Assembly (NCBI GenBank): GCA_001295865.1
Contig: LJHW01000001.1
Span: 186,001 to 250,000, forward strand
Source: a beta proteobacterium AAP65
Lineage (GTDB): Bacteria; Pseudomonadota; Gammaproteobacteria; Burkholderiales; Burkholderiaceae_C
DNA length: 64,000 nt
Reading direction: 5' to 3'
Shown one piece after another: positions 1 through 64,000 of the stretch (positions are counted from its first letter, which is position 1; every line of letters begins with the position of its first letter). The notes beneath the pieces are model-generated. The model was not told the DNA's origin. It searched no databases and was given only the letters and a program-made list of their open reading frames with translations. The translations under genes and the position numbers were made by a program.

Positions 1-544
1 CGCCGTGCGCCATCACGCGCGCCAGGCACTCGCGCTCGGCCACGTGGGCGGCCGTGAGCAGGCCGCTTTTCAGGTGCTGGGCGTGCAGCGCCGGGTGCGA
101 GGCCAGCGTCATCTCGTCGAAGCCGCTGCCCATGTCGGCCTCTTGGCCCTGGGGGTCGAGCAGGGTCACGTCCACGGCCATGCCGAAGCTGTGGATGGAG
201 CCGCGCACCGGGTGCGCGAAGTACTGCGCCATCGGCGTGCCTTCGACATCGGCCCAGATGGCCTCTTGCACACGCTGCGGGCGCAGCGCGTCCAGTACCA
301 CGATCTGCCAGCCCGGGCGTTCGGCGGCCAGGGCCACGGCCGCAGCTTCCAGGCCCTCGGCGGCCTCGCGGCGCAACCACGCGCAATCCATGCCGCGGTA
401 GAGCTCGACGCCGGCGAAGTTGTTGCGGCTGGCGTAGCGCAGGTCGTACCGCACGCCGCGCAGGCTGGCCAACGGGCGGAACATCGGGTGGCTGGCGATG
501 GCTTCCACCGGCACCGGCGGCACGGCGTGCAGGGCCAGCGTCAT
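1..544 (-). CDS. D-alanyl-D-alanine dipeptidase (VanX/DdpX, peptidase M15D), 3' end outside window
   Basis: A zinc dipeptidase expected to hydrolyse D-Ala-D-Ala, in cell-wall recycling or precursor turnover. 181 codons are visible. The VanX signature SxHxxGxAxD is intact as SIHSFGMAVD (His118 and Asp125 as zinc ligands). The conserved arginine segment LRPQRVQEAIW lies near residue 88, and the later MGSGFDEMTLASH block fits the family. The last zinc ligand and the catalytic Glu (ExxH) should lie beyond the left edge. No signal peptide is seen, so it is probably cytoplasmic. The ATG overlaps the stop of the upstream LysR gene (TGATG), so the two are translationally coupled. Nothing around it (no vanHA, no vanRS) suggests glycopeptide resistance; a housekeeping or nutritional role is more likely. 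Confidence 0.85.
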   Translation of the reverse strand, partial: MTLALHAVPPVPVEAIASHPMFRPLASLRGVRYDLRYASRNNFAGVELYRGMDCAWLRREAAEGLEAAAVALAAERPGWQIVVLDALRPQRVQEAIWADVEGTPMAQYFAHPVRGSIHSFGMAVDVTLLDPQGQEADMGSGFDEMTLASHPALHAQHLKSGLLTAAHVAERECLARVMAHG

Positions 545-1479
545 CACCCGGCCCGCCCGGGTGATGGCGCTGCGCCGGGCTCCTGCAGCGGCAGCACGCA
601 GGCTTCGGCGGCTTCACGCAGGTGTTTGACGAGGCGGCGTGCCGCCTGCGAAAGCGGCGCCTGGTGCGCCGACAGCAGCACCAGCGGCACCGGCAGCGCG
701 GGCTCGATCACGCGCACCCGCACGCGGCTGCGGTCGGCGCTGGCGGCGGTGTAGGGGTCGACCACGGTCACGCCCAGGCCGGCTTCGGCCAGGGCACGCG
801 CCAGCGGGTAGGTCTGCACCGTCACGCGCATCTGCGGCACCGCGCCGGTGGCCTCGCAGGCGGCCAGCACGCGGTGGCCGAGCGGGTCGTCGTCGGCCAG
901 GCCGATGAGTTCGGGCGGCAGGTCTTTCACGTGCAGCGGGCCAGCGAGCCGCGCGGCGGGCTGGCGCATGGGCACCAGCGCGGCCATGGGCGCGGTGGCC
1001 AGCACCTCGGCGCGCAGGCCGGGGTGGCGGGGGTCTTGCAACGTGAGCGCCATGTCGGCCTCACCGAGCAGCAGCGCGCTGATGAGTTCACGCGTGTGCT
1101 GCGTGCTCAGCAGGCAGCGCCCGCCGGGTGTGGCCTGCTGCCAGCGCGCCATGGCCGCGGGCACCACCGTCAAGCCCAGTGCAGGCGTGGCGGCCAGGCG
1201 CACGGTCTGTGTCTGGCCGGTCTTGAGGCTGGCGGCCAGGCGGCGCACGGCGAGCAGGTCGCCCTGCAGGCGGTCGACCTCCACGAACAGGCGCTGCGCC
1301 TCGGGCGTGGGCACGAACTTGCCCTTGCTGCGGTCGAAGAGCATCACGCCCAGTTGGGCCTCGGCGTGCTGCAGCAACTTGGTGACGGCCGGCTGCGAGA
1401 TGTGCAGCACCTGCGCCGCACCGCTGACGGTGCCGGCCTGCATCACGGCGTGGAAGACCTCGATGTGGCGAAGTCTCAT
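544..1479 (-). CDS. LysR-family transcriptional regulator
   Basis: 311 aa, normal LysR length. The N-terminal winged helix-turn-helix begins MRLRHIEVFHAVMQAG, with the recognition region AAQVLHISQPAVTKLLQ (residues about 20-40). The remaining 220 residues form the inducer-binding domain. The ATG at 1479 was chosen because the HTH starts immediately there; longer readings would run through the divergent promoter. The stop overlaps the ATG of the D-Ala-D-Ala dipeptidase gene, so the dipeptidase is its likely target or at least shares its mRNA. LysR proteins usually also act on the divergent gene, here malZ, from the 123-bp intergenic region. The effector cannot be read from the sequence. Confidence 0.9.
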   Translation of the reverse strand: MRLRHIEVFHAVMQAGTVSGAAQVLHISQPAVTKLLQHAEAQLGVMLFDRSKGKFVPTPEAQRLFVEVDRLQGDLLAVRRLAASLKTGQTQTVRLAATPALGLTVVPAAMARWQQATPGGRCLLSTQHTRELISALLLGEADMALTLQDPRHPGLRAEVLATAPMAALVPMRQPAARLAGPLHVKDLPPELIGLADDDPLGHRVLAACEATGAVPQMRVTVQTYPLARALAEAGLGVTVVDPYTAASADRSRVRVRVIEPALPVPLVLLSAHQAPLSQAARRLVKHLREAAEACVLPLQEPGAAPSPGRAG

Positions 1480-1602
1480 CGCGGCAGTGCGGGGTGCAAG
1501 AGGCGGGCTGGGGCCATGGTGGAGGGGCATCATAGCCAGCGGCCGCCCCGGGCCGACTGGGGATGACGGGGGGCCGAAACGGCCTCGGCACAATGCCGCC
1601 GC

Positions 1603-3378
1603 ATGTTCCTGCTGCACCCCGCCACACCCCCCTGGGCCGTGCCCGATGCCCAAGGCCTGCAGCTGGTGCTGCTGAGCGACACGCCGCTGCCCGCCGGGCG
1701 CGTGTTCGTGCGCTGCCTGCCCGACAACGAAGAGCTGCTGACGCCGATGCAGCCCGATGGCCACGCTGGCGCACTGCAGCGCTGGCGCGCGCACATCGCC
1801 TGGGACGGCGGGCACGGGTTGCAGCGCTACTGCTTCGTGGTGGCGGTGGCGGGGGCGGTGCCAGGCGATGAAGGCCGGCTGCACTGGCTGGCCGCCGATG
1901 GTCTGCACGCCGAGCTGCCGCCGGAGGCCGTGCACTTCCGCCATCACCGCCACGGCCAGCCGCCGGCCTGGGTGCAGGACCAAGTCTTCTACCAAGTGTT
2001 CCCCGACCGTTTTGCGCGCGGCAACCCGGCGCCTTTCGAGCCCCCGCCCGGGGCCGTGGCCAGCCCCTGGGGTGCCCGCCCCGAGGCCCACCTCGGCCAG
2101 CGCCAGTTTTTCGGGGGTGACTTGGCCGGCGTGACGCAGCAACTGCCCTACCTGCAGGAAGAGCTCGGCGTCAGCGCGCTCTACCTCAACCCGGTGTTCC
2201 TGAGCCCCAGCAACCACCGCTACGACACCAGCGACTACACGCAGGTCGACCCGCTGCTCGGCGGTAACGCGGCCCTGCTGGCGCTGCGCCAGGCCACGCA
2301 GGCGCGCGGCATGCGCCTGATGCTGGACGCGGTGGTCAACCACACCGGCGAGCAGCACCGCTGGCTGCAGCAGCACACCGACTGGTACGCCCGCGATGCG
2401 CAGGGGCGCGTGCTCGGCTGGAAGGGCCACGGCTCGCTGCCGGTGCTCGATTTTTCCGTGCCCGCCGTGCAGCAAGCGGTGTACGGCGCGCCCGACAGCG
2501 TGCTGCGGCGCTGGCTGCAGCCGCCCTGGTCCATCGACGGCTGGCGGCTGGATGTCGTGCACATGCTCGGCGAGGGCACGGGCGCGCGCCACAACGCCCG
2601 CCACATCCGCCGCATGCGCCAGGCCGTGCGCGAAGAAGACCCGCAGGCCTACCTGCTGGGTGAACACTTCGCGGAGGCCACACGCTGGCTGCAGGGCGAC
2701 CAGGAAGACGGCGCGATGAACTACCACGGCTTCACCACGCCCGTGCGCGGCTGGTTGGCCGGGCTGGAACTCACTGGCGTGCGCCAGCGCCTGACCACCG
2801 CGGCTTTCGAGGCTTGGCTCACACGCGCCATCGCGGCCATTCCCTACGCCAACCAGCTGGCGCAGATGAACCTGCTCGACAGCCACGACGTGCCGCGCCT
2901 GCTGACGGAACTGGGCGGTGACCTTGCGAAATTGCAGCTGGCGATGACGCTGCTGTTCACGCGGCCCGGCGTGCCTTGCCTTTACTACGGCGACGAGATC
3001 GGCCTCGAGGGCGGCGCCGACCCCGACTGCCGCCGCTGCTTTGACTGGGAGCGCAGCCGCTGGCAGATGCCGCTGTGGCTGCACGTGCAGCGCCTGGCCC
3101 GCCTGCGCCAGCAGCGCCGTGAATGGCGCGAAGGCGGCACGCTCACACTGGCCCGGGGTGACGATTGGCTGGCCTACGCCCGCTACACGCCACAAGCCGC
3201 CAGCGTGGTGGTGGTCAACCGCGGTGGCAGCGCCGATGTCTCCCTGCCGCTGGACCGGCTGCCCATCGCCCCGCAGCGCGTGCAGGGCTGGCAAGGCGAG
3301 GGCGTGCTGCTGGCCGGCGGCGTGGCCACCCTGCGGCTACCCGCCTGCGGCAGCACGGTGCTGCTGCTCGACGCCTGA
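1603..3378 (+). CDS. malZ: Maltodextrin glucosidase, GH13 (MalZ-like)
   Basis: 591 aa, close to E. coli MalZ (about 604). It removes glucose from the reducing end of short maltodextrins in the cytoplasm. The N-terminal 120 residues are the small beta domain of MalZ/neopullulanase enzymes. The GH13 barrel opens with QVFYQVFPDRFARGNP (about 127-142). Catalytic residues are in place: nucleophile Asp317 in GWRLDVVHMLGE, acid/base Glu354 in LLGEHF and Asp429 in LLDSHD. The segments MLGE and DQEDGAMNYHGF closely match MalZ. No signal peptide. It stands alone, divergent from the LysR gene, with no maltose transporter nearby, so it probably serves glycogen or maltodextrin turnover. A CACAAT at 1589-1594 could be a -10 element with a very short leader. 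Confidence 0.92.
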   Translation: MFLLHPATPPWAVPDAQGLQLVLLSDTPLPAGRVFVRCLPDNEELLTPMQPDGHAGALQRWRAHIAWDGGHGLQRYCFVVAVAGAVPGDEGRLHWLAADGLHAELPPEAVHFRHHRHGQPPAWVQDQVFYQVFPDRFARGNPAPFEPPPGAVASPWGARPEAHLGQRQFFGGDLAGVTQQLPYLQEELGVSALYLNPVFLSPSNHRYDTSDYTQVDPLLGGNAALLALRQATQARGMRLMLDAVVNHTGEQHRWLQQHTDWYARDAQGRVLGWKGHGSLPVLDFSVPAVQQAVYGAPDSVLRRWLQPPWSIDGWRLDVVHMLGEGTGARHNARHIRRMRQAVREEDPQAYLLGEHFAEATRWLQGDQEDGAMNYHGFTTPVRGWLAGLELTGVRQRLTTAAFEAWLTRAIAAIPYANQLAQMNLLDSHDVPRLLTELGGDLAKLQLAMTLLFTRPGVPCLYYGDEIGLEGGADPDCRRCFDWERSRWQMPLWLHVQRLARLRQQRREWREGGTLTLARGDDWLAYARYTPQAASVVVVNRGGSADVSLPLDRLPIAPQRVQGWQGEGVLLAGGVATLRLPACGSTVLLLDA

Positions 3379-3463
3379 CGCTGCCTGCGCCCAGACAGCG
3401 CCCGGACGCTTCATCCTCCCATCGGTCGATGCCGAGCCGGCCGGCCCGGGCTACCTTGCGCAG

Positions 3464-4135
3464 ATGTCGCTGCCGCCCGCCCCGCCTGCTTCGCCCCGGC
3501 CCTCCCCATCACTGGCGGCCCCGGCTGCGGCCCTGCTGTCCGGGGCGGCCGACGAACTGGCCGCGGCCCTGATCGTGCTGCAGGCCGACGGCAAGCTGCT
3601 GCACGCCAACGCCGCCGCGCAGGCACTGCTGCACGACGCGCAGGACTGGCAGCTCGATGCGGCGCAGCGCCTGCACCCGACACGGCCGGCTGCGCGCACC
3701 GCTTTCGAATCGGCCCTGGCGGCGGCACGGGCCGGTGATGCAACTGGCCGCTTGCCCCTGGCCGGGGTGGCCGGTGCGCGCCTCGGCGTGCTGCCGGGTC
3801 CCGAGGGCAGCCCACCGTGCCTGCTGCTCAGCCTGCAGCCCGCACCGGGCCTGGCGGCCGACCTGCCGAGCTACGCCGCCGCACACGGCCTGAGCCCCAC
3901 CGAAACCCGGGTGCTGCAGCGCCTGGCCCTGGGCGAAGGCAGCGCGCGCGCCGCCGCGGCGTTGGGCCTGCAGGCCACCACGGTGCGCACCCACGTGCTG
4001 GCGCTGCGCCGCAAGACGGGTCAGCCCTCCTTGGCAGCTTTGGTGCAGACCCTGGCGCGCCTGCCCCCGGTACGGCCACGGGCCCGGGCCGGGCCCGCAG
4101 CAGCCGAGGCGGGCGGTGTCGCCTCGCCAAGGTGA
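3464..4135 (+). CDS. LuxR-type HTH regulator with degenerate PAS-like N-terminus
   Basis: 223 aa. The C-terminal 60 residues are a LuxR/GerE helix-turn-helix, beginning LSPTETRVLQRLALGEG with recognition helix ATTVRTHVLALRRKTG. The N-terminal part (about 30-120) looks like a worn PAS fold (ALIVLQADGKLLHANAAAQ), so it may bind a small ligand. It has no receiver domain and no autoinducer-binding signature. The ATG at 3464 is the only in-frame ATG between malZ and the PAS-like part. It is a tandem paralogue of the next gene, sharing the TETRVL...TTVRT.I...R.KTG pattern. The target is unknown. Confidence 0.75.
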   Translation: MSLPPAPPASPRPSPSLAAPAAALLSGAADELAAALIVLQADGKLLHANAAAQALLHDAQDWQLDAAQRLHPTRPAARTAFESALAAARAGDATGRLPLAGVAGARLGVLPGPEGSPPCLLLSLQPAPGLAADLPSYAAAHGLSPTETRVLQRLALGEGSARAAAALGLQATTVRTHVLALRRKTGQPSLAALVQTLARLPPVRPRARAGPAAAEAGGVASPR

Positions 4136-4145
4136 ACAATTCACC
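4131..4145. promoter_or_regulatory. Perfect inverted repeat, possible operator
   Basis: GGTGAA-CAA-TTCACC, a perfect 6-bp inverted repeat with a 3-bp spacer. It starts over the stop codon of the first LuxR-type gene and lies about 105 bp before the ATG of the second. It is AT-richer than its surroundings, and the half-site TTCACC comes back at 4165-4170 (GATTCACCCC). A dimeric regulator, perhaps one of the two LuxR-type proteins, could bind here; this is inference. Confidence 0.3.
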
Positions 4146-4250
4146 AAACGAACCGCACGGATTCACCCCCTGTCGGCGGCGCCCTTCCCTAAGGTTGCAT
4201 CCAAGGCGCCGGTCTCCGGCGCCACCGACCAGCCACACACAGGGGGTGCC

Positions 4251-5003
4251 ATGCTTCAAGTCTTCGAACCGCCGCCGGCCGTGCCGACCATGGCCGCCGT
4301 GATGGCCCGCGCTGTCGCCGATGACAGCCGTGAGCGCACCGAGCGCCCCGGCCGCGAGACACCGCACCCGAGCATCTGGATGCTGGGCATGCTCGACGAG
4401 ATCGACTACGGCATGCTGCTCGTCAGCGCCGATGCGCAGGTCAGCTACCTGAACCACGCCGCGCGCCTGGAGCTCGACGGTGAGCACCCGCTGCAGCTGC
4501 TCGGCAGCACCCTGCGTGCGCACCGCGCGCAGGACGTGGCGCCGCTGTACGACGCGCTGGCCGCCGCACAGCGCGGGCTGCGCCGCCTGGTGACGCTGGG
4601 CGAAGGCACGCAGCGGGTGTGTGTTTCGGTGGTGCCGCTGCCCGGCCCCACGGCCAGCGGCCACACCGACCCCGCCCGCGCCACGCTGCTGGTGCTGGGC
4701 AAACGCCAGGTCTGCGAGCAGCTCTCGGTGCAGGGCTACGCGCGCAGCGTGGGCCTGACGCCGGCCGAGACGCGCGTGCTCGAACAGCTCTGCGCCGGCG
4801 CCCGCCCGGGTGATGTGGCGGCCCGCGCTGGCGTGGCGGTGTCCACTGTGCGCACGCAGATCGGCAGCATCCGCACCAAAACCGGCGCTGGCAGCATCCG
4901 CGAGCTGGTGCGCCAGGTGGCGGTGCTGCCGCCGCTGGTGGGGGCGCTGCGCGGGCTGGGGGGCCTGGGCGGCGCGGGTGGGTCGGCCGGGGCGCGCCGC
5001 TAA
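4251..5003 (+). CDS. PAS/LuxR-type transcriptional regulator
   Basis: 250 aa. A PAS-like segment spans about 40-130 (DEIDYGMLLVSADAQVSYLNHAA is its start), followed by a LuxR/GerE DNA-binding domain from about 165 (LTPAETRVLEQLCAG, STVRTQIGSIRTKTG). The ATG at 4251 follows AGGGGG at 4241-4246, a plausible ribosome binding site; a longer reading would run back through the intergenic palindrome. It is the second of two tandem LuxR-type paralogues and lies 42 bp ahead of a Crp/Fnr regulator, so three regulators stand in a row. The C-terminus is a Gly/Ala-rich tail without predicted function. Confidence 0.75.
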   Translation: MLQVFEPPPAVPTMAAVMARAVADDSRERTERPGRETPHPSIWMLGMLDEIDYGMLLVSADAQVSYLNHAARLELDGEHPLQLLGSTLRAHRAQDVAPLYDALAAAQRGLRRLVTLGEGTQRVCVSVVPLPGPTASGHTDPARATLLVLGKRQVCEQLSVQGYARSVGLTPAETRVLEQLCAGARPGDVAARAGVAVSTVRTQIGSIRTKTGAGSIRELVRQVAVLPPLVGALRGLGGLGGAGGSAGARR

Positions 5004-5045
5004 GATCGGCAGGCCGGTGGGGCGTGGCCCCGTGCTGGCCCTGCG

Positions 5046-5717
5046 ATGCCCAGCCGACGCCCCCCGAAACCCACCGAACCCGACGACCCGCTGCTGACCG
5101 CGCCCATGAGCGGCTCGCTGCGAGCTTTGGCGCGCCGCGGCGTGCAGCGGCCCCTGCGCAAGGGCTCGCAGCTCATCCACGAAGGCGACGTCGGCGACAC
5201 GATCTACATCGTGCTGCACGGCCGCCTGCGCGCCTACACCACCGGAAGCGACGGGCGCGAGCTCACCTACGGCCTCTACGGCGCTGGCGAATTCGTCGGC
5301 GAGATGGGCCTGGACGGCGGTGCGCGCTCGGCCCACGTCGAGGCCGTGGAACCCACGCTGTGCGCGATGGTCACGCGCACCACGCTGGAAGCGCACCTGC
5401 AAGAAGACCCGGCCTTCGCCTTCGAACTGCTGAGCAAGGTGATACGCCGCGCACGTTCGGCCACGCTGAACATGAAGCAGATCGCGCTGAACGATGTCTA
5501 CGGCCGGCTCAAGGCGCTGCTCGACACCCTGGCCGAAAACCAGCCCGACGGCAGCCGCCTCATCGACCCCGCGCCTTCGCACCTGGAGATCTCGCAGCTG
5601 CTGGGCTGCGGGCGCGAGATGGTCAGCAAAGTGCTCAAAGAGCTGGAAAAGGGCGGTTATGTCGAGGTCGGCCGCCGCCGCCTGCGCCTGCTGCGGCCGC
5701 TCGCGGCCAAGTGGTGA
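5046..5717 (+). CDS. Crp/Fnr-family transcriptional regulator
   Basis: 223 aa. The cyclic-nucleotide-binding-type beta barrel spans about 35-150 (GSQLIHEGDVGDTIYIVLHG, then YGAGEFVGEMGLDGG). The C-terminal Crp-type winged helix contains LEISQLLGCGREMVSKVLKE (about 178-197) and wing GYVEVGRRRLRLL. It lacks the cysteine cluster of Fnr, so it is not an obvious oxygen sensor. The barrel's GEFVGEMGLDGG resembles the phosphate-binding cassette region of cAMP-responsive members, but the key RSA motif is only approximate (GARSAHVEA), so cAMP binding is possible rather than shown. It lies downstream of the two LuxR-type genes and converges on the M48 protease gene. Confidence 0.85.
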   Translation: MPSRRPPKPTEPDDPLLTAPMSGSLRALARRGVQRPLRKGSQLIHEGDVGDTIYIVLHGRLRAYTTGSDGRELTYGLYGAGEFVGEMGLDGGARSAHVEAVEPTLCAMVTRTTLEAHLQEDPAFAFELLSKVIRRARSATLNMKQIALNDVYGRLKALLDTLAENQPDGSRLIDPAPSHLEISQLLGCGREMVSKVLKELEKGGYVEVGRRRLRLLRPLAAKW

Positions 5718-5738
5718 AAGGCGCCGCCGCGCCGCCGT

Positions 5739-6659
5739 TCAGCTGGCAGCCGGCGGCCCGAAGCGCCGGTCGGGCTTGGCCGCGGCGCTGAACATCGGCT
5801 GCACGGCCGGCAGCTTGCTCTGGATGTCCTTGATGCGCGCCTCGCCCGCAGGGTGGGTGGACAGCCATTGCGGCGGCGCCTTGCCGCCGGTGGCCTTGCC
5901 CATCTTCTGCCACAGCGTCACGCCAGCGGCCGGGTCGTAGCCGGCGCGCGCGGCCATCAGCAGGCCCAGCGAATCGGCTTCCGATTCGTCCTGGCGGCCG
6001 AACTTCAGGCTCAGCAACTGCGAGGCGCCGGCAGCCGCCAAGTCGCCCAGGTTGCCCAGGCCCAGCAACGCGGCACCGCCCCGCAGCAGCAGTTCTGTAC
6101 CGCCGCTCTTGGCCATGCGCTCGCGGGCATGTTCCAGCAGCGCATGCGCAACTTCGTGGCCCATGATCATGGCCACCTCGTCGTCGTTCAGCTGCAACTG
6201 CTGCAGGATGCCGGTGTAGAAGGCGATCTTGCCGCCGGGCATGCAAAAGGCGTTGATCTGTTTGCTGCCCAGCAAGTTGACTTCCCAGCGCCACTGCGCG
6301 GCACGCTGGTTGCACGCAGGCGTGAAGGGCACCATGCGTGCGGCGATGTAACGCAGGCGCTGCAGTTGCGGGTCGCTGGCCGGTGCCAGCGCGCCCTGGC
6401 TGCGCGCCTGGCTCAGCATCTGGGCGTACTGCTGCTGTGCCGTGCCTTCCACCTGCCCGGCGGGCACCAAGCCGGCGGCGCGCGAGCGGCGGCACTCGGG
6501 CATGGATTGCGCCTGCGCCGCTCCCAGCGGCGCCAGCGCGGCGCCGGCCAGCAGGCCGGTGAAGAGGCGCCGCGTGGGCCCGCTGCAGCCGCACGGGCTG
6601 TTGGGGCGAAGCGGGCTGGAATCGGCGGCGTCAGACCAGGAAGGGGAAGTGGTGCTCAC
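5739..6659 (-). CDS. Exported M48-family zinc metalloprotease
   Basis: 306 aa from a GTG at 6659. The signal peptide has a twin-arginine pair (TRRLFTGLLAGAALAP) and an AQA-type cleavage site near residue 50. The protease motif HEVAH is at 168-172, inside MIMGHEVAHALLEH, and the third-ligand motif DESEAD is at about 224-229. It is the size of BepA/LoiP-like periplasmic M48 proteins without TPRs and probably cleaves misfolded envelope proteins. A longer in-frame reading upstream is rejected because it would overlap the divergent trxC and has no coding character. The lone Cys before the signal does not fit a lipobox. Confidence 0.85.
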   Translation of the reverse strand: MSTTSPSWSDAADSSPLRPNSPCGCSGPTRRLFTGLLAGAALAPLGAAQAQSMPECRRSRAAGLVPAGQVEGTAQQQYAQMLSQARSQGALAPASDPQLQRLRYIAARMVPFTPACNQRAAQWRWEVNLLGSKQINAFCMPGGKIAFYTGILQQLQLNDDEVAMIMGHEVAHALLEHARERMAKSGGTELLLRGGAALLGLGNLGDLAAAGASQLLSLKFGRQDESEADSLGLLMAARAGYDPAAGVTLWQKMGKATGGKAPPQWLSTHPAGEARIKDIQSKLPAVQPMFSAAAKPDRRFGPPAAS

Positions 6660-6738
6660 GGCATGCCAGGTGGGGACAGTGGACCAAGATTCTAGGGAGC
6701 GTGCACCTGCGCATTGAAAGCCGCCCGAAACGCACCAC

Positions 6739-7182
6739 ATGCCACTCATGGACACACCCCGCCTCCACCTGCCCTGCCCGCACTGCGGCGCCACCAACCG
6801 CCTGCCGGCCGCCCGCATCGACGAAGCCCCCAACTGCGGCAAATGCGGCCAGCCGCTGCTGCAAGGCCAGCCGCTGGAACTGGGCGACGACAACTTCGAC
6901 GCCGTGCTGGCCGCCACCGCGCTGCCGGTGCTGGTGGACTTCTGGGCGCCCTGGTGCGGCCCCTGCCGCATGATGGCGCCCGCCTTCGCGCAGGCCGGCG
7001 CCCAGCTGCAGGGCCAGGCACTGCTGGTGAAGGTCAACAGCGACGACAACCCGGGCCTGAGCCAGCGTTTCGGCATCCGCAGCATCCCGACGCTGGTGCG
7101 CCTGCAAGCCGGGCGCGAGACCTCGCGGCAATCGGGTGCGCTGCCCGCCGGGGCCATCGTGGCGCTGGCCCAGCGCGGCTGA
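6739..7182 (+). CDS. trxC: Thioredoxin 2 (TrxC)
   Basis: 147 aa. The N-terminal zinc finger typical of TrxC carries two CxxC pairs, at Cys13/Cys16 (LPCPHCG) and Cys33/Cys36 (NCGKCG). The thioredoxin fold follows, with active site WCGPC at 72-76 in FWAPWCGPCRMMAP and the cis-proline segment RSIPTLV. It is a cytoplasmic disulfide reductase, in other bacteria tied to the oxidative stress response. The ATG at 6739 gives MPLMDTPR; the second ATG at 6748 is equally possible. It is divergent from the M48 gene and converges on the caspase operon across a short hairpin. Confidence 0.93.
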   Translation: MPLMDTPRLHLPCPHCGATNRLPAARIDEAPNCGKCGQPLLQGQPLELGDDNFDAVLAATALPVLVDFWAPWCGPCRMMAPAFAQAGAQLQGQALLVKVNSDDNPGLSQRFGIRSIPTLVRLQAGRETSRQSGALPAGAIVALAQRG

Positions 7183-7186
7183 AACC

Positions 7187-7205
7187 GGCGGCTGCCGGCG
7201 CCGCC
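7187..7205. terminator. Hairpin between convergent trxC and caspase operon
   Basis: GGCGGC at 7187-7192 pairs with GCCGCC at 7200-7205 around a 7-nt loop, in the 24-bp gap between two convergent stops. There is no clear U tract, so this is a weak bidirectional candidate. Confidence 0.35.
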
Positions 7206-7206
7206 C

Positions 7207-8760
7207 TCAGCGCAGCGTTTCCACCTTCAGCAGCACCGCGCCGAAGGCGTCAGAACAAGTCGGCTGGCCCGGCTGGCCGCAGCCCGCCGGCGGCGTGCCG
7301 TTACCCAGCACGGCCTGCAGGCGCGCGCGGCCTTGGCTGTCCAGCAGTGTCTGCATGAAAGGCCCGGCCGGGGCCTGCGCCAGGCCGCGCAGGTCGCGCG
7401 GGGCGTCGCTCACCATCACCAGCAACGTTTCGGGGCCCGGCGGGCCGGCAGCCACGATCTCCCAGCCGCCGCTGCCCGGCAGGCTGACACGGCGGCCGGC
7501 CTGCACGCGGTTGTCGGTGGCCAGCGCGTTGGGGTAGAGCAGGTAGAGGCTCTGGCCGTCGCTGCCGGCCAGCGCCACGTAGAGGTAGCCATCGCGCGAG
7601 GGCGTGACGTCGATGTCCAGCGTGTCGCGGCCTATCTTCATCAGCGGCTGGCGCACCGTGGCCACCACACGCCGGCTGCCATCGCGCTGGCCATGCACCT
7701 CGGCCAGGATCTCGGCCGGGCTGGCCGTGCGCAGCGGCGGGGTGTTCGCCGCCGGCTGCGCGGCCACCGTTGGCGCAAAGGCCGCGCCCATCCAGGCCGG
7801 CACGAAGTTGGCGTTGCCGGCGATGGTCATCTGCTGGCCCAGGATGCCGGGCTGGCCCGCCAGCGAAGGCGTGATGCGGGCCTGCGCGCAGCGCGTCACC
7901 TCGTCCACCGTGATGGCGCCGCTGCCGTCGAGGTCTTGCGCTTGGCCGAGCAGGCAATCGCGCCAGTGCACGGTGGCGTAACCGCCAAACAGGCTGCTGT
8001 CGAAGCTCACCTCGTCAGGCCGGCTGGCGGCGATGTGCACCACGTTCTGCGCCACCGGCAGCGTGGGCTGCAGCCCCTGCGCCAGCGAGCGCGTGCGGAA
8101 GTTGCTGGGCTGCGCACAGGCCTCGGGGGCGCCCACGCGGGTGAACTTGGGCGTCACCAACTCACCGGCGGGCGTGCTGGCGCTGCGCACGAAACTGCGC
8201 GTGCGGAAGGGCTCGCCGGCCACGCCGCCGGAAAAGCAGGCGTCGTAGAAGACCAGCATCTTGTCGGCGCGCGCCGCCAGCGGCCCCAGGCGCTGGCCGA
8301 GTTCGACATTGCTGAGCACACGCCCGTCGGTGGCCAGCAGGCCTTCGGTGCAGCCCTCGGCCTTCACGGCCTCGTCGAACCAGCGTGTGCCGTGGCCCGA
8401 GTAATAGACGAAGACGCGGTCGCCGTCTTTCACGCGGCGGGCCAGCGCGTCGATTTCCTGGCGGATGCGCTCGGCGGTGGCGGCCTCGTCGCGCACCACC
8501 GTGATGTTGGTTTCGGGCACGCCCATCGCGGCGGCCATGCGGCGGGCGCTGACGAGGTCGTGCACCACGCCTTTGAGCGCCGGCACGGCCGGGTCGGTGT
8601 AGGTGCCGATGCCGATGACCAGCGCGTGGCGCGTGGCCCGCTCGGCCGCGGGCAGCGGCGCGCTCGCTGGCTGAGCGGCCACCGGCCCGACAACGATCGC
8701 TGCGACCAGCGCCGCCAGCCCCTGGATGCACCGCTGCAGCGCGGGCGTGCGCATGTTCAC
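7207..8760 (-). CDS. Exported caspase-like (C14) protease with EF-hand loop and DUF4384-like domain
   Basis: 517 aa from the GTG at 8760 (ATG at 8754 also possible). A signal peptide (LAALVAAIVVGPVAAQ) predicts export. The C14 domain holds the catalytic dyad His123 in YYSGHG and Cys175 in FYDACFSGG, in the order of p20 of caspases and metacaspases. Two RTRS motifs follow, at 186-189 (FRTRSF) and 222-225 (FRTRSL), where the p20/p10 linker would be. A 12-residue EF-hand-like loop DLDGSGAITVDE is at 276-287. Residues about 345-460 look like DUF4384 (VTPSRDGYLYVALAGSDGQ, LYLLYPN). The GTG overlaps the stop of the OmpA-like gene, so the two are coupled. Metacaspases cleave after Arg/Lys and many need calcium; self-cleavage at RTRS is inference. 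Confidence 0.85.
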   Translation of the reverse strand: MNMRTPALQRCIQGLAALVAAIVVGPVAAQPASAPLPAAERATRHALVIGIGTYTDPAVPALKGVVHDLVSARRMAAAMGVPETNITVVRDEAATAERIRQEIDALARRVKDGDRVFVYYSGHGTRWFDEAVKAEGCTEGLLATDGRVLSNVELGQRLGPLAARADKMLVFYDACFSGGVAGEPFRTRSFVRSASTPAGELVTPKFTRVGAPEACAQPSNFRTRSLAQGLQPTLPVAQNVVHIAASRPDEVSFDSSLFGGYATVHWRDCLLGQAQDLDGSGAITVDEVTRCAQARITPSLAGQPGILGQQMTIAGNANFVPAWMGAAFAPTVAAQPAANTPPLRTASPAEILAEVHGQRDGSRRVVATVRQPLMKIGRDTLDIDVTPSRDGYLYVALAGSDGQSLYLLYPNALATDNRVQAGRRVSLPGSGGWEIVAAGPPGPETLLVMVSDAPRDLRGLAQAPAGPFMQTLLDSQGRARLQAVLGNGTPPAGCGQPGQPTCSDAFGAVLLKVETLR

Positions 8761-9416
8761 TCCACCGTCACCACACGCACGCGCCGGTTCTCGGCAGCGG
8801 CCGGGTCGCCAGGGCGCACAGGCTCGCTCGCGCCCTTGCCCACGGCGCGCAGACGCGAGGGGTGCACACCCAGGGCGACGAGGTAGAGCCGCACTTCGTC
8901 GGCACGTTCTTGCGACAGGCGCAGGTTGCGGTCGGCCGCGCCGCGGCCGTCGGCATGGCCTTCGATGATGAAGCGGCTGGTCTTGAGTTCGGGCGATTGC
9001 ATGGCCGCCACCAGCGTGCCCAGCACGGGGCCGCTGACGGGCCGCACCCGCGACGAATTGGGCTCGAACTGGATGGCCAGCGCCAGGCTGGGGGCCGGCC
9101 CCGGGGCGGCCGTGGCCACAGGGGCCGCGGCCGGCGGGGGCGCCACCGCAGGGGCCACAGGCTCAGCGACGGGCACCGCAACTGACGCAGGCGCCGAAGC
9201 GGCCTCGGCGCGTTGCCGCACCACCAGGTTGCGCAGGCTGCGTGTCTGGCTGGGCATCAGCGCTTCGATCATCTCGCGGGTGTCGGGTGCCACCGCAGGG
9301 TTGGCCGTGGCCGGCGCGGCAGCAGGCCCGGCGGCCTGGGCGGCACACGGCAAGGCCGCCAGCGCAGCCAGCAAGACGGCGGCAGCACCGGCGGCCTGCG
9401 CGCGCTGCGGCTTCAT
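8757..9416 (-). CDS. OmpA-family peptidoglycan-binding protein, caspase partner
   Basis: 219 aa. Signal peptide (LLAALAALPCAAQA), then a Pro/Ala-rich linker with the motif MIEALMPSQTRSLR at 50-63. The OmpA C-terminal domain is from about 110: IQFEPNSSRVRP, FIIEGHADGRGAADRN, LSQERADEVRLYLVALGV, ending with ENRRVRVV. The GHxD.RG and NRRV signatures that contact peptidoglycan are present. There is no beta-barrel, so it is a periplasmic wall-binding protein. Its start overlaps the stop of the gene before it (ATGA) and its stop overlaps the caspase start (GTGA), making one tightly coupled operon. The TRSL motif matches those in the caspase linker. Confidence 0.85.
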   Translation of the reverse strand: MKPQRAQAAGAAAVLLAALAALPCAAQAAGPAAAPATANPAVAPDTREMIEALMPSQTRSLRNLVVRQRAEAASAPASVAVPVAEPVAPAVAPPPAAAPVATAAPGPAPSLALAIQFEPNSSRVRPVSGPVLGTLVAAMQSPELKTSRFIIEGHADGRGAADRNLRLSQERADEVRLYLVALGVHPSRLRAVGKGASEPVRPGDPAAAENRRVRVVTVE

Positions 9417-9922
9417 GTCGGGCCCCCGACGCGCAAGCGCAGCTCTTGCTCGGCCGTGTTGCCCTGGTCGTCGGCCACCTGCAGGATGAGCCGGTGCTGG
9501 CCGGCAGGCACCTGGGCGCGGTCGACGACCACGCCTTCTTCGGTGACGGTGGCGTGCTGGCGCAGGCGCTCGGTGAGGTCGATCTTCAGCAGCCCGTAGA
9601 GCACACGGAAGGTGGACGGCACGATGCGCGCCCCCGGCGCCGGCTTGAAGGCCAGCTGGATGCGCACCGGCGCTGGCACCGCCTCGCCCGGGGCGTTGGG
9701 GGCCACCACCTCGATCACCGGTTGGTTCGGCCTGGGCACCGGCAGGCTGCGGGTGCGCGGTGCCATCGGGGCGGTGGGTGTGCCGGCCTGCGCCTGGGCC
9801 TCTTGGCGCGCTTCGGTGGCGGTGATGAGGTCAAAGCCTTCGGCGGCGGCCTGGGCGCGGGCCGGCAGGGCCGTCATCAACAGGGCCAGGCAGGCAATGC
9901 CGATGCGCAAGGGGATGTTCAT
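9413..9922 (-). CDS. Small exported protein of the caspase operon, family not recognised
   Basis: 169 aa from the ATG at 9922, which begins a clean signal peptide (MNIPLRIGIACLALLMTALP, cleavage after ARAQA). A low-complexity stretch with the motif APRTRSLPVPRPNQP (55-69) follows. The last 90 residues look like a beta-sandwich (VRIQLAFKPAPGARIVPSTF, QVPAGQHRLILQVADDQGNT, ending QELRLRVGG), as in Ig-like extracellular domains. The stop overlaps the start of the OmpA-like gene. It is first in the caspase operon. It shares RTRSL with the caspase and is a candidate substrate or scaffold; this is inference. Confidence 0.65.
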   Translation of the reverse strand: MNIPLRIGIACLALLMTALPARAQAAAEGFDLITATEARQEAQAQAGTPTAPMAPRTRSLPVPRPNQPVIEVVAPNAPGEAVPAPVRIQLAFKPAPGARIVPSTFRVLYGLLKIDLTERLRQHATVTEEGVVVDRAQVPAGQHRLILQVADDQGNTAEQELRLRVGGPT

Positions 9923-10031
9923 CGATGGGTCCTCGGGGCCGCGACCGGCGCGGTTAACGGTGCTGTGGCGCATTCTCGCGCTGGCACTGGCGCTGCGGAC
10001 ATGATCCCGTGGGATACCCAAAGCCACGTTC

Positions 10032-11852
10032 TCACGCAGCCTCGCCGGGCGCCAGGCGCCGCAGCGTCGCCACCAGCGTCACCAGCGGCACTGGCTTGGC
10101 CAGCACCGTGCAGCGTGGCGGCAGCGGCACCGTGCCCATGGCGGCGATGCGGCCGGTGACGATGACCGCCGGCAGGTTCAGCTCCCAGGCCTGGCGCAGC
10201 GCCGCCACGGCGGCCAGGCCGTCGGGCTGGCCGGCGCCGAGGTCGAGGTCGAAGACCAGTGCATCCGGGAAACGCGGTTCGGCGTCCAGCGCTGCTTGCA
10301 GCTGGCCCAGCGTGGCTGCGCTCACCAGCGTGGCGCCCACGCCTTCCAGCGCGGCCTGCAGCGCGGCGCGCGGGCCGGCTTCGTCGTCCAGCAGCGCCAG
10401 CAGCCAGCCGTCCAGGCGCGCCGGGTCTTCGCTGGGCACGGTGTCGGGGCCACCATCGGCTTCGGTCTGCGCAGTGGCGGTGCGGCGCAGCTCGGCCGGC
10501 ACCAGCACCCGGAAGCGCGTGCCATGGCCCACGCGCGAGCGCACCGGCGCGAGCTGGAAACCCAGTTGGGCCACGAGCCCGCGCACGATGGCCAGCCCCA
10601 GGCCGCGGCCGCCGCGCGAGGCGCCGGCGCTGCCGGCTTCCAGCTGCACATAGGGCTCGAAGATCGCCTCCACCTTGTCGGCCGGGATGCCGCGGCCGTT
10701 GTCGACGATGTCGATGGCCAGGCCTGCTGGGTGCTCACCGCCGCTGCGGCTGTGCGGCCGCACCGCCAGCACCACCCTGGCGCGTTCGCCCGGCCGCGCG
10801 CCCAGGCTGTAGCGCACGGCATTGCCGGCGAGGTTCTGCACGAGGCGTGCGAGCTGGGTGCGGTCGGTGTGCAGCCACTGGCGCTGGCCGTGCACCGTGA
10901 GGCTGAGCTGCTCACGCGGGTGCGTGGCCTGCAGGCTGGCGGCCACGCCGTCGAGCACGTCGCGCACGTCGACCCATTGCGGGTGCGACTGCAGCGCGCC
11001 CTGCTCGATGGCGCTGAACTCGCTGAACTGGTCGAGCATGGCCACGGCGTCGTCGGCGGCGCGCATCTGCTGGCGCAGCAGGTCGGTGCGGCGCTGCTCG
11101 GCCTGGGCGTCGCCGGGTTCGTTGCGCGCTTGCAGCGCCTCGGCAAACAGGCGCACGGCCTGCAGCGGCTGGCGCAGGTCGTGGCTGATGCTGGCCAAGA
11201 GCCGCGTGCGCGCGCCCTGCAGCGCGGTGAGCTGCTCGCCGCGCTGGTCCAGCCGCGTGATCAGTGCGTCACGTTCGGCCAGCGCGCTGAAGAGGCGCCG
11301 GTCGTTGGCGCGGATGTGCATGCGGTCGATCCACAGGAACATCAAGCCCAGCACACCGGCGGCCAGCCACAGTGTGGGGAAGTTCGACAGCGCCGCGTCC
11401 CAGGCCGCCACCGCCACCGCCGTGGCCGCCAGCAAGGTGAGCCCGCCTTCGCGCAGCGCGTGCCAGCCCAGGCTGGCCACGCCCACCAGCAGCAGCACCG
11501 CCGAAGAGGCCGCGGGGCCGCCCGCTGCGCCGTGGGCCGAGCCCAGCGCCAGCCCGCACAAGACGGCCAGGCCCTGCGTTTCCAGCAGCGAAGCGGCGCG
11601 TGCACGCGCCAGGCCCCACAGCAGCACCGCACACAGCAGCGCCCAGGCCCACACCAGCTGCGCCGGCGCCAGCGTGGGCAGCCCGCTCAGGCGGCGCATG
11701 GCCTCCAGCGCGGCCAGGTCGTAGGGCAGCAGCCATTCCAGCCAGGCCTGCGCGGCCAGCGCCAGCACGCCCAGGCCCACCAGCGCCAGGCCCAGCCGCC
11801 GGCGCCGCCGCGGCAGCTGTTCGCTGATGCTGGCGGCGTCGCCCGGCTGCAT
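10032..11852 (-). CDS. Hybrid sensor histidine kinase with C-terminal receiver
   Basis: 606 aa. About six hydrophobic segments span residues 18-175, with no large periplasmic loop, followed by a short coiled coil. The H box SISHDLRQPLQAV carries His224; N box NLAGNAVRY, G1 DIVDNGRGIP and G2 GGRGLGLAIV complete the kinase. The C-terminal receiver has the probable phospho-acceptor Asp535 in ALVFDLDLG and the conserved Lys in LAKPVPL. The H-box type (DLRQPLQA) is that of hybrid kinases paired with NarL-type regulators. The gene begins directly after the stop of the response regulator gene with no spacing, so the two form an operon. The signal sensed is unknown. OmpA-type genes flank the pair on both sides. 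Confidence 0.88.
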   Translation of the reverse strand: MQPGDAASISEQLPRRRRRLGLALVGLGVLALAAQAWLEWLLPYDLAALEAMRRLSGLPTLAPAQLVWAWALLCAVLLWGLARARAASLLETQGLAVLCGLALGSAHGAAGGPAASSAVLLLVGVASLGWHALREGGLTLLAATAVAVAAWDAALSNFPTLWLAAGVLGLMFLWIDRMHIRANDRRLFSALAERDALITRLDQRGEQLTALQGARTRLLASISHDLRQPLQAVRLFAEALQARNEPGDAQAEQRRTDLLRQQMRAADDAVAMLDQFSEFSAIEQGALQSHPQWVDVRDVLDGVAASLQATHPREQLSLTVHGQRQWLHTDRTQLARLVQNLAGNAVRYSLGARPGERARVVLAVRPHSRSGGEHPAGLAIDIVDNGRGIPADKVEAIFEPYVQLEAGSAGASRGGRGLGLAIVRGLVAQLGFQLAPVRSRVGHGTRFRVLVPAELRRTATAQTEADGGPDTVPSEDPARLDGWLLALLDDEAGPRAALQAALEGVGATLVSAATLGQLQAALDAEPRFPDALVFDLDLGAGQPDGLAAVAALRQAWELNLPAVIVTGRIAAMGTVPLPPRCTVLAKPVPLVTLVATLRRLAPGEAA

Positions 11853-12560
11853 TCAGTCGTCGGCCGGGGCGACCCCGGCGCGCATCGAGGGCACGCGGTA
11901 GCCGCGCTGGCTCAGCAGCACCAGCAGCTTGGTGCGGTTGGGTGCGCCCAGGGCCTGCAGCGTGGCGGTGACGTGTTTTTTCACCACCACCTCGCTGCGG
12001 TCGAGCAGGCGCGCGATCTCCTTGTTGCGCAGGCCCTGCACCACATAACCCAGCACCTCGATCTGCCGCTCGGTGAGGCCCAGCGCCGAGAGCTCGGCCA
12101 GCGCGCGCCCGCCGCCACCTTCGGGCAAGGCCGCCATGCCGCCGCTCACCGACTGCGGCAGGTGGATGCGGTGCTCCACCAGCACGTGCAGCAGCGCGTC
12201 TTTCAGCTCGGCGGGCGCTGCGGCCTTGCTGATGAAGCCCATGGCGCCGCCGTCCAGCGCGGCGAGCACGGTATCGCGGTCGTCTTGCGCGCTGAGGATG
12301 ACCACGGGCACGTATGGGAAGTCTTCGCGCAGCTTGTGCAGGCCGGCCAGGCCGTGCACGTCAGACAGCGTCAGGTCGAGTAACACGAGGTCAAAACGCC
12401 CCGCGGTTTGCAACGCCTGCAGCGTTTCGGCCAGCGAGCCGGCCAGCTGCACACGCAACTGCGGCATCACTTCGGCGATCAGCAGCTGCAGGCCGTGGCG
12501 CACGAGGCCATGGTCATCGGCAAGTAGTACCGATCCGGCGGGGTTCGAAGGGCTGTTCAT
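11853..12560 (-). CDS. NarL/FixJ-type response regulator
   Basis: 235 aa from the ATG at 12560. The receiver domain begins SVLLADDHGLVRHGLQ, the phospho-acceptor is Asp62 in LVLLDLTLSD, and the conserved Lys lies in GFISKAAAP. A LuxR-type HTH (LGLTERQIEVLGYVVQGLRN, then EVVVKKHVTATLQALG) ends the protein. It is followed with zero spacing by the hybrid kinase gene and is its likely partner. A further in-frame start at 12617 would add 19 residues outside the receiver fold and is less likely. Candidate targets are the neighbouring OmpA/caspase genes, by position only. Confidence 0.9.
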   Translation of the reverse strand: MNSPSNPAGSVLLADDHGLVRHGLQLLIAEVMPQLRVQLAGSLAETLQALQTAGRFDLVLLDLTLSDVHGLAGLHKLREDFPYVPVVILSAQDDRDTVLAALDGGAMGFISKAAAPAELKDALLHVLVEHRIHLPQSVSGGMAALPEGGGGRALAELSALGLTERQIEVLGYVVQGLRNKEIARLLDRSEVVVKKHVTATLQALGAPNRTKLLVLLSQRGYRVPSMRAGVAPADD

Positions 12561-12779
12561 GGGGCAGGACGGCGGCCTCGGTGTTAGGCGCACGGCACAC
12601 AGCCGGCGGGGCAGCAAGGTATCACGCCGAAACGGCCGTGGGCCCGCGCGCCCCTATACCTTGGTCTCCTGTTCACGGGGCTGCGCTTCAGGCGCAATAC
12701 AGCCCATGCCGCAACACCAGCGGCGAATGAACAAGAGCCCACCAACGCCCACCGCCACCCGACACCGAGGACCCGCACC

Positions 12780-13214
12780 ATGAACCGCACCGTCACCCCC
12801 TGCGCCGCCGCCGCCACCCTCACCGCCGCCTTGCTGCTGGGCGCGTTCTGCGGCCAGGCCCAGGCGCAGAGCGCCGACCAGGTGAAAGCCGACTTCGCCC
12901 GTGCCGTCTACCAGCACTCGGCCAGCCAGGTGCACAACGACCGACCGCAGCCGCTGCTGCGCGCCGTGGTGGTGCTGCGCATCAAGCTCGACGAACAGAA
13001 CCAGTGGCGCGCCGAGGTCTTCCGCGACAACCCCGAGCAGCCCGAGCTGACGCAGGCCGCGCTCAACTCGGTGGCGCAGCTGCCGGCGCCGGTGGGCCTG
13101 TCGCCCAAGGCCCAGCAGATGCTGCGCGACGAAGGCCTGATCGAAGCCTGGCTCTTTCAGAAGGACGGCCGCTTCGCTTTGAAGACCCTGGCCAAGCCGC
13201 AACGCGGCGCGTGA
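12780..13214 (+). CDS. Exported protein with TonB-C-like fold
   Basis: 144 aa. Signal peptide (LTAALLLGAFCGQAQAQ), then one small domain. The segment LRAVVVLRIKLDEQNQWRAE followed by PELTQAALNSVAQLPAP resembles the C-terminal domain of TonB/TolA-type proteins (a strand pair, then a helix with regularly spaced Ala). No transmembrane anchor or proline-rich stalk is present, so it is not a classical energy transducer. It lies 73 bp before the second OmpA-like gene in the same orientation, probably one operon, and is divergent from the two-component genes. Function unknown. Confidence 0.6.
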   Translation: MNRTVTPCAAAATLTAALLLGAFCGQAQAQSADQVKADFARAVYQHSASQVHNDRPQPLLRAVVVLRIKLDEQNQWRAEVFRDNPEQPELTQAALNSVAQLPAPVGLSPKAQQMLRDEGLIEAWLFQKDGRFALKTLAKPQRGA

Positions 13215-13287
13215 TACACCCCGCCGCTGGGCGTAGCATTCGGACACAACCGCTGCGCCCCGGCATCCACCCCCCGGAAAGAACGCC

Positions 13288-13902
13288 ATGAAGCTCAACG
13301 CCCGCCTCACCACCCTGGCCCTGGCCGCCCTGTTCGCCACCGGCGCCGTGCAAGCGCAAGACAAGGCGCCCGAAAAGGTGCTGCGCGAAGGCCAGGTCAC
13401 GCAGCAGGCCCTGATCGACGCGCTGACCCCGGCCGGCGCGCCCGACGACACGGCCCAGGCGGCCGAGGGCGCGGCTTCCGGCGTGCGCACGCGCAGCTTC
13501 CGCCCGGCCTTGCGCCCGGCAGCCGCCGCAGCGGGCACGGCCGCGGCGGCGGCCCAGCCGGCGCGGGCTTCCATCCTCGTGACCTTCATCACCAACTCGG
13601 CCGACCTCACGGCCGGTGCGAAGAGCGCACTGGACGTGCTGGCCGCCGCGATGAAAAGCGACAAGCTGGCCGCCGTGAAGTTCACCATCGAAGGCCACGC
13701 CGACCCACGCGGCAGCGAAGAGCTCAACCTCAAGCTCAGCCAGGCCCGCGCAGAAAGCGTGCGCGACTACCTGATGGGCACGCACGGCCTGGCTGCCGAA
13801 CGCGTGAACGCGGTCGGCAAGGGCAGCAGCGCGCTGATGAAGCCCAGCGAGCCGGCGGCGCCCGAGAACCGCCGCGTGACCATCGTCGCGCAGCCCAGCT
13901 GA
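13288..13902 (+). CDS. OmpA-family protein (second copy) with RTRSF motif
   Basis: 204 aa. Signal peptide (MKLNARLTTLALAALFATGA, VQAQ cleavage). The linker has ALIDALTPAG (41-50) and GVRTRSFRPALRP (65-77), equivalent to MIEALMP...TRSLR of the copy in the caspase operon. The OmpA domain runs from about 95: ILVTFITNSADLTAGAKSAL, FTIEGHADPRGSEELNLKLS, ending in ENRRVTIV. It would anchor to peptidoglycan. It ends at a perfect hairpin and converges on acetoacetyl-CoA synthetase. The shared motif suggests this product could be handled by the same protease as the first copy. Confidence 0.85.
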   Translation: MKLNARLTTLALAALFATGAVQAQDKAPEKVLREGQVTQQALIDALTPAGAPDDTAQAAEGAASGVRTRSFRPALRPAAAAAGTAAAAAQPARASILVTFITNSADLTAGAKSALDVLAAAMKSDKLAAVKFTIEGHADPRGSEELNLKLSQARAESVRDYLMGTHGLAAERVNAVGKGSSALMKPSEPAAPENRRVTIVAQPS

Positions 13903-13908
13903 AGCCCG

Positions 13909-13925
13909 CCCGCCGGGACGGCGGG
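13909..13925. terminator. Bidirectional hairpin between ompA-like gene and acetoacetyl-CoA synthetase
   Basis: CCCGCCG (13909-13915), loop GGA, CGGCGGG (13919-13925): a perfect 7-bp GC stem in the 24-bp gap between convergent stops. There is no strong U tract on either side. Confidence 0.55.
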
Positions 13926-13926
13926 T

Positions 13927-15960
13927 TCAGCCCGCGCGGGCCGACGCGAAGGCCACGAACCAGTCGATGCTCTCGGCGTTGGCCATCGCATCCCGCTTGA
14001 GCACCTGCTCAGGCGCCGCGCCCAGCAGCAGCTTCTTCACCGGCAGTTCCATCTTCTTGCCCGAGAGCGTGCGCGGCACCGCCGCCACCTGGAACACCTC
14101 GTTGGGCACGTGGCGGGCCGACAGCGCCTCACGGATGGCCTGCTTCAAGCGCTGCGTGAGCGCTTCGTCCAGCAGCAGGCCTTCACGCAGCACCACGAAG
14201 AGTGGCATCCAGCTTTCGCGGCCCAGGTATTCCAGGTCCACCACCAGGCTGTCCAGCACCTCGGGCAACGCCTCCACCGCGCGGTAGAGCTCGGCCGTGC
14301 CCATGCGCACGCCGTGGCGATTGATGGTGGCGTCGCTGCGGCCGTAGATCACCGCGCCCACCGAGCCGCTTTCCGGATGCGGCACCAGGCGGATCCAGTC
14401 GCCGTGGCGCCAGGTGTTTTCGAACATGTCGAAGTAGCTGTCGCGGTAGCGCCGGCCGCCTTCGTCTTTCCAGAAGAAGAGCGGCATCGAAGGCATGGGC
14501 TGTGTGCACACCAGCTCGCCCACCTCGCCCATCAGCGGGCGGCCGTCTTCGCTGTAGGCCTGCACGGCGGCGCCCAGGCAGCGCACCTGCATCTCGCCCA
14601 CCGTCACGGGCAGGCCGCGGTGGCCCGCCACGAAGGCCCCCGCGAAATCGGTGCCGCCGCTGATGGGGTTGAGCCAGATCGGCGCACCGTCCACTTGCGG
14701 CATCTGTGCCCAGATCCAGCGGTAGCCGTCTTCCGAGAGCGGACTGCCGGTGCTGCCCACGGCGCGCAGGTGTGACAGGTCGGCCGCCTGCTGCGGCACC
14801 ACACCGGCCTTCAGGCAGCTGAGGTAGAAGGCCGCGCCGCTGCCGAACCAGGTGACACCGGCCGCGCCGGCAAAGCGCCACAAAGTGCCCCAGTCGGGTG
14901 ACTTCGCGGGCCCACCGGGGTTGCCGTCGAAGACGCAGATGGTGGTGCCACCCAGCAGCGCGCCGAGCTGCGCGTTCCACATGATCCAGCCGGTGCTGCT
15001 GAACCAGAAAAAGCGCTCGCCGGTCTGCACGCTGGGGAACACATCGTTGTGCAGGCCGCCCTTGAGCGCCTCCAGCACGATGCCGCCGTGGCCGTGCACG
15101 ATGGGCTTCGGCAGGCCGGTGGTGCCGCTGGAGTAGACGATCCACAGCGGGTGGTCAAAAGGCAGCCACGCCGGCGCCCAGCCGGCCGGCGCTTCGCCTT
15201 GCAGCAGCGTGGGCCAGTCGTGCGACTGTGCACCGGGTGTCTGCAGCTGGGCCTGGAAGTCGGCCGCGCGGGCGCTGGTGTCCACATCGGCCACCAGCAC
15301 GAGGTGCTGCAGCGTCGGCAGGCCCGCCAGGATTTCACGCAGCACGGCGCGCCGGTCGTGCGAGACGCCGCCCCAGACCTGGCCATCCACCGCAAACAGC
15401 ACCTTCGGCTCGATCTGGCGAAAGCGGTCGAGCACGGCCACCGGGCCCATGTCAGGGCTGCAGACGCTCCAGATCGCGCCCAGGCTGGCGCAGGCGAGAA
15501 ACGCGACGATGGTGTGCGGCGTGTTGGGCAGCCAGGCGACGACGCGGTCACCGCGCTGCACGCCCAGGCCCTGCAAGCGCGTGGCGAGCACGGCCACCTG
15601 GCGCTGCAGCTCGGGCCACGGGGTCTCCACAGGCGCGGCGAGGCGCTCGTTCTGGAACACCAGCGCCGGGTGCCCGGCGACGTGCGCCGCATCGGCATGG
15701 CGCAGCACCTGCTGCGCGTAGTTCACCTGCGCCCCAGGGAACCACACCGCACCCGGCATCACCGGCGCTTCCAGCACGCAGCGGTGTGGTGTGGGCGACT
15801 GCAGATCGAAAAAATCCCACAGCGATTGCCAGAAGCCCGACAGGTCGCTCACCGACCACTGCCACAGCGCCTCATAGCTGTCGAACTGCAGGCCGCGCGT
15901 GGCCTGCAGCCATTGCTGGTAGTCATGCAGGCGCGGTGGGGGCAGTGCTTGCAGGGCCAT
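13927..15960 (-). CDS. Acetoacetyl-CoA synthetase (acetoacetate-CoA ligase)
   Basis: 677 aa, normal for the family (about 650-680). It activates acetoacetate with ATP and CoA, feeding ketone bodies or PHB-derived acetoacetate into acetyl-CoA. The AMP-binding core YSSGTTGLPKPIVHG begins at 276. NPISGGTDFAGAF, YGRSDATINRHGVRMGTAE and the C-terminal catalytic-lysine segment TLSGKKMELPVKK are all present. The ATG at 15960 starts right after the stop of the last binding-protein gene (8-nt gap, GGAG just upstream), so it is the last gene of a six-gene operon with five solute-binding proteins. A longer reading into the upstream gene is rejected. Confidence 0.9.
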   Translation of the reverse strand: MALQALPPPRLHDYQQWLQATRGLQFDSYEALWQWSVSDLSGFWQSLWDFFDLQSPTPHRCVLEAPVMPGAVWFPGAQVNYAQQVLRHADAAHVAGHPALVFQNERLAAPVETPWPELQRQVAVLATRLQGLGVQRGDRVVAWLPNTPHTIVAFLACASLGAIWSVCSPDMGPVAVLDRFRQIEPKVLFAVDGQVWGGVSHDRRAVLREILAGLPTLQHLVLVADVDTSARAADFQAQLQTPGAQSHDWPTLLQGEAPAGWAPAWLPFDHPLWIVYSSGTTGLPKPIVHGHGGIVLEALKGGLHNDVFPSVQTGERFFWFSSTGWIMWNAQLGALLGGTTICVFDGNPGGPAKSPDWGTLWRFAGAAGVTWFGSGAAFYLSCLKAGVVPQQAADLSHLRAVGSTGSPLSEDGYRWIWAQMPQVDGAPIWLNPISGGTDFAGAFVAGHRGLPVTVGEMQVRCLGAAVQAYSEDGRPLMGEVGELVCTQPMPSMPLFFWKDEGGRRYRDSYFDMFENTWRHGDWIRLVPHPESGSVGAVIYGRSDATINRHGVRMGTAELYRAVEALPEVLDSLVVDLEYLGRESWMPLFVVLREGLLLDEALTQRLKQAIREALSARHVPNEVFQVAAVPRTLSGKKMELPVKKLLLGAAPEQVLKRDAMANAESIDWFVAFASARAG

Positions 15961-15968
15961 GGCTCCAG

Positions 15969-17759
15969 TCAGGCGGCAGGCGCTACATCCACCCAGCGGT
16001 ACCAATCGCCGTTGTACGGGTGGCGGAAGGGGCCGGTGACGTTCGGCCGGCGCAACTCCGTCATCACCGGGTGGTAATGCGCGATGTAGGGCACATAGGC
16101 CAGCATCAGCCGGTTGGCGGCGTGCATCAGCGCCAGGCGCTCGGGGCCGTCGGGCAGCACACGCTGGCGTTCGTAGAGGCGGTCGAAAGCCGGCAGCTTG
16201 AAGCGGGCGTCGTTGCTCTGGCCGCTGTTGGGGCCGTAGGCCAGGCCGAGGAAAAAGTCGCCGTCGACCTGCCCGCTCCAGATGAAGCCCCACATCATCA
16301 CCTGCCCGGCCAGCGAGCGGCGGATGAGCTCACCGAAGGGCGCGATCTCGACCTGCACACGCAGGCCCACGGCCTTCAGGCGCTTGAACCACAGCTCGCT
16401 GCTGGCGCGCGCGCGGCGGTCGGGCGTGAAGGCGATGCGCAGCACCAGCGGCTGGCCATCGGGCTGCTCGCGCCAGCCGTCGCCGTTGCTGTCGGTGTAG
16501 CCGTAAAGGTCGAGCAGCGCGCGGGCCCGTGCGGCGCTGGACTGCGTGAACTCGCTGCGCAAGTCGGGCTCGTGCCCGTAGGTGCCGGGCGGCAGCATGC
16601 TCTGCGCGGGCAGGCCCAGGCCGTTGAGCACGATGCGCAGCTCTTCGGCGCTGTCGAAAGCCAGCATCAGCGCGCGGCGCAGCGCCACGCGCGCGGGTGC
16701 GTTGCCGCCGACGACGGGGTCGTCGTGGTTGATGAAGGTGTGCGCCACGCCGTTGACCTGCTGCTCGGCGGTGATGCCCTGGCGCGCCAGAAAGGGCGCC
16801 AGCCGGCCGCCGGGCAGCACCAGGCCGCCCAGATCACGCGGCACGGTGAGCACGTCGTGGTCGCCGTTCAGGAAGGCCAGCCAGCGCGGCTGGCTCTCTT
16901 CGATGATGTCGATCTCCACGCGCTCGATGCGCGGCGCCTTCACGCCGGCCAGCTGCTGCGCCAGCGGCTCCAGACCCGGACCGGCACCCACGGTGTGGAA
17001 GAGCTGCTCTCGAAAGCGCGGGTTGCGCTCGAGCACGATGCGCGAGGCGCGCCGCCACTGCGCCAGGCGGAAGGGCCCGGTACCCACGGGGTGGGCCATC
17101 AGGTCGTCGGCATACAGCTCCACCACTTCGCGCGCGACGGCACCCGTCATCCAGCCGGCCACCAGCTGGGCAAAACGCGGCGAGGGCGCTGCCAGCACGA
17201 ACTCGAGCCGGTAGCGGTCGAGCACGCGCAGGCCGGGCACTTCCACGTCGTAGGGGAAGGGCGTCTTGTTCTTCAGCGCCGCGGCACGCAGCTCGCTCAG
17301 GCCGAGGATCTTCTCGTTCTCAAAGAGGTAGAGGTGCTCGGTGCGGATGGCCGGGTCGTAGAACCGCTTGAAGGCGTAGACGTAGTCGGCCGCCACCAGC
17401 TCACGCGGCTGGCCCTTGAAAGCCGGGTCGTCGGCGAAGTAGAGGCCGCGCTTGAGCGTGAAGACAAAACGCTTGAAGTCGGCACTGGCCTCGGGCAGGG
17501 CCTGGGCCGTCTGCGGCACCAGCACGGCCGGGCGGGCCAGCAGGTCGTAGGCCAGCAGCGGCTCGAAGATGTGCGAGATGACGCGGATGGACGACTGGTC
17601 GCCCACACGCGGCGGGTCGAAGCCGGTCTCGGCGAAGTCGTAGGCCACGCGCAGCGTCTTGGCAGCCACGGTGGCCCGCGCCACGCTGGGCAGCGCGCCC
17701 TGCAGCGCCGTGGCCGCGGCCAGCGCGGCCGGGCCGATGATGAGACGACGGCGCTTCAT
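15969..17759 (-). CDS. ABC transporter substrate-binding protein, family 5 (array copy 5)
   Basis: 596 aa from the ATG at 17759, which overlaps the stop of the preceding copy (ATGA). Twin-Arg-like signal (MKRRRLIIGPAALAAATALQ). The family-5 (peptide/nickel type) fold is shown by AETGFDPPRVGDQSSIRVIS, IFEPLLAYDLLARPAVLVPQ, HPVGTGPFRLAQW and ALRRALMLAFD. A calcium-loop-like DSNGDGWREQPDG sits in the second lobe. It is the most divergent of the five copies: it lacks the KPFDYD block seen in copies 1, 3 and 4 (it reads TPFPYDVE) and has MWGFIWSGQVDGDFF. The probable partner permeases and ATPase are divergent at 25.3-29.0 kb. The ligand is unknown. Confidence 0.88.
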   Translation of the reverse strand: MKRRRLIIGPAALAAATALQGALPSVARATVAAKTLRVAYDFAETGFDPPRVGDQSSIRVISHIFEPLLAYDLLARPAVLVPQTAQALPEASADFKRFVFTLKRGLYFADDPAFKGQPRELVAADYVYAFKRFYDPAIRTEHLYLFENEKILGLSELRAAALKNKTPFPYDVEVPGLRVLDRYRLEFVLAAPSPRFAQLVAGWMTGAVAREVVELYADDLMAHPVGTGPFRLAQWRRASRIVLERNPRFREQLFHTVGAGPGLEPLAQQLAGVKAPRIERVEIDIIEESQPRWLAFLNGDHDVLTVPRDLGGLVLPGGRLAPFLARQGITAEQQVNGVAHTFINHDDPVVGGNAPARVALRRALMLAFDSAEELRIVLNGLGLPAQSMLPPGTYGHEPDLRSEFTQSSAARARALLDLYGYTDSNGDGWREQPDGQPLVLRIAFTPDRRARASSELWFKRLKAVGLRVQVEIAPFGELIRRSLAGQVMMWGFIWSGQVDGDFFLGLAYGPNSGQSNDARFKLPAFDRLYERQRVLPDGPERLALMHAANRLMLAYVPYIAHYHPVMTELRRPNVTGPFRHPYNGDWYRWVDVAPAA

Positions 17760-19561
17760 GCGCGGGGCTCCATGTCGACGAGGTGCCACCAGGTGTTCCA
17801 GAAGGCCGGGCGGCGGTAGCCGATGAGGCCCGGCGCCATCAGGTCGGCCTGGTAGCGGTGGCAGTGCAGCTTGTAGGGCGCATAGGCCACGGCCAGGCGC
17901 TTGGCGCGGTCGAAGAGCGCCAGGCGTTCGGGGCCGTCAGGAATCTGCGTCATGCGTTCGTGGATGGCGTCGAAGGCCGGCAGCCGGAAGCGCGAGAGGT
18001 TCTGCAGCCCGGCCTGCGGACCGTAGTAACGCGTGAGCATGCCCATGCCGTCGCCGCCCGTGGCCGCCGAGGCCACGCCCCACATCTGCAGCTTGCCGGC
18101 GCGCGCGGCCTTCAGGTTCTCGGGCCACTTGGCGGTCTTGAACTCGATGCGCACGCCGATGGCGTTCATGTTGCGCTGCCAGAGCTCGTTGAGCTGGCGG
18201 TTCTGCTGGTCGGGCTGGGTGGCGTACTCCAGCACCAGCGGGCGGCCGTCGGGCAGCTCGCGCCAGCCGTCGCCGTCGCGGTCGGCATACCCGTAGAGGT
18301 CGAGCAAGGCACGGGCGCGGGCCGGGTCGTAGTCGCTGTTTTCGCTCTTGAAGGCCGGGTCGTAGCCGCTCAGGTGCGGCATCACCGGGCTCTGCGCCGG
18401 GATGGCCATGCCGCGGCGCACGAGGCGGATCTCACGCTCCAGGTCCACCGCCAGGTTCAGCGCGCGGCGCAGCGCCACCTTCTCGGGCGCCAGGCCGCCG
18501 ACGACGGGGTCGTCCATGTTGTAGAAGGTCATCACCACATCGGAGGTGAGCACACGCTGTCCGCTGACGCCGCGCTTGGCCAGGTTGGGTGCGATGCGGC
18601 CACCGGGCAGGGCCACGTCGATGAACTCCGGAGGCACGCGGTCCATCAGGTCGGCCTCGCCGTTGAGGAAGGAAAGCCAGCGCGGCTGCGCCTCTTCGAT
18701 GATGCTGATCTCCACGCGGTCGAGCAGCGGCACGCGGCGGCCGCGCAGCTTCGCGGCGATGGCCTGGCCTTCGGCGTCGTCGGGCGCGGGCTGCGCGTCC
18801 CACAGGCGCTCGCGGTAGTTCGGGTTGCGCGCCAGCACGATGCGCGACGAACGCCGCCACGCCGCCAGCGTGAAGGGCCCGGTGCCCACCGGGTGCTCGG
18901 CGATCTTGTCCTTGTAGAACTCCACCACCTCGCGCGCCACGCTGCCGTAGAGGTCGCTCACGGCCAGCGTGTCCTGGAAACGCGGGCGCGGCTCTTCCAG
19001 GTTGAACTGCACCGTGTAGCGGTCGAGCACGCGCAGGCCCTCGATGGGCGCGTCGTAGTTGAAGGGCTGCTTGTTCTTCAGCGCCTGCTGGCGCAGTGCG
19101 GCCAGGCCGAGGAACTTCAGGTCGTCGATGCTGGCCCAGAAGGGGCTCTTCACCGCCGGGTCGGCAAAACGCTTGAAGCTGTAGACCACGTCGGCCGCCA
19201 CCAGCTCACGCTTCTGCCCCTTGAAAGCCGGGTCGTCGACGAAGTAGGTCCCGGGGCGGATCTTCACCGTCCAGCGCCGGTAGTCGTTCTCCACCTGCGG
19301 GTGGTCTTCGGCCGTCAGCGGCACCAGCCTGGCCGGGCGCGCCAGGTGGTCGAAGGCGTAGAGCGCCTCGAAGAGGTGGGCGGTGACGGTGCGCGAGTAG
19401 GTGTCGCTGATCTGCGCCGGGTCGAAACCGGTTTCGGCCACCTGGAAGGCATATCGCAGCACCCGCGCCGCGGGCTGGGCCGCGGCCGGGTGCCAGCCCG
19501 TGGCCAGCCCGGCCGACAGGCCTGCCGACAGCCCCAGGGCCAGCGTGTCGCGGCGTTTCAC
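17756..19561 (-). CDS. ABC transporter substrate-binding protein, family 5 (array copy 4)
   Basis: 601 aa from a GTG at 19561 (MKRRDTLALGLSAGLSAGLA, a twin-Arg-like signal). Family-5 hallmarks: AETGFDPAQISDTYSRTVTA, DDPAFKGQKRELVAADVVYS, HPVGTGPFTLAAW, VGGLAPEKVALRRALNLAVD. A D-x-D-x-D loop, DRDGDGWRELPDG, is present. It is closest to copy 3: both begin MKRRDTL and share KRLAVAY.PYKLHCHRY and GYRRPA.WN.WWH.VD.EPR near the C-terminus, so the pair is probably a recent duplication. Its stop overlaps the ATG of copy 5 and it lies 10 nt after copy 3. Confidence 0.88.
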   Translation of the reverse strand: MKRRDTLALGLSAGLSAGLATGWHPAAAQPAARVLRYAFQVAETGFDPAQISDTYSRTVTAHLFEALYAFDHLARPARLVPLTAEDHPQVENDYRRWTVKIRPGTYFVDDPAFKGQKRELVAADVVYSFKRFADPAVKSPFWASIDDLKFLGLAALRQQALKNKQPFNYDAPIEGLRVLDRYTVQFNLEEPRPRFQDTLAVSDLYGSVAREVVEFYKDKIAEHPVGTGPFTLAAWRRSSRIVLARNPNYRERLWDAQPAPDDAEGQAIAAKLRGRRVPLLDRVEISIIEEAQPRWLSFLNGEADLMDRVPPEFIDVALPGGRIAPNLAKRGVSGQRVLTSDVVMTFYNMDDPVVGGLAPEKVALRRALNLAVDLEREIRLVRRGMAIPAQSPVMPHLSGYDPAFKSENSDYDPARARALLDLYGYADRDGDGWRELPDGRPLVLEYATQPDQQNRQLNELWQRNMNAIGVRIEFKTAKWPENLKAARAGKLQMWGVASAATGGDGMGMLTRYYGPQAGLQNLSRFRLPAFDAIHERMTQIPDGPERLALFDRAKRLAVAYAPYKLHCHRYQADLMAPGLIGYRRPAFWNTWWHLVDMEPRA

Positions 19562-19571
19562 GCCCGCGGCC

Positions 19572-21404
19572 TCAGCCCCGTTTCGCGGCGGACCGCGGTT
19601 CGACGTCCACCATGTGCCACCACTCGTTCCAGTAGGCGGGGCGGCGGTAGCCGATCACATCGCTGTAGCTCATGTCGGCGATGTAGCGGTGGCAGTGCAG
19701 CTTGTAGGGCACGTAGGCCACGGCCAGGCGCTTGGCATCGCGGAACACGGCCTCGCGTTCGGGGCCGTCGGGCAGTTGCGTGAGCTTGTCGTAGAGCGCG
19801 TCGAAGGCCGGCAGCTTGAAGCGCGCCAGGTTGCCCTGGCCGGCTGAAGGCCCGTAGTAGCGTTCCAGGATGCCCTGGCCGTCACCGCCCGCGGCCGACG
19901 AGGCGACACCCCACATCTGCAGCGTGCCGGCGCGTGCGCCCTTCAGGTTCTCGGGCCACTTGGCAGGCTTGAACTCGATCTTCAGGCCCACCGCGGTCAT
20001 GTTCTTCTGCCACAGCTCGTTGAGCTGCCGGCTCTGCTGGTCGGGCTGCGTGGCCGACTGCAGCACCAGCGGGCTGCCGTCGGGCAGCTCGCGCCAGCCG
20101 TCGCCGTTCTTGTCGACGTAGCCGTACATGTCCAGCAGCGCCTTCGCACGCGCCGGGTTGTATTCGCTGTTTTCGCTCTTGAACTTGGGGTCGTAGCCCG
20201 AGGTGTAGGGGATGACCGGGCTTTGCGCCGGGATGCCCATGCCGCGGCGCACGACGCGGATCTCACGCTCCAGGTCCACCGCCAGACTGATGGCGCGGCG
20301 CAGCGCCACCTTCTCGGGCGTGTAGCCGCCGATGACCGGGTCTTCCATGTTGAAGTAGGTCATCACCACGTCGGTGGTCAGCACACGCTGGCCGCGTATG
20401 CCCTGTTTCACCAGGTTGGGCGCGGTCTGGCCGCCGGGCATGGCCACGTTGATGAACTCGGGCGGCAGCCGCTCCAGGAAGTTGGCCTGGCCTTGCAAGA
20501 AGGACAACCAGCGCGGCTGGTTCTCTTCCACGATGCTGATCTCCACGCGGTCGATCAGCGGCAGCTTGCGCCCGCGCAGCTTGGCGGCGATGGCCTGGCC
20601 CTCGGCGTCGTCCGCAGCGGGCTGGGCTTCCCAGAGGCGCTCGCGGTAACCGGGGTTGCGCGTGAGCACGATCTCGGAGCTGCGGCGCCAGGTGCTCAGG
20701 CGGAAGGGGCCGGTGCCCACCGGGTGGGCGCTGATCTTGTCGCCATAGAACTCCACCACCTCGCGCGCTTGCGCGCCCAGCAGATCGCTGGCGGTGAGGA
20801 TCTCCATGAAACGCGGGCGCGATTCGGCCAGCTTGAACTGCACCGTGTAGCGGTCGAGCGCGCGCAGGCCTTCGATGGGCGTGTCGTAGTCGAAGGGCTT
20901 CTTGCTCGCCAGGGCTTGCTTGTGCAGCGTGTCCAGCCCGATGATCTTGGCGTCTTCCACCACCGCCCAGGCCGGGCTCTTGTTGGCCGGGTCGGCGAAA
21001 CGTTTGTAGGTGTAGACGAAGTCTTCGGCCGTGAGCTCGCGTTTGCGGCCCTTGAACGCCGGGTCGTCGGCGAAGTGGATGCCAGGGCGGATCTTCACCG
21101 TCCACAGCTTGAAGTCGGGGCTGATCTCGGGCATGGCCTGCGCCACCAGCGGCACCACCTGGGGCGGCCGCGCGAGGTGGTCGTAGCCGTAGAAGGCCTC
21201 GAAGATGTGCGAGGTGACGATGCGCGAGTAGATGTCGCTCAACGCCGGTGGGTCGAAACCGGTCTCGGCGATCTGGAAGGCGTAGCGCAGCACGCGGTCG
21301 CCGGCGGCAGCCGGCTGCGCGTGGGCCAGCCCCGCAGCGCCCGTCACACCCGCCAGGCCCAGCCCGAGGCCAAGCCCGGCGCCCAGCGTGTCGCGCCGCT
21401 TCAT
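19572..21404 (-). CDS. ABC transporter substrate-binding protein, family 5 (array copy 3)
   Basis: 610 aa. Signal peptide MKRRDTLGAGLGLGLGLAGV, cleavage near AHAQP. Family features: AETGFDPPALSDIYSRIVTS, DDPAFKGRKRELTAEDFVYT, HPVGTGPFRLSTW, ALRRAISLAVD, plus the loop DKNGDGWRELPDG. Close to copy 4 in both the N-terminus and the C-terminal HCHRY region. The ATG overlaps the stop of copy 2 (ATGA). The C-terminus has a short basic tail (SAAKRG) not seen in copy 4. Confidence 0.88.
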   Translation of the reverse strand: MKRRDTLGAGLGLGLGLAGVTGAAGLAHAQPAAAGDRVLRYAFQIAETGFDPPALSDIYSRIVTSHIFEAFYGYDHLARPPQVVPLVAQAMPEISPDFKLWTVKIRPGIHFADDPAFKGRKRELTAEDFVYTYKRFADPANKSPAWAVVEDAKIIGLDTLHKQALASKKPFDYDTPIEGLRALDRYTVQFKLAESRPRFMEILTASDLLGAQAREVVEFYGDKISAHPVGTGPFRLSTWRRSSEIVLTRNPGYRERLWEAQPAADDAEGQAIAAKLRGRKLPLIDRVEISIVEENQPRWLSFLQGQANFLERLPPEFINVAMPGGQTAPNLVKQGIRGQRVLTTDVVMTYFNMEDPVIGGYTPEKVALRRAISLAVDLEREIRVVRRGMGIPAQSPVIPYTSGYDPKFKSENSEYNPARAKALLDMYGYVDKNGDGWRELPDGSPLVLQSATQPDQQSRQLNELWQKNMTAVGLKIEFKPAKWPENLKGARAGTLQMWGVASSAAGGDGQGILERYYGPSAGQGNLARFKLPAFDALYDKLTQLPDGPEREAVFRDAKRLAVAYVPYKLHCHRYIADMSYSDVIGYRRPAYWNEWWHMVDVEPRSAAKRG

Positions 21405-23260
21405 GGCGCGGCCCCCCGCGAGCGCTGGTAGGCCTCGAGGTCGACGTCGATGTACTTCCAGAAATCGCGCACGAAGATGTTGCGGTGGTAGCCCACCACC
21501 CAGGGCTGCGCGATGTCGGTGAAGATGCGGTGCACGTGCACCTTGTAGGGCATGTAGGCCACCATCAGGCGCGCAGCGTCGGCCATCACGGCAAAACGCT
21601 CGGGGCCGTCAGGCATGCCGCGCTGCTGTTCGTAGAGCTTGTTGAAGGCCGGCAGGTCGAAACGCGCGTGGTTGGCCTGGCCCTTGTTGGGGCCGTAGCC
21701 CAGCGCGAGGAAGGTGTCGCTGTCGGGGCCGCCGCTCCAGCCCACGCCCCACATCATCAGCTTGCCGGCGCGGCTGCTCTTCAGGTTCTCGGGCCACTTC
21801 GCCGCGCTGAATTCGATCTTGATGTTGATCTGCTTCATGTTGCGGTTCCACTGCTCGATCAGCTGGCGGCTCTGCTGGTCGGGCTGTGTGGCGTACTGCA
21901 GCACCAGCGGGCTGCCATCGGGCTGGTCGCGCCAGCCGTCGCCATCCTTGTCGACGTAGCCGTGCAGGTCGAGCAGGGCCTTGGCTTCCGCCACGCTGTG
22001 GTCGCTCATCAGCGTTTTCAGCTTGGGGTTGTAGGCGCTGGTTTCGGGCGCGATGGGGCCCTGGCCGGGAATGGCCTGGCCGCGGCGCACGAGGCGGATC
22101 TCACGGTCCACGTCCACCGCCAGGCTGATGGCACGGCGCAGCGCCACCTTGTGCGGCTCGTAGCCGCCAACCACCGGGTTCTCCATGCCGAAGTAGGACA
22201 CCGCCACGTCAGCGCGCGGGTAACGCACCATCTGCATGCCGCGTTTGGCGTAGATCGGCGCGAGCTGGTTGTTGGGCATGACGCTGCCCGCGAAGTCGGC
22301 CGGCACTTCCTCCATCAGGTCGTGCTCTTCGTTCAGGAAGGCCAGCCAGCGCGGCTGGTTCTCTTCGATGATGGAGATGTGCACCTCGTCCACCAGCGGC
22401 AGGCGCTGGCCCTTCATCTTCTGCGCGATGGCCTGCAGCCGGGCGTTGCCCTCGGGTGCAGTCTCGTCGTAGAACACTTCGCGGAAGTTCGGGTTCTTCG
22501 CCAGCACGATGCGCGAGCTGCGCTTCCACTGCGCCAGCCGGTAGGGGCCGGTGCCCACGGGGTGTTCGCCGATCTTGTCGCCGTAGAACTCCACCACTTC
22601 GCGCGCCAGGGCGCCCGTGAAGCTGCCGTCGGTGAAGTTGCTGCTGATGAAACGCGGCGCAGCTTCGGCCAGCTTGATCTGGAAGGTGTAGCGGTCCAGG
22701 ACCTTCAGGCCTTCGACAGGCGCGTCGTAGTCGAAAGGCTTCTTCTCGGCGATGAGCTTCTTGCGCAGTTCGCTCAGGCCCAGGATCTTGGCGTTCTCCA
22801 GGATGTAGAGGTTGCCGCTCTTCCAGCGCGGGTCGTAGTGGCGCTTGAGGCTGTAGACATAGTCTTCCGCCGTGAGCTCGCGCTTCTTGCCCTTGAAAGC
22901 CGGGTCATCGGCGAAGTAGATGCCCGGCTTGATGCGGATGGTGAAGGTCTTGAAGTCGTCGCTGATCTCGGGCATGCCTGCGGCCGTGGCCGGGCGCATC
23001 TGCATGGGCTTGGCGAGGAAGGTCCACTCGTAGGGCGCGTCGTAGATGCCGGCGGCGATGGTGCGCGAATAGAGGTCGGTGATCTGCGCCGGGTCGAAGC
23101 TGGTTTCGGCCACGCGGAAGGCGTAGCGGATGACCTTCTTCGCGCCCGCGGGGGCTGCGGCCGAGGGGGTGGTCTGGGCCCAGGCCGCGGGCAGCGCCAG
23201 GCCGGCGCCCAAGGCCACGGCACAGGCGCCGAGCAGCAAGGTTTTGAGGGTGGTCTTCAT
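21401..23260 (-). CDS. ABC transporter substrate-binding protein, family 5 (array copy 2)
   Basis: 619 aa from the ATG at 23260 (MKTTLKTLLLGACAVALGAG, a normal Sec signal, cleavage near AAWAQ); an upstream TTG is less likely. Features: AETSFDPAQITDLYSRTIAA, DDPAFKGKKRELTAEDYVYS, HPVGTGPYRLAQW, VGGYEPHKVALRRAISLAVD, loop DKDGDGWRDQPDG. It has the lobe-2 sequence MMWGVGWSGGPDSDTF, unlike MWGVASAATGGDG in copy 4, so the ligand pockets probably differ. It begins 48 nt after copy 1. Confidence 0.88.
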   Translation of the reverse strand: MKTTLKTLLLGACAVALGAGLALPAAWAQTTPSAAAPAGAKKVIRYAFRVAETSFDPAQITDLYSRTIAAGIYDAPYEWTFLAKPMQMRPATAAGMPEISDDFKTFTIRIKPGIYFADDPAFKGKKRELTAEDYVYSLKRHYDPRWKSGNLYILENAKILGLSELRKKLIAEKKPFDYDAPVEGLKVLDRYTFQIKLAEAAPRFISSNFTDGSFTGALAREVVEFYGDKIGEHPVGTGPYRLAQWKRSSRIVLAKNPNFREVFYDETAPEGNARLQAIAQKMKGQRLPLVDEVHISIIEENQPRWLAFLNEEHDLMEEVPADFAGSVMPNNQLAPIYAKRGMQMVRYPRADVAVSYFGMENPVVGGYEPHKVALRRAISLAVDVDREIRLVRRGQAIPGQGPIAPETSAYNPKLKTLMSDHSVAEAKALLDLHGYVDKDGDGWRDQPDGSPLVLQYATQPDQQSRQLIEQWNRNMKQINIKIEFSAAKWPENLKSSRAGKLMMWGVGWSGGPDSDTFLALGYGPNKGQANHARFDLPAFNKLYEQQRGMPDGPERFAVMADAARLMVAYMPYKVHVHRIFTDIAQPWVVGYHRNIFVRDFWKYIDVDLEAYQRSRGAAP

Positions 23261-23308
23261 CGGTGACTTTCGGGTCAAGGCCAAGTGTCGCTCAGCGTTG
23301 GCGCGGTT

Positions 23309-25117
23309 TCAGGGCTCCGGCGTCAGGTCGACGTGGCGCCAGAAATCGCGCATGAAAGGGTGGGGCATGTAACCCTGCACGCGGGGCTGCATCACCCAGG
23401 TCTGGATGTCGTGGCCGCTGGCCTTGTAGGGCATGTAGGCCAGCGCGATTTTCATGCCTTGCTGGACCAGGGCGTCACGCTCGGGGCCGTCGGGCAGCTG
23501 GCGCTGGCGCTCGTGCAGCGCGTTGAAGGCCGGCAGGTTGAAGCGCGAGGCGTTCGACTGCCCCTTGTTCGGGCCGTAGAGCAGGTCCATGAAGTAGGTG
23601 CCGTCGGGGATGGCCGCGCTCCAGCCGGTGGTCCACATCATCAGCTTGCCGGCGCGGCTGGCCTTGATGTTCTCGGGCCAGGCGCCGATGCGGAAGCTGA
23701 TCTTCACGCCCACCGCCTTGAGCGACTTCTGCCACAGGCCTTGCAACTGCCGCGCCAGCTGCGTGGGCTCGGTGGTCAGCTCCAGCTCCAGCGGGCTGCC
23801 GTCGGGGTTCTCGCGCCAGCCGTCGCCGTCGCGGTCGATGTAGCCGTAGAGGTCGAGCAGGGCCTTGGCGCGTGCCGGGTCGTGCGTGCCCATTTCAGAA
23901 CGCAGCTTGGGGTCGTAGCCGCTCACGCCCGGCGGGATGGGCGCTTGCGCGGCCACCATCTGGCCATGGCGCACGAGCTCGATCTCGCGCTGCACATCGT
24001 AGGCCAGGCCCACGGCGCGGCGCAGCGCCACCTTCTCGGGCGCGAGGCCGCCCACCATCGGGTGCTCCATGCCGAAGTACACATGCCGCGTGATGGGCAT
24101 GACCAGCTGCCGCATCTGCACACCCTGCTTGGCCAGGTTGGGGGCCAGCCGGTTGTTGGGTGCGGCGCGCGTGATGAACTCGGGCGGCACCCACAGGATG
24201 TCGAGTTCGCCGTTCAGGAAAGCCAGCCAGCGCGGCTGCGCTTCTTCGATGATGGCCACCTCCACGCGGTCGAGCATGGGCAGCTTGCGCCCACGCATCT
24301 GCTGCGCGATGGCCTGGCCTGCGGTGTCGTCGGCGTTGGGCTGCTCGTCGTGCACGCTGTGCTGGTGCAGCGGGTTGCGCTCCAGTTCGATGCGCGAACT
24401 GCGCACCCAACGCCCCAGTTTGAACGGGCCGGTGCCCACGGGGTGGCGCATGGTGTCGCCGGGGTGGGCCTCGATGACCTCGCGCGCCACCGCGCCGCTG
24501 ACGGCCGGCGTGGCAAAAAGATAGGGCAGCCGCGGCGCCGGCTGCGCCACGCGCACCTCGAAGCGGTAACGGTCGAGCGCGCGTATGCCCGCCACCTCGG
24601 TGTCGTAGTCAAAAGGCTTCTTGGTCGCCAGCGCCTGCTTGCGCAGCTCGCTCAGGCCCAGCAGGCCGACGTTTTCCCACTGGAACATCGTCGGGCTGCG
24701 CGTGACCGGGTCGTAATAACGCTTGATGCTGTAGACGTAGTCGGCCGCCACCAGCTCACGCGGGCGGCCCTGGAAGGCCGGGTGCTCGGTGAAGTAGATG
24801 CCCGGCTTGATGCGGAACACGAAACGCGTGTGGTTGTCGTGCACCTCGGGCATCTCGGCCACGGTGTTGGGCTTCAGGCGCGCGGGGCGGGCGAGGTAGT
24901 CGTAGGTCAGCGGCGCGTCGAAGAGGCTGCTGACGATGGCGGCGCTGACCACGTCGCTGATCTGCGGCGGGTCGAATCCGGTTTCGCTGCCCAGGAAGGT
25001 GACACGCAACACCTTGGGCGCAGCGGCGGCCTGCGCGCCAGCCCACCCGGGGGCGCCCAGCGCCACCAAGAAGACCAGCAGGGCGGCCCCGCAAGCGGAG
25101 ATCTGGCGTAGCAGCAT
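23309..25117 (-). CDS. ABC transporter substrate-binding protein, family 5 (array copy 1, first in operon)
   Basis: 602 aa from the ATG at 25117; an in-frame GTG at 25129 would add four residues. Sec signal peptide (LLVFLVALGAPGWAGAQA). Features: SETGFDPPQISDVVSAAIVS, HPAFQGRPRELVAADYVYSI, HPVGTGPFKLGRW, VGGLAPEKVALRRAVGLAYD, loop DRDGDGWRENPDG. Promoter-proximal gene of the binding-protein operon, divergent from the permease gene across 201 bp, so both halves of the transport system are probably regulated from that region. Confidence 0.88.
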   Translation of the reverse strand: MLLRQISACGAALLVFLVALGAPGWAGAQAAAAPKVLRVTFLGSETGFDPPQISDVVSAAIVSSLFDAPLTYDYLARPARLKPNTVAEMPEVHDNHTRFVFRIKPGIYFTEHPAFQGRPRELVAADYVYSIKRYYDPVTRSPTMFQWENVGLLGLSELRKQALATKKPFDYDTEVAGIRALDRYRFEVRVAQPAPRLPYLFATPAVSGAVAREVIEAHPGDTMRHPVGTGPFKLGRWVRSSRIELERNPLHQHSVHDEQPNADDTAGQAIAQQMRGRKLPMLDRVEVAIIEEAQPRWLAFLNGELDILWVPPEFITRAAPNNRLAPNLAKQGVQMRQLVMPITRHVYFGMEHPMVGGLAPEKVALRRAVGLAYDVQREIELVRHGQMVAAQAPIPPGVSGYDPKLRSEMGTHDPARAKALLDLYGYIDRDGDGWRENPDGSPLELELTTEPTQLARQLQGLWQKSLKAVGVKISFRIGAWPENIKASRAGKLMMWTTGWSAAIPDGTYFMDLLYGPNKGQSNASRFNLPAFNALHERQRQLPDGPERDALVQQGMKIALAYMPYKASGHDIQTWVMQPRVQGYMPHPFMRDFWRHVDLTPEP

Positions 25118-25318
25118 GGACAGGTGCACGGGGCCTGCGGCAGGCCCCGAAGAAAAGCGCGAAGTCTAGGGGTGGCCGGGCACGGCGCTTGCTGGCGATC
25201 ACCCGCATACCGGGGGGGAAATCACCGGCGGAAAGCCCTCGGGGGCCCCCCTACACTCGCGCATCCCAAAAACCGGGTGGCCCGCCACGAGTGCGGCCGC
25301 CCACGGAGATCCTTTTTA
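25118..25318. promoter_or_regulatory. Divergent promoter region between binding-protein array and permease operon
   Basis: 201 bp without a gene, starting two divergent operons. TACACT at 25252-25257, near a G/C-run palindrome (CGGGGGCCCCCC), could be the -10 element for the permease operon; no good -35 is visible. GGAG at 25305-25308 is the ribosome binding site of the permease gene. No operator was recognised. Confidence 0.4.
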
Positions 25319-26257
25319 ATGGCTGCCTATCTGATACGCCGCCTGTGGCAGATGATTCCCACGCTGGCTGGCGTGGTGCTGCTGGTGTTCTTCCTTTTCA
25401 AGTACTTCGGCGGTGACCCGGCCGAGGTGCTGGGCGGCCTGAACGCCAGCCCCGACCAGATCAAGGCGATACGCCAGACCCTGGGGCTGGACGAACCCGT
25501 CTGGTACCAGCTGTGGCTTTTCGTCAAGCAGATCGTCACTTTCGACTGGGGCAAGAGCTGGGCCACCAACGAGGCCGTGAGCAACCTTTTTGCCACGCGG
25601 CTGCCGGCCACGCTGACGGTGATGGTGCCCATCCTCATCCTTGAAGTGACGCTGGCCATCCCCATCGCGATGTGGGTGGCCTACCGCCGCGGCAGCCTCA
25701 CCGACCGCACGCTGACCGTCGTCACCACCGTGGCGCTGTCGATCAGCTTCCTGGTCTACGTCATCGTGGGCCAGTACGTGTTCGGCTTCCAGCTCGGCTG
25801 GTTCCCGGTGCAGGGCTGGAGCGACAGCACCTGGACCAACCTCACCACCTACGTGCCGCTGCCGGTGTTTCTGGCGCTGCTGGTGAGCCTGGCGCCGCAG
25901 ACGCGCCTGTACCGCAGCTTCTTCCTCGACGAGCTGGGGCAGGACTACGTGCGCACCGCACGCGCCAAGGGCCTGACCGAAAACACGGTGCTGTTCCGCC
26001 ACGTGCTGCGCAACGCCACCATCCCCATCCTCACCAACATCGGCCTGCTGCTGCCGGGCATCTTCGTCGGCAGCTTCCTGATCGAGGTGTTCTTTTCGAT
26101 TCCCGGCATCGGGCGCGAGGTGCTGCTGGCCGTGAACCGCAGCGACTTCCCCGTGATCCAGGCCGTGACCATCTATCTCGCCGTGTTGACGATGTTCATC
26201 AACCTGCTCACCGACCTGGCCTACAAGGTCGCCGACCCGCGCGTCGTGCTGAAGTAA
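25319..26257 (+). CDS. ABC transporter permease, DppB/OppB type
   Basis: 312 aa. The N-terminal helix MAAYLIRRLWQMIPTLAGVV and the DppB-type segment GDPAEVLGG lead into five further membrane segments. The cytoplasmic EAA loop is DYVRTARAKGLTENTVLFRH. The permease signature near the end is IEVFFSIPGIGREVLLAVNR. The ATG at 25319 follows GGAG by about 10 nt. It is first of a three-gene operon (gap 11 nt to the next) and pairs with the DppC-type permease to form the inner-membrane channel fed by one or more of the five divergent binding proteins. Confidence 0.92.
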   Translation: MAAYLIRRLWQMIPTLAGVVLLVFFLFKYFGGDPAEVLGGLNASPDQIKAIRQTLGLDEPVWYQLWLFVKQIVTFDWGKSWATNEAVSNLFATRLPATLTVMVPILILEVTLAIPIAMWVAYRRGSLTDRTLTVVTTVALSISFLVYVIVGQYVFGFQLGWFPVQGWSDSTWTNLTTYVPLPVFLALLVSLAPQTRLYRSFFLDELGQDYVRTARAKGLTENTVLFRHVLRNATIPILTNIGLLLPGIFVGSFLIEVFFSIPGIGREVLLAVNRSDFPVIQAVTIYLAVLTMFINLLTDLAYKVADPRVVLK

Positions 26258-26268
26258 GGGCCGCCAAG

Positions 26269-27339
26269 ATGAACACCGCTGTCAAATCCGCTGCCCTGGG
26301 CAGCGCGGCCTCGATGGACGACGCGCTGCAGAAGAGCGAAGGCGTCTGGTCCGCGGCCTGGCGCCGCTTCAAGGCCGACCGTGTGGGCCTGGCCTCCATG
26401 CTCGTGGTGCTGGGCTTTCTGCTGCTGATCGTGCTCAGCTACACCGGCGTGGTGGCCAAGGGCTGGCAAACCGAGGTGGGCGTGCCCAACGCACCGCCCA
26501 CCTTCGTTGGCCCGAAGCCGCCGCAGGCCGCAGGCGCCATCGAGGTGCCCACCGGCCCCAACGTTGACCTCTCCGACATCGACCCGCTGGCCCCGCGCTA
26601 CAAAGAGTGGGAAGAACGCGCCAAGCAGTTCCAGACCACCGAGACGGTGAAGGCGCAGACGCTGCCGCTGGGCGGCGACCGCCTGGGCCGCGATGTGCTG
26701 GAAAAAACCATCAAGGGCACCGAGATCAGCGTCTTCGTGGGCCTGGCAGCGGCGGTGGTGGCCACCACCATCGGCGTGTTTCTGGGCGCCTTCGGCGGCT
26801 TCTTCGGCGGCAAGATCGGCGACCTGCTGGAGTGGCTCTACAACGTCTTCGAGAGCATCCCCAACATCCTGCTGATCTTCGCCTTCGCGGCGGTGGTGGG
26901 GCGCGGTGTGGAAAGCGTGGTGGTCATCCTCGCGCTCACGGGCTGGACGGGCATGTACCGCCAGGTGCGTGCCGAGTTCATCAAGCACAGCAGCCGTGAG
27001 TACGTGCGCAGTGCCGAGGCCATCGGCGCCACGCGCATGAGCCGCATGTTCCGCCACATCCTGCCCAACATCAGCCACGTGGTGCTGGTGCGCATGGGCC
27101 TGATGGTGGTGGCCTTCATCAAGGCCGAGGTCATCCTCAGCTACCTGGGCCTGGGCGTGCGCGTCGACCAGGTTTCCTGGGGCACCATGCTCGCTGAAAG
27201 CCAGGCCGAGCTGCTGCTGGGCCACTGGTGGCAGCTGGCCGCGGCCACGCTTTTCATGGCGGTTTTTGTCACCGCCTTCTCGCTGATGGCCGACGCGCTG
27301 CGCGACGCCCTCGATCCCAAGCTGCGCGGTCTGGAGTAA
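26269..27339 (+). CDS. ABC transporter permease, DppC/OppC type
   Basis: 356 aa, longer than DppC (about 300). An N-terminal cytoplasmic helix and first membrane span (LASMLVVLGFLLLIVLSY) are followed by an extra periplasmic loop of about 90 residues (about 65-150), as in the OppC/YejE-like group. Then LPLGGDRLGRDVLEKTIKGT, five membrane segments and the EAA loop SREYVRSAEAIGATRMSRMF. The ATG at 26269 fits the typical N-terminus. The gap to the ATPase gene is 3 nt. It forms the permease pair with the DppB-type protein. Confidence 0.92.
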   Translation: MNTAVKSAALGSAASMDDALQKSEGVWSAAWRRFKADRVGLASMLVVLGFLLLIVLSYTGVVAKGWQTEVGVPNAPPTFVGPKPPQAAGAIEVPTGPNVDLSDIDPLAPRYKEWEERAKQFQTTETVKAQTLPLGGDRLGRDVLEKTIKGTEISVFVGLAAAVVATTIGVFLGAFGGFFGGKIGDLLEWLYNVFESIPNILLIFAFAAVVGRGVESVVVILALTGWTGMYRQVRAEFIKHSSREYVRSAEAIGATRMSRMFRHILPNISHVVLVRMGLMVVAFIKAEVILSYLGLGVRVDQVSWGTMLAESQAELLLGHWWQLAAATLFMAVFVTAFSLMADALRDALDPKLRGLE

Positions 27340-27342
27340 GCC

Positions 27343-29004
27343 ATGCTGTTGTCGATCCAAGACCTGAAGGTCAGCTTCCGCATGGGCAAGGGCGTCCTGG
27401 CGGAGGCCGTCAAGGGCGTGAGCTTCGACGTGCCCGAGAACACCACCGTGGCGCTGGTGGGTGAATCGGGTTCGGGCAAGAGCGTCACCGCCATGTCCAT
27501 CCTGAACCTGCTGCCGGAAAACGCCGTGCGCCAGGGCCGCGTGCTGTGGCAAGGCAAAGACCTGCTGCAGGCCAGCCTGCCCGACCTGCAGGCCATGCGC
27601 GGCAAAGACATTGCCTGCGTCTTCCAAGACCCGATGAGCTCGCTGAACCCGGTGTTCAACGTCGGCCAGCAGCTGTGCGAACCACTGATGCGCCACCTGG
27701 GCCTGAGCCGCAAGCAGGCGCTGGTGCGTGCCGAAGAACTGCTGGGCGAGGTGGGCATCCCCGAGCCCAAGCGCCGGCTGAACAGCTACCCGCACGAGAT
27801 GAGCGGCGGCCAGCAGCAGCGCGTGATGATCGCCATGGCGCTGGCCTGCGAGCCCAAGCTGCTGATTGCCGACGAGCCCACCACCGCGCTGGACGTGACG
27901 ATCCAGCGCCAGATCATCGAGCTGCTGCGCAAGTTGCAGGACAAGCACCGCATGAGCGTGCTCTTCATCAGCCACGACCTCGGGCTGGTGGGCGAACTCG
28001 CCAAGCACGTGGTGGTGATGCGCCACGGCCTGGTCCGCGAGCAGGGCGCCAGCAGCGTGATCTTCGAAGCGCCGAAGGACGACTACACCCGCGCGCTTCT
28101 GGCCTGCCGCCCCAGCCTGGAAGGCAACCCGGCGCGCCTGATGGTCATCGACGACCACATCGCCGGCAAAGCCACGCAGCAGCACAGCAAGGCCAAGGAC
28201 CCCAACGCCCCTGTGGTGCTGGAAGTGCGCGGCCTGGCCAAGAGCTTCTGGCTCAAGCAGGGCCTGTTCGGCAAGCGCGAATTCAAGGCGGTGCAGAACG
28301 TCAACTTCAAGCTGAAGAAGGGCCACACCCTGGGCGTGGTGGGCGAATCGGGCTCGGGCAAAACGACCATGGGCCTGACGCTGCTGCGCCTGCACGAGCC
28401 CACGGGCGGCGAAGTCATCTTCGACGGCCAGAACCTGCTCAAGCTGAGCGACAGCGAACGCCTGCCGATGCGCCGCCGCATCCAGGTGGTGTTCCAGAAC
28501 CCCTACGCCAGCCTGAACCCGCGCTTCACCATCGGCCAGACGCTGGTGGAGCCCATGGTCATCCACGGCATCGGCAAAGACCTGGCCGAGCGTGAACAGC
28601 GCGCCCGCACGCTGCTGGAAAAGGTGGGCCTGGACGGCCGCGCCTTTGGCAAGTACCCGCACGAGTTCAGCGGCGGCCAGCGCCAGCGCGTGGCCATCGC
28701 GCGCTGCCTGACGCTGAACCCTGAGGTGCTGGTGCTGGACGAAGCGGTGAGCGCGCTCGACGTTTCCGTGCAGGCCCAGGTGCTGAACCTGCTGAAGGAC
28801 CTGCAGGACGAGTTCGGCCTGAGCTACGTCTTCATCAGCCACGACCTCGCGGTGGTGCGCTTCATCAGCGACGAGGTGCTGGTGATGAAGGACGGCGTGG
28901 TGGTGGAGCAGGCCAGCGCCGAGCAGATCCTGGCGGCGCCGAAAGAGGACTACACCAAGCGGCTGCTGGCGGCCATTCCGCGCGGGTACCGCGCGGCCGC
29001 CTGA
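27343..29004 (+). CDS. Fused dual ATP-binding protein of peptide-type ABC importer (DppD-DppF type)
   Basis: 553 aa with two complete ABC cassettes. First: Walker A GESGSGKS at 40-47, signature MSGGQQQR at 153-160, Walker [13 protein letters not shown]. Second: Walker [10 protein letters not shown] from 334, signature FSGGQRQR from 442, Walker [13 protein letters not shown]. Each cassette carries an OppD/F-type C-terminal region ([20 protein letters not shown]). This is the arrangement of YejF and GsiA. The last codons (RGYRAAA and stop) are the first unit of a 30-bp tandem repeat that continues downstream. Confidence 0.93.
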
Positions 29005-29070
29005 TTCACGCGCGGGTACTTCGCCGCGGCCTGATTCACGCGCGGGTACTTCGCGGCCGCCTGACTCACG
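28981..29070 (+). repeat. Three 30-bp tandem repeats over the ATPase stop codon
   Basis: Units at 28981-29010, 29011-29040 and 29041-29070, each beginning CGCGGGTAC and ending in CTGATTCACG or CTGACTCACG; a decayed fourth start (CGCGG) follows at 29071. Unit 1 is the true 3' end of the ATPase gene: it codes RGYRAAA, then TGA and two codons. Units 2 and 3 keep the frame and the TGA (RGYFAAA, stop). The unit is exactly ten codons long. Differences are few (CC/TT at positions 10-11, GCGGCC versus GCCGCG, T/C in the tail), so the duplication looks recent. Confidence 0.9.
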
Positions 29071-29360
29071 CGCGGTTGCCGCAGCCCGCGCCATCCCCCA
29101 GCGGGCGGGCGGACCGCCTGCGCTTCCGTGTCATATTCGCCACCTGCAGCTCTCGCGCAGTGGCACGGGCTCAACAGGGGCCGACACCTTGCCGACAGCT
29201 GTGGTGCGGCCACGGTGGCCGCAACCGGCGCTTGCGCCGCCGGCCCCCGCCCTGCGTCCCAAGGCCGCTCATGCCAGCCACCCTGTACCTCACCCGCGGT
29301 TCGGGCCGCAGCTTCAAGCCGGCCCTGCGGGCCCGCTGAACCAGGCGCACCCGCCCGCCC
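29005..29360. other. 356-bp intergenic region: repeats, hairpin, no gene
   Basis: Between the ATPase gene and the GGDEF/EAL gene. It holds repeat units 2 and 3, a stem at 29105-29121 and a smaller one near 29226-29240 (CGGCG-CTTG-CGCCG). The AT-richer patch GTGTCATATTCGCC near 29130 could contain a promoter (TCATAT). Short open frames here have no ribosome binding site and no recognisable product. Confidence 0.5.
29105..29121 (+). terminator. Possible terminator of the permease-ATPase operon
   Basis: GCGGGC, loop GGACC, GCCTGC (one G-T pair), about 100 bp after the ATPase stop and just after the tandem repeat, followed by a modest T/C-rich stretch. A weak candidate. Confidence 0.3.
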
Positions 29361-31349
29361 ATGGACCTGCAGCCCCGCGAGGCCCGTTACGCCGCGCTGA
29401 ACCTGCTGCACCAGCCGGTGTGGATCTTCGACATCGACCTGCGCCGCGTGCACTGGTCGAACACCGCCGGTCTGCACATGTGGAGCGCCAGCTCGCTGGC
29501 GGAACTGTGCGCACGCGACATGGGCGCCGACATGTCGGAATCGGTGGCCCGCCGCCTGGCCCAGTACCAAAGCGACTTCATCGGCCAGGGCGCCACCTTC
29601 AACGAGCAGTGGACGCTCTACCCCAGCGGCAAGCCGGTGTCGCTGACGGTGCGGCTCAGCGGTCACCGCCTCGACGACGGCCGCATGGCCATGCTGTGCG
29701 AGGCCCGCGAGCAGGCCGCAGACCAGCCCGAATCGCTGCGCTCGGTGGAAGCGCTGCTGCACACGCCGGTGATGATCACGCTCTTCGGTGAAGACGGCCG
29801 GCCGCTGTACCGCAACCCGGCGGCGCGTGCCTCGGTGCGCAGGCTCGACGAAAAGCTGGCCGAGCGCGTCGTCGACACGCGCGGCCATGCCGCGCTGCTG
29901 GCCGCATTGGCCAGTGATGGCATGGCCACGCAGACCCTGGCCGTGCACACCGAGAGCGGCCCGCGCTGGCACGAGATCTCGGCACGGCGCTGCAACGATG
30001 CCGTCACGGGTCAGGCGGCGCTGCTGGTCAGCGAGGTTGATGTCAGCGCCATCAAGCGCACCGAAGCGCAGGCGCAGTACATGGCGCTGCACGACGCGCT
30101 CACGGGCCTGCCCAACCGCAGCCACCTGATCCAGCGCTTCGAGATGGTGCTGGGCGCGATCCGCGACGCGCAGCAGCAAGCGGCGCTGATCTTCATCGAC
30201 CTCGACCACTTCAAGGACGTCAACGACACCCTGGGCCACGCCACCGGCGATGCGCTGCTCATCGAGGTGTCGCGCCGCCTGCGCGGCGCGGTGCGCGGTA
30301 GCGACCTCGTGGCGCGGCTGGGCGGCGACGAGTTCCTCATCCTGATGGTGGCCGCCGACATCCGCAGCGAGATCGAGCGTGTGCGCCTGCGCCTGACACG
30401 CGCGGTGGCCGAGCCGGTGCACCTGGCAGGGCGTGATCTGCACGTCACCGCCAGCATCGGCGTGGCGCTGTACCCGCAGCACGGCACCGATGTGCAGACG
30501 CTGATGCGCAACGCCGACCTGGCCATGTACTCGGCCAAGGAAGGCGGGCGTAACGCGCTGGCCTTCTACGACGCGGCCATGGCCGATGCCGTGGAGGGGC
30601 GCACCGCGCTGGAGGCCGAGATGCGCTTGGCCTTCGAGCGCCGCGAGTTCGAGGTGCACTACCAGCCCATCGTCGAGGCCAGCAGCGGCCGCATCGTCGG
30701 CGCCGAGGCGCTGGTGCGCTGGCGCCACCCGCAGCGCGGGCTGGTCTCGCCCGACGTCTTCATCCCGCTGTGCGAGAGCACCGGGCTCATACGCCGCCTG
30801 GGGGCGCTGGTGTTCAGCAGCGCCGCGCACCAGCAGGTGGCCTGGGCGCGGGCCGGGCAGGTGCTGCGCATCTCGGTGAACCTCTCGGCGCGCCAGCTGC
30901 GCAGCGCCGAGCTGCTGCCCGACCTGGCCGCCGCGCTGCGCGCCTCGGGCGCCGACCCGCGCCAGCTGCAGCTGGAGATCACCGAAAGCATGCTGCTCGG
31001 GCAAGACGACGAACTGCTGGCGCTGTTCCAGGCGCTGCAAGACCTGCAGCTCGGCCTGGCGCTCGACGATTTCGGCACCGGCTACTCGAATCTGGCCTAC
31101 CTGCAGCGTTTTCCCATCGACACGCTGAAGATCGACAAGACCTTCATCCAGGGCCTGCAGAGCAACCGCGCGCTGGCCGAGTTGATCGTCTCGATGGCGC
31201 GGCTGATGCGCCTGCGCGTGGTGGCCGAGGGCGTGGAAACGCAGGAACAGCTGGCCTGGGTGCGCGCCCAGGGCATCGAGTTCTGCCAGGGCTACCTGTT
31301 CTCGCGGCCGCTGCCGGTGGCGGATTTCAGCGCGCTGCTGGCACGCTAG
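29361..31349 (+). CDS. PAS-GGDEF-EAL cyclic di-GMP protein
   Basis: 662 aa. Two PAS-like segments (about 15-110 and 130-230, e.g. PVMITLFGEDGRPLYRNPAA) precede GGDEF and EAL domains. The diguanylate cyclase site GGDEF is intact at 321-325, and an inhibitory site RGSD lies five residues before it. The phosphodiesterase part has GAEALVRW (Glu449), ISVNLSARQL, LEITESM, DDFGTGYSN, LKIDKTFI and VAEGVETQEQ, so it too looks active. No membrane segment, so a soluble bifunctional enzyme. The gene overlaps the convergent RlmN-like gene by 4 bp at the stops. Confidence 0.92.
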   Translation: MDLQPREARYAALNLLHQPVWIFDIDLRRVHWSNTAGLHMWSASSLAELCARDMGADMSESVARRLAQYQSDFIGQGATFNEQWTLYPSGKPVSLTVRLSGHRLDDGRMAMLCEAREQAADQPESLRSVEALLHTPVMITLFGEDGRPLYRNPAARASVRRLDEKLAERVVDTRGHAALLAALASDGMATQTLAVHTESGPRWHEISARRCNDAVTGQAALLVSEVDVSAIKRTEAQAQYMALHDALTGLPNRSHLIQRFEMVLGAIRDAQQQAALIFIDLDHFKDVNDTLGHATGDALLIEVSRRLRGAVRGSDLVARLGGDEFLILMVAADIRSEIERVRLRLTRAVAEPVHLAGRDLHVTASIGVALYPQHGTDVQTLMRNADLAMYSAKEGGRNALAFYDAAMADAVEGRTALEAEMRLAFERREFEVHYQPIVEASSGRIVGAEALVRWRHPQRGLVSPDVFIPLCESTGLIRRLGALVFSSAAHQQVAWARAGQVLRISVNLSARQLRSAELLPDLAAALRASGADPRQLQLEITESMLLGQDDELLALFQALQDLQLGLALDDFGTGYSNLAYLQRFPIDTLKIDKTFIQGLQSNRALAELIVSMARLMRLRVVAEGVETQEQLAWVRAQGIEFCQGYLFSRPLPVADFSALLAR

Positions 31350-32419
31350 GCGCTGGGCAGGCTGCGAATCGGGATGCGCCGCGCGGGCGCCGCCGCTCGA
31401 GCCCGCAGCTGGCCGCAACCGCCGTCCACGTCCTGACCCGCACTCTGGCGCAGCTTGGTCAGCACGCCGCGGCGGTGCAGCGTGCGCGCCATCTCGGCGG
31501 CGCGCTCCCAGCTCGGGCGCTGCCAGGGCATGCCTTCGACGCTGTTGTAGGGGATGAGATTCATCATCGCGTGTTTGCCGGCCAGCAGGCGCGCGATGCC
31601 TTCCACCTCGTCGTCGCCGTCGTTCACGCCTTCGATCAGCGTCCACTGGTACTGAATGGGGTGGCCGGTGGCGCGCGCATACACCTCACCGGCGGCCACC
31701 AGGTCGGCAGGGTCGAACCGCGGCGCGCGCGGCAGCAGCTCGGCGCGTTTGTCGGCGTGCGTGGTGTGCAGCGAGAGCGCCAGCGCCGGCTTCACGCGCT
31801 GCTGCGGCAGGGCCTCGAAGACACGCGGGTCGCCCACGGTGCTGAAGACCAGGTTCTTGTGTGCGATGCCGCCGCCGGTGCCCAGCAGCTCGATGGCCTC
31901 GAGCACGGCTTCCAGGTTGTGCGCCGGCTCGCCCATGCCCATGAACACCACCTTGTTGACGGGGCGCAGCGAACGCGCCAGCACCACCTGGGCCACGATC
32001 TCGGCGCTGCCCAGCTGGCGCACCAGGCCGCCGGTGCCCGTCATGCAGAACACGCAGCCCACCGCGCAGCCGACCTGGGTGCTGACGCACACGCCGCTGG
32101 ATGGCAAGGCTGGCGTGTGGCGCTTGGGCCGGTCGGGCTGCAGCAGCACGGCTTCCACCTGCTGCCCGTCGTGCAGGTTCACCAGCAGGCGCGCCGAGCC
32201 GTCTTCACCCGGGTGCTGGCTGTGCAGGCGCACCAGGCCCTGCAGTTCACCGACGATGCCCGGGAGCTGCTCACGCAGCGCCAGCGGCAGGAAGTGTTCG
32301 AGCTGCTTGCGCCCGCCTTCCTGCGGCTGCGCCATCGCCCAGCGGCGCAGCACACGGTCTTCGTGCAAAGGCAGCGCACCCAGGGCGCGCAGGCGGTGGC
32401 GCAAGGCGCTGATCTGCAT
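31346..32419 (-). CDS. RlmN/Cfr-family radical SAM RNA methyltransferase
   Basis: 357 aa from the ATG at 32419 (a TTG at 32425 overlapping the previous stop is an alternative). The radical SAM cluster CxxxCxxC is at Cys118, Cys122 and Cys125 (QVGCAVGCVFCMTG). The second catalytic Cys of the family is at 335 (GQDVDGGCGQL). Also present: FMGMGEPAHNLEAV, STVG and ALSLHTTHADKR. It would methylate an adenosine in RNA (A2503 of 23S rRNA or A37 of tRNA in RlmN). The N-terminus differs from standard RlmN and is short, and the genomic place, behind frmA-fghA, is not the usual rlmN locus, so it is probably a second paralogue. The exact target is unknown. Confidence 0.8.
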   Translation of the reverse strand: MQISALRHRLRALGALPLHEDRVLRRWAMAQPQEGGRKQLEHFLPLALREQLPGIVGELQGLVRLHSQHPGEDGSARLLVNLHDGQQVEAVLLQPDRPKRHTPALPSSGVCVSTQVGCAVGCVFCMTGTGGLVRQLGSAEIVAQVVLARSLRPVNKVVFMGMGEPAHNLEAVLEAIELLGTGGGIAHKNLVFSTVGDPRVFEALPQQRVKPALALSLHTTHADKRAELLPRAPRFDPADLVAAGEVYARATGHPIQYQWTLIEGVNDGDDEVEGIARLLAGKHAMMNLIPYNSVEGMPWQRPSWERAAEMARTLHRRGVLTKLRQSAGQDVDGGCGQLRARAAAPARRIPIRSLPSA

Positions 32420-32421
32420 GC

Positions 32422-33279
32422 TCAAGCCAAATGCTGGGCGTGGTGGCGCAGGTGGTCTTCGACGAACGAACTGATGAAGAAGTAGCCATGGTCATAGCCC
32501 GCGTGGCGGCGCAGCTGCAGGGGCTGGCCGGCGTCGCGGCAGGCCGCCTCGAAGCGGTGGGGCAGCAGTTGCTCGGCGAGGAATTTGTCGGCCTCGCCCT
32601 GGTCGATGAGCAGCGGTGGGCAGCGGGCGCCGCGCTCCACCAACGCGGTGGCGTCGTGCGCGGCCCAGGCCGCCCGGTCTTCGCCCAGGTAACCGGTGAA
32701 GGCTTTCACGCCCCAGGGGCAGTGCATGGGCGCGGCGATCGGCGCAAAAGCCGAACAGCTGCGGAACAAACCCGGGTGGCGCAGCGCGAGCGTGAGCGCG
32801 CCATGCCCGCCCATCGAATGGCCGAACACACCCATGTGCAGGCCATCACGGTTCTCCACCGGGAAGTGCTGCGCCAGCACTGCCGGCAGCTCGCCAGTGA
32901 GGTAGCTCTCCATGCGCCAGTGGTGGGCCCAGGGCGCTTGTGTGGCGTCGAGGTAGAACCCGGCGGCGGTGCCGAAATCCCAGGCCGCGTCGGCCTCGGC
33001 GATGCCGGTGCCGCGCGGGCTGGTGTCGGGCGTCACCAGCATCAGGCCCAGCTCGGCCGCCACACGCTGTGCGCCGGCTTTGATGGCGAAGGTCTCTTCG
33101 TTGCAGGTCAGCCCGGCCAGGAACATCAGCACCGGCACCGGCTTCGTGCCCGGGCCGCAGGCCTGCGGCGGGCGGTAGACGCCGAAGCGCATCGGCAGCC
33201 CGATGACCGTCGAAGAATGTTTGTAGTAGCCCTGCACACCGCCGAAGCAGGCGTGCTCGCCGATCACCTCGAAAGTCAT
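32422..33279 (-). CDS. fghA: S-formylglutathione hydrolase
   Basis: 285 aa, esterase D family. It hydrolyses S-formylglutathione to formate and glutathione, the second step of formaldehyde oxidation. Catalytic triad: Ser155 in GHSMGGHGAL, Asp231 in QGEADKFL, His264 in GYDHGYFF. The N-terminal CFGGVQGYYKHSS and LAGLTCNEETF are typical. The ATG at 33279 starts 13 nt after the frmA stop, so the two enzymes of the pathway are co-transcribed. Its stop touches the RlmN-like gene. Confidence 0.95.
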   Translation of the reverse strand: MTFEVIGEHACFGGVQGYYKHSSTVIGLPMRFGVYRPPQACGPGTKPVPVLMFLAGLTCNEETFAIKAGAQRVAAELGLMLVTPDTSPRGTGIAEADAAWDFGTAAGFYLDATQAPWAHHWRMESYLTGELPAVLAQHFPVENRDGLHMGVFGHSMGGHGALTLALRHPGLFRSCSAFAPIAAPMHCPWGVKAFTGYLGEDRAAWAAHDATALVERGARCPPLLIDQGEADKFLAEQLLPHRFEAACRDAGQPLQLRRHAGYDHGYFFISSFVEDHLRHHAQHLA

Positions 33280-33292
33280 GGGCCGGCCTGCT

Positions 33293-34399
<1,107 letters not shown>

Positions 34400-34517
34400 G
34401 GGGTCTTCCTCGGATCAGCTGGAGCGCGGCATTGTCACCGCTGGGCCGGGCAGCCCGCACGTCAGGGGGCACGCCAACGGTCAAGTTCGCCGCCCGGCGG
34501 CCGACAATGCGCTCACG

Positions 34518-36524
34518 ATGGATAGCTTTCGCTCCATGGCTGCGCGCGTCTGCGCCGCTGGGCTGGTCGGTCTGCTGTGGCTGGGCACGGCAGCGGCTTC
34601 GCCGCGCCTGGCCGAGATCGAGCGAACGCTGCGTGCGCAGCCGGAAGCGACGCTGGCCGCCCTGAAAGCAGTGCTGACCGATGCCAGCGGCGACGAGCGT
34701 GCCCTGGCGCTGCTCTTGCAGGCGCGCCAGCAGTACACCCAGCAAGACCTGGCCGGGCTGGACGCCACAGCGCAGGCGCTGGAGGCCCTCGCCCCGCAGT
34801 CGGGCCTGGCGCCCGCCGCGGCGCTGCTGGCACGGGGCCTGGCGGTGTCGCGCCAGCCCCCGTTGGGCCGTGCCGACCGCAGCTTCAGCGCAGCCGCGGC
34901 CGCGCTGCCGGCGGCCACCCCGCCGCAGGTGCGCTGGTACTTCACCAAGGAGCAGGCCCGCATGCGCGAGGCGCTGGGCCGGCTCGATGAGTCCGTGGCC
35001 TTCGGCCAACAGGGGGTGGAACAAGCCGACGCCGGCGGCGTGGCCTGGCAGCGCTCGGAGGCGCGCTCCGCGCTGGCCTACAGCCTGTTCCTGGCGCAAC
35101 AGGTCGACCGCGCGCTGCCGATCAACGTCGAGGCCGACAAGATCGCCGTGGCGGCCGGCGACATCAACGCCCGCATCCACGCGGCCACCACGGCGGGCAT
35201 CCTGTACACCGCACTCGGCAACGATGCCGAGGAGCTGAAGGCCTCGAAGCTGGCGGTCGACCTCGCCCGCCAGGCCGGCGACCGCCGCATGGAGGCGCTG
35301 ACCACGGCCAACCTGGCCGACTTCTACGTCAAGCGCGGCGACTACCGCACTGCGCTGGCCCTGGCCGAGCAGGCCTTGCCCCTGGCGCGCGAGGTCGGCC
35401 AGCCCAGCAGCGAAGCCGTCGCGCTGATCAACGCCGGGCTGGCCCAGATCGGCCTGGGCCGGCACGAAAAGGGCATCGAGCTGGTCCGGCAGGCGCTGGT
35501 CATCGATGAACGCACCTCGGGGCTGCCGGCCCTGGCCGACACCCACCGGGAACTCGGCGCTGCGCTGGAGAAACACGGCCAACTCCAGGAGGCCTGGGCC
35601 GCTTGGGTAGAGCACCGCCGGCTGGCCGATCGCGTCTTCCAGCGCGAACACCAGCAGGCCGTGCTGGAGTTGCAGGAAGGCCTGGACGCCGAACGCCGCC
35701 AGCGCGAACTGGCCGCCCTGGAAACCGAAAACGGCCTGAAGACAGAGCAGCTGCTGGCGCGTGAACTGCAGCAGCGCCTGTGGGCGCTGGGCCTGGTGGC
35801 CGGGCTGCTGCTGCTGGCGCTGCTGGCGGTGCTGCTGCGCCGCATGCGCCAGACCAACCTGCGCCTGCGCCACAGCAACAACGAGCTCAAGGTGGCCACC
35901 GAGCGCGACCCGCTCACCGGCCTGGCCAACCGGCGCCACTTCCACGCGGTGATGCAGCAGAGCAGCGCCACGGCTTTCGAGGGCACGCTGCTGCTGCTGG
36001 ATCTCGACCACTTCAAGCGCGTCAACGACCGCCACGGCCACGCCGCCGGTGACGCCGTGCTGGTGGACATCGCGCAACGCCTGCGCGGCGTGTTGCGCGA
36101 AGAAGACCTCACGGTGCGCTGGGGCGGTGAAGAGTTTCTCGTGCTCGTGCACCGGCTGCCGCCGGCCCAGGTCGAGGCCCTGGCCGAGCGCCTGCTGGCC
36201 GCCATCGGCAGCCGCCCGGTGTTGCACGGCCCGGAGGCGGTGGCCGTCACGGCGTCCATCGGTTTTGCCAGCTTCCCGCTGCCGCCGGCGCGGGAGCCGG
36301 TGTCTTGGGAACGGGCGCTGGACATCGTGGACACCGCGCTCTACCTGGCCAAGGCACACGGCCGCAACCGCGCCTACGGTGTGCGCTCGATGCAACCGAA
36401 CCGGCAGGAAAGCCCGGCCAACCCCGGCGTGGCGCTGGAGGCCGCCTGGCGGCAGGGCAAGGCCGAGCTGGCCCACCTGGCCGGGCCCGGGGCGGCCCCC
36501 GCCGCCGGGGTGGCTGTGCCATGA
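34518..36524 (+). CDS. TPR-type diguanylate cyclase (GGDEF), first of a pair
   Basis: 668 aa from the ATG at 34518 (34536 also possible). Signal/anchor MAARVCAAGLVGLLWLGTAA, then about 380 periplasmic residues of helical TPR-like repeats, one coiled coil (about 375-415), a membrane span LWALGLVAGLLLLALLAVLL and a cytoplasmic GGDEF domain: DPLTGLANRRHF, LLLDLDHFKRVNDRHGHAAG. The active site is GGEEF at 536-540 with inhibitory motif REED five residues before it, so feedback inhibition by c-di-GMP is expected. The stop overlaps the ATG of the next, paralogous gene. GACAAT at 34503-34508 is a possible -10. Confidence 0.9.
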   Translation: MDSFRSMAARVCAAGLVGLLWLGTAAASPRLAEIERTLRAQPEATLAALKAVLTDASGDERALALLLQARQQYTQQDLAGLDATAQALEALAPQSGLAPAAALLARGLAVSRQPPLGRADRSFSAAAAALPAATPPQVRWYFTKEQARMREALGRLDESVAFGQQGVEQADAGGVAWQRSEARSALAYSLFLAQQVDRALPINVEADKIAVAAGDINARIHAATTAGILYTALGNDAEELKASKLAVDLARQAGDRRMEALTTANLADFYVKRGDYRTALALAEQALPLAREVGQPSSEAVALINAGLAQIGLGRHEKGIELVRQALVIDERTSGLPALADTHRELGAALEKHGQLQEAWAAWVEHRRLADRVFQREHQQAVLELQEGLDAERRQRELAALETENGLKTEQLLARELQQRLWALGLVAGLLLLALLAVLLRRMRQTNLRLRHSNNELKVATERDPLTGLANRRHFHAVMQQSSATAFEGTLLLLDLDHFKRVNDRHGHAAGDAVLVDIAQRLRGVLREEDLTVRWGGEEFLVLVHRLPPAQVEALAERLLAAIGSRPVLHGPEAVAVTASIGFASFPLPPAREPVSWERALDIVDTALYLAKAHGRNRAYGVRSMQPNRQESPANPGVALEAAWRQGKAELAHLAGPGAAPAAGVAVP

Positions 36525-38755
36525 AGCCGCTGCCGCCTGGCGCCGCGCGCCGCCCACGCTGCCGTCCACAGCGCCACCTGGCCGCGGCGGCCGTGGCCTT
36601 GTGGGGGCTGGCGGGTCTGCCTTTCGTCGCGGGCGCCGGCGCTGCCGCGGCCACGCCGGCAGCGACAGCGGCGGCTTCCAGCAGCACGCAGGGCCAGCAC
36701 GCCCCCGATCTGCAGGCCGAAATCAACGCCCTGGTGCAACTGGCGCAGGACGAGGCCGATGGTGCCGATACCGCGCTGAAGGGCCTGCAGGACCTGGCCG
36801 CGCGCGGCGCCACGGTGCGCCCGCTGGCGCTGGCGCGCGGCCTGGTGGCTGCGGCCTCGGGCCGTGCCGAGCTGCATGCCCAGGCCCTGGCCACGCTGGC
36901 CGCGCTGAAGACCGACCCGCTGGCCGCGGCCGATGCCGCGCTGCTGCGGGCGGCCTGGGCCGATGCCGCCGATGACGCCCTGGCCGCACTCACAGCCGCG
37001 CAGGCCGCCACCGCGGCCTACGCCAGCGCCTGCACGCCGGCGCTGGCCTGCGACCACCGCCCGCGCTGGCTGGCGCTGCACCTGCTCTCGCGCCAAGACC
37101 GCCGCCGCGGCATGAGCAGCGCCGCGCTCGAGCACGCGCTGGCTGCGGCCGAGCTGGCGCGCGCCGCGGGCGATGTGGTGCACCAGGCGCTGGCGCTGGC
37201 CCTGGCCGCCGACGCGGCCGGCCTGCAGGGCGATGTGGCGGCCGAGCAGCGCCACCTCACACGCGCGCAGGCCATCGCGAAGAACCTCGGCGACCCGCTG
37301 CTGCGCTCGCGCCTGGCCATGGGCGAGACGCGCATGCACCGCCGCCGCGGCGAGCTGCCGGCGGCACGGCGCGCGGCCGATGCTGGCGTTGCGCTGGCCC
37401 GCCAGGGCGGCTCGGCCCGCCTCGAGGCCGCCCACCAGACCAACCTGGCCGATGCCCTGGTGGCCCTGCAACTGCCGCGCGAGGCGCTGCAGACGGTGCA
37501 GGCGGCGCTGCCCGTTGCACGCCGCCTGGGCGACCGGCGCATCGAACGGGCGCTGCTGCACAACGCGGCGCTGGCCCACATCGCGCTGCGCCAGACCGAT
37601 GCAGCGCGGCGCGAGATGGACAGCGTGCTGGCCGCCTACCGCGATGGCGGCGCCACGGGCGACCAGGCGCAAGCCCTGCGCGAGTTCGGCGACGCCTTTG
37701 CGGCGGCGGGCGACCTGCCGGCCGCGCTGGCGCTCTTCCACGCCGAGCGTCGGCTGGCGGCGGAGATCATGGCCGCCAACCGCGATGCGGCCCTGGCCGA
37801 GCTGCGCAAGCGCCACGACCACGAGGCCCAGCAGCGCCGCCTGGAACAGCTGGGCCTGGAGCGCACGCTGGTCAACGCCCAGCTCGACAACCGCGCCGCG
37901 CTGCAGAAGGTGTGGGCAGCCGGGGCCGCGGTGATGCTGCTGGCAGCGGTGCTGGTGGCCTTGATGTACGGCCGTGTGCGGCGCCTCAAACGCCGACTGG
38001 AAGACAACCAGGAACGCCTGCGTGAACAAAGCCGCCGTGAACCGCTGACCGGCCTGCACAACCGCCGCGGCCTGCACGAAACACTGCAGGCCCGCGGGCT
38101 GACCCAGGCTTTCGAGGGTGCGCTGCTGCTGCTGGACATCGACCACTTCAAGCGCATCAACGACCGCCACGGCCACGCCGCCGGCGACGCCGTGCTGGTG
38201 GAGACCGCACGCCGCCTGCGCGAGGCGGTGCGCGAGGCCTTGGGCGAAGCCGAGGGTAGGCTGGTCGTGCGCTGGGGCGGCGAAGAGTTCATCGTCTGCC
38301 TCACCGCGGCCGGCCCGGGCCACGCGGGCACCGAAGACCGCGCAGCACGCGCGCGTGCACTGGCCCGTCGTCTGCTGGATGCCGTGGGCGGCCAGGCTTA
38401 CGCCTTGCCGGACGGCGGGCTGCTGCGTGTGACGGTCTCGCTGGGCCACGCCGGTTTTCCGCTGGGCCCGGCCTGGCTGCCGCTGAGCCTGGAGCGCGCC
38501 ATCAACCTCGTCGACATGGCGCTCTACACGGCCAAGAACCACGGCCGCAACTGCGCCATGGGCATCGTGAGCACCAGCGCCACCACGGCCGCAGCGCTGG
38601 TCGCGGTGGAAACCGACTTCGACCTCGCCCGCAGCGAAGGCAGGGTGCTGATGGAACGCCTGAACGGCCCTGAAGCCCAGGACGCGGCCGCCGCGACCGT
38701 GGCTGCCACCGGCGCCCCGGGCGACACGCGCGAGGCCGAAATCCAGGGCCATTGA
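36521..38755 (+). CDS. TPR-type diguanylate cyclase (GGDEF), second of a pair, no I-site
   Basis: 744 aa from the ATG at 36521, coupled to the previous gene (ATGA). Same plan: signal/anchor (HLAAAAVALWGLAGLPFVAG), periplasmic Ala-rich TPR-like repeats, coiled coil, membrane span (AAGAAVMLLAAVLVALMYG), GGDEF domain. DIDHFKRINDRHGHAAG and GGEEF (586-590) are intact. The inhibitory RxxD is missing: the place reads AEGR in a small insertion (about 8 residues), so product feedback is probably lost. A 50-residue tail follows the domain. It probably arose from the neighbouring gene by tandem duplication. Confidence 0.9.
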   Translation: MKPLPPGAARRPRCRPQRHLAAAAVALWGLAGLPFVAGAGAAAATPAATAAASSSTQGQHAPDLQAEINALVQLAQDEADGADTALKGLQDLAARGATVRPLALARGLVAAASGRAELHAQALATLAALKTDPLAAADAALLRAAWADAADDALAALTAAQAATAAYASACTPALACDHRPRWLALHLLSRQDRRRGMSSAALEHALAAAELARAAGDVVHQALALALAADAAGLQGDVAAEQRHLTRAQAIAKNLGDPLLRSRLAMGETRMHRRRGELPAARRAADAGVALARQGGSARLEAAHQTNLADALVALQLPREALQTVQAALPVARRLGDRRIERALLHNAALAHIALRQTDAARREMDSVLAAYRDGGATGDQAQALREFGDAFAAAGDLPAALALFHAERRLAAEIMAANRDAALAELRKRHDHEAQQRRLEQLGLERTLVNAQLDNRAALQKVWAAGAAVMLLAAVLVALMYGRVRRLKRRLEDNQERLREQSRREPLTGLHNRRGLHETLQARGLTQAFEGALLLLDIDHFKRINDRHGHAAGDAVLVETARRLREAVREALGEAEGRLVVRWGGEEFIVCLTAAGPGHAGTEDRAARARALARRLLDAVGGQAYALPDGGLLRVTVSLGHAGFPLGPAWLPLSLERAINLVDMALYTAKNHGRNCAMGIVSTSATTAAALVAVETDFDLARSEGRVLMERLNGPEAQDAAAATVAATGAPGDTREAEIQGH

Positions 38756-38887
38756 TCGCGCACGGCTTTGCGCGCCAGCGCAGACAGCGCACCCTGGCAA
38801 GCCAGCGTGCGCGTGAAGAAGTGCAAAGCCCAGGCAAAGGCGTCCCTGCGCCTGAAAGCTTCTGTGCCAGCAAGGACAATCCCGCGC

Positions 38888-41314
38888 ATGCCCTTGAAAA
38901 ACAAGACCTGCCTGCCCCCCGCCGCACGCCCCCGGCGCCCTGCCCGCAGCCTGCCCCAGGCCCTGGCCCCCTGCCTGGCGCTGGCTTTCACCAGCGCCGG
39001 GGCGCAGACGCCGCCCGCCACCGCCCCAGCGCCCACGGCACAAGCGCAGGCCCCTGCCGGCGCGGCCTCGGCCCCGCGGCCCCGGCCTGCACCGGCGGCA
39101 CGCGCACCGGCACCCGCGCCTGCGCCAGCCCCCGCGGCCGCCAACCCCACGCAGCGCATCGAGGTCACCGGCGGGCGCGAGAGCGACACCTCGCAGCGCC
39201 GCCAGGCCACGGCGAGCAAGATCGTCATCGGCCGCGAAGAGATCGACAAGTTCGGCGACGCCACCGTTGGCGAGGTGCTGCGCCGCCTGCCCGGTGTCAC
39301 CACCCCCGGCGCACCCGGCCGTGGCGGCCCGCCGCGCATGCGCGGGCTGGGCGGCGGCTTCACCCAGTTGCTGATTGACGGCCAGCGTGTGCCCCCGGGC
39401 TTCAGCCTGGAGAGCCTGACGCCCGAGCAGGTCGAGCGCATCGAGGTGCTGCGTGCGCCCACCGCCGAGACCGGCGCGCGCGCCATCGCCGGCACCATCA
39501 ACATCATCACGCGCGAAGGCTTCCGCCGCCGCCTGAACGATGTGCGCATCGGCTTCGGCGTCGAAGACGGCCAGGTCAGCCCGGGCGTGAACTGGACGCA
39601 CAACAACAGCGCCGGCGCGCTCACCTACAACCTGTCGGGCTCGGTTTTCCAGCGTCGCAACAACGACCAGAACGAGAGCCGCACCACGGTGGAGAACGCC
39701 AGCACGGGCACGCTGCTGGAAGACCGCCGCACACGCAGCAGTTCCAAGAGCGAGCGCCTGGGCGGCAACTTCAGCGGCCGCCTGCAATGGCGCCTGGGCG
39801 AAGGCACGGGCGACATGCTGGCGCTGGCGCCCACGCTCTTCCACGCCAGCGGCAAGAGCAGCAGCCAGTACACGCTGGACCAGGCCCTGGAGCGGCCCGG
39901 CCGCGCGGTGCTCTACGACTTCGGCAACACCCGCAGCGAAAGCAGCTTCACCAACGCACGCCTGAACGCCCAGTGGCGCCAGCGCCTGGGCGACGTGCGG
40001 GCCGAGCTCAATGGCGGTGGCGGTGTCTTCCGCAGCGAAAACGAGAGCCTGCGCACCGATTTCAACAACGGCGGCACCACCGCCGCGCGCACGCTGCAAG
40101 ACTTCGGCCGCACCAGGCAGACCAACCTCGACTTCAAGCTCAAGCTTTCGGCGCTGACCGCGGGCAAGCCCGAAGGCGGCGGCGAGCACAGCCTGGTGGG
40201 CGGGCTCGATGTCGACACCTCGCGCCGCAGCGAAACGCGCACCTCGCTGCAGAACGGCGCGCCGGTGCTGTCCGATTTCGGTGACGACCTGCAGGCCAGC
40301 TCGCTGCGCCTGGCGGCTTTCGCGCAGGACGAGTGGACCATCAACCCGAACTGGTCGGCCCACGCCGGCCTGCGCTGGGAAGGCATCACCACGCGCGGCG
40401 ACAGCGCCGGCGCCGCCGGTGCGCACCGGCCCACCAACCGCAGCAGCGTCTGGACGCCGCTGCTGCACGCGGTGTGGAAGCCCGACCCCAAGGGCCGCGA
40501 CCAGGTGCGCATGAGCCTGACGCGCAGCTACCGCAGCCCCGACCTCGGCAACCTGATCGCGCGGCCCACCATCAACCGCGACTACGACCCCGACACCGGC
40601 AGCAACATCGAAACCGCGCCCGACCGCGCCGGCAACCCCGATCTGAAGCCCGAGCTCGCCACCGGCATCGACATCGCGCTGGAGCGTTACCTCGACAGCG
40701 GCGGTGTGCTCAGCGCCAACCTCTTCCACCGCCAGATCAGCAACCTCATGCGCGGCGGCACGCGGCTGGAGACGGTGAGCTGGAGCCCCTTCCCGCGCTG
40801 GGTGCGCCGCATGCAGAACATCGGCGATGCCACCACCACGGGCGTGGAACTGGAGGCCAAGTTCCGGCTCGACCAGATGATCACCGGCGCCACGCCGGTG
40901 GAAGTGCGGGCCAACCTGTCGGTCTTCGACAGCAAGGTCAAAGCCGTGCCCGGCCCCGACAACCGGCTCGACCAGCAAAGCAAGGCCACGGCCAACTTCG
41001 GCGCCGACTACCGCCTGCGCGGCCTGCCGCTCACGCTGGGCGGCAACATCAACTGGGTGCCCGAGACCACCACGCGCATCGAGGCCGACCAGACCGTCAC
41101 CGTCAGCAGCAAGCAGGTGTGGGACGCCTACGCGCTGTGGACCTTCAGCCCCAGCGTGGGCCTGCGTGTGCTGGGCAGCAACCTGAATCCGCGCGACTAC
41201 AGCACCCGCACCGTCAACGACAGCGTGGTGGCCGGCGTCACCGAGCGCACACGCACGCGCAGCGGCGGGCCCAGCGACACCAACTGGCAGCTGCGGCTGG
41301 AACTGAAGCTCTAG
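38888..41314 (+). CDS. TonB-dependent outer-membrane receptor
   Basis: 808 aa from the ATG at 38888, with AAGGA about 10 nt upstream. A long signal peptide ([16 protein letters not shown]) and a Pro/Ala linker come first. The plug begins [18 protein letters not shown] and includes [28 protein letters not shown] and [10 protein letters not shown]. The 22-stranded barrel carries typical motifs ([31 protein letters not shown]) and ends in WQLRLELKL with a terminal-strand pattern. The substrate is not evident; no siderophore or cobalamin genes are adjacent. It is followed, same strand, by a Bug-type binding protein, which may be coincidence. Confidence 0.88.
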
Positions 41315-41420
41315 GCCAGCGCTGTCGGCGCCGGGCTGCGCAACTGGGGATGCCCCGGCTGCCCGCCCGCGCCCTGGCGTGCACACTGCCTGTTCCCCTG
41401 AACAGCCTGTGCCCACCACC

Positions 41421-42425
41421 ATGACACGTCGCCGCCACCTGCTTGCCGCCGCCTCTGCCCTGCCGCTGGGGCTGGCGATGAGCCGTTTTGCCCACGCCCA
41501 AGGCGCCTGGCCCAGCAAGCCCGTGCGCATCGTCGTGCCCTTCGCGGCCGGCGGCACCACAGACATCCTGGCCCGCGCCATCGCGCCCGAGCTGCAGCGC
41601 GTCTTCGGCCAGCCTTTCGTCGTCGACAACAAACCCGGCGCCGGTGGCAACAACGGTTCGGCCGAGGTGGCCAAGGCCGCGGCCGACGGCCACACCTTCC
41701 TGATGGGCACGGTGGGCACGCACGCGATCAACCCGTCGCTGTACCCGAAGATGCCGTATGACGCGGTGAAAGACTTCGCGCCCGTCACGCTGGTGGCCGG
41801 CGTGCCCAACGTGCTGGTCTTCAACCCCGAATCGGCGCAGAAGTACAAGATCAACTCGGTGGTCGACCTCATCCGCGCGGCCAAGGCCAACCCGGGCAAG
41901 CTCAACGTGGCGAGTTCGGGCAACGGCACCAGCATCCACCTGGCGGCCGAGCTCTTCAAGAGCCTGACCGGCACCTTCATGCTGCACCTGCCCTACCGCG
42001 GCAGCGGCCCGGCGCTCATCGACCTGATGGCCGGCAACGTCGACCTGATGTTCGACAACCTGCCCAGCGCCATGCCGCACATCAAGAGCGGCCGCCTCAA
42101 GGCCCTGGCCGTCACCAGCGGCGTGCGCTCGGCGGCCTTGCCCGATCTGCCGACCATCGCCGAAGCCGGCGGCTCGCTGCTGCGCAACTACGAAGCGAGC
42201 TCGTGGTTCGGCCTGCTGGCGCCTGCCGGCACACCGGCCGACATCGTCAACCGCGTGCAGCAGGAGACCGCCAAGGCCCTGGCCACGCCGGCCATCAAAG
42301 ACCGGCTGCAGTCGCAAGGCGCCATTCCCAGCGGCATGAGCCCGGCCGATTTCGCGAAGTTCATCGGCGCCGAGACCAAGAAGTGGGCGGTGGTGGTCAA
42401 GGCCTCGGGCGCGAAGGTGGACTGA
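41421..42425 (+). CDS. Bug/TctC-type periplasmic substrate-binding protein
   Basis: 334 aa. Twin-Arg-like signal ([20 protein letters not shown], cleavage near AHAQ). Family motifs: [80 protein letters not shown]. These proteins bind carboxylic acids for tripartite tricarboxylate transporters, and Burkholderiales carry many orphan copies. No tctA/tctB gene is next to it, so it is an orphan. The ligand cannot be read from the sequence. Confidence 0.92.
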
Positions 42426-42543
42426 GCCCGGACGTGCCAGGCCGGAAGGCGTGGCACGCCTGGCGAAGGCCCGAGCGCGATTTCACGCGTGAGGGCTGAA
42501 GCACCGCGCTGGCATCATCGCGGGCTGAACAGGAGCCCGACGT

Positions 42544-43386
42544 ATGTGTGCCAGCAAAGTGGCCGAAGGCAAGCAGCGCGGATGGATCATCCCCATCGGC
42601 GGTGCCGAGGAAAAAGAGAACGCGCCGCAGATCCTCAACCGTTTTGTGCAGCTGGCCGGTGGCCGCGGGGCCGACATCGTGGTCATCCCGACGGCCAGCC
42701 AGATGAAGGCCACGGGGCCGCGCTACGAACGTATCTTCGGCGAGCTGGGCGCGGCGCGGGTCACGGCGCTGGACTTCGACACGCGGCGTGATTGCGACGA
42801 GCCGGGGCGGCTGCAGCGCCTGCAGCAGGCCACCGGCGTGTTTTTCACCGGCGGCAACCAGCTGCGCCTGAGCACGCTGATCGGCGGCACGCCCATCGCG
42901 AAGGCGGTGCGCGTGATGAACGCCGCCGGCGTGCCGGTGGCCGGCACCAGCGCCGGCGCGGCCTTCATCAGCGAGCACATGATCGCCTTCGGCGACGAGG
43001 GCAGCACGCCCATCGCCGGCAGCGTGCGCCTGGCCGCGGGCCTGGGCCTGACCAACCGCTTCATCATCGACCAGCACTTCCGCCAACGCGACCGCCTCGG
43101 CCGCCTGCTCACGGCGCTGGCCTACAACCCCTTTGCCGTGGGCATCGGCCTCGACGAAGACACCGCGGCCTTCATCGCGCCCGACAACACCGTGCATGTG
43201 GAAGGCAGCGGCGGCATCACGGTGGTGGACGCCGCCGAGGTGCAGTTCAGCAGCATGGACACCGTGGGCGAAGGCCGGCCGGTGTGCCTGCTGGGCGTGA
43301 AGCTGCACATCCTGACGCAGGGCGCCACCTTCAACCTGCACACGCGCCTGGCCGACGCCGGCGTGCTGCACGAGCCCAAGCGCTGA
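42544..43386 (+). CDS. cphB: Cyanophycinase (peptidase S51)
   Basis: 280 aa. It degrades the storage polymer cyanophycin (multi-L-arginyl-poly-L-aspartate) to beta-Asp-Arg dipeptides in the cytoplasm. Nucleophile Ser136 in the elbow VAGTSAGAAF; GVFFTGGNQLRL, the SEHMI segment and FIIDQHFRQRDRLGRLLTAL are the usual blocks around the catalytic Glu/His and substrate pocket. GIGLDEDTAAFI is also conserved. Starts at the ATG 42544. The polymer-making genes cphA and cphA' lie about 8 kb downstream on the same strand, so the window holds a full make-and-break set. Confidence 0.92.
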   Translation: MCASKVAEGKQRGWIIPIGGAEEKENAPQILNRFVQLAGGRGADIVVIPTASQMKATGPRYERIFGELGAARVTALDFDTRRDCDEPGRLQRLQQATGVFFTGGNQLRLSTLIGGTPIAKAVRVMNAAGVPVAGTSAGAAFISEHMIAFGDEGSTPIAGSVRLAAGLGLTNRFIIDQHFRQRDRLGRLLTALAYNPFAVGIGLDEDTAAFIAPDNTVHVEGSGGITVVDAAEVQFSSMDTVGEGRPVCLLGVKLHILTQGATFNLHTRLADAGVLHEPKR

Positions 43387-43418
43387 GCGCGGTGGGCGAC
43401 ACCGGTGCCGGGGCCGGG

Positions 43419-43865
43419 ATGCAGCGCTTCCCGGTGCGCCTGCCGGCGCTGTGGCGGCAGGCCTTCCCGGGCGTGATGGCCGGCGCCGTGGCCGGGCATG
43501 CCTGGGGCTGGCTGCAAGGCGAGACCTTCTCCTGGCCGCAGAGCCTGCCGATGATGGTGACGGCGGCCATCACGGTGGTGCTGGTGCACCTGCTCATGCC
43601 CACCGAGGCGGGGCCCGACGGCCTGAAGCTCGGCACCTTCTGGGGCTGGCGGCGCAGCGTGGCCTGGGAGGACATCGTCAGCGCCGAACACCTGCGCGGC
43701 GTGCCCTTGATGGTGGGCATCCGCCTGCGCGACCGCCAGGGCCGCAACTACCTGCTGCCGCGCGACACCGTGGGGCTGCCGACGCTGCACGCGCTGGCGC
43801 ACGCACGCGGTGGCCCGCAGCACCCGCTCACGCTCGCGCTCGAAGTGCCGATGTACAGGCTGTAG
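43419..43865 (+). CDS. Small membrane protein with PH-like C-terminal domain
   Basis: 148 aa from the ATG at 43419 (GTG at 43392 possible). Two hydrophobic segments (PGVMAGAVAGHAWGWL and MVTAAITVVLVHLLMP) are followed by a cytoplasmic part of about 80 residues. WGWRRSVAWEDIVSAEHLRG then GIRLRDRQGRNYLLPRDTVG resembles the bacterial PH-like domains found behind two membrane spans. It follows cphB by 32 nt and could be co-transcribed. No named family recognised. Confidence 0.6.
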   Translation: MQRFPVRLPALWRQAFPGVMAGAVAGHAWGWLQGETFSWPQSLPMMVTAAITVVLVHLLMPTEAGPDGLKLGTFWGWRRSVAWEDIVSAEHLRGVPLMVGIRLRDRQGRNYLLPRDTVGLPTLHALAHARGGPQHPLTLALEVPMYRL

Positions 43866-44026
43866 GGCGCGCAGCGCGCAGCCGACAACGCACCCCTGCG
43901 CCAGCAGACCGCGGCCATCGGCCCGACAATGCAGGCCAGCGCGCCGGCAGCGGCCCGCGGCCCCGAAGACGGACCCGGCGTGCCCCGCGATGGACGGAGC
44001 CCCACGATGACGACGGAAGGAGCCCC

Positions 44027-44227
44027 GTGAAGACCCTGGACGAGATGCTCAGCCTGCGCCTGCTGTCGCCCGAACAGCACCACGACATCGGCGCCTACAT
44101 CGCCGAGGCGCGCACCCCCGACGCCATCCTGCAGATGCCCGAACCGCTTTGGCGTGCACTCTCGCTCGCCAGCGTGCTGATGAACCTGGACGCCGAGCTG
44201 CAGCAGCCGCCGTTGTTCGAAGCGTGA
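44027..44227 (+). CDS. 66-aa hypothetical protein coupled to flavoprotein
   Basis: 66 aa from a GTG at 44027, with the strong ribosome binding site AAGGAG ending about 5 nt upstream. Predicted all-helical: TLDEMLSLRLLSPEQHHDIG then LQMPEPLWRALSLASVLMNL. No cysteines, no signal, no membrane segment. The stop overlaps the GTG of the flavoprotein gene (GTGA), so the two are translated together. Family not recognised; it could be a small partner or regulator of the flavoprotein. Confidence 0.6.
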   Translation: MKTLDEMLSLRLLSPEQHHDIGAYIAEARTPDAILQMPEPLWRALSLASVLMNLDAELQQPPLFEA

Positions 44228-45222
44228 GCGCCAGGGCTGCAAAACCACGCGTGGCCGTGGTCGGCGCTGGCATCGCCGGGCTGGTGGCCGCGCGCGTGCT
44301 GGCCGATGCGGGCTGCGCGGTGACGGTCTTCGAGAAGAGCCGCGGCCCCGGCGGCCGCTGCGCCACGCGGCGCAGCGAGGTGGGGCCTTTCCACCACGGC
44401 GTGGCGGGCTTCGGCGCGCAGACCGCGGCTTTCCGCGAAACGCTGGCGGCCTGGCAGGCGCAGGGTTGGGCCGCTGCCGACGCGGCCGGCCGCTGGGCCG
44501 GCCGGCCGACGATGAACGCGCTGGCGCGCCAGCTGGCCGAAGGCCTGGTGCTGCGCACCGAGCACACGGTGCGCCCGCCGCAGCGCAAGGCCGACGGCAG
44601 TTGGCAACTGGCCACTGCGGAACACGGCACGCTGCCAGAGCCCTTCGACGTGCTGCTGCTGGCCGTGCCGGCCGAGCAGGCAAGACCGCTGTGCGCCGAC
44701 AGCCCCTCGCTGCTGCAGGCCTTGGCCGGCGTGCACGGCCAGCCCTGCTGGACGCTGATGCTGGGCTGGCCGCCCGGGGCGGCAGCACCCGCGCTGCCCG
44801 ACGCCGCGCGGGTGGCGGCCAGCCCGGTGCTGGACGAGGTGGTGGATGTGAGCGCCCTGCACGGCGCAGCGCCGGCGGCGGACCCGGGCTGGCAGCGCTG
44901 GGTGCTGCACGCAACGGCCGCCTGGAGCACCGCCGAGCTGGAGCGGAGCCCCGAAGACGCCGTGGCGGCCTTGCTGGCCGCCCTGCAGACGGTGGCCGAG
45001 CCCGGCCCGCCTTGGCCGGCCCCGGCCCACGCGGTGGCCCACCGCTGGCGCTACGCGCAGGTGGCCGAACCCGCGGCCGGCGCCTGCGGCTGGGATGCCG
45101 CGCTGCGCCTGGGCAGCTGCGGCGACGCCTGGGGCGGCGGGGCTGCAGCGGGACCCGAGGGCGTGGAACGCGCCTGGCTCAGCGGCCGGGCGCTGGCGCA
45201 GGCCGTGCTGGCCGGCGCTTGA
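44224..45222 (+). CDS. Renalase-like FAD-dependent oxidoreductase
   Basis: 332 aa. N-terminal FAD-binding Rossmann motif VAVVGAGIAGLVAARVLADA with the acidic end of strand 2 (VTVFEKSRGPGGRCATRRS). The GPGGRCATRR block is characteristic of the renalase-like amine oxidase group. YAQVAEPAAGACGWD and GSCGDAW near the C-terminus close the FAD site. Substrate unknown; bacterial renalases oxidise dihydro forms of NAD(P)H isomers. GTG start overlapping the 66-aa gene. It ends at a perfect hairpin and converges on the LexA-controlled small ORF. Confidence 0.85.
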   Translation: MSARAAKPRVAVVGAGIAGLVAARVLADAGCAVTVFEKSRGPGGRCATRRSEVGPFHHGVAGFGAQTAAFRETLAAWQAQGWAAADAAGRWAGRPTMNALARQLAEGLVLRTEHTVRPPQRKADGSWQLATAEHGTLPEPFDVLLLAVPAEQARPLCADSPSLLQALAGVHGQPCWTLMLGWPPGAAAPALPDAARVAASPVLDEVVDVSALHGAAPAADPGWQRWVLHATAAWSTAELERSPEDAVAALLAALQTVAEPGPPWPAPAHAVAHRWRYAQVAEPAAGACGWDAALRLGSCGDAWGGGAAAGPEGVERAWLSGRALAQAVLAGA

Positions 45223-45228
45223 GACACA

Positions 45229-45247
45229 GCCGGCCTCCAAGGCCGGC
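45229..45247. terminator. Bidirectional terminator-like hairpin
   Basis: GCCGGCCT (45229-45236), loop CCA, AGGCCGGC (45240-45247): a perfect 8-bp stem between the flavoprotein stop (45222) and the stop of the convergent small ORF (45260). There is no U tract, but both transcripts would run into it. Confidence 0.6.
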
Positions 45248-45259
45248 CGCAGCCTCAGC

Positions 45260-45343
45260 TCAGAACCAAGCCCACACGCGCCACAGCCACTGGGGCAGGC
45301 GCACGCTGTCGGGGCGGTAGTGCTGGCGCAGGGCTTGGCGCAT
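45260..45343 (-). CDS. 27-aa cationic Trp-rich peptide under LexA boxes (putative SOS peptide)
   Basis: 27 codons, ATG 45343 to TGA 45260. The N-terminal half is basic (five Arg, one Asp in the whole peptide); the C-terminus is LPQWLWRVWAWF with four Trp in eight residues, so it is amphipathic and membrane-seeking. AGAGG lies 7 nt before the ATG, a good ribosome binding site. Upstream are a promoter-like region and two perfect CTGT-N8-ACAG boxes at 45389-45422. It is monocistronic and ends before a strong hairpin. Size, charge and SOS control recall TisB and DinQ of E. coli, but no sequence similarity is claimed. It is short, so chance cannot be excluded; the ordered promoter, ribosome binding site, ORF and terminator layout argues for a real gene. 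Confidence 0.55.
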   Translation of the reverse strand: MRQALRQHYRPDSVRLPQWLWRVWAWF

Positions 45344-45388
45344 GACGGGACCTCTCAGGAGCAGATGGAAGAAAGCGACTGAGAAGAA

Positions 45389-45404
45389 CTGTATACGCAC
45401 ACAG
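45389..45404. promoter_or_regulatory. LexA box 1
   Basis: CTGTATACGCACACAG, a perfect match to CTGT-N8-ACAG, the LexA box of gamma- and betaproteobacteria. On the minus strand it covers the -10-like TATACA (45395-45390) of the small-ORF promoter. Confidence 0.75.
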
Positions 45405-45416
45405 TACTGTGTGCAA
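45390..45416 (-). promoter_or_regulatory. Sigma-70-like promoter of the small ORF
   Basis: Minus strand: TTGCAC (45416-45411) and TATACA (45395-45390), spacing 15; shifting the -35 by one base to CTTGCA gives 16. Both elements lie inside the LexA boxes, so LexA binding would exclude polymerase. The predicted start near 45383 gives a leader of about 40 nt to the ATG at 45343. Confidence 0.45.
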
Positions 45417-45422
45417 GAACAG
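45407..45422. promoter_or_regulatory. LexA box 2
   Basis: CTGTGTGCAAGAACAG, a second perfect CTGT-N8-ACAG, two bases from box 1. Between them runs the 18-bp palindrome GCACACAGTACTGTGTGC (45397-45414). It covers the -35-like element of the small-ORF promoter. Tandem boxes usually mean tight, late SOS induction. Confidence 0.75.
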
Positions 45423-45463
45423 GTTTTCCCGCGTCTGCCCCAACCCGGCTGCCGCCGAGCGCG

Positions 45464-48094
45464 TCACGCCCCGCGCAGCACCTCCAGCGCTGCCGCCACC
45501 ACGGCCTGCGCGTCCACTTCGAAATGCCGGCGCAACCGCGCCCGCGTGTCGCTGCGGCCGAAGCCGTCGGTGCCCAAAGTGACCATCTTCGCGTCGACGT
45601 ACTCGGTGATGAGCTGCGGCCAGGCGCGCACCCAGTCGCTGGCGGCGACGATGGGCGCATCCCCCGCCAGCAGGCGCTGCACGTGGCTGACGCGGCGTTC
45701 GGGCAGCGGCTGCGCACGGTCGAGCCGCTGCAAGGCCTGCGCCTCACGCGCCAGTTGGCTGTAGCTCGTGGCGCTGTAGACCTCGCAGGCGATGCCGTGC
45801 TGCTCGTGCAGTTGCAGCGCGGCCTTCAACACCTCACGCAAGATCGCGCCCGAACCCAGCAGGCGCAAGCGCGCCGGGCCCTCGCCGAAGCTCTGCAGCC
45901 GGTACAGGCCGCGCAGCAGGTCGTCTTCCACACCCGCCGCCAGGCTGGGCATGGCGTGGTTCTCGTTGCCCATCACCACGTAATGGAACTCGTCGTGTTG
46001 CTGCACCAGCAAACGGTTCATCGCGTGCTGCAGGATGACCGCGAGTTCGCCCGCAAAGCCAGGGTCCCAGGCCACGCAGTTGGGCACGGTGCTGGCCACC
46101 AGCAGGCTGCTGCCGTCCTGGTGCTGCAGGCCCTCGCCGCCCAGGGTGGTGCGGCCGGCGGTGGCGCCGAAGAGCAGGCCGCGTGAACGCTGGTCGGCGG
46201 CGGCCCAGATGAGGTCGCCCACACGCTGGAAGCCGAACATCGAGTAGTAGATGTAGACCGGCAGCATGGGCAGGCCGTGCACGCTGTAGCTGGTGGCCGC
46301 AGCGATCCAGCTGCTCAAAGCGCCGGCTTCGTTGATGCCTTCTTCGAGCAGCTGGCCGTCGCGCGTTTCGCGGTAGTACAGCATCGTGTCGCGGTCTTCG
46401 GGCTCGTAGTGCTGGCCCTCGGGCGCGTAGATGCCCACCTGGCGGAAGAGGTTGGCCATGCCGAAGGTGCGCGCCTCGTCGGCGACGATGGGCACGATGC
46501 GCGGGCCGAGCGTCGGGTCCTTCAACAGGTTGCCCAGCAAACGCACTGCGGCCATGGTGGTGCTCATCTCCTTGCCGTCCGCCTCAACAGCAAAGGCGCC
46601 CCAGGCCGAAAGCGGCGGCACGGGCAGCACGGGGGCCTTGCCATTGCGCTTGGGCAGCGGGCCACCCAGGGCCTCGCGCCGCTGGCGCAGGTAGCGCATC
46701 TCGGCGCTGTCTTCGGCCGGTTTCAGGAAGCGCAGCGCGGCGACGTCTTCGTCACTCAGCGGCAGCGCGAAGCGGTCGCGGAAGGCCTTCACGGCTTCCA
46801 GGTCCAGCTTCTTGGCCTGGTGCGCCGTCATGCGGCTTTCACCGGCGCCGCCCATGCCGTAACCCTTCTTGGTCTTGGCGAGGATCACCGTGGGCCGGCC
46901 GCGGTGGTCGCGCGCTTCGGCAAATGCCGCATAGAGCTTTCTGAAGTCGTGACCGCCACGTTTCAGGCCATCGATCTCGGCCTCGCTCATGTGCGCCACG
47001 AGCTTCTGCACTTCGGGGTCTTGGCGGAAGAAGTGCTCGATGTTGTAGGCGCCGTCGTTCGCACCCAGCGTCTGGTACTGGCCGTCGACCGTGCGGCTGA
47101 GCGCGCGCAGCAGCACGTGTTCGGTGTCGCGTGCAAAGAGCGCGTCCCACTCGCTGCCCCACAGCACCTTGATGACGTGCCAGCCAGCGCCGGTGAACAG
47201 CGCTTCCAGCTCTTGAATGATCTGCCCGTTGCCACGCACCGGGCCGTCCAGGCGCTGCAGGTTGCAGTTGACGATGAAGGTCAGGTTGCAGAGCTTCTCG
47301 CGCGCGGCCAGCGTGAGGCCGGCGATGGACTCGGGCTCGTCCATCTCGCCGTCGCCGAACACGCCCCAGACGCGCCGCGAGCTGCAGTCGAGCAGGCCGC
47401 GCGCGGTGAGGTAGCGCATGAAGCGCGCCTGGTACACGGCGTTGATCGGCCCCAGGCCCATGCTGCCGGTGGGGAACTGCCAGAACTCGGGCATCAGCCA
47501 GGGGTGCGGGTAGCTGCACAGGCCACCTTCTTCGGTGCTGTCTTCGGCCTGGATCTCTTGCCGGTAACGCGCCAGCTGCCCTTCGCTCAAACGCCCTTCG
47601 AGAAATGCGCGTGAATACACACCCGGCGCGCTGTGCGGCTGGAAGTAGACGAGGTCGCTGCGCTGGCCGCAGGCGCTGCCCTGGAAGAAGTGGTTGAAGC
47701 CCACCTCGAAGATCTCGGCCGCGCTCGCGTAGCTGGCGATGTGGCCGCCGAGTTCACCGTGCGCCTCGTTCGCGCGCACCACCATGGCCAGCGCGTTCCA
47801 GCGCATCAGGGCCGTCAGGCGCTCTTCGGTGCGCAGGTCGCCGGGGTAGGCGCCCTGGCGCTCCAGCGGGATGCTGTTGCGGTAGGCCGAAAACGGCTGC
47901 AGGTGCGGCACCATGCCCTGCTGCTGGGCCTGGTCTTGCAGTTGCTCGATGAGGAAGAGGCCACGCTCGGGGCCGGCGCCGGCCACCACGGCTTGTAGGG
48001 CATCGAGCCATTCGCGCGTTTCTTCGGGGTCGGTGTCGTGCCGAGCATCTCGGGGCAGCTCGGCGGCCGGGGCCTGCGGGTCGCGTGCGTTCAT
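45464..48094 (-). CDS. aceE: Pyruvate dehydrogenase E1 component (homodimeric type)
   Basis: 876 aa from the ATG at 48094, with a strong CAGGAGA about 10 nt upstream. It decarboxylates pyruvate and acetylates the lipoyl groups of E2. The ThDP/magnesium motif GDGEMDEPESIAGLTLA starts at 247 and closes with NCNLQRLDGPVRGNG. Also present: NEAHGELGGHIASYAS, KGYGMGGAGESRMTAHQ-type segments and ARTFGMANLFRQVGIYAPEG. Unlike most betaproteobacteria there is no aceF or lpd behind it: the next minus-strand gene is the 27-codon SOS ORF. E2 and E3 must lie elsewhere, or this is a second E1 copy. Confidence 0.94.
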   Translation of the reverse strand: MNARDPQAPAAELPRDARHDTDPEETREWLDALQAVVAGAGPERGLFLIEQLQDQAQQQGMVPHLQPFSAYRNSIPLERQGAYPGDLRTEERLTALMRWNALAMVVRANEAHGELGGHIASYASAAEIFEVGFNHFFQGSACGQRSDLVYFQPHSAPGVYSRAFLEGRLSEGQLARYRQEIQAEDSTEEGGLCSYPHPWLMPEFWQFPTGSMGLGPINAVYQARFMRYLTARGLLDCSSRRVWGVFGDGEMDEPESIAGLTLAAREKLCNLTFIVNCNLQRLDGPVRGNGQIIQELEALFTGAGWHVIKVLWGSEWDALFARDTEHVLLRALSRTVDGQYQTLGANDGAYNIEHFFRQDPEVQKLVAHMSEAEIDGLKRGGHDFRKLYAAFAEARDHRGRPTVILAKTKKGYGMGGAGESRMTAHQAKKLDLEAVKAFRDRFALPLSDEDVAALRFLKPAEDSAEMRYLRQRREALGGPLPKRNGKAPVLPVPPLSAWGAFAVEADGKEMSTTMAAVRLLGNLLKDPTLGPRIVPIVADEARTFGMANLFRQVGIYAPEGQHYEPEDRDTMLYYRETRDGQLLEEGINEAGALSSWIAAATSYSVHGLPMLPVYIYYSMFGFQRVGDLIWAAADQRSRGLLFGATAGRTTLGGEGLQHQDGSSLLVASTVPNCVAWDPGFAGELAVILQHAMNRLLVQQHDEFHYVVMGNENHAMPSLAAGVEDDLLRGLYRLQSFGEGPARLRLLGSGAILREVLKAALQLHEQHGIACEVYSATSYSQLAREAQALQRLDRAQPLPERRVSHVQRLLAGDAPIVAASDWVRAWPQLITEYVDAKMVTLGTDGFGRSDTRARLRRHFEVDAQAVVAAALEVLRGA

Positions 48095-48183
48095 GTTGTG
48101 CGGTCTCCTGGCGCCATTGTGTGGCGCCCTCGCACACCCAGCCGCCCCGGGGCGATACGGCGCGCGCTCTACAGTCGCGGCCC

Positions 48184-48780
48184 ATGTCGCGCACCACCTG
48201 GGCCCGCGCCCTCTCGATCGCCGGCCACCCGGCCCTGTTGATGCCCCTGGCCGTGGCCGGCGGCAGCAGCGCGGCCGGCGGCGGCCCTGGCGCGCGCGCA
48301 ACGCTGGCCGCCGGCCTGGGCGCTGCGGTGTTCATCGCGCTGTGCGTGGGCGCCTACACGCTGTGGCGCGTGAAGACCGGCCGCTGGGCGCACGTGGATG
48401 CCTCGCAGCCGCGCGAGCGCCTGGAGCTCAACCTCTTGCTCGTGGCCCTGCTTTTCGGCATGGCGGCCTTGCTGGCCGCGTCAGGCCAGCCGGCCATCAC
48501 CAGCCTGGGCCTGGCGCTGGGCGGCGCGCTGGTGGCCGCGGCGCTGGCGCTGCGGCGCTGGGGCAAGGTCTCGCTGCACGCGGGTTTTGCCGTGCTGGCG
48601 GTGGCCTTGCTGTGGGCGCAGCCGCTCGGGGCGCTGGCCGCGGCCTTGCTGGCCACGGGCGTGGCCTGGTCGCGCCTGGTGCTGCAGCGCCACACGCGGG
48701 CCGAGGTGACCGCCGGCCTGGGGCTGGGCGCGCTGGCCGGCGCCACGTTCATAGGGATGGCCGGCCGGCTCGGCGCCTGA
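48184..48780 (+). CDS. PAP2-like integral membrane protein
   Basis: 198 aa, about six membrane segments. KVSLHAGFAVLAVALLW and LVLQRHTRAEVTAGLGLGAL match the positions of the SxH and RxxxxxHxxxD motifs of PAP2 phosphatases, but the first lysine motif (KxxxxxxRP) is not clear and the final Asp is replaced by Glu (AEV). It may be a lipid phosphatase relative or an inactive member. TACAGT just upstream (about 48171) is a possible -10. Divergent from aceE. Confidence 0.65.
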   Translation: MSRTTWARALSIAGHPALLMPLAVAGGSSAAGGGPGARATLAAGLGAAVFIALCVGAYTLWRVKTGRWAHVDASQPRERLELNLLLVALLFGMAALLAASGQPAITSLGLALGGALVAAALALRRWGKVSLHAGFAVLAVALLWAQPLGALAAALLATGVAWSRLVLQRHTRAEVTAGLGLGALAGATFIGMAGRLGA

Positions 48781-48845
48781 GGCGCTGCACAGCCCCTACA
48801 GTCACGGCCCATCGTCCAACCGACGCCCCCAGGGGCACAAACCAC

Positions 48846-49058
48846 ATGGCCGCCATCCAAGTCCAATGCACCGACAGCCGCAGCACCCGCTTGCTGCTCG
48901 AACTCTTCCAACGCAACGCCGACGGCAGCGGCGGCACCCTGGTGCGCCAGGGGCTGGTCGCCGCGGGCACGGCCATCACCGTGGACACGGCGGCCGACCA
49001 GTACCTCGTCGTCAGTGATTTCGGCGACGGCGCCGGCAAATCCGTCGACAACTGGTGA
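48846..49058 (+). CDS. 70-aa hypothetical protein
   Basis: 70 aa, ATG at 48846. Predicted beta-rich: MAAIQVQCTDSRSTRLLLEL, then VAAGTAITVDTAADQYLVVS. No signal, no membrane segment, one Cys. A -10-like TACAGT (about 48797) lies ahead of it, the same pattern as before the PAP2-like gene. Unknown family. Confidence 0.55.
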   Translation: MAAIQVQCTDSRSTRLLLELFQRNADGSGGTLVRQGLVAAGTAITVDTAADQYLVVSDFGDGAGKSVDNW

Positions 49059-49161
49059 AGCCGCGGGCACCCGGCCGCAGCACCGGGACGCACGGGCCGC
49101 TATGCTGCGCGGCCCTGCCTCACCAGGCCAACCGCGCCGGCCTCTTGCCGAGCCCATTGCC

Positions 49162-49965
49162 GTGCCACCACTTGTGCCCCTCCGCCGCCTGACCCGCCCC
49201 TTCCTCGCCGCTGCGCTGGCCGCAGGCCTGCTGGCCGCGGCCCCCACCGCGGGGGCGTTCGGCGGCGTGGGCCACCGGCTCATTGCCGAAATGGCCGAAG
49301 CCCGCCTGAGCCCGGCCGCACGCGCCGAGGCCCAGCGCCTGCTGGCGCTGGAACCCGGGGCCACGCTGGTGAGCATCTCCACCTGGGCCGACGAAAACCG
49401 CTCGCTCGGCACCGCGCGCTGGCACTACGTGAACTTCCACCGCGGTGAAAGCTGCCAGTACGAACCCGCGCGCCTGTGCATCGAGGGCGAATGCGTGGTG
49501 GGCGCGCTGGAAAAGCAGATCGCGCTGCTGGGCAAGGCCGAGGCCATCGATGCCGAACGCCTCTCGGCGCTGAAATACGTGGTGCACCTGGTGGCCGACG
49601 TGCACCAGCCGCTGCACGCGGGCTTTTTCGACGACCGCGGCGGCAACAGCTTCCAGCTGCAGGCCTTCGAGCGCGGCACCAACCTGCACTCGCTGTGGGA
49701 CACGGGCATGGCCGTGAACTGGCCCGGCGGCGACGAAGCCTTCCGCGCCGCCGTGAAGGCAGCGCCTGCGCCGGCCAGCCCGGGCACGCCCGTGTCGTGG
49801 GCCGAAGAAAGCTGCAAGGTGGTGGCGCAGCCGGGCTTCTACCCGGAAGAACGCACCCTGCCCGCGGGCTATGCGCCGCGCTGGGCCGACACGCTGACGC
49901 AGCGGCTGCAGGCCGCCAGCGTGCGGCTGGCGCAGGTGCTCAACGGGGCACTGGGGCCCCGTTGA
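49162..49965 (+). CDS. S1/P1-type zinc nuclease, exported
   Basis: 267 aa from a GTG at 49162; an ATG at 49102 would give 287. Signal peptide [19 protein letters not shown]. The three-zinc site is shown by the N-terminal GHRLIAEMAEARL, STWADENRS (Asp), WHYVNF (His), VVHLVADVHQPLHAGFFDDR (His, Asp, His) and LHSLWDTG (His, Asp). It cleaves single-stranded DNA/RNA in the periplasm or outside. The mature N-terminus should be Trp, whose backbone binds zinc; here cleavage after AGA gives Phe-Gly-Gly (FGGVGHR). Confidence 0.88.
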   Translation: MPPLVPLRRLTRPFLAAALAAGLLAAAPTAGAFGGVGHRLIAEMAEARLSPAARAEAQRLLALEPGATLVSISTWADENRSLGTARWHYVNFHRGESCQYEPARLCIEGECVVGALEKQIALLGKAEAIDAERLSALKYVVHLVADVHQPLHAGFFDDRGGNSFQLQAFERGTNLHSLWDTGMAVNWPGGDEAFRAAVKAAPAPASPGTPVSWAEESCKVVAQPGFYPEERTLPAGYAPRWADTLTQRLQAASVRLAQVLNGALGPR

Positions 49966-49974
49966 CCCTTGGCC

Positions 49975-50535
49975 TCAGGCCGCCTTCCAGAAGATGTAGT
50001 CGGCCTGGTAGTTCACCACCTCGCGGCGGCCCTTCTCGGCCGCGCCGCAGGGCAGGGCCGGCGCCACGCCGCCCTGGGTGGCCACACGCTGGATGTGCGT
50101 CACACCTGTCAGCGCACCAGCGCCCATGACCGGGTTGGCCTTCACCAGCTGCAGCGGGATGCTGCCGGCCGCGCCTGGCGCCACGGCCAGCTGCGTGGCG
50201 GTGAGCGACGAGCCATCGTCCAGCGCCCAGGTGGCCGGCGGGCCGAAGTAGCGGCCCAGGCGGCGGCCGTTGCGGTCTTGCAATGAAGCCTCGGGGCCGG
50301 CGAACACCCACTCGAACTGCCCGGCCATGGCCGTCTTCTCACGGCACTCGTAGGTGATGCGGCCCACACCCACGGTTTCCATCGCCACGCGGTGGCCCGC
50401 GGGCACCTGCACGGCGGCCGGCAGCAGGGCCTGGCTGAAGGTCGGGGCGGCGTTCATCGAGGTACCGGCGCAGGCCGACAAAAGGGCAGCGGCAGCCAGT
50501 GTGGCCAGCAGGGCGGGGCGGGTGTTCTTGTGCAT
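49975..50535 (-). CDS. DUF3455 lipoprotein
   Basis: 186 aa from the ATG at 50535. Lipobox LLSACAGT gives an outer- or inner-membrane lipoprotein. Domain DUF3455: QVPAGHRVAMETVGVGRITY, FEWVFAGPEASLQDRNGR, GRYFGPPATWALDDGS, ending in NYQADYIFWKA. Function unknown in the literature I know. It lies 112 bp after the anti-sigma-type gene on the same strand and may belong to the same regulon. Confidence 0.8.
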   Translation of the reverse strand: MHKNTRPALLATLAAAALLSACAGTSMNAAPTFSQALLPAAVQVPAGHRVAMETVGVGRITYECREKTAMAGQFEWVFAGPEASLQDRNGRRLGRYFGPPATWALDDGSSLTATQLAVAPGAAGSIPLQLVKANPVMGAGALTGVTHIQRVATQGGVAPALPCGAAEKGRREVVNYQADYIFWKAA

Positions 50536-50647
50536 GCGGACTCCAGGCGAAAACGAAGGACGTTGGGGGGGGGTCGGGCGGGGCACCGGCGGCGCCCACC
50601 CTCCCACTTACGCGGCCGCGGCCGCACTGGATGCAGCGCCCGCGCCG

Positions 50648-51334
50648 CTAGACCGAACCCAACGAGACCACCGGCCCCGTGGGCGCCCCGGTGGGCGAGC
50701 CGCCGGCAGGCTCGACACTCACCGCAAAGGCCGCCGTGCCCTGCTGGGCACTGGCGGGCAGCAACAGCGTGGTGGCGCGGTCGGCGCGCACCACACCCAG
50801 CGAGCGCGGCCCGCCCTGGCGGGGCACGGCCCACAGTTCCAGCGCCTGCGCCGCCGTCAGGGCCGGGGCCTGCAGCGGCTGCAGGACCAGGGCGCGGCCG
50901 TCGGGGCTGAGGCTGGCCACGAAGAGCGCCGGCCCGCCCTGCGCAGCCACGGGCTGGGCGGCCAGCACCACCACGGTGGGGGCCAACGGCGGCGGTTCTT
51001 CGAGCATCACCACCAGCAGCGCCACGGCCGCCGTGCTCGCGAAGGCGCTGAGCCCGCGCCACAGGCCGAGCGCACGCCACCAGCGCAGCGGGGCGCGCAC
51101 CGGCGCTTCGAACAATCGCGCCTCGACGCCCGCCCACACACGCGGCGGGGCGGCCACCGGGGCCAGGCTCTGGGTCAAGGGCAAGAGCCGCGCCTGCCAG
51201 GCGCGCACGGCACCCTGCAGCGCCGGGTGGGCCAGCAGCAGCACGTCGAAGCGCCGCCGCGCAGGGCCGCGCAACGTGCCCAGCACATAGGCGCCGGCCA
51301 GGCGGTCGGCCAGCTCGGGGCGGGCGAGGTCCAC
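50648..51334 (-). CDS. RskA-like anti-sigma factor (no sigma gene adjacent)
   Basis: 228 aa from a GTG at 51334. The N-terminal sigma-binding part reads LADRLAGAYVLGTLRGPARR, typical of RskA. One membrane span (FASTAAVALLVVML) and the C-terminal RskA periplasmic domain (FVASLSPDGRALVLQPLQ, ALELWAVPRQGGPRSLGVV) follow. Such genes normally follow an ECF sigma gene directly; here the next 246 bp hold none, and cphA starts divergently beyond. An orphan, or one acting on a sigma factor elsewhere. Confidence 0.82.
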   Translation of the reverse strand: MDLARPELADRLAGAYVLGTLRGPARRRFDVLLLAHPALQGAVRAWQARLLPLTQSLAPVAAPPRVWAGVEARLFEAPVRAPLRWWRALGLWRGLSAFASTAAVALLVVMLEEPPPLAPTVVVLAAQPVAAQGGPALFVASLSPDGRALVLQPLQAPALTAAQALELWAVPRQGGPRSLGVVRADRATTLLLPASAQQGTAAFAVSVEPAGGSPTGAPTGPVVSLGSV

Positions 51335-51580
51335 GGCTCAGCGCCTGCCGGGCGGGGAGCGCCCGGAAAAGGTGTCGATGGTCTGCAAGGGGTCCTCCGG
51401 CCGGGGCGGCGATAAGGGGGTGACAAGGGGTGCGATGGACCTACATACGCAGCCCGGGGCCGAAGAGATGCGCCTGCGCTGCATTTCAGCGGTGGCGGCG
51501 CTGGCATCATCAAGTGGCGGCGCGCGGCTTGCATGGGCGCGCCCACCCCTGTTCCGTGCATGCCAGAAGGAGCCGGCGCG
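51335..51580. other. 246-bp divergent region, anti-sigma gene / cphA
   Basis: No gene supported. On the minus strand TTGTCACCCCCTTATCG near 51430-51410 is the only AT-bearing stretch. AAGGAG at 51567-51572 is the ribosome binding site of cphA. No remnant of an ECF sigma gene could be recognised. Confidence 0.4.
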
Positions 51581-54430
51581 ATGCGCATCGTCGAACGCAA
51601 TGTTTATGTGGGCCCGTCGCTGTACGCGCACTTCCCGGTCATCAAGCTGGTGCTCGACCTCGGCGCGCTGGAGGCTTGGCCCACCGGCAAGCTGGGCCCG
51701 GCCTATGTGGACGCCCTGGTGGCTGCGCTGCCCGGCCTGCAGGAGCACGGCTGCAGCTACCGCGTGCCGGGGGGCTTCATCCGGCGCATGCGCGGCGACG
51801 CCGAAGACCCCGACGGCACCTGGCTTGGCCACGTCATGGAGCACGTGGCCATCGAGCTGCAGAACATCTCGGGCGAAAACGTCACTTTCGGCAAGACCCG
51901 CAGCATCGACGGCCAGCCCGGCGTCTACATCGTGGTCTACGAGTACGAGCAGCGCGACCAGGGCATCGAAGCCGGCGAGCTGGCCATCAAACTGCTGTGT
52001 TCGCTGCTGCCGGCCGCGTTGCGCCCGGCCGAGGTGGTGCCCGACGACTGGGTCTGGGCCGAGGCCCGCGACGAGTTCATCCGCTACGCGCAGCGCCGCG
52101 CGCTCGGGCCTTCCACCGCCAGCCTGGTGAAGGCCGCGGTGGACCGCAACATCCCCTGGCTGCGGCTGAACGAGCAGAGCCTCATCCAGCTGGGCCACGG
52201 CAAGTACCAGCAGCGCATCCAGGCCACCGTGACGGGCCGCACCAGCTACATCGCCGTGGAGCTGGCGCAGGACAAGGAAGAGACCAACAAGATCCTCGGC
52301 AACTGCGGCCTGCCGGTGCCGCGGCAGGAACTCGTGCGCAGCGCCGAGCGCGCCGTGCGCGCCGCCGAACGCCTGGGCTACCCGGTCGTCACCAAGCCCT
52401 ACAACGGCAACCACGGCCGTGGCATCAGCATCGGCCTGAAGACGCCCGACGAAGTGCGCAGCGGCTTCGCTGCGGCGCAGGAGCACAGCAGCAGCGTCAT
52501 CGTGGAGACCTACCTCAGCGGCGAAGACCACCGCCTGCTGGTGGTGGGCGGCGAGCTCATCGCCGCCACCAAGCGCACGCCGGGGCGTGTGATCGGCGAC
52601 GGCACGCACACCGTCAAGCAGCTGGTGGAGATCGTCAATCAAGACCCGCGCCGCGGCATCGGCCACGAGAAGGTGATGACGCGCATCGAGCTCGACGCGC
52701 AGGCCGACATGATGCTCACGCGCCAGGGCCTGACGGTGGACAGCGTGCCCGCCGCGGGCCAGGAAGTGCTGCTGCGCAGCACCGCCAACCTCAGCACCGG
52801 CGGCACCGCCACCGACGTGACCGACATCATCCACCCCGACAACCGCGAGATGGCCGTGCGCGCCGTCACCGCCATCGGGCTGGACGTGGGCGGTGTCGAC
52901 TTCCTCTGCCCCGACATCAGCGAGAGCTACAAGGCCGCGCCCAACGCCGGCGCCGGCATCTGCGAGATCAACGCCGCGCCGGGCTTCCGCATGCACGTGG
53001 CGCCCAGCGAAGGCACGCCGCGCGATGCCGCCGGGCCCGTGATCGACATGCTGTTCCCGCCTGGCACGCCCAGCCGCGTGCCCATCGCCGCCATCACCGG
53101 CACCAACGGCAAGACCACCACCAGCCGCATGCTGGCGCACATCACCAAGATGGCCGGCTACACACCGGGCCTGACGACGACCGATGGCGTGTACATCGAC
53201 GGCCAGCGCACCGTGGAAGGCGACATGACGGGGCCGGTGGCCACGCGCATGGTGCTGGCCGACCCGAAGATCGATATGGCCGTGCTGGAGGTGGCGCGCG
53301 GCGGCCTGCTGCGCGCCGGCATGGGCGTGCCCTTCGTCAACGTGGGCGCGGTGCTCAACGTGAAGAGCGACCACCTCGGCATGAAAGGCATCAATACCCT
53401 GGAAGAGCTCGCGGAGGTCAAACGCATCATCGTGGAGGTGGCGAAGGACTGCGCCGTGCTGAACGCCGACGACGAGAACGTCATCCGCATGAGCGCGCAC
53501 ACCGACGCCAAGCACCTCTGCTACGTGACGACCAACCCCGAGCACGCTGTGGTGCGCGAGCACATCCGCGCCGGTGGCCGCGCGTGCGCGCTGGAAGCGG
53601 GCGTGAACGGGCAGATGATCACGCTCTACGACAAGGGCCGGCACATCCCGCTGATGTGGACGCACCTGATCCCGGCAACCCTCGAAGGCCGCGCCATGCA
53701 CAACGTGCAGAACGCGATGTTCGCGGCGGCGCTGGCCTTCAGCCTGGACATCAAGCTCGACGCCATCCGCCAGGGCCTGCGCACCTTCGACACCACCTTC
53801 TTCCAGGCGCCGGGGCGCATGAACGTGTACGACGAACACCCGTTCAAGGTGATCTTCGACTACGCGCACAACGCCCACGCCGTGGGCGTGATGGCCGACC
53901 TGGCGCAGCGCCTGGACGTGCGCGGCCGGCGCATCGTGGTGGTGGCCGGGCCGGGCGACCGGCGCGACGAAGACATCCGCGACATCGCGCTGGCCGTGGC
54001 CGGGCGCTTCGACCACTACATCTGCCGCCGCGACGACGGCCTGCGCGGCCGCGCCAGCGACGAGGTGCCGAACATGATCGCTGGCGTGCTGCGCGGGCAG
54101 GGCGTGCGTGAAGACCAGATCACCATCATTCCCGACGAGCAGGAAGCCATCGACCACGCGCTGCGTTTGGGCCAGTTCGGCGATCTGCTGCTGGTGTTTG
54201 CCGATGCGCTGACACGCAGCTGGAAGCAGGTGACGAAGTTCCGGCCCGAGGGGGCGGTGGCGCATGCGGCCCCCGCGACAGCGAGCGCGCCCAAGGTGGC
54301 CGCTGAGGGCGGCGACAGCGGCTCGGACGACCGCCACCGCAACCCGCTGTCCGACGACGGCGCGCTGCTGGCCAGCGGCTTCGTGCGTGACGAACGCGGC
54401 CTGCGTTTCGTCGGCGAAGCCAGCGACTGA
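51581..54430 (+). CDS. cphA: Cyanophycin synthetase
   Basis: 949 aa from the ATG at 51581, behind a perfect AAGGAG. It makes cyanophycin from Asp and Arg with ATP. N-terminal domain starting MRIVERNVYVGPSLYAHFPV; ATP-grasp domain about 220-480 (YPVVTKPYNGNHGRGISIGL, VVGGELIAATKR, GICEINAAPGFRMH); Mur-ligase domain with P-loop GTNGKTTTSRM from 507, LEVARGGLLRAGMG and FDYAHNAHAVGVM. The C-terminus has a tail of about 60 residues beyond the usual end (HAAPATASAPKVAAEGGD...), poor in structure, unusual in length for the family (about 870-900). Followed after 19 nt by the Mur-ligase-only relative. Confidence 0.94.
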   Translation: MRIVERNVYVGPSLYAHFPVIKLVLDLGALEAWPTGKLGPAYVDALVAALPGLQEHGCSYRVPGGFIRRMRGDAEDPDGTWLGHVMEHVAIELQNISGENVTFGKTRSIDGQPGVYIVVYEYEQRDQGIEAGELAIKLLCSLLPAALRPAEVVPDDWVWAEARDEFIRYAQRRALGPSTASLVKAAVDRNIPWLRLNEQSLIQLGHGKYQQRIQATVTGRTSYIAVELAQDKEETNKILGNCGLPVPRQELVRSAERAVRAAERLGYPVVTKPYNGNHGRGISIGLKTPDEVRSGFAAAQEHSSSVIVETYLSGEDHRLLVVGGELIAATKRTPGRVIGDGTHTVKQLVEIVNQDPRRGIGHEKVMTRIELDAQADMMLTRQGLTVDSVPAAGQEVLLRSTANLSTGGTATDVTDIIHPDNREMAVRAVTAIGLDVGGVDFLCPDISESYKAAPNAGAGICEINAAPGFRMHVAPSEGTPRDAAGPVIDMLFPPGTPSRVPIAAITGTNGKTTTSRMLAHITKMAGYTPGLTTTDGVYIDGQRTVEGDMTGPVATRMVLADPKIDMAVLEVARGGLLRAGMGVPFVNVGAVLNVKSDHLGMKGINTLEELAEVKRIIVEVAKDCAVLNADDENVIRMSAHTDAKHLCYVTTNPEHAVVREHIRAGGRACALEAGVNGQMITLYDKGRHIPLMWTHLIPATLEGRAMHNVQNAMFAAALAFSLDIKLDAIRQGLRTFDTTFFQAPGRMNVYDEHPFKVIFDYAHNAHAVGVMADLAQRLDVRGRRIVVVAGPGDRRDEDIRDIALAVAGRFDHYICRRDDGLRGRASDEVPNMIAGVLRGQGVREDQITIIPDEQEAIDHALRLGQFGDLLLVFADALTRSWKQVTKFRPEGAVAHAAPATASAPKVAAEGGDSGSDDRHRNPLSDDGALLASGFVRDERGLRFVGEASD

Positions 54431-54449
54431 AGCCGCGGCGCGAGCACCC

Positions 54450-56243
54450 GTGCACGACGACGATGAAGGCCCGCCACCGGCGTTTGACAGCTCACGCCGG
54501 CTGACCGGCCCCAACCGCTGGTTTGCGCAGCCGGCCGTGGCGCTGACGCCGCTGGGCGCAGCGGCGCAAGACCCGGCCGCGCTGGCCGGCTGGGCGCAGC
54601 GCGTGCAAGCGCTGTGCGCCGCCCTGGGCTGGCCCGCACCGCAAGCGCACGTGGCCACTGGCGCGGCCGGCACCGTGCTGGCCTTCGTGCCGCCCGAGCC
54701 CGCGCTGCTGACGGCCACCGACCTCAACGAGTGGGCCTGGGAGCGTGCCGCCGAGGCGCACACGCCGTTGGCGGCTCAAGGCTTCGCAGTCACACAGCCC
54801 GCGTCCGAAGACATCGCCACGATGGCCCGGCACTTCAGCGCCAAAGCTTCCACCGAAGCCTCGCGCCCGCTGCAGCGTCTGCAGGCTGCCGCCAGCGCGC
54901 ATGGCCTGCCGCTCTTCGACGACGACGACAGCGTCTCCATCGGCATTGGCAGCGGCAGCCGCACCTGGCCGCGCGCTGCGCTGCCCTTGCCGATGGACCT
55001 GCCCTGGCCGCAACTGCACGCGCAGCCCGTGCTGCTGGTGACGGGCAGCAACGGCAAGACCACCACCACGCGGCTGCTGGTGGCGATGGCCGAGGCCGCC
55101 GGCCGCGTGGCCGGCCACTGCAGCACCGAGGGCGTGGTGGTGGGCGGCGCGCTGGTGCATGCGGGCGACTACGCTGGCCCGGCCGGTGCCCGCGCCGTGC
55201 TGCGCCACCCGGCGGTGCAGTTCGCGGTGCTGGAGACGGCACGCGGCGGCCTGCTGCGCCGCGGCCTGGTGGCAAGGCAGGCCGACGCCGCCCTCGTCAC
55301 CAACGTCAGCGCCGACCACCTGGGCGAATACGGCATCGCCAGCGTGGAAGACATCGCCGAGGCCAAGCTCGTGGTGGCACACGCGCTGCGCGAGCACGGC
55401 ACGCTGGTGCTCAACGGCGGTGACGCCGTGCTGATGGCTGTGGCACGCCGCACGCCGCACGTGCAGGCGCTGTTCGATGCGGGCCGCGTGGCGCTGTTTG
55501 CGCACGATCTGGCGCACCCGGCGCTGCAGGCGCACCGCACCACCGGCGCGCCCGTGTGCGGTGTCGATGCCGACGGAGAACTGGTGTGGGCCCAGGGCGA
55601 TGTGGCAACTTCGCTGGGCGAGATCACGCAGATGCCACTCACGCTGCAGGGCGCGGCGCGGCACAACGTCGAGAACATCGCCGCGGCGGTGCTGGCTGCG
55701 CTGGCCACCGACCTGCCGCTGCCAGCCTTGCGCGCCACGCTGGCGCAGTTCGGCGCCCTGCCGCAAGACAACCCCGGCCGCCTGGAGCGCTGGGCCTGGC
55801 GCGGCGCCACCGTGCTGGTGGACTACGCGCACAACCCCGACGGCCTGGCGCAGCTGCTGCAGGTGGCGCAGGCCTTGATGTCGAAAGACCAGCCCGTGCG
55901 CCTGGGCCTGCTGCTCGGCCAGGCCGGCAACCGCGACAACACGGCCATCACCGAGCTGGCATGGACCGCAGCGCGTTTTGCGCCAGCCCGCGTGGTGGTG
56001 AAAGAACTGCCGCTGATGCTGCGCGGCCGGCCGCTGGGCGAGGTGCCGGCGCTGCTGCAGGCCGGGCTCTTGCAGGCCGGCCTGCCCGCCGCAGCGGTGC
56101 AGCACGAGGCCGACGAAGCCACCGCCGCGCGGGCGCTGCTGGCCTGGGCGCAGCCGGGCGACGTGGTGGTGCTGCCCGTGCACACCACGGCCGTGCGGCA
56201 GGCCCTGGCCGCAACGCTGCTGGCGGCAGGCGGCGGCGCCTAG
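54450..56243 (+). CDS. Mur ligase-type CphA relative (CphA'), lacks ATP-grasp domain
   Basis: 597 aa from a GTG at 54450. The first 190 residues start SRRLTGPNRWFAQPAVAL, similar in pattern to the RGPN-W element of CphA-type N-termini, but there is no ATP-grasp domain. A complete Mur-ligase domain follows: TGSNGKTTTTR from 198, LETARGGLLRRGLV, NVSADHLGEYGI, LVDYAHNPDGLAQLL. It may add one amino acid to the polymer, make primer or act on another peptide; unknown. It is in one operon with cphA. The stop overlaps the convergent binding-protein gene by 4 bp. Confidence 0.82.
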   Translation: MHDDDEGPPPAFDSSRRLTGPNRWFAQPAVALTPLGAAAQDPAALAGWAQRVQALCAALGWPAPQAHVATGAAGTVLAFVPPEPALLTATDLNEWAWERAAEAHTPLAAQGFAVTQPASEDIATMARHFSAKASTEASRPLQRLQAAASAHGLPLFDDDDSVSIGIGSGSRTWPRAALPLPMDLPWPQLHAQPVLLVTGSNGKTTTTRLLVAMAEAAGRVAGHCSTEGVVVGGALVHAGDYAGPAGARAVLRHPAVQFAVLETARGGLLRRGLVARQADAALVTNVSADHLGEYGIASVEDIAEAKLVVAHALREHGTLVLNGGDAVLMAVARRTPHVQALFDAGRVALFAHDLAHPALQAHRTTGAPVCGVDADGELVWAQGDVATSLGEITQMPLTLQGAARHNVENIAAAVLAALATDLPLPALRATLAQFGALPQDNPGRLERWAWRGATVLVDYAHNPDGLAQLLQVAQALMSKDQPVRLGLLLGQAGNRDNTAITELAWTAARFAPARVVVKELPLMLRGRPLGEVPALLQAGLLQAGLPAAAVQHEADEATAARALLAWAQPGDVVVLPVHTTAVRQALAATLLAAGGGA

Positions 56244-56995
56244 GCCGTCGGCGCGGCCGGCGCCACACCAGCCCCGGCGATGCCGTGGCGCTGCAGCGCC
56301 GCCGCGATGGCGCCCTCGGCCTTGGCCGCTTCCACAAACCGGTGCAGCAGCGCCTGCGCCGCCGCGCCGCGGCCGGCCGGGATGCCCGTGGCCTGCTCGA
56401 TGACCATGAAACGCCCGGGCAACAGGCGCAGGCCGCCGGCCGCCGGGCCCAGGCGCTCGGCCTCGGCCTGCAACGGCTGCTTCACGCCGGCGGCCACCTC
56501 GGCCCCGCTGGCCAGGAACTCGGCCACCACGGCCTGCGAGCTGGGCGCGCGCTGCAGCGTGGCCTGCTGCAGCGTGCGGCTGAGGTAGAGGTCGTAGGCG
56601 CTGCCCTGGCCCACCACCACGCGGTTGCCGGGGCGGTCGACCTCGTCGTTGTGCTGCAGCGGGCTGGCCGCGCGCACGAGGTAAGCGCCTTCGATCAGCA
56701 GGTAGGGCGCCGAGAAACGCAAGCCCTCGCCACGCAGCGGGTCCACGGCGAAGAAGCCGAGGTCGGCGGTTTCGCTGCGCACGGCGGCCACGGCTTGTGC
56801 GGCGGTGTCCACCACCTGCAGCGCCAGCGGCACGCCCAGCTGTGCGGCCAGGGCGCGCGCGAGGTCGACGCTCACGCCTTCGGCCGTGCCGGGGCCAGCC
56901 CCGGCACGGGCGAGCAGCGGGTTGCCCAGGTTGATGACGGCATGCAGCGTGCCGCGGGGTGCCAGCAGGGTGGACGGGGTCATGGACGCGCTCAT
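56240..56995 (-). CDS. Family-3 solute-binding-like protein without signal peptide
   Basis: 251 aa from the ATG at 56995 (or 56983). Amino-acid-binding (SBP family 3) fold: VSVDLARALAAQLGVPLALQ, TADLGFFAVDPLRGEGLRFS, FSAPYLLIEGAYLVR. No signal peptide or membrane segment at either start, so it would stay in the cytoplasm unless the start is wrong; upstream in-frame codons give no signal. No transporter genes nearby. It may sense an amino acid, or have moved to another role. Divergent from the exported methyltransferase gene. Confidence 0.75.
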   Translation of the reverse strand: MSASMTPSTLLAPRGTLHAVINLGNPLLARAGAGPGTAEGVSVDLARALAAQLGVPLALQVVDTAAQAVAAVRSETADLGFFAVDPLRGEGLRFSAPYLLIEGAYLVRAASPLQHNDEVDRPGNRVVVGQGSAYDLYLSRTLQQATLQRAPSSQAVVAEFLASGAEVAAGVKQPLQAEAERLGPAAGGLRLLPGRFMVIEQATGIPAGRGAAAQALLHRFVEAAKAEGAIAAALQRHGIAGAGVAPAAPTA

Positions 56996-57063
56996 GAGCG
57001 GGTGTGGGGTCTTGGGGAACACGAGCAGTGTAGGAGCCGCCCGCACCACCAGAATGCGCGCCC

Positions 57064-57957
57064 ATGACGCACCCTGCCCACCCCCACACCACCGCCCCGG
57101 CCCCGGCCGGCCTGCAGCGCCGCCACCTGCTGGCGGCCGGCCCGGCTGCACTGCTGGCCCTCGGCCTGCCCGGCTGCGCCAGCAGCCCGGGCGGCAGCGC
57201 CAGCCAAGAGCCCGATGCCGCGCTCCGCGCCGTGCTGGCCGCGCCGCACCGCAGCCCAAGCAACCGCGCCCGCGACGCCTGGCGCAACCCCGGCCCCACG
57301 TTGGCCTTCTTCGGCATGCGCCCCACGCTGACGGTGGTGGAGCTCTCGCCCGGCGGCGCCTGGTACAGCGAGATCCTGGCGCCCTACCTGCGCAGCAGCG
57401 GCAAGCTCTACCTGGCGCACTTCCCGGCCGACAGCGCCAACGCCAACATGCGCCGCGCCCGTGGCAACTTTGCCGAGCGTTTGGCCAAGGCGCCCGAGCT
57501 CTACGACAAGGCCGTGCTCGCCACGCTGCCCACCGCCACGGGCGCGCCCGACGTGCCGGCCGGCAGCGTGGACCTGGTGCTGACCTTCCGCAACGTGCAC
57601 AACTGGGTCAGCGACAAGAGCCTGGACGACAAGCTGCGCGGCTGCTTCGCGATGCTCAAGCCCGGCGGCGTGCTGGGCGTGGTGGAGCACCGCGCCAACC
57701 CCGGCGCCACGCTGGAAGCCATGGCCAAGAGCGGCTACGTCACCGAAGCCTTCATGGAAGAACGCGCCCGCGCCGCCGGCTTTGTGCTGGGGGCCAAGAG
57801 CGAGATCAACGCCAACCCGAAGGACACCAAAGACCACCCGAACGGCGTGTGGACGCTGCCGCCGACCTTTGCGCGCAAGGAGGTGGAGCGCGAGCGTTAT
57901 GCCGCCATCGGCGAGAGCGACCGCTTCACGCACCGCTACGTGAAACCGGCGGCCTGA
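57064..57957 (+). CDS. Exported SAM-dependent methyltransferase homologue (COG4798 type)
   Basis: 297 aa. Twin-Arg signal with lipobox: LQRRHLLAAGPAALLALGLP followed by GCASS, so a Tat-exported lipoprotein is predicted. The rest is a class I methyltransferase fold: LTVVELSPGGAWYSEILAPY (motif I region), SVDLVLTFRNVHNWV, MLKPGGVLGVVEHRA (motif post-I/II). The ARDAWRNPGPTLAFFGM start of the domain is typical of the family. A methyltransferase outside the cytoplasm would lack SAM, so the fold may bind something else. The family is usually exported in proteobacteria; substrate unknown. Confidence 0.8.
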   Translation: MTHPAHPHTTAPAPAGLQRRHLLAAGPAALLALGLPGCASSPGGSASQEPDAALRAVLAAPHRSPSNRARDAWRNPGPTLAFFGMRPTLTVVELSPGGAWYSEILAPYLRSSGKLYLAHFPADSANANMRRARGNFAERLAKAPELYDKAVLATLPTATGAPDVPAGSVDLVLTFRNVHNWVSDKSLDDKLRGCFAMLKPGGVLGVVEHRANPGATLEAMAKSGYVTEAFMEERARAAGFVLGAKSEINANPKDTKDHPNGVWTLPPTFARKEVERERYAAIGESDRFTHRYVKPAA

Positions 57958-57976
57958 GCCGCCGGAACATGGCCCT

Positions 57977-57992
57977 GGCGGCCGCGGCCGCC
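57977..57992. terminator. Hairpin between convergent methyltransferase and PEP-CTERM genes
   Basis: GGCGGC, loop CGCG, GCCGCC, between the stops at 57957 and 58001. No U tract; a weak candidate. Confidence 0.35.
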
Positions 57993-58000
57993 GGCGTGAT

Positions 58001-58954
58001 TCAGGCGCGGCGCCCGCGCCGCGCCGCAGCGCCAACGGCCAGCAGGCCCGCCGCCCACAGCAGCACCGTGGCCGGTTCGGGCACCACGCTCAGCACCTCC
58101 AGGTAACGGCCACCGCCGCTGTAGACCTGGGTGCTGAGGCCGCTGCCCACGTCGAGCACAAAAGCGCCGGCACCGCTGGTCCACATCACATTGCCATTGC
58201 CCAACTGCGCCACGCCGCGCGCACCCGCGGCCGTGTAGGTGGCCAGCACGGTGCCGGTGCTGGCATCCAGGCGCACGATGTTGTTCGAGCTGAAGCCGGC
58301 CACGAGGATGTCGCCATTGCTGGCATAGACCATCTGCTCGGCGAAGTTCAGCGTGGCGCTGTTGTGGAAGCTGCCCAGCGCCGTGCCCGTGAGGCTGTAG
58401 CGGTGGATGTCGTCGTTGGCCGCCGACGAAGACACCAGCAGCCCACCCTGGTAGGCCAGCGCGCCGAAGGGGCTGGGCGACGTGGCGCCGGTGGCGAAGC
58501 TGCCCAGGCTGGCACCGCTGGTGCTGACCATCACCACCGCCGCGCCCGGCGCGCCGTTGGCGGTGCCGGCGTTGGTGATGTAGACCGTGCCGCCCACCAA
58601 GGCCATGCCGCGCACGTTGTCCAGGCCGCCGCTGGTGCCGCCGCCGATCTGCCCGAGCAGGCTGCCGTCCAGGCTCCAGCGCGAAACGCGGTCACCGATC
58701 TGTTCGCTCACCCAGATCTCGTTGCCCACGCTCAGGGCGTGCAGTGGCGTGCCCCCGGCCAGCGGGAAGAGTTCGGCGTTGATCAGGCTGCCATCCACCG
58801 CGCTGAAGGCCACCAGCCGGTTGTTGACGGAGTCGGGCATGGCCAGCACCTGGGCCTGCGCGCCCGTGGCCAAGGTGGCGGCGGTCGCCAGGCCCGTGGC
58901 CCAGCGCAGCAGCCTGCGGGCGCCGTGTTGCCAGCGTGAGGTTGGGTGGTTCAT
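58001..58954 (-). CDS. PEP-CTERM protein with beta-propeller-like repeats
   Basis: 317 aa from the ATG at 58954, with GGAGG upstream. Signal peptide (LRWATGLATAATLATGAQAQ). The body has NHL/YncE-like propeller repeats: SVNNRLVAFSAVDGSLINAE, IWVSEQIGDRVSRWSLDGSL, GDILVAGFSSNNIVRLDAS, GVAQLGNGNVMW. The C-terminal sorting signal VPEPATVLLWAAGLLAVG ends in the basic AARRGRRA, recognised by exosortase EpsH/XrtA. It is thus surface- or EPS-associated. The exosortase must lie elsewhere. Cargo or ligand unknown. Confidence 0.88.
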   Translation of the reverse strand: MNHPTSRWQHGARRLLRWATGLATAATLATGAQAQVLAMPDSVNNRLVAFSAVDGSLINAELFPLAGGTPLHALSVGNEIWVSEQIGDRVSRWSLDGSLLGQIGGGTSGGLDNVRGMALVGGTVYITNAGTANGAPGAAVVMVSTSGASLGSFATGATSPSPFGALAYQGGLLVSSSAANDDIHRYSLTGTALGSFHNSATLNFAEQMVYASNGDILVAGFSSNNIVRLDASTGTVLATYTAAGARGVAQLGNGNVMWTSGAGAFVLDVGSGLSTQVYSGGGRYLEVLSVVPEPATVLLWAAGLLAVGAAARRGRRA

Positions 58955-59142
58955 GAAGGCCTCCAGGTCCGGTTGATGTGGACGAGCCCGACGGTAGCGC
59001 GCGCGGCCTCCCTTGCGTGCAGCGGCATGCGCAGCCACCCCTAACTTCAACAGCGCAGCACGGGCGATCACCAGCCGGCGAGCCAGGCCTTATCGTTCCA
59101 CCGAACACGCGGCGCGGCCGCAGCGAACCAGCAGGAGCTCTC

Positions 59143-60060
59143 ATGCACAGACGCGTCGGCATCATCGGCACCGGTTCGGTGGGCACCAGCGTGGCGGTGT
59201 CCACGCTGCACGCGGGCGTGGCCAGCGCCTTGTGGCTGCACGATCTGAACGCAGCGCGCGCCGAAGGCGAGGCCATGGACCTGGCCCACGGCGCGGCCTT
59301 CTACCCGCCCTGCGAAGTGCGCAGCGCGATGCTGGCCGAGATGCGCGAGTGCCAGGTGGTGGTGGTGGCCGCCGGCCGCAACAGCCGCCCCGGCGAGACG
59401 CGGCTGGATCTGCTGCGCGACAACGCGCGCGTCATCGCCACCATCGGCCAGGGCCTGGCGGGCTTCGGGGGCACGGTGGTGCTGGTGACCAACCCTGTGG
59501 ACGTGCTGACTTTGGTGATGCAGCAGGCCAGCGGCCTGCCACCCGAGCGTGTGCTGGGCACCGGCACCATGCTCGACACCGCGCGCCTGCACCAGATGCT
59601 GGGTGCAGAACTCGGCGTGGCCACCCAGTCCATCCACGCCCAGGTGCTGGGCGAACACGGCGATTCGGAACTCGTGCTGTGGTCGGGCGCGCAGGTGGGC
59701 GGCGTGCCGCTGCGGCAGTGGGCGGGCTGGACGCCCGAAGCCGAAGCGCGTCTGGCGCACGCGGTGCGTGTGGCCGCCTACGAGGTCATCCAGCGCAAGG
59801 GCGCCACCAACCACGCCATCGGTCTGGTGACGGCGCGGCTGCTGCAATGTCTGTTGCGCGGCGAACGCCGCGTGCTCACCGTCTCACGCGTGCAGCAGGG
59901 GGCCTGCGGGCTGCACGGCGTGGCGCTCTCGCTGCCCACGGTGGTGGGCGCGGGCGGCGGCGTGCAGGTGCTGGTGCCGCAGATGGACGCCACCGAACAG
60001 GCCGCGCTGGCCCACTCGGCCCAGGTGCTGCAGGCCGCGGCGGCCAGCGTGGCGGGCTGA
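59143..60060 (+). CDS. L-lactate/malate dehydrogenase family enzyme, specificity uncertain
   Basis: 305 aa, ATG at 59143 behind GGAG. NAD-binding GIIGTGSVGTSVAVSTL, Asp of strand 2 in LHDLNAARAEGEAMDLAHG. Catalytic site: PGETRLDLL (Arg), TNPVDVLT, GEHGDSEL (catalytic His) and KGATNHAIG. The overall pattern (GETRLDL, GEHGDSE) is LDH-like, but the specificity residue at position 102 of LDH numbering, Gln in LDH and Arg in MDH, is Ser here (RNSRPGETR). It may therefore use another 2-keto acid. It stands alone. Confidence 0.82.
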   Translation: MHRRVGIIGTGSVGTSVAVSTLHAGVASALWLHDLNAARAEGEAMDLAHGAAFYPPCEVRSAMLAEMRECQVVVVAAGRNSRPGETRLDLLRDNARVIATIGQGLAGFGGTVVLVTNPVDVLTLVMQQASGLPPERVLGTGTMLDTARLHQMLGAELGVATQSIHAQVLGEHGDSELVLWSGAQVGGVPLRQWAGWTPEAEARLAHAVRVAAYEVIQRKGATNHAIGLVTARLLQCLLRGERRVLTVSRVQQGACGLHGVALSLPTVVGAGGGVQVLVPQMDATEQAALAHSAQVLQAAAASVAG

Positions 60061-60090
60061 ACCGCCCGGGCCGCCCGCAGCGCCGCGGTT

Positions 60091-60993
60091 TCAGGCCAGG
60101 GCGGGCTCGGGCAGGGCCTGCGGCCGGCCTGCCGCTGGCGTGGTGCGGCGTGCGTGCAGGCCCACGGCCACCAGGCCCAGCGCCATCAGCAGCCAGGTGC
60201 CCGGCTCGGGGATCACCGCCACCTGGCGGATGCCCACGGTCTGCATCAGCGTGCTGAACTCGGCGTAGGAAAAATCGCGGTCTTTGGTGCGCTCGATGCT
60301 GGGCATCAGCGAGGGCGAAGCGCCGGTGGCCATCACAGACCAGAGGCTCTGACCCGGGTTGGGCGCCTGGCCGCTGGGGTGCACCAGGCTCAGGCCGTGG
60401 CCGATTTCGTGGGTGACGGTGCCAGCCAGCAGGTTGATGCGCTGCTCGTTGTTGGTGGCCAGGCTCAGCAGCCCGGCGATGCTGTCGGTGAGCGTGCTGC
60501 CGAAGATGGTGCCGTTGGCCACGCTGGAATTACCGGCGCTGTTGCGCACGCAGCCCAGGCAGGCCTGGCCGAGGAAGCCGACGTTGGGGTTGGCGTCGCC
60601 GATGGCCATGTAGTACCACTCGGTGTCGCCATTGGTGGGCGCCGTGGCGCCGTTGCTCCACTCGAAATTGATGTCGAGCTCGAAGCCCGCCGGCAGCGGG
60701 CTCAAGGCGTTGGTAGCGAAGCTGGGGTAGCCCAGGTAGTGGTTCTGCACCGCGGCCAGCGTGGCGTTGCGGATGTCGGTGAGCGACATGCCGCTGAAGC
60801 CCCAACTCGCGAAGGTCTCGGGGGTGCTGCCCACGCCGGCGCGGTCGATGGTGGGCGCGGCCACGAAGTTCAGCATGATGGTCAGCGCTTCGGCCGGCTT
60901 GTCGGTGGCCAGGCCGAGGCCGAGGGCCAGGGCGGCCGCAACGGCCGCCTTGCGGCCGGTGTGCAGCGCGCTGCGCGAAGTGGTGGTGTTCAT
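60091..60993 (-). CDS. PEP-CTERM metzincin-like metalloprotease
   Basis: 300 aa. Signal peptide (AAVAAALALGLGLATDKPAEA). The zinc motif HEIGHGLSLVH is a full HExxHxxxxxH (metzincin type), followed by a Met-containing segment (LWSVMATGASPSLMPS) that could be the Met-turn. Two Cys pairs in GQACLGCVRNSAGN. PEP-CTERM sorting signal IPEPGTWLLMALGLVAVGL then HARR; unusually, a tail of about 16 residues (TTPAAGRPQALPEPALA) follows the basic stop. Exported and exosortase-processed protease; substrate unknown. Confidence 0.82.
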   Translation of the reverse strand: MNTTTSRSALHTGRKAAVAAALALGLGLATDKPAEALTIMLNFVAAPTIDRAGVGSTPETFASWGFSGMSLTDIRNATLAAVQNHYLGYPSFATNALSPLPAGFELDINFEWSNGATAPTNGDTEWYYMAIGDANPNVGFLGQACLGCVRNSAGNSSVANGTIFGSTLTDSIAGLLSLATNNEQRINLLAGTVTHEIGHGLSLVHPSGQAPNPGQSLWSVMATGASPSLMPSIERTKDRDFSYAEFSTLMQTVGIRQVAVIPEPGTWLLMALGLVAVGLHARRTTPAAGRPQALPEPALA

Positions 60994-61144
60994 GGCGGCG
61001 TCCTCCCTGGGGTGCTCGGTGGCGGTGTGATCGGCGTCCGCGCTTTTGCCGCGGCGCCGACGACTATGCCGACGAAGCCCCGCAGCGTCTCGATCTCCGC
61101 GGCCTGCACCCCGTGAATGGGGGATGCGCTGGGGGCAGCGGGCT

Positions 61145-62140
61145 TCAGGCGGGCGCGGTGTCCCAGGGCGCGACCGAGCCGTCGTCGCGGGCCGGCAGGG
61201 GCACCGGCGCCGCGGCGGTGGGCTCGGTGCGTTGCTGTGGGCCCCCCAGGGCCTCGATCAGCTCGGGAATCAGCAGCTTCAGCTCGCCGGTGAACAGCGC
61301 CACGTCGGCGTCGAAGCCGCCCTCGTCCTTCTGCGAGGCGCCGGCATCGGCGCCGCTGCCCTCCAGCACCACGTCCAGCAGCTTGATCTTTTTCAGCGTC
61401 AGCGCTTCGGTGAGCACGAAGCTCACACGCCCGGCCCAGGTGAGCGCCAGCTGCGTGGGCAGCTTGCCCTGGCGCACGTGTTCACCCACCTCGTCGATGT
61501 CCAGCGTGTGGCGCGCGTAGCGCACGGTCGCCTTCTCGCTGTCGGGCTGCTTGAGCTCACATTCACGGTCGATGCTGAAGCCGGCGGGTGCTTCTTTTTC
61601 GGCCAGCCAGGCCGACATCGCGCTGGCCGGGGCCAGCGCCGTCTGCACCAGCGCGACCTTGAAGCCACCGCCCAGCAGTTCCACCAGGCGCGTGACCACG
61701 GCATCGGCCTTCTTCACGCTGCCGGCGCCCACCAGCAGCCAGTTCGCCTTCGGGTCTATCCACACCGCGGTGTGCGAACGCTTCGGAAAAGCACGCGGCA
61801 GCAGCTGGTGGATGACCTCTTCCTTCAGTTCCTTGACGATCTTGCCCTTGGGCCGCCGGCCGGTGTCCTTCTCGATGGCGTCGAGCTTCTTGCCCACCTG
61901 GTCTTTGATGACGCCACCGGGCACGGCCTTGGTCTCGGTGGCCATGCGCAGCACGTACTGCCCGCCCACGCTCTCGATCAAGGGACCGTGGGCCTCGCCG
62001 CGCGGCTCGACCCAGCCGATGGATTCGGGCTGGCTGGCGCCGCATTCGACGAAACGCGCGCCTTGCAGGCGGTCGTCGATCTCGGCCAGGCCGGGGGCGT
62101 CCCAGTGTTCGATGCGGTAGACGAGGGCGTTCTTGAACAT
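61145..62140 (-). CDS. rdgC: Recombination-associated protein RdgC
   Basis: 331 aa (family about 300). A ring-shaped DNA-binding protein that limits RecA. Family blocks: MFKNALVYRI at the start, QPESIGWVEPRG, VLRMATETKAVPGGVIKDQV, FPKRSHTAVWIDPKANWLLV, FGRP-like ring segments and LTWAGRVSFVLTEALTLKKI. The C-terminal 40 residues are a Pro/Ala-rich extension. ATG at 62140. Its presence fits a RecA/LexA-type SOS system in this organism. No LexA box is seen in the 69-bp upstream gap. Confidence 0.95.
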   Translation of the reverse strand: MFKNALVYRIEHWDAPGLAEIDDRLQGARFVECGASQPESIGWVEPRGEAHGPLIESVGGQYVLRMATETKAVPGGVIKDQVGKKLDAIEKDTGRRPKGKIVKELKEEVIHQLLPRAFPKRSHTAVWIDPKANWLLVGAGSVKKADAVVTRLVELLGGGFKVALVQTALAPASAMSAWLAEKEAPAGFSIDRECELKQPDSEKATVRYARHTLDIDEVGEHVRQGKLPTQLALTWAGRVSFVLTEALTLKKIKLLDVVLEGSGADAGASQKDEGGFDADVALFTGELKLLIPELIEALGGPQQRTEPTAAAPVPLPARDDGSVAPWDTAPA

Positions 62141-62209
62141 GGCGGGGCCGGGGCGCCCGAAGGGCCGCGGCGGCAGGCTTCAGGTGTGGGAAAGGGGAAA
62201 GGGGCGCGA

Positions 62210-63397
62210 TTATGGCCGCCGGGGCAGCCGCAGCACGGCCTGCAGCCCACCGCCGGCGCGCGGCCCCAGCGTGAGCGTGCCGCCCAGGCGCTGCGCGAGT
62301 TCACGCGCGATGAACAGGCCCAGCCCGGCGCCGCCGGTGGCGCGGTTGCGCGAACTCTCCAGCCGCACGAAGGGCTGCATCACAGCGGCCAGCTCGGCCG
62401 CGGGGATGCCGGGGCCGCGGTCGAGCACCTGCACCTCCACGGCCTCGGCGCTGCTGTGCAGCAGCACCTCGGTGGCGCCGGCGTAACGCAGTGCGTTGCC
62501 CACCAGGTTGTCGACGATGCGGCGCAGCGCCAGCGGCTCGGTGCTCAGCACCGCGGGCGGGGCGCCCTCGGCCAGGGGCTGCAGGGCCACGGGCTCGCCC
62601 TGCTCGGCGCGGTCGTCCACCAGCGCCTGCACCAGCGCGGCGGCGTCCACCTGCTGCGGCGCGGGGGCGGCGGCGCTGCCGCGGAAGACCTCCAGCACGG
62701 CGTCGATCAGCGCGTTCATCTCGGCCAGGTCGGCCACGCTGCGCTGCTGGAACTGCGCCTCCAACGGCGTGGTTTCCAGGCGCATGCGCAGCCGCGTGAG
62801 CGGGGTGCGCAGGTCGTGCGAGATGGCGGCCATCATCAGCCCGCGGCCTTCGAACACCTCGCGCAGCTGCTGCGCCATGCGGTTGAAGACGGTGGCCGCG
62901 CTGCGCACCTCGGCCGTGCCGTGATGTTCGTCCAGCGGCGCCGGCGTGCGGCCGCGCGCCAGCGCCGGGCCCAGCTGCTCGGCCGCGCCCACGAGGCGCG
63001 ACACCGGCTGCGCGAGCCAGCGCGAGCCCACCCAGGCGGCCAGCGCGATGACGATGAAGCGCACGCCGTAGTCCACCACCCACAGCCCGCCGGGCAGCGC
63101 CGGCGGCAACGACGGAAAGGTGGGCGTGGGCGGTGGCACCGGCCTGCTGCCCGGCCCCCCAGGCGCCCCGGGTGCGCCACCCCAAGCAGCCCCCGGCGGT
63201 GGCCTGGGGCGCGCGCCGGGCGGCGGCTGCGCGCTGTCGGCCGCCGGCGCACGCGGCGCCCCGGCCAGCAGCTGCACCGTGCTCCAGGCCGCCACGTGGC
63301 TGAGCACCAGCGCCGCCCACATCAGCAGGAAGAGGCGCAGCGCCAGCGTGTCGCCGCGCCAGCCGCGCCGGCGGCCAGCGGCCGTTGCGGCGCTCAC
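62210..63397 (-). CDS. EnvZ-type sensor histidine kinase
   Basis: 395 aa from a GTG at 63397 that overlaps the regulator stop (GTGA). First membrane span ALRLFLLMWAALVLSHVAAW, a Pro/Gly-rich periplasmic loop (about 50-105), second span FIVIALAAWVGSRWL, HAMP, then the H box ISHDLRTPLTRLRMRLE. N box DNLVGNALRYAG, G1 LDRGPGIPA and G2 GGAGLGLFIAREL. The short Pro-rich sensor loop has no recognised fold. Partner of the OmpR-type regulator upstream in the same operon. Confidence 0.9.
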   Translation of the reverse strand: MSAATAAGRRRGWRGDTLALRLFLLMWAALVLSHVAAWSTVQLLAGAPRAPAADSAQPPPGARPRPPPGAAWGGAPGAPGGPGSRPVPPPTPTFPSLPPALPGGLWVVDYGVRFIVIALAAWVGSRWLAQPVSRLVGAAEQLGPALARGRTPAPLDEHHGTAEVRSAATVFNRMAQQLREVFEGRGLMMAAISHDLRTPLTRLRMRLETTPLEAQFQQRSVADLAEMNALIDAVLEVFRGSAAAPAPQQVDAAALVQALVDDRAEQGEPVALQPLAEGAPPAVLSTEPLALRRIVDNLVGNALRYAGATEVLLHSSAEAVEVQVLDRGPGIPAAELAAVMQPFVRLESSRNRATGGAGLGLFIARELAQRLGGTLTLGPRAGGGLQAVLRLPRRP

Positions 63398-64000
63398 TGC
63401 ACCTCCACGTCGAAGAGGTAACCCTCGCCGCGCACGGTGCGCAGCAGCGTGGCCTCGCGCGAGGTGTCGCCCAGCTTGGCGCGCAGGCGCGAGACGGCCA
63501 GGTCGATGCTGCGGTCGTTGACGTCCACGCCCGGGGCGCGCGTCAGCTCCAGCAGGCGTTCGCGGCTGAGCACGCGGCCGGGGTTGTCGACGAAGGCCGA
63601 GAGCAGGCGGAACTCGGCGCCGGACAGCGGCACCGTCACATCGGCCGCCGTGAGCAGCTGGCGCGCGACGCGGTCGAAGCGCCAGCCGGCAAAACGCACC
63701 ACGCGCGCGGCCGCCGCACCGCCCCGCTGGCCGCGCCGCAGCACGGCCTGGATGCGCGCGATGAGCTCGCGCGGTTCGAAGGGCTTGGCCACGTAGTCGT
63801 CGGCACCGAGTTCAAGGCCCACGACGCGGCTCATCGGGTCGCCGCGCGCGGTGAGCATGATCACCGGCAGGTTCGGGTGCTGCTGCTGCAGCCAGCGCAG
63901 CAGGCTCAGGCCGTCTTCACCCGGCAGCATCAGGTCCAGCAGCACGAGATCGGCGCCGCCGGCCTGCACCAGGCGGCGCATCACCGCACCATCGGCCGCG
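63394..64000 (-). CDS. OmpR/PhoB-type response regulator, 5' end outside window
   Basis: At least 201 codons; the start is beyond the right edge. Receiver: phospho-acceptor Asp in LVLLDLMLPGEDGLSLL, MLTARGDP (Thr) and YVAKPFEPRELIAR (Lys). Winged helix: LSGAEFRLLSAFVDNPGRVL, GVDVNDRSIDLAVSRLRAKL, LLRTVRGEGYLF. The GVDVNDRSIDLAVSRLR type is that of OmpR in betaproteobacteria. An internal ATG at 63984 is not the start because the frame stays open to the edge and the first receiver strand is missing. Its stop overlaps the kinase start. Confidence 0.92.
   Translation of the reverse strand, partial: AADGAVMRRLVQAGGADLVLLDLMLPGEDGLSLLRWLQQQHPNLPVIMLTARGDPMSRVVGLELGADDYVAKPFEPRELIARIQAVLRRGQRGGAAAARVVRFAGWRFDRVARQLLTAADVTVPLSGAEFRLLSAFVDNPGRVLSRERLLELTRAPGVDVNDRSIDLAVSRLRAKLGDTSREATLLRTVRGEGYLFDVEVQ

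Follow-up and report, generated by a model that had tools for sequence, protein, structure and literature searches.

Introduction

Which gene do two adjacent LexA-type boxes serve when no larger gene is placed to be their target? In the window, by which we mean the whole 64-kb stretch of DNA analyzed here, such a pair lies ahead of a minus-strand frame of only 27 codons, which an earlier sequence-only reading had taken for an undescribed peptide laid out like TisB and DinQ. SOS-induced small proteins are already a known kind, SidA, TisB, DinQ, DinI/ImpC and DdrR among them. Here we ask whether the frame is a gene, whether LexA controls it and what its product might do. We conclude that it encodes a likely new damage-induced peptide, because two exact boxes precede it and because its relatives keep the same tail and box motif at mostly unrelated places in the genome.

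Results

A stand-alone frame behind two exact boxes

Reading the minus strand from 45422 to 45260 returned a box, two bases, a second box, 45 nt, an ATG, 27 codons and a stop, followed by a hairpin (Table 1). The elements named in the sequence-only reading were thus all confirmed: two perfect CTGT-N8-ACAG boxes two bases apart, AGAGG with a 7-nt spacer, a 27-codon frame whose product has five arginines, and an 8-bp hairpin after the frame, although this hairpin has no T-run behind it and the terminator scan returned 0 terminators. The statement that no larger gene is suitably placed for the boxes was equally sound. Upstream, and in the same orientation, comes the 3' end of aceE (PDH_E1_M, PF17831); the downstream neighbor is a convergent FAD amine oxidoreductase. 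Because this next gene is convergent, the frame cannot be its leader peptide, and we rejected that reading for the window.

Table 1. Features of the peptide locus, in coordinates of the window
Feature	Position	Strand	Remarks
LexA-type box 1, CTGTTCTTGCACACAG on minus	45407..45422		exact CTGT-N8-ACAG; overlaps putative -35
LexA-type box 2, CTGTGTGCGTATACAG on minus	45389..45404		exact CTGT-N8-ACAG; overlaps putative -10
Putative promoter core TTG-N20-TACAG	45389..45416	-	-35 TTGCAC, 17-nt spacer, -10 TACAGT to 45388
AGAGG ribosome-binding site	45351..45355	-	7 nt before ATG
27-codon peptide gene, MRQALRQHYRPDSVRLPQWLWRVWAWF + stop	45260..45343	-	ORF read, family membership, pN/pS
8-bp hairpin GCCGGCCT-TGG-AGGCCGGC, possible transcription end	45229..45247	-	no T-run

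The boxes had also been said to lie over a promoter-like region, and this description held in part: the TTG-N20-TACAG core is present and common in the family described below, but a strict sigma-70 consensus scan found 0 promoters and left the putative TTGCAC/TACAGT pair unscored. As both hexamers sit inside the boxes, bound LexA would cover the two of them.

Exact CTGT-N8-ACAG sites occur four times in the window against 0.75 expected, a count reached in 0 of 100 shuffles. Across the whole genome (4.84 Mb in 95 contigs, 99.99% complete) there are 18 exact sites, compared with five matches to the reversed pattern. The genome's own lexA and recA boxes, CTGGATAAAAATACAG and CTGGATATGCGTACAG, agree with the pattern at 7/8 positions each, fewer than the two exact boxes of the peptide. 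Two more frames of this genome, judged by their sequences to be ImuA-like (RecA-like) and radical-SAM-like, are also boxed.

The two further exact sites of the window have GC-rich middles. That at 41390-41405 immediately precedes the gene of a TctC-type receptor (41409-42425, plus strand); it is unlike the other boxes in this respect and may be a chance match. That at 4312-4327 is probably one. Separately, a near-ideal box, CTGTATATTTATACAG, was noticed near the end of a contig, ahead of a long minus-strand frame (L006, G000:C5:53831).

Box and frame are kept together across the family

What the sequence-only reading had proposed looking for in relatives, a frame conserved along with its boxes and a coding-type pattern of substitution, was found in both respects. 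We assembled 115 distinct cores after removal of duplicates, the window's own included, each with 150 bp of upstream sequence; members scored at least 20 bits (nine of them below 28 bits) and ended within one residue of a stop codon. A box matching at least 7/8 positions lay within the upstream 150 bp in 107 of the 115, compared with 52 of 2,000 control windows drawn from the same loci, and an exact box in 92 of 115, compared with 5 of 2,000. The TTG-N20-TACAG core was found in 73 members and in none of the 2,000 controls. One locus with less than 150 nt upstream (L140) was left out of one box count.

Since a stop-proximal end was required for entry, ending at the stop is partly a product of selection in this set. 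In a set chosen without this requirement (n = 51), 45 frames ended at the stop and 40 of these 45 had a box, compared with 0 of the 6 others; likewise, the first 30 loci fetched all ended the frame at the same motif residue and all had an upstream LexA-like box. The nearest box stood 18 to 45 nt from the start codon in 87 of 106 boxed members, with a median of 23 nt. Among the eight members without a near box, seven are immediately preceded, on the same strand, by the small gene that we call ORF1 (see below); five of them have a box of at least 7/8 farther upstream, no more than 500 bp from the peptide core. In the remaining member (L077/L211), an exact box was found 176 bp upstream.

Of 140 flanks, each up to 1.5 kb long, 91 resembled no other flank in the set. 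The flanking genes are thus mostly unshared, and shared flanks cannot account for the conservation of the boxes. A pN/pS of 0.33, from 34 independent nearest pairs among 74 members, is the coding-type pattern of a peptide family that, judged by its substitutions, is under purifying selection, though not extreme. A frame that arose by chance, with boxes that serve nothing, might have been suspected from its small size and from the absence of a strict sigma-70 match, but the joint retention of frame, motif and box together with this selection leaves that reading hardly any probability. We consider the locus almost certainly a LexA-controlled coding gene; sequence alone could hardly make the case for LexA firmer.

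The family is restricted to one clade

When 100 genomes were searched with the single peptide, 43 of the 59 genus genomes examined besides its own gave matches at E <= 0.03. A 28-member profile matched 53 of the 81 genus genomes at E <= 0.01, and 52 were counted after we dropped G049, whose match (E 6e-4) lies inside an 861-aa frame. At the family level 57 of 399 genomes matched at E <= 0.001, of which 56 were counted; the match dropped, in G504, neither ends at a stop nor has a box. At the order level 13 of 399 genomes matched at E <= 0.01, and full-length, high-scoring matches were confined to the window's genome and G323. The 12 other order-level loci were set aside as noise, with scores of 21.1 bits or less and no end at a stop except in L049, which has no LexA-like box (best 5/8). 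As the peptide was detected in 52 of 81 genomes of the genus and 56 of 399 of the family, it is no universal checkpoint.

A degenerate DNA pattern run over 84,980 species genomes picked out 57 stretches. Carriers with a genus name were Rubrivivax, Rhizobacter, Azohydromonas, Aquabacterium, Ideonella, Inhella and Piscinibacter, and the remainder were labeled more broadly as Burkholderiales, Betaproteobacteria or uncultured bacterium. The family thus appears clade-restricted, its named carriers being Burkholderiales of the Rubrivivax/Rhizobacter/Ideonella type. The peptide of Rubrivivax rivuli has 26 of 27 residues in common with the window's, whose DNA thus probably belongs to a relative of Rubrivivax. 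Two copies of the gene were seen in each of G059, G024 and G677 and three in G521; all three G521 copies and one of those in G677 directly follow ORF1.

As far as the libraries searched go, the peptide was rightly called undescribed: no named family was found for it in Pfam, NCBIfam, PADLOC or PHROGs. In a protein database 194 proteins matched at E <= 1, and the readable names among the 120 listed were all "hypothetical protein". Viral contigs held no confirmed relative, and phage and plasmid records gave no match at E <= 1. A sub-threshold Pfam hit to Mso1_Sec1_bdg (E 0.033) and the one PDB sequence match (E 1.7) were taken as chance. In open-licence PMC, no description of the family was found in the titles and abstract openings among the matches listed.

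A basic peptide with a predicted interfacial tail

After a variable start, the family consensus reads L-R-Q-H-Y-R-P-x-x-x-R-x-P-x-W-L-R-R-[IVL]-W-x-W-[FL]-stop. P17 is unchanged in all 115 members, W24 and W26 in 112 each and W19 in 110, and Y9 and P11 are kept in at least 102 and at least 101, lower bounds owing to indels in a few members. The core has a median net charge of +5, and its last nine residues have a median sum of -6.0 on an interface scale; the tail is predicted to be strongly interface-seeking. Its amphipathicity is modest, with 13.6% of shuffles of the last nine residues reaching the observed hydrophobic moment on average. An AlphaFold2 model of a 32-aa relative placed a helix at residues 23-31 with a pLDDT of about 83, in a model of low overall confidence (mean pLDDT 69.4, pTM 0.25). 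Neither the SulA profile (PF03846) nor the DinI family models of Pfam and NCBIfam matched the peptide.

A spanning helix usually has a Kyte-Doolittle mean of 1.6 or more. The highest 19-residue mean within the 22-residue core had a median of -0.66 and a maximum of 0.42 over the 115 cores, and no membrane-spanning segment was predicted in any of them. These values weigh against the idea that the peptide is an SOS toxin like TisB or DinQ, one that would depolarize the membrane, be kept in check by an antisense RNA and make persisters. Such a toxin would be of the same size class as DinQ and, like it, under LexA (PMC3567139), and the positive core and Trp-rich tail would suit it. But the start codon follows so soon on the nearest box that little leader is left for a TisB-type standby site, Rfam gave no match around the peptide gene (an unknown sRNA would escape this search), and the conserved Tyr, Pro and Trp residues suggest a specific partner rather than a pore. 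The copy of TisB and DinQ that the sequence-only reading had seen in the layout is therefore not supported, and because the spanning helix that defines such toxins was looked for and not predicted, we regard this reading as improbable.

The first half of the peptide raises another thought, namely that Y-R-P-x-P-x-R-x-P enters the ribosome tunnel in the manner of a proline-rich antimicrobial peptide and slows translation after damage. Its spacing of Tyr, Pro and Arg resembles that of class I proline-rich peptides, but we give the idea very little credence.

A second small protein, ORF1, often accompanies the peptide

ORF1 was found beside the peptide gene in 36 of 85 evaluable loci, downstream in 29 and upstream in 7, and was missing from the other 49; for 30 of the 115 members there was too little downstream sequence to judge. 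A leader-peptide reading is unlikely for these 49, their downstream genes being annotated in part. ORF1 proteins have 58 to 96 residues, typically 60 to 75, follow the pattern MNAPLLPEVL...LPLAxEGVxRYVWESRFGxMLIEVxxGxxYVNGxxVEP and, in 30 of 36 rows, carry a net negative charge, as low as -7. No fitting family, and no DinI match, was found for three ORF1 proteins in Pfam and NCBIfam, whereas 1,084 database proteins matched ORF1 at E <= 0.001; phages, plasmids and viral contigs had none. AlphaFold2 gave three beta strands at moderate confidence (pLDDT 67.8), and since a fold search of the PDB was empty at E <= 0.001 (best E 1.1), we claim no fold. ORF1 is thus a second unnamed small-protein family, mostly under LexA-type boxes (loci L217-L245 and L246-L273). 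The sequence-only reading mentions neither this partner nor the umuDC link described below, nor that the peptide family is limited to a clade. Strongly diverged peptide frames of the RFRPTRPAPAWLQRVWSWF type, below the score threshold, were noticed just upstream of ORF1 in L257 and L265 (G762 and G697).

ORF1 is carried by 27 of 81 genus genomes; in the window's genome, which has none, the peptide gene stands alone. Within the genus the peptide was present in 25 of 27 genomes with ORF1 compared with 27 of 54 without (Fisher p 1.5e-4, kinship ignored), and within the family in 22 of 39 compared with 34 of 360 (p 3e-11, kinship again ignored), G049 and G504 being excluded from these counts. They stand side by side in 18 of the 25 genus genomes in which both occur. 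Boxes matching 7/8 positions or more lay within 400 bp upstream of 27 of 29 genus ORF1 loci, and 9 of the 11 ORF1 loci without a nearby peptide gene were boxed, the exceptions being L241 and L243.

A toxin-antitoxin pair, with a basic peptide set against an acidic partner and LexA as the switch, would fit the opposite charges, the close spacing and the occurrence of both gene orders. It fits poorly with the 27 of 52 peptide-bearing genus genomes, the window's among them, that have no ORF1, and with the frequency at which ORF1 is found alone. We think it very unlikely.

Operons headed by the peptide or by ORF1

In three genomes (G038, G846 and G011; loci L274, L275 and L276), a box, the peptide, ORF1, umuD and umuC follow one another in one direction. 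Pfam was run on one UmuD, one UmuC, one YhcG and one DUF5710 example, and the umuD and umuC genes of G011, in this genome only, were confirmed by Peptidase_S24 and IMS domains. These are the only genomes with a umuD-like gene beside the peptide, although others may go unseen where the locus spans some 3 kb or less; in the window the peptide does not head a umuD-umuC operon. Without the peptide, ORF1 precedes umuD in six further loci, of which five (L224, L225, L232, L233 and L244) have a LexA-like box and L254 has none, and a umuC-like frame follows umuD in all three of these six that were extended. ORF1 without the peptide also precedes a YhcG-type (YhcG/DUF1016) nuclease in four loci, and DUF5710 genes follow ORF1 in others, L257 among them. 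In single loci ORF1 stands before genes that we take, by their sequences, for a UvrD-type helicase and a methyltransferase, and before others. As it precedes umuD, YhcG and other genes, ORF1 seems often to open operons under LexA control, with the peptide a common companion.

The three-genome arrangement favors a reading in which the peptide and ORF1 are accessories of SOS mutagenesis that adjust the timing of the error-prone polymerase, binding for this purpose to the RecA filament, to UmuD or UmuC, or to the sliding clamp. It has a precedent in impCAB, where the DinI-like ImpC may act likewise. The ORF1-umuD loci without the peptide and the co-occurrence of the two families point the same way. 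Against this stand the many evaluable members with no ORF1 beside them, the restriction of the umuD-like neighbor to three genomes and the variety of other genes that ORF1 precedes (nuclease, helicase, methyltransferase and DUF5710 genes), so that adjacency may mean only a shared LexA promoter. Nor is a motif of the QLxLF type, which binds the clamp, conserved. An accessory role in mutagenesis is, in our judgment, somewhat unlikely, and ranks second after the reading that we prefer.

A wider possibility, which we entertain tentatively, is that the two families make up a new two-part SOS module, in which a Trp-tailed micropeptide and a small beta-strand protein, under their own boxes or in a joint operon and in either order, stand before umuDC, a YhcG nuclease or a UvrD-type helicase. 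They would then act as a shared effector unlike SulA, SidA, TisB or DinI.

Discussion

The reading that we prefer, and offer with reserve, is that the gene encodes a likely SOS-induced micropeptide that would attach to the inner membrane from the cytoplasmic side and hold back division or growth during DNA repair; the braking mechanism, taken by itself, we hold a little more loosely. On this proposal, RecA filaments would make LexA cleave itself, the promoter would open and the peptide would be made. Its last nine residues, of the W-L-R-R-I-W-x-W-F type, are predicted to form a short cationic Trp-rich helix resting in the membrane interface without spanning it, and it is this interface-seeking tail that suggests a location at the membrane surface. 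The extended stretch R-Q-H-Y-R-P-x3-R-x-P, in which Tyr and Pro are highly conserved, would bind one specific partner; because specific residues are conserved, a single protein (or RNA) target seems a better candidate than general membrane damage. By analogy with FtsW for Caulobacter SidA, the partner could be a component of the division or envelope machinery.

A brake at the time of damage is suggested by the SOS context, by the peptide gene standing alone in the window and by the near absence of SulA from the genus, where its profile (PF03846) passed the cut-off in 2 of 81 genomes, the window's not among them. With SulA so rare, the peptide becomes a direct candidate for the factor that stops division during damage. 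The proposed brake must be set against several observations: the peptide is detected in only part of the genus and family genomes, the amphipathicity of its tail is modest, the structural model is of low overall confidence, SidA is transmembrane whereas the peptide is not predicted to be, and the umuD-umuC operon that the peptide heads in three genomes points to mutagenesis rather than division. The umuDC link thus yields a second prediction, on mutagenesis.

Despite how well the SOS response has been studied, two conserved small-protein families under LexA-type boxes have stayed unnamed in the libraries searched, perhaps since annotation often skips genes this short. Four known systems come closest. 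SidA of Caulobacter crescentus is described as a 29-aa SOS-induced division inhibitor of the inner membrane that binds FtsW/FtsN (PMC4211646). It resembles the present gene as a tiny stand-alone peptide gene under LexA, a control assigned here from sequence, and differs, in a comparison by description only, in being transmembrane where the present peptide ends in a charged, Trp-rich segment about nine residues long and is not predicted to span the membrane. DinQ of Escherichia coli has 27 aa and a single transmembrane segment, is controlled by LexA and is paired with the antisense RNA agrB; DinQ and TisB are both described as type I toxins under LexA (PMC3567139). Size and LexA control are shared with them; the present family differs in that no transmembrane segment was predicted and no antisense RNA or structured leader was found in the Rfam search, and in having strongly conserved Tyr, Pro and Trp residues and, in many genomes, a protein partner.

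The impCAB genes, umuDC homologues with LexA sites in which ImpC is similar to DinI (PMC12211044), offer the likeness of a small protein under LexA that heads an operon of the umuD-umuC type, a place taken here by the peptide in three genomes. They differ in that neither the peptide nor ORF1 matches the DinI models of Pfam and NCBIfam, and in that a umuDC link of the peptide was seen here in those three genomes only. DdrR of Acinetobacter, compared by description only, is a small co-repressor acting with UmuDAb (PMC11332147), whereas the window's genome has LexA itself; what the two have in common is that a small protein of the damage response is genetically linked to a gene of the UmuD type.
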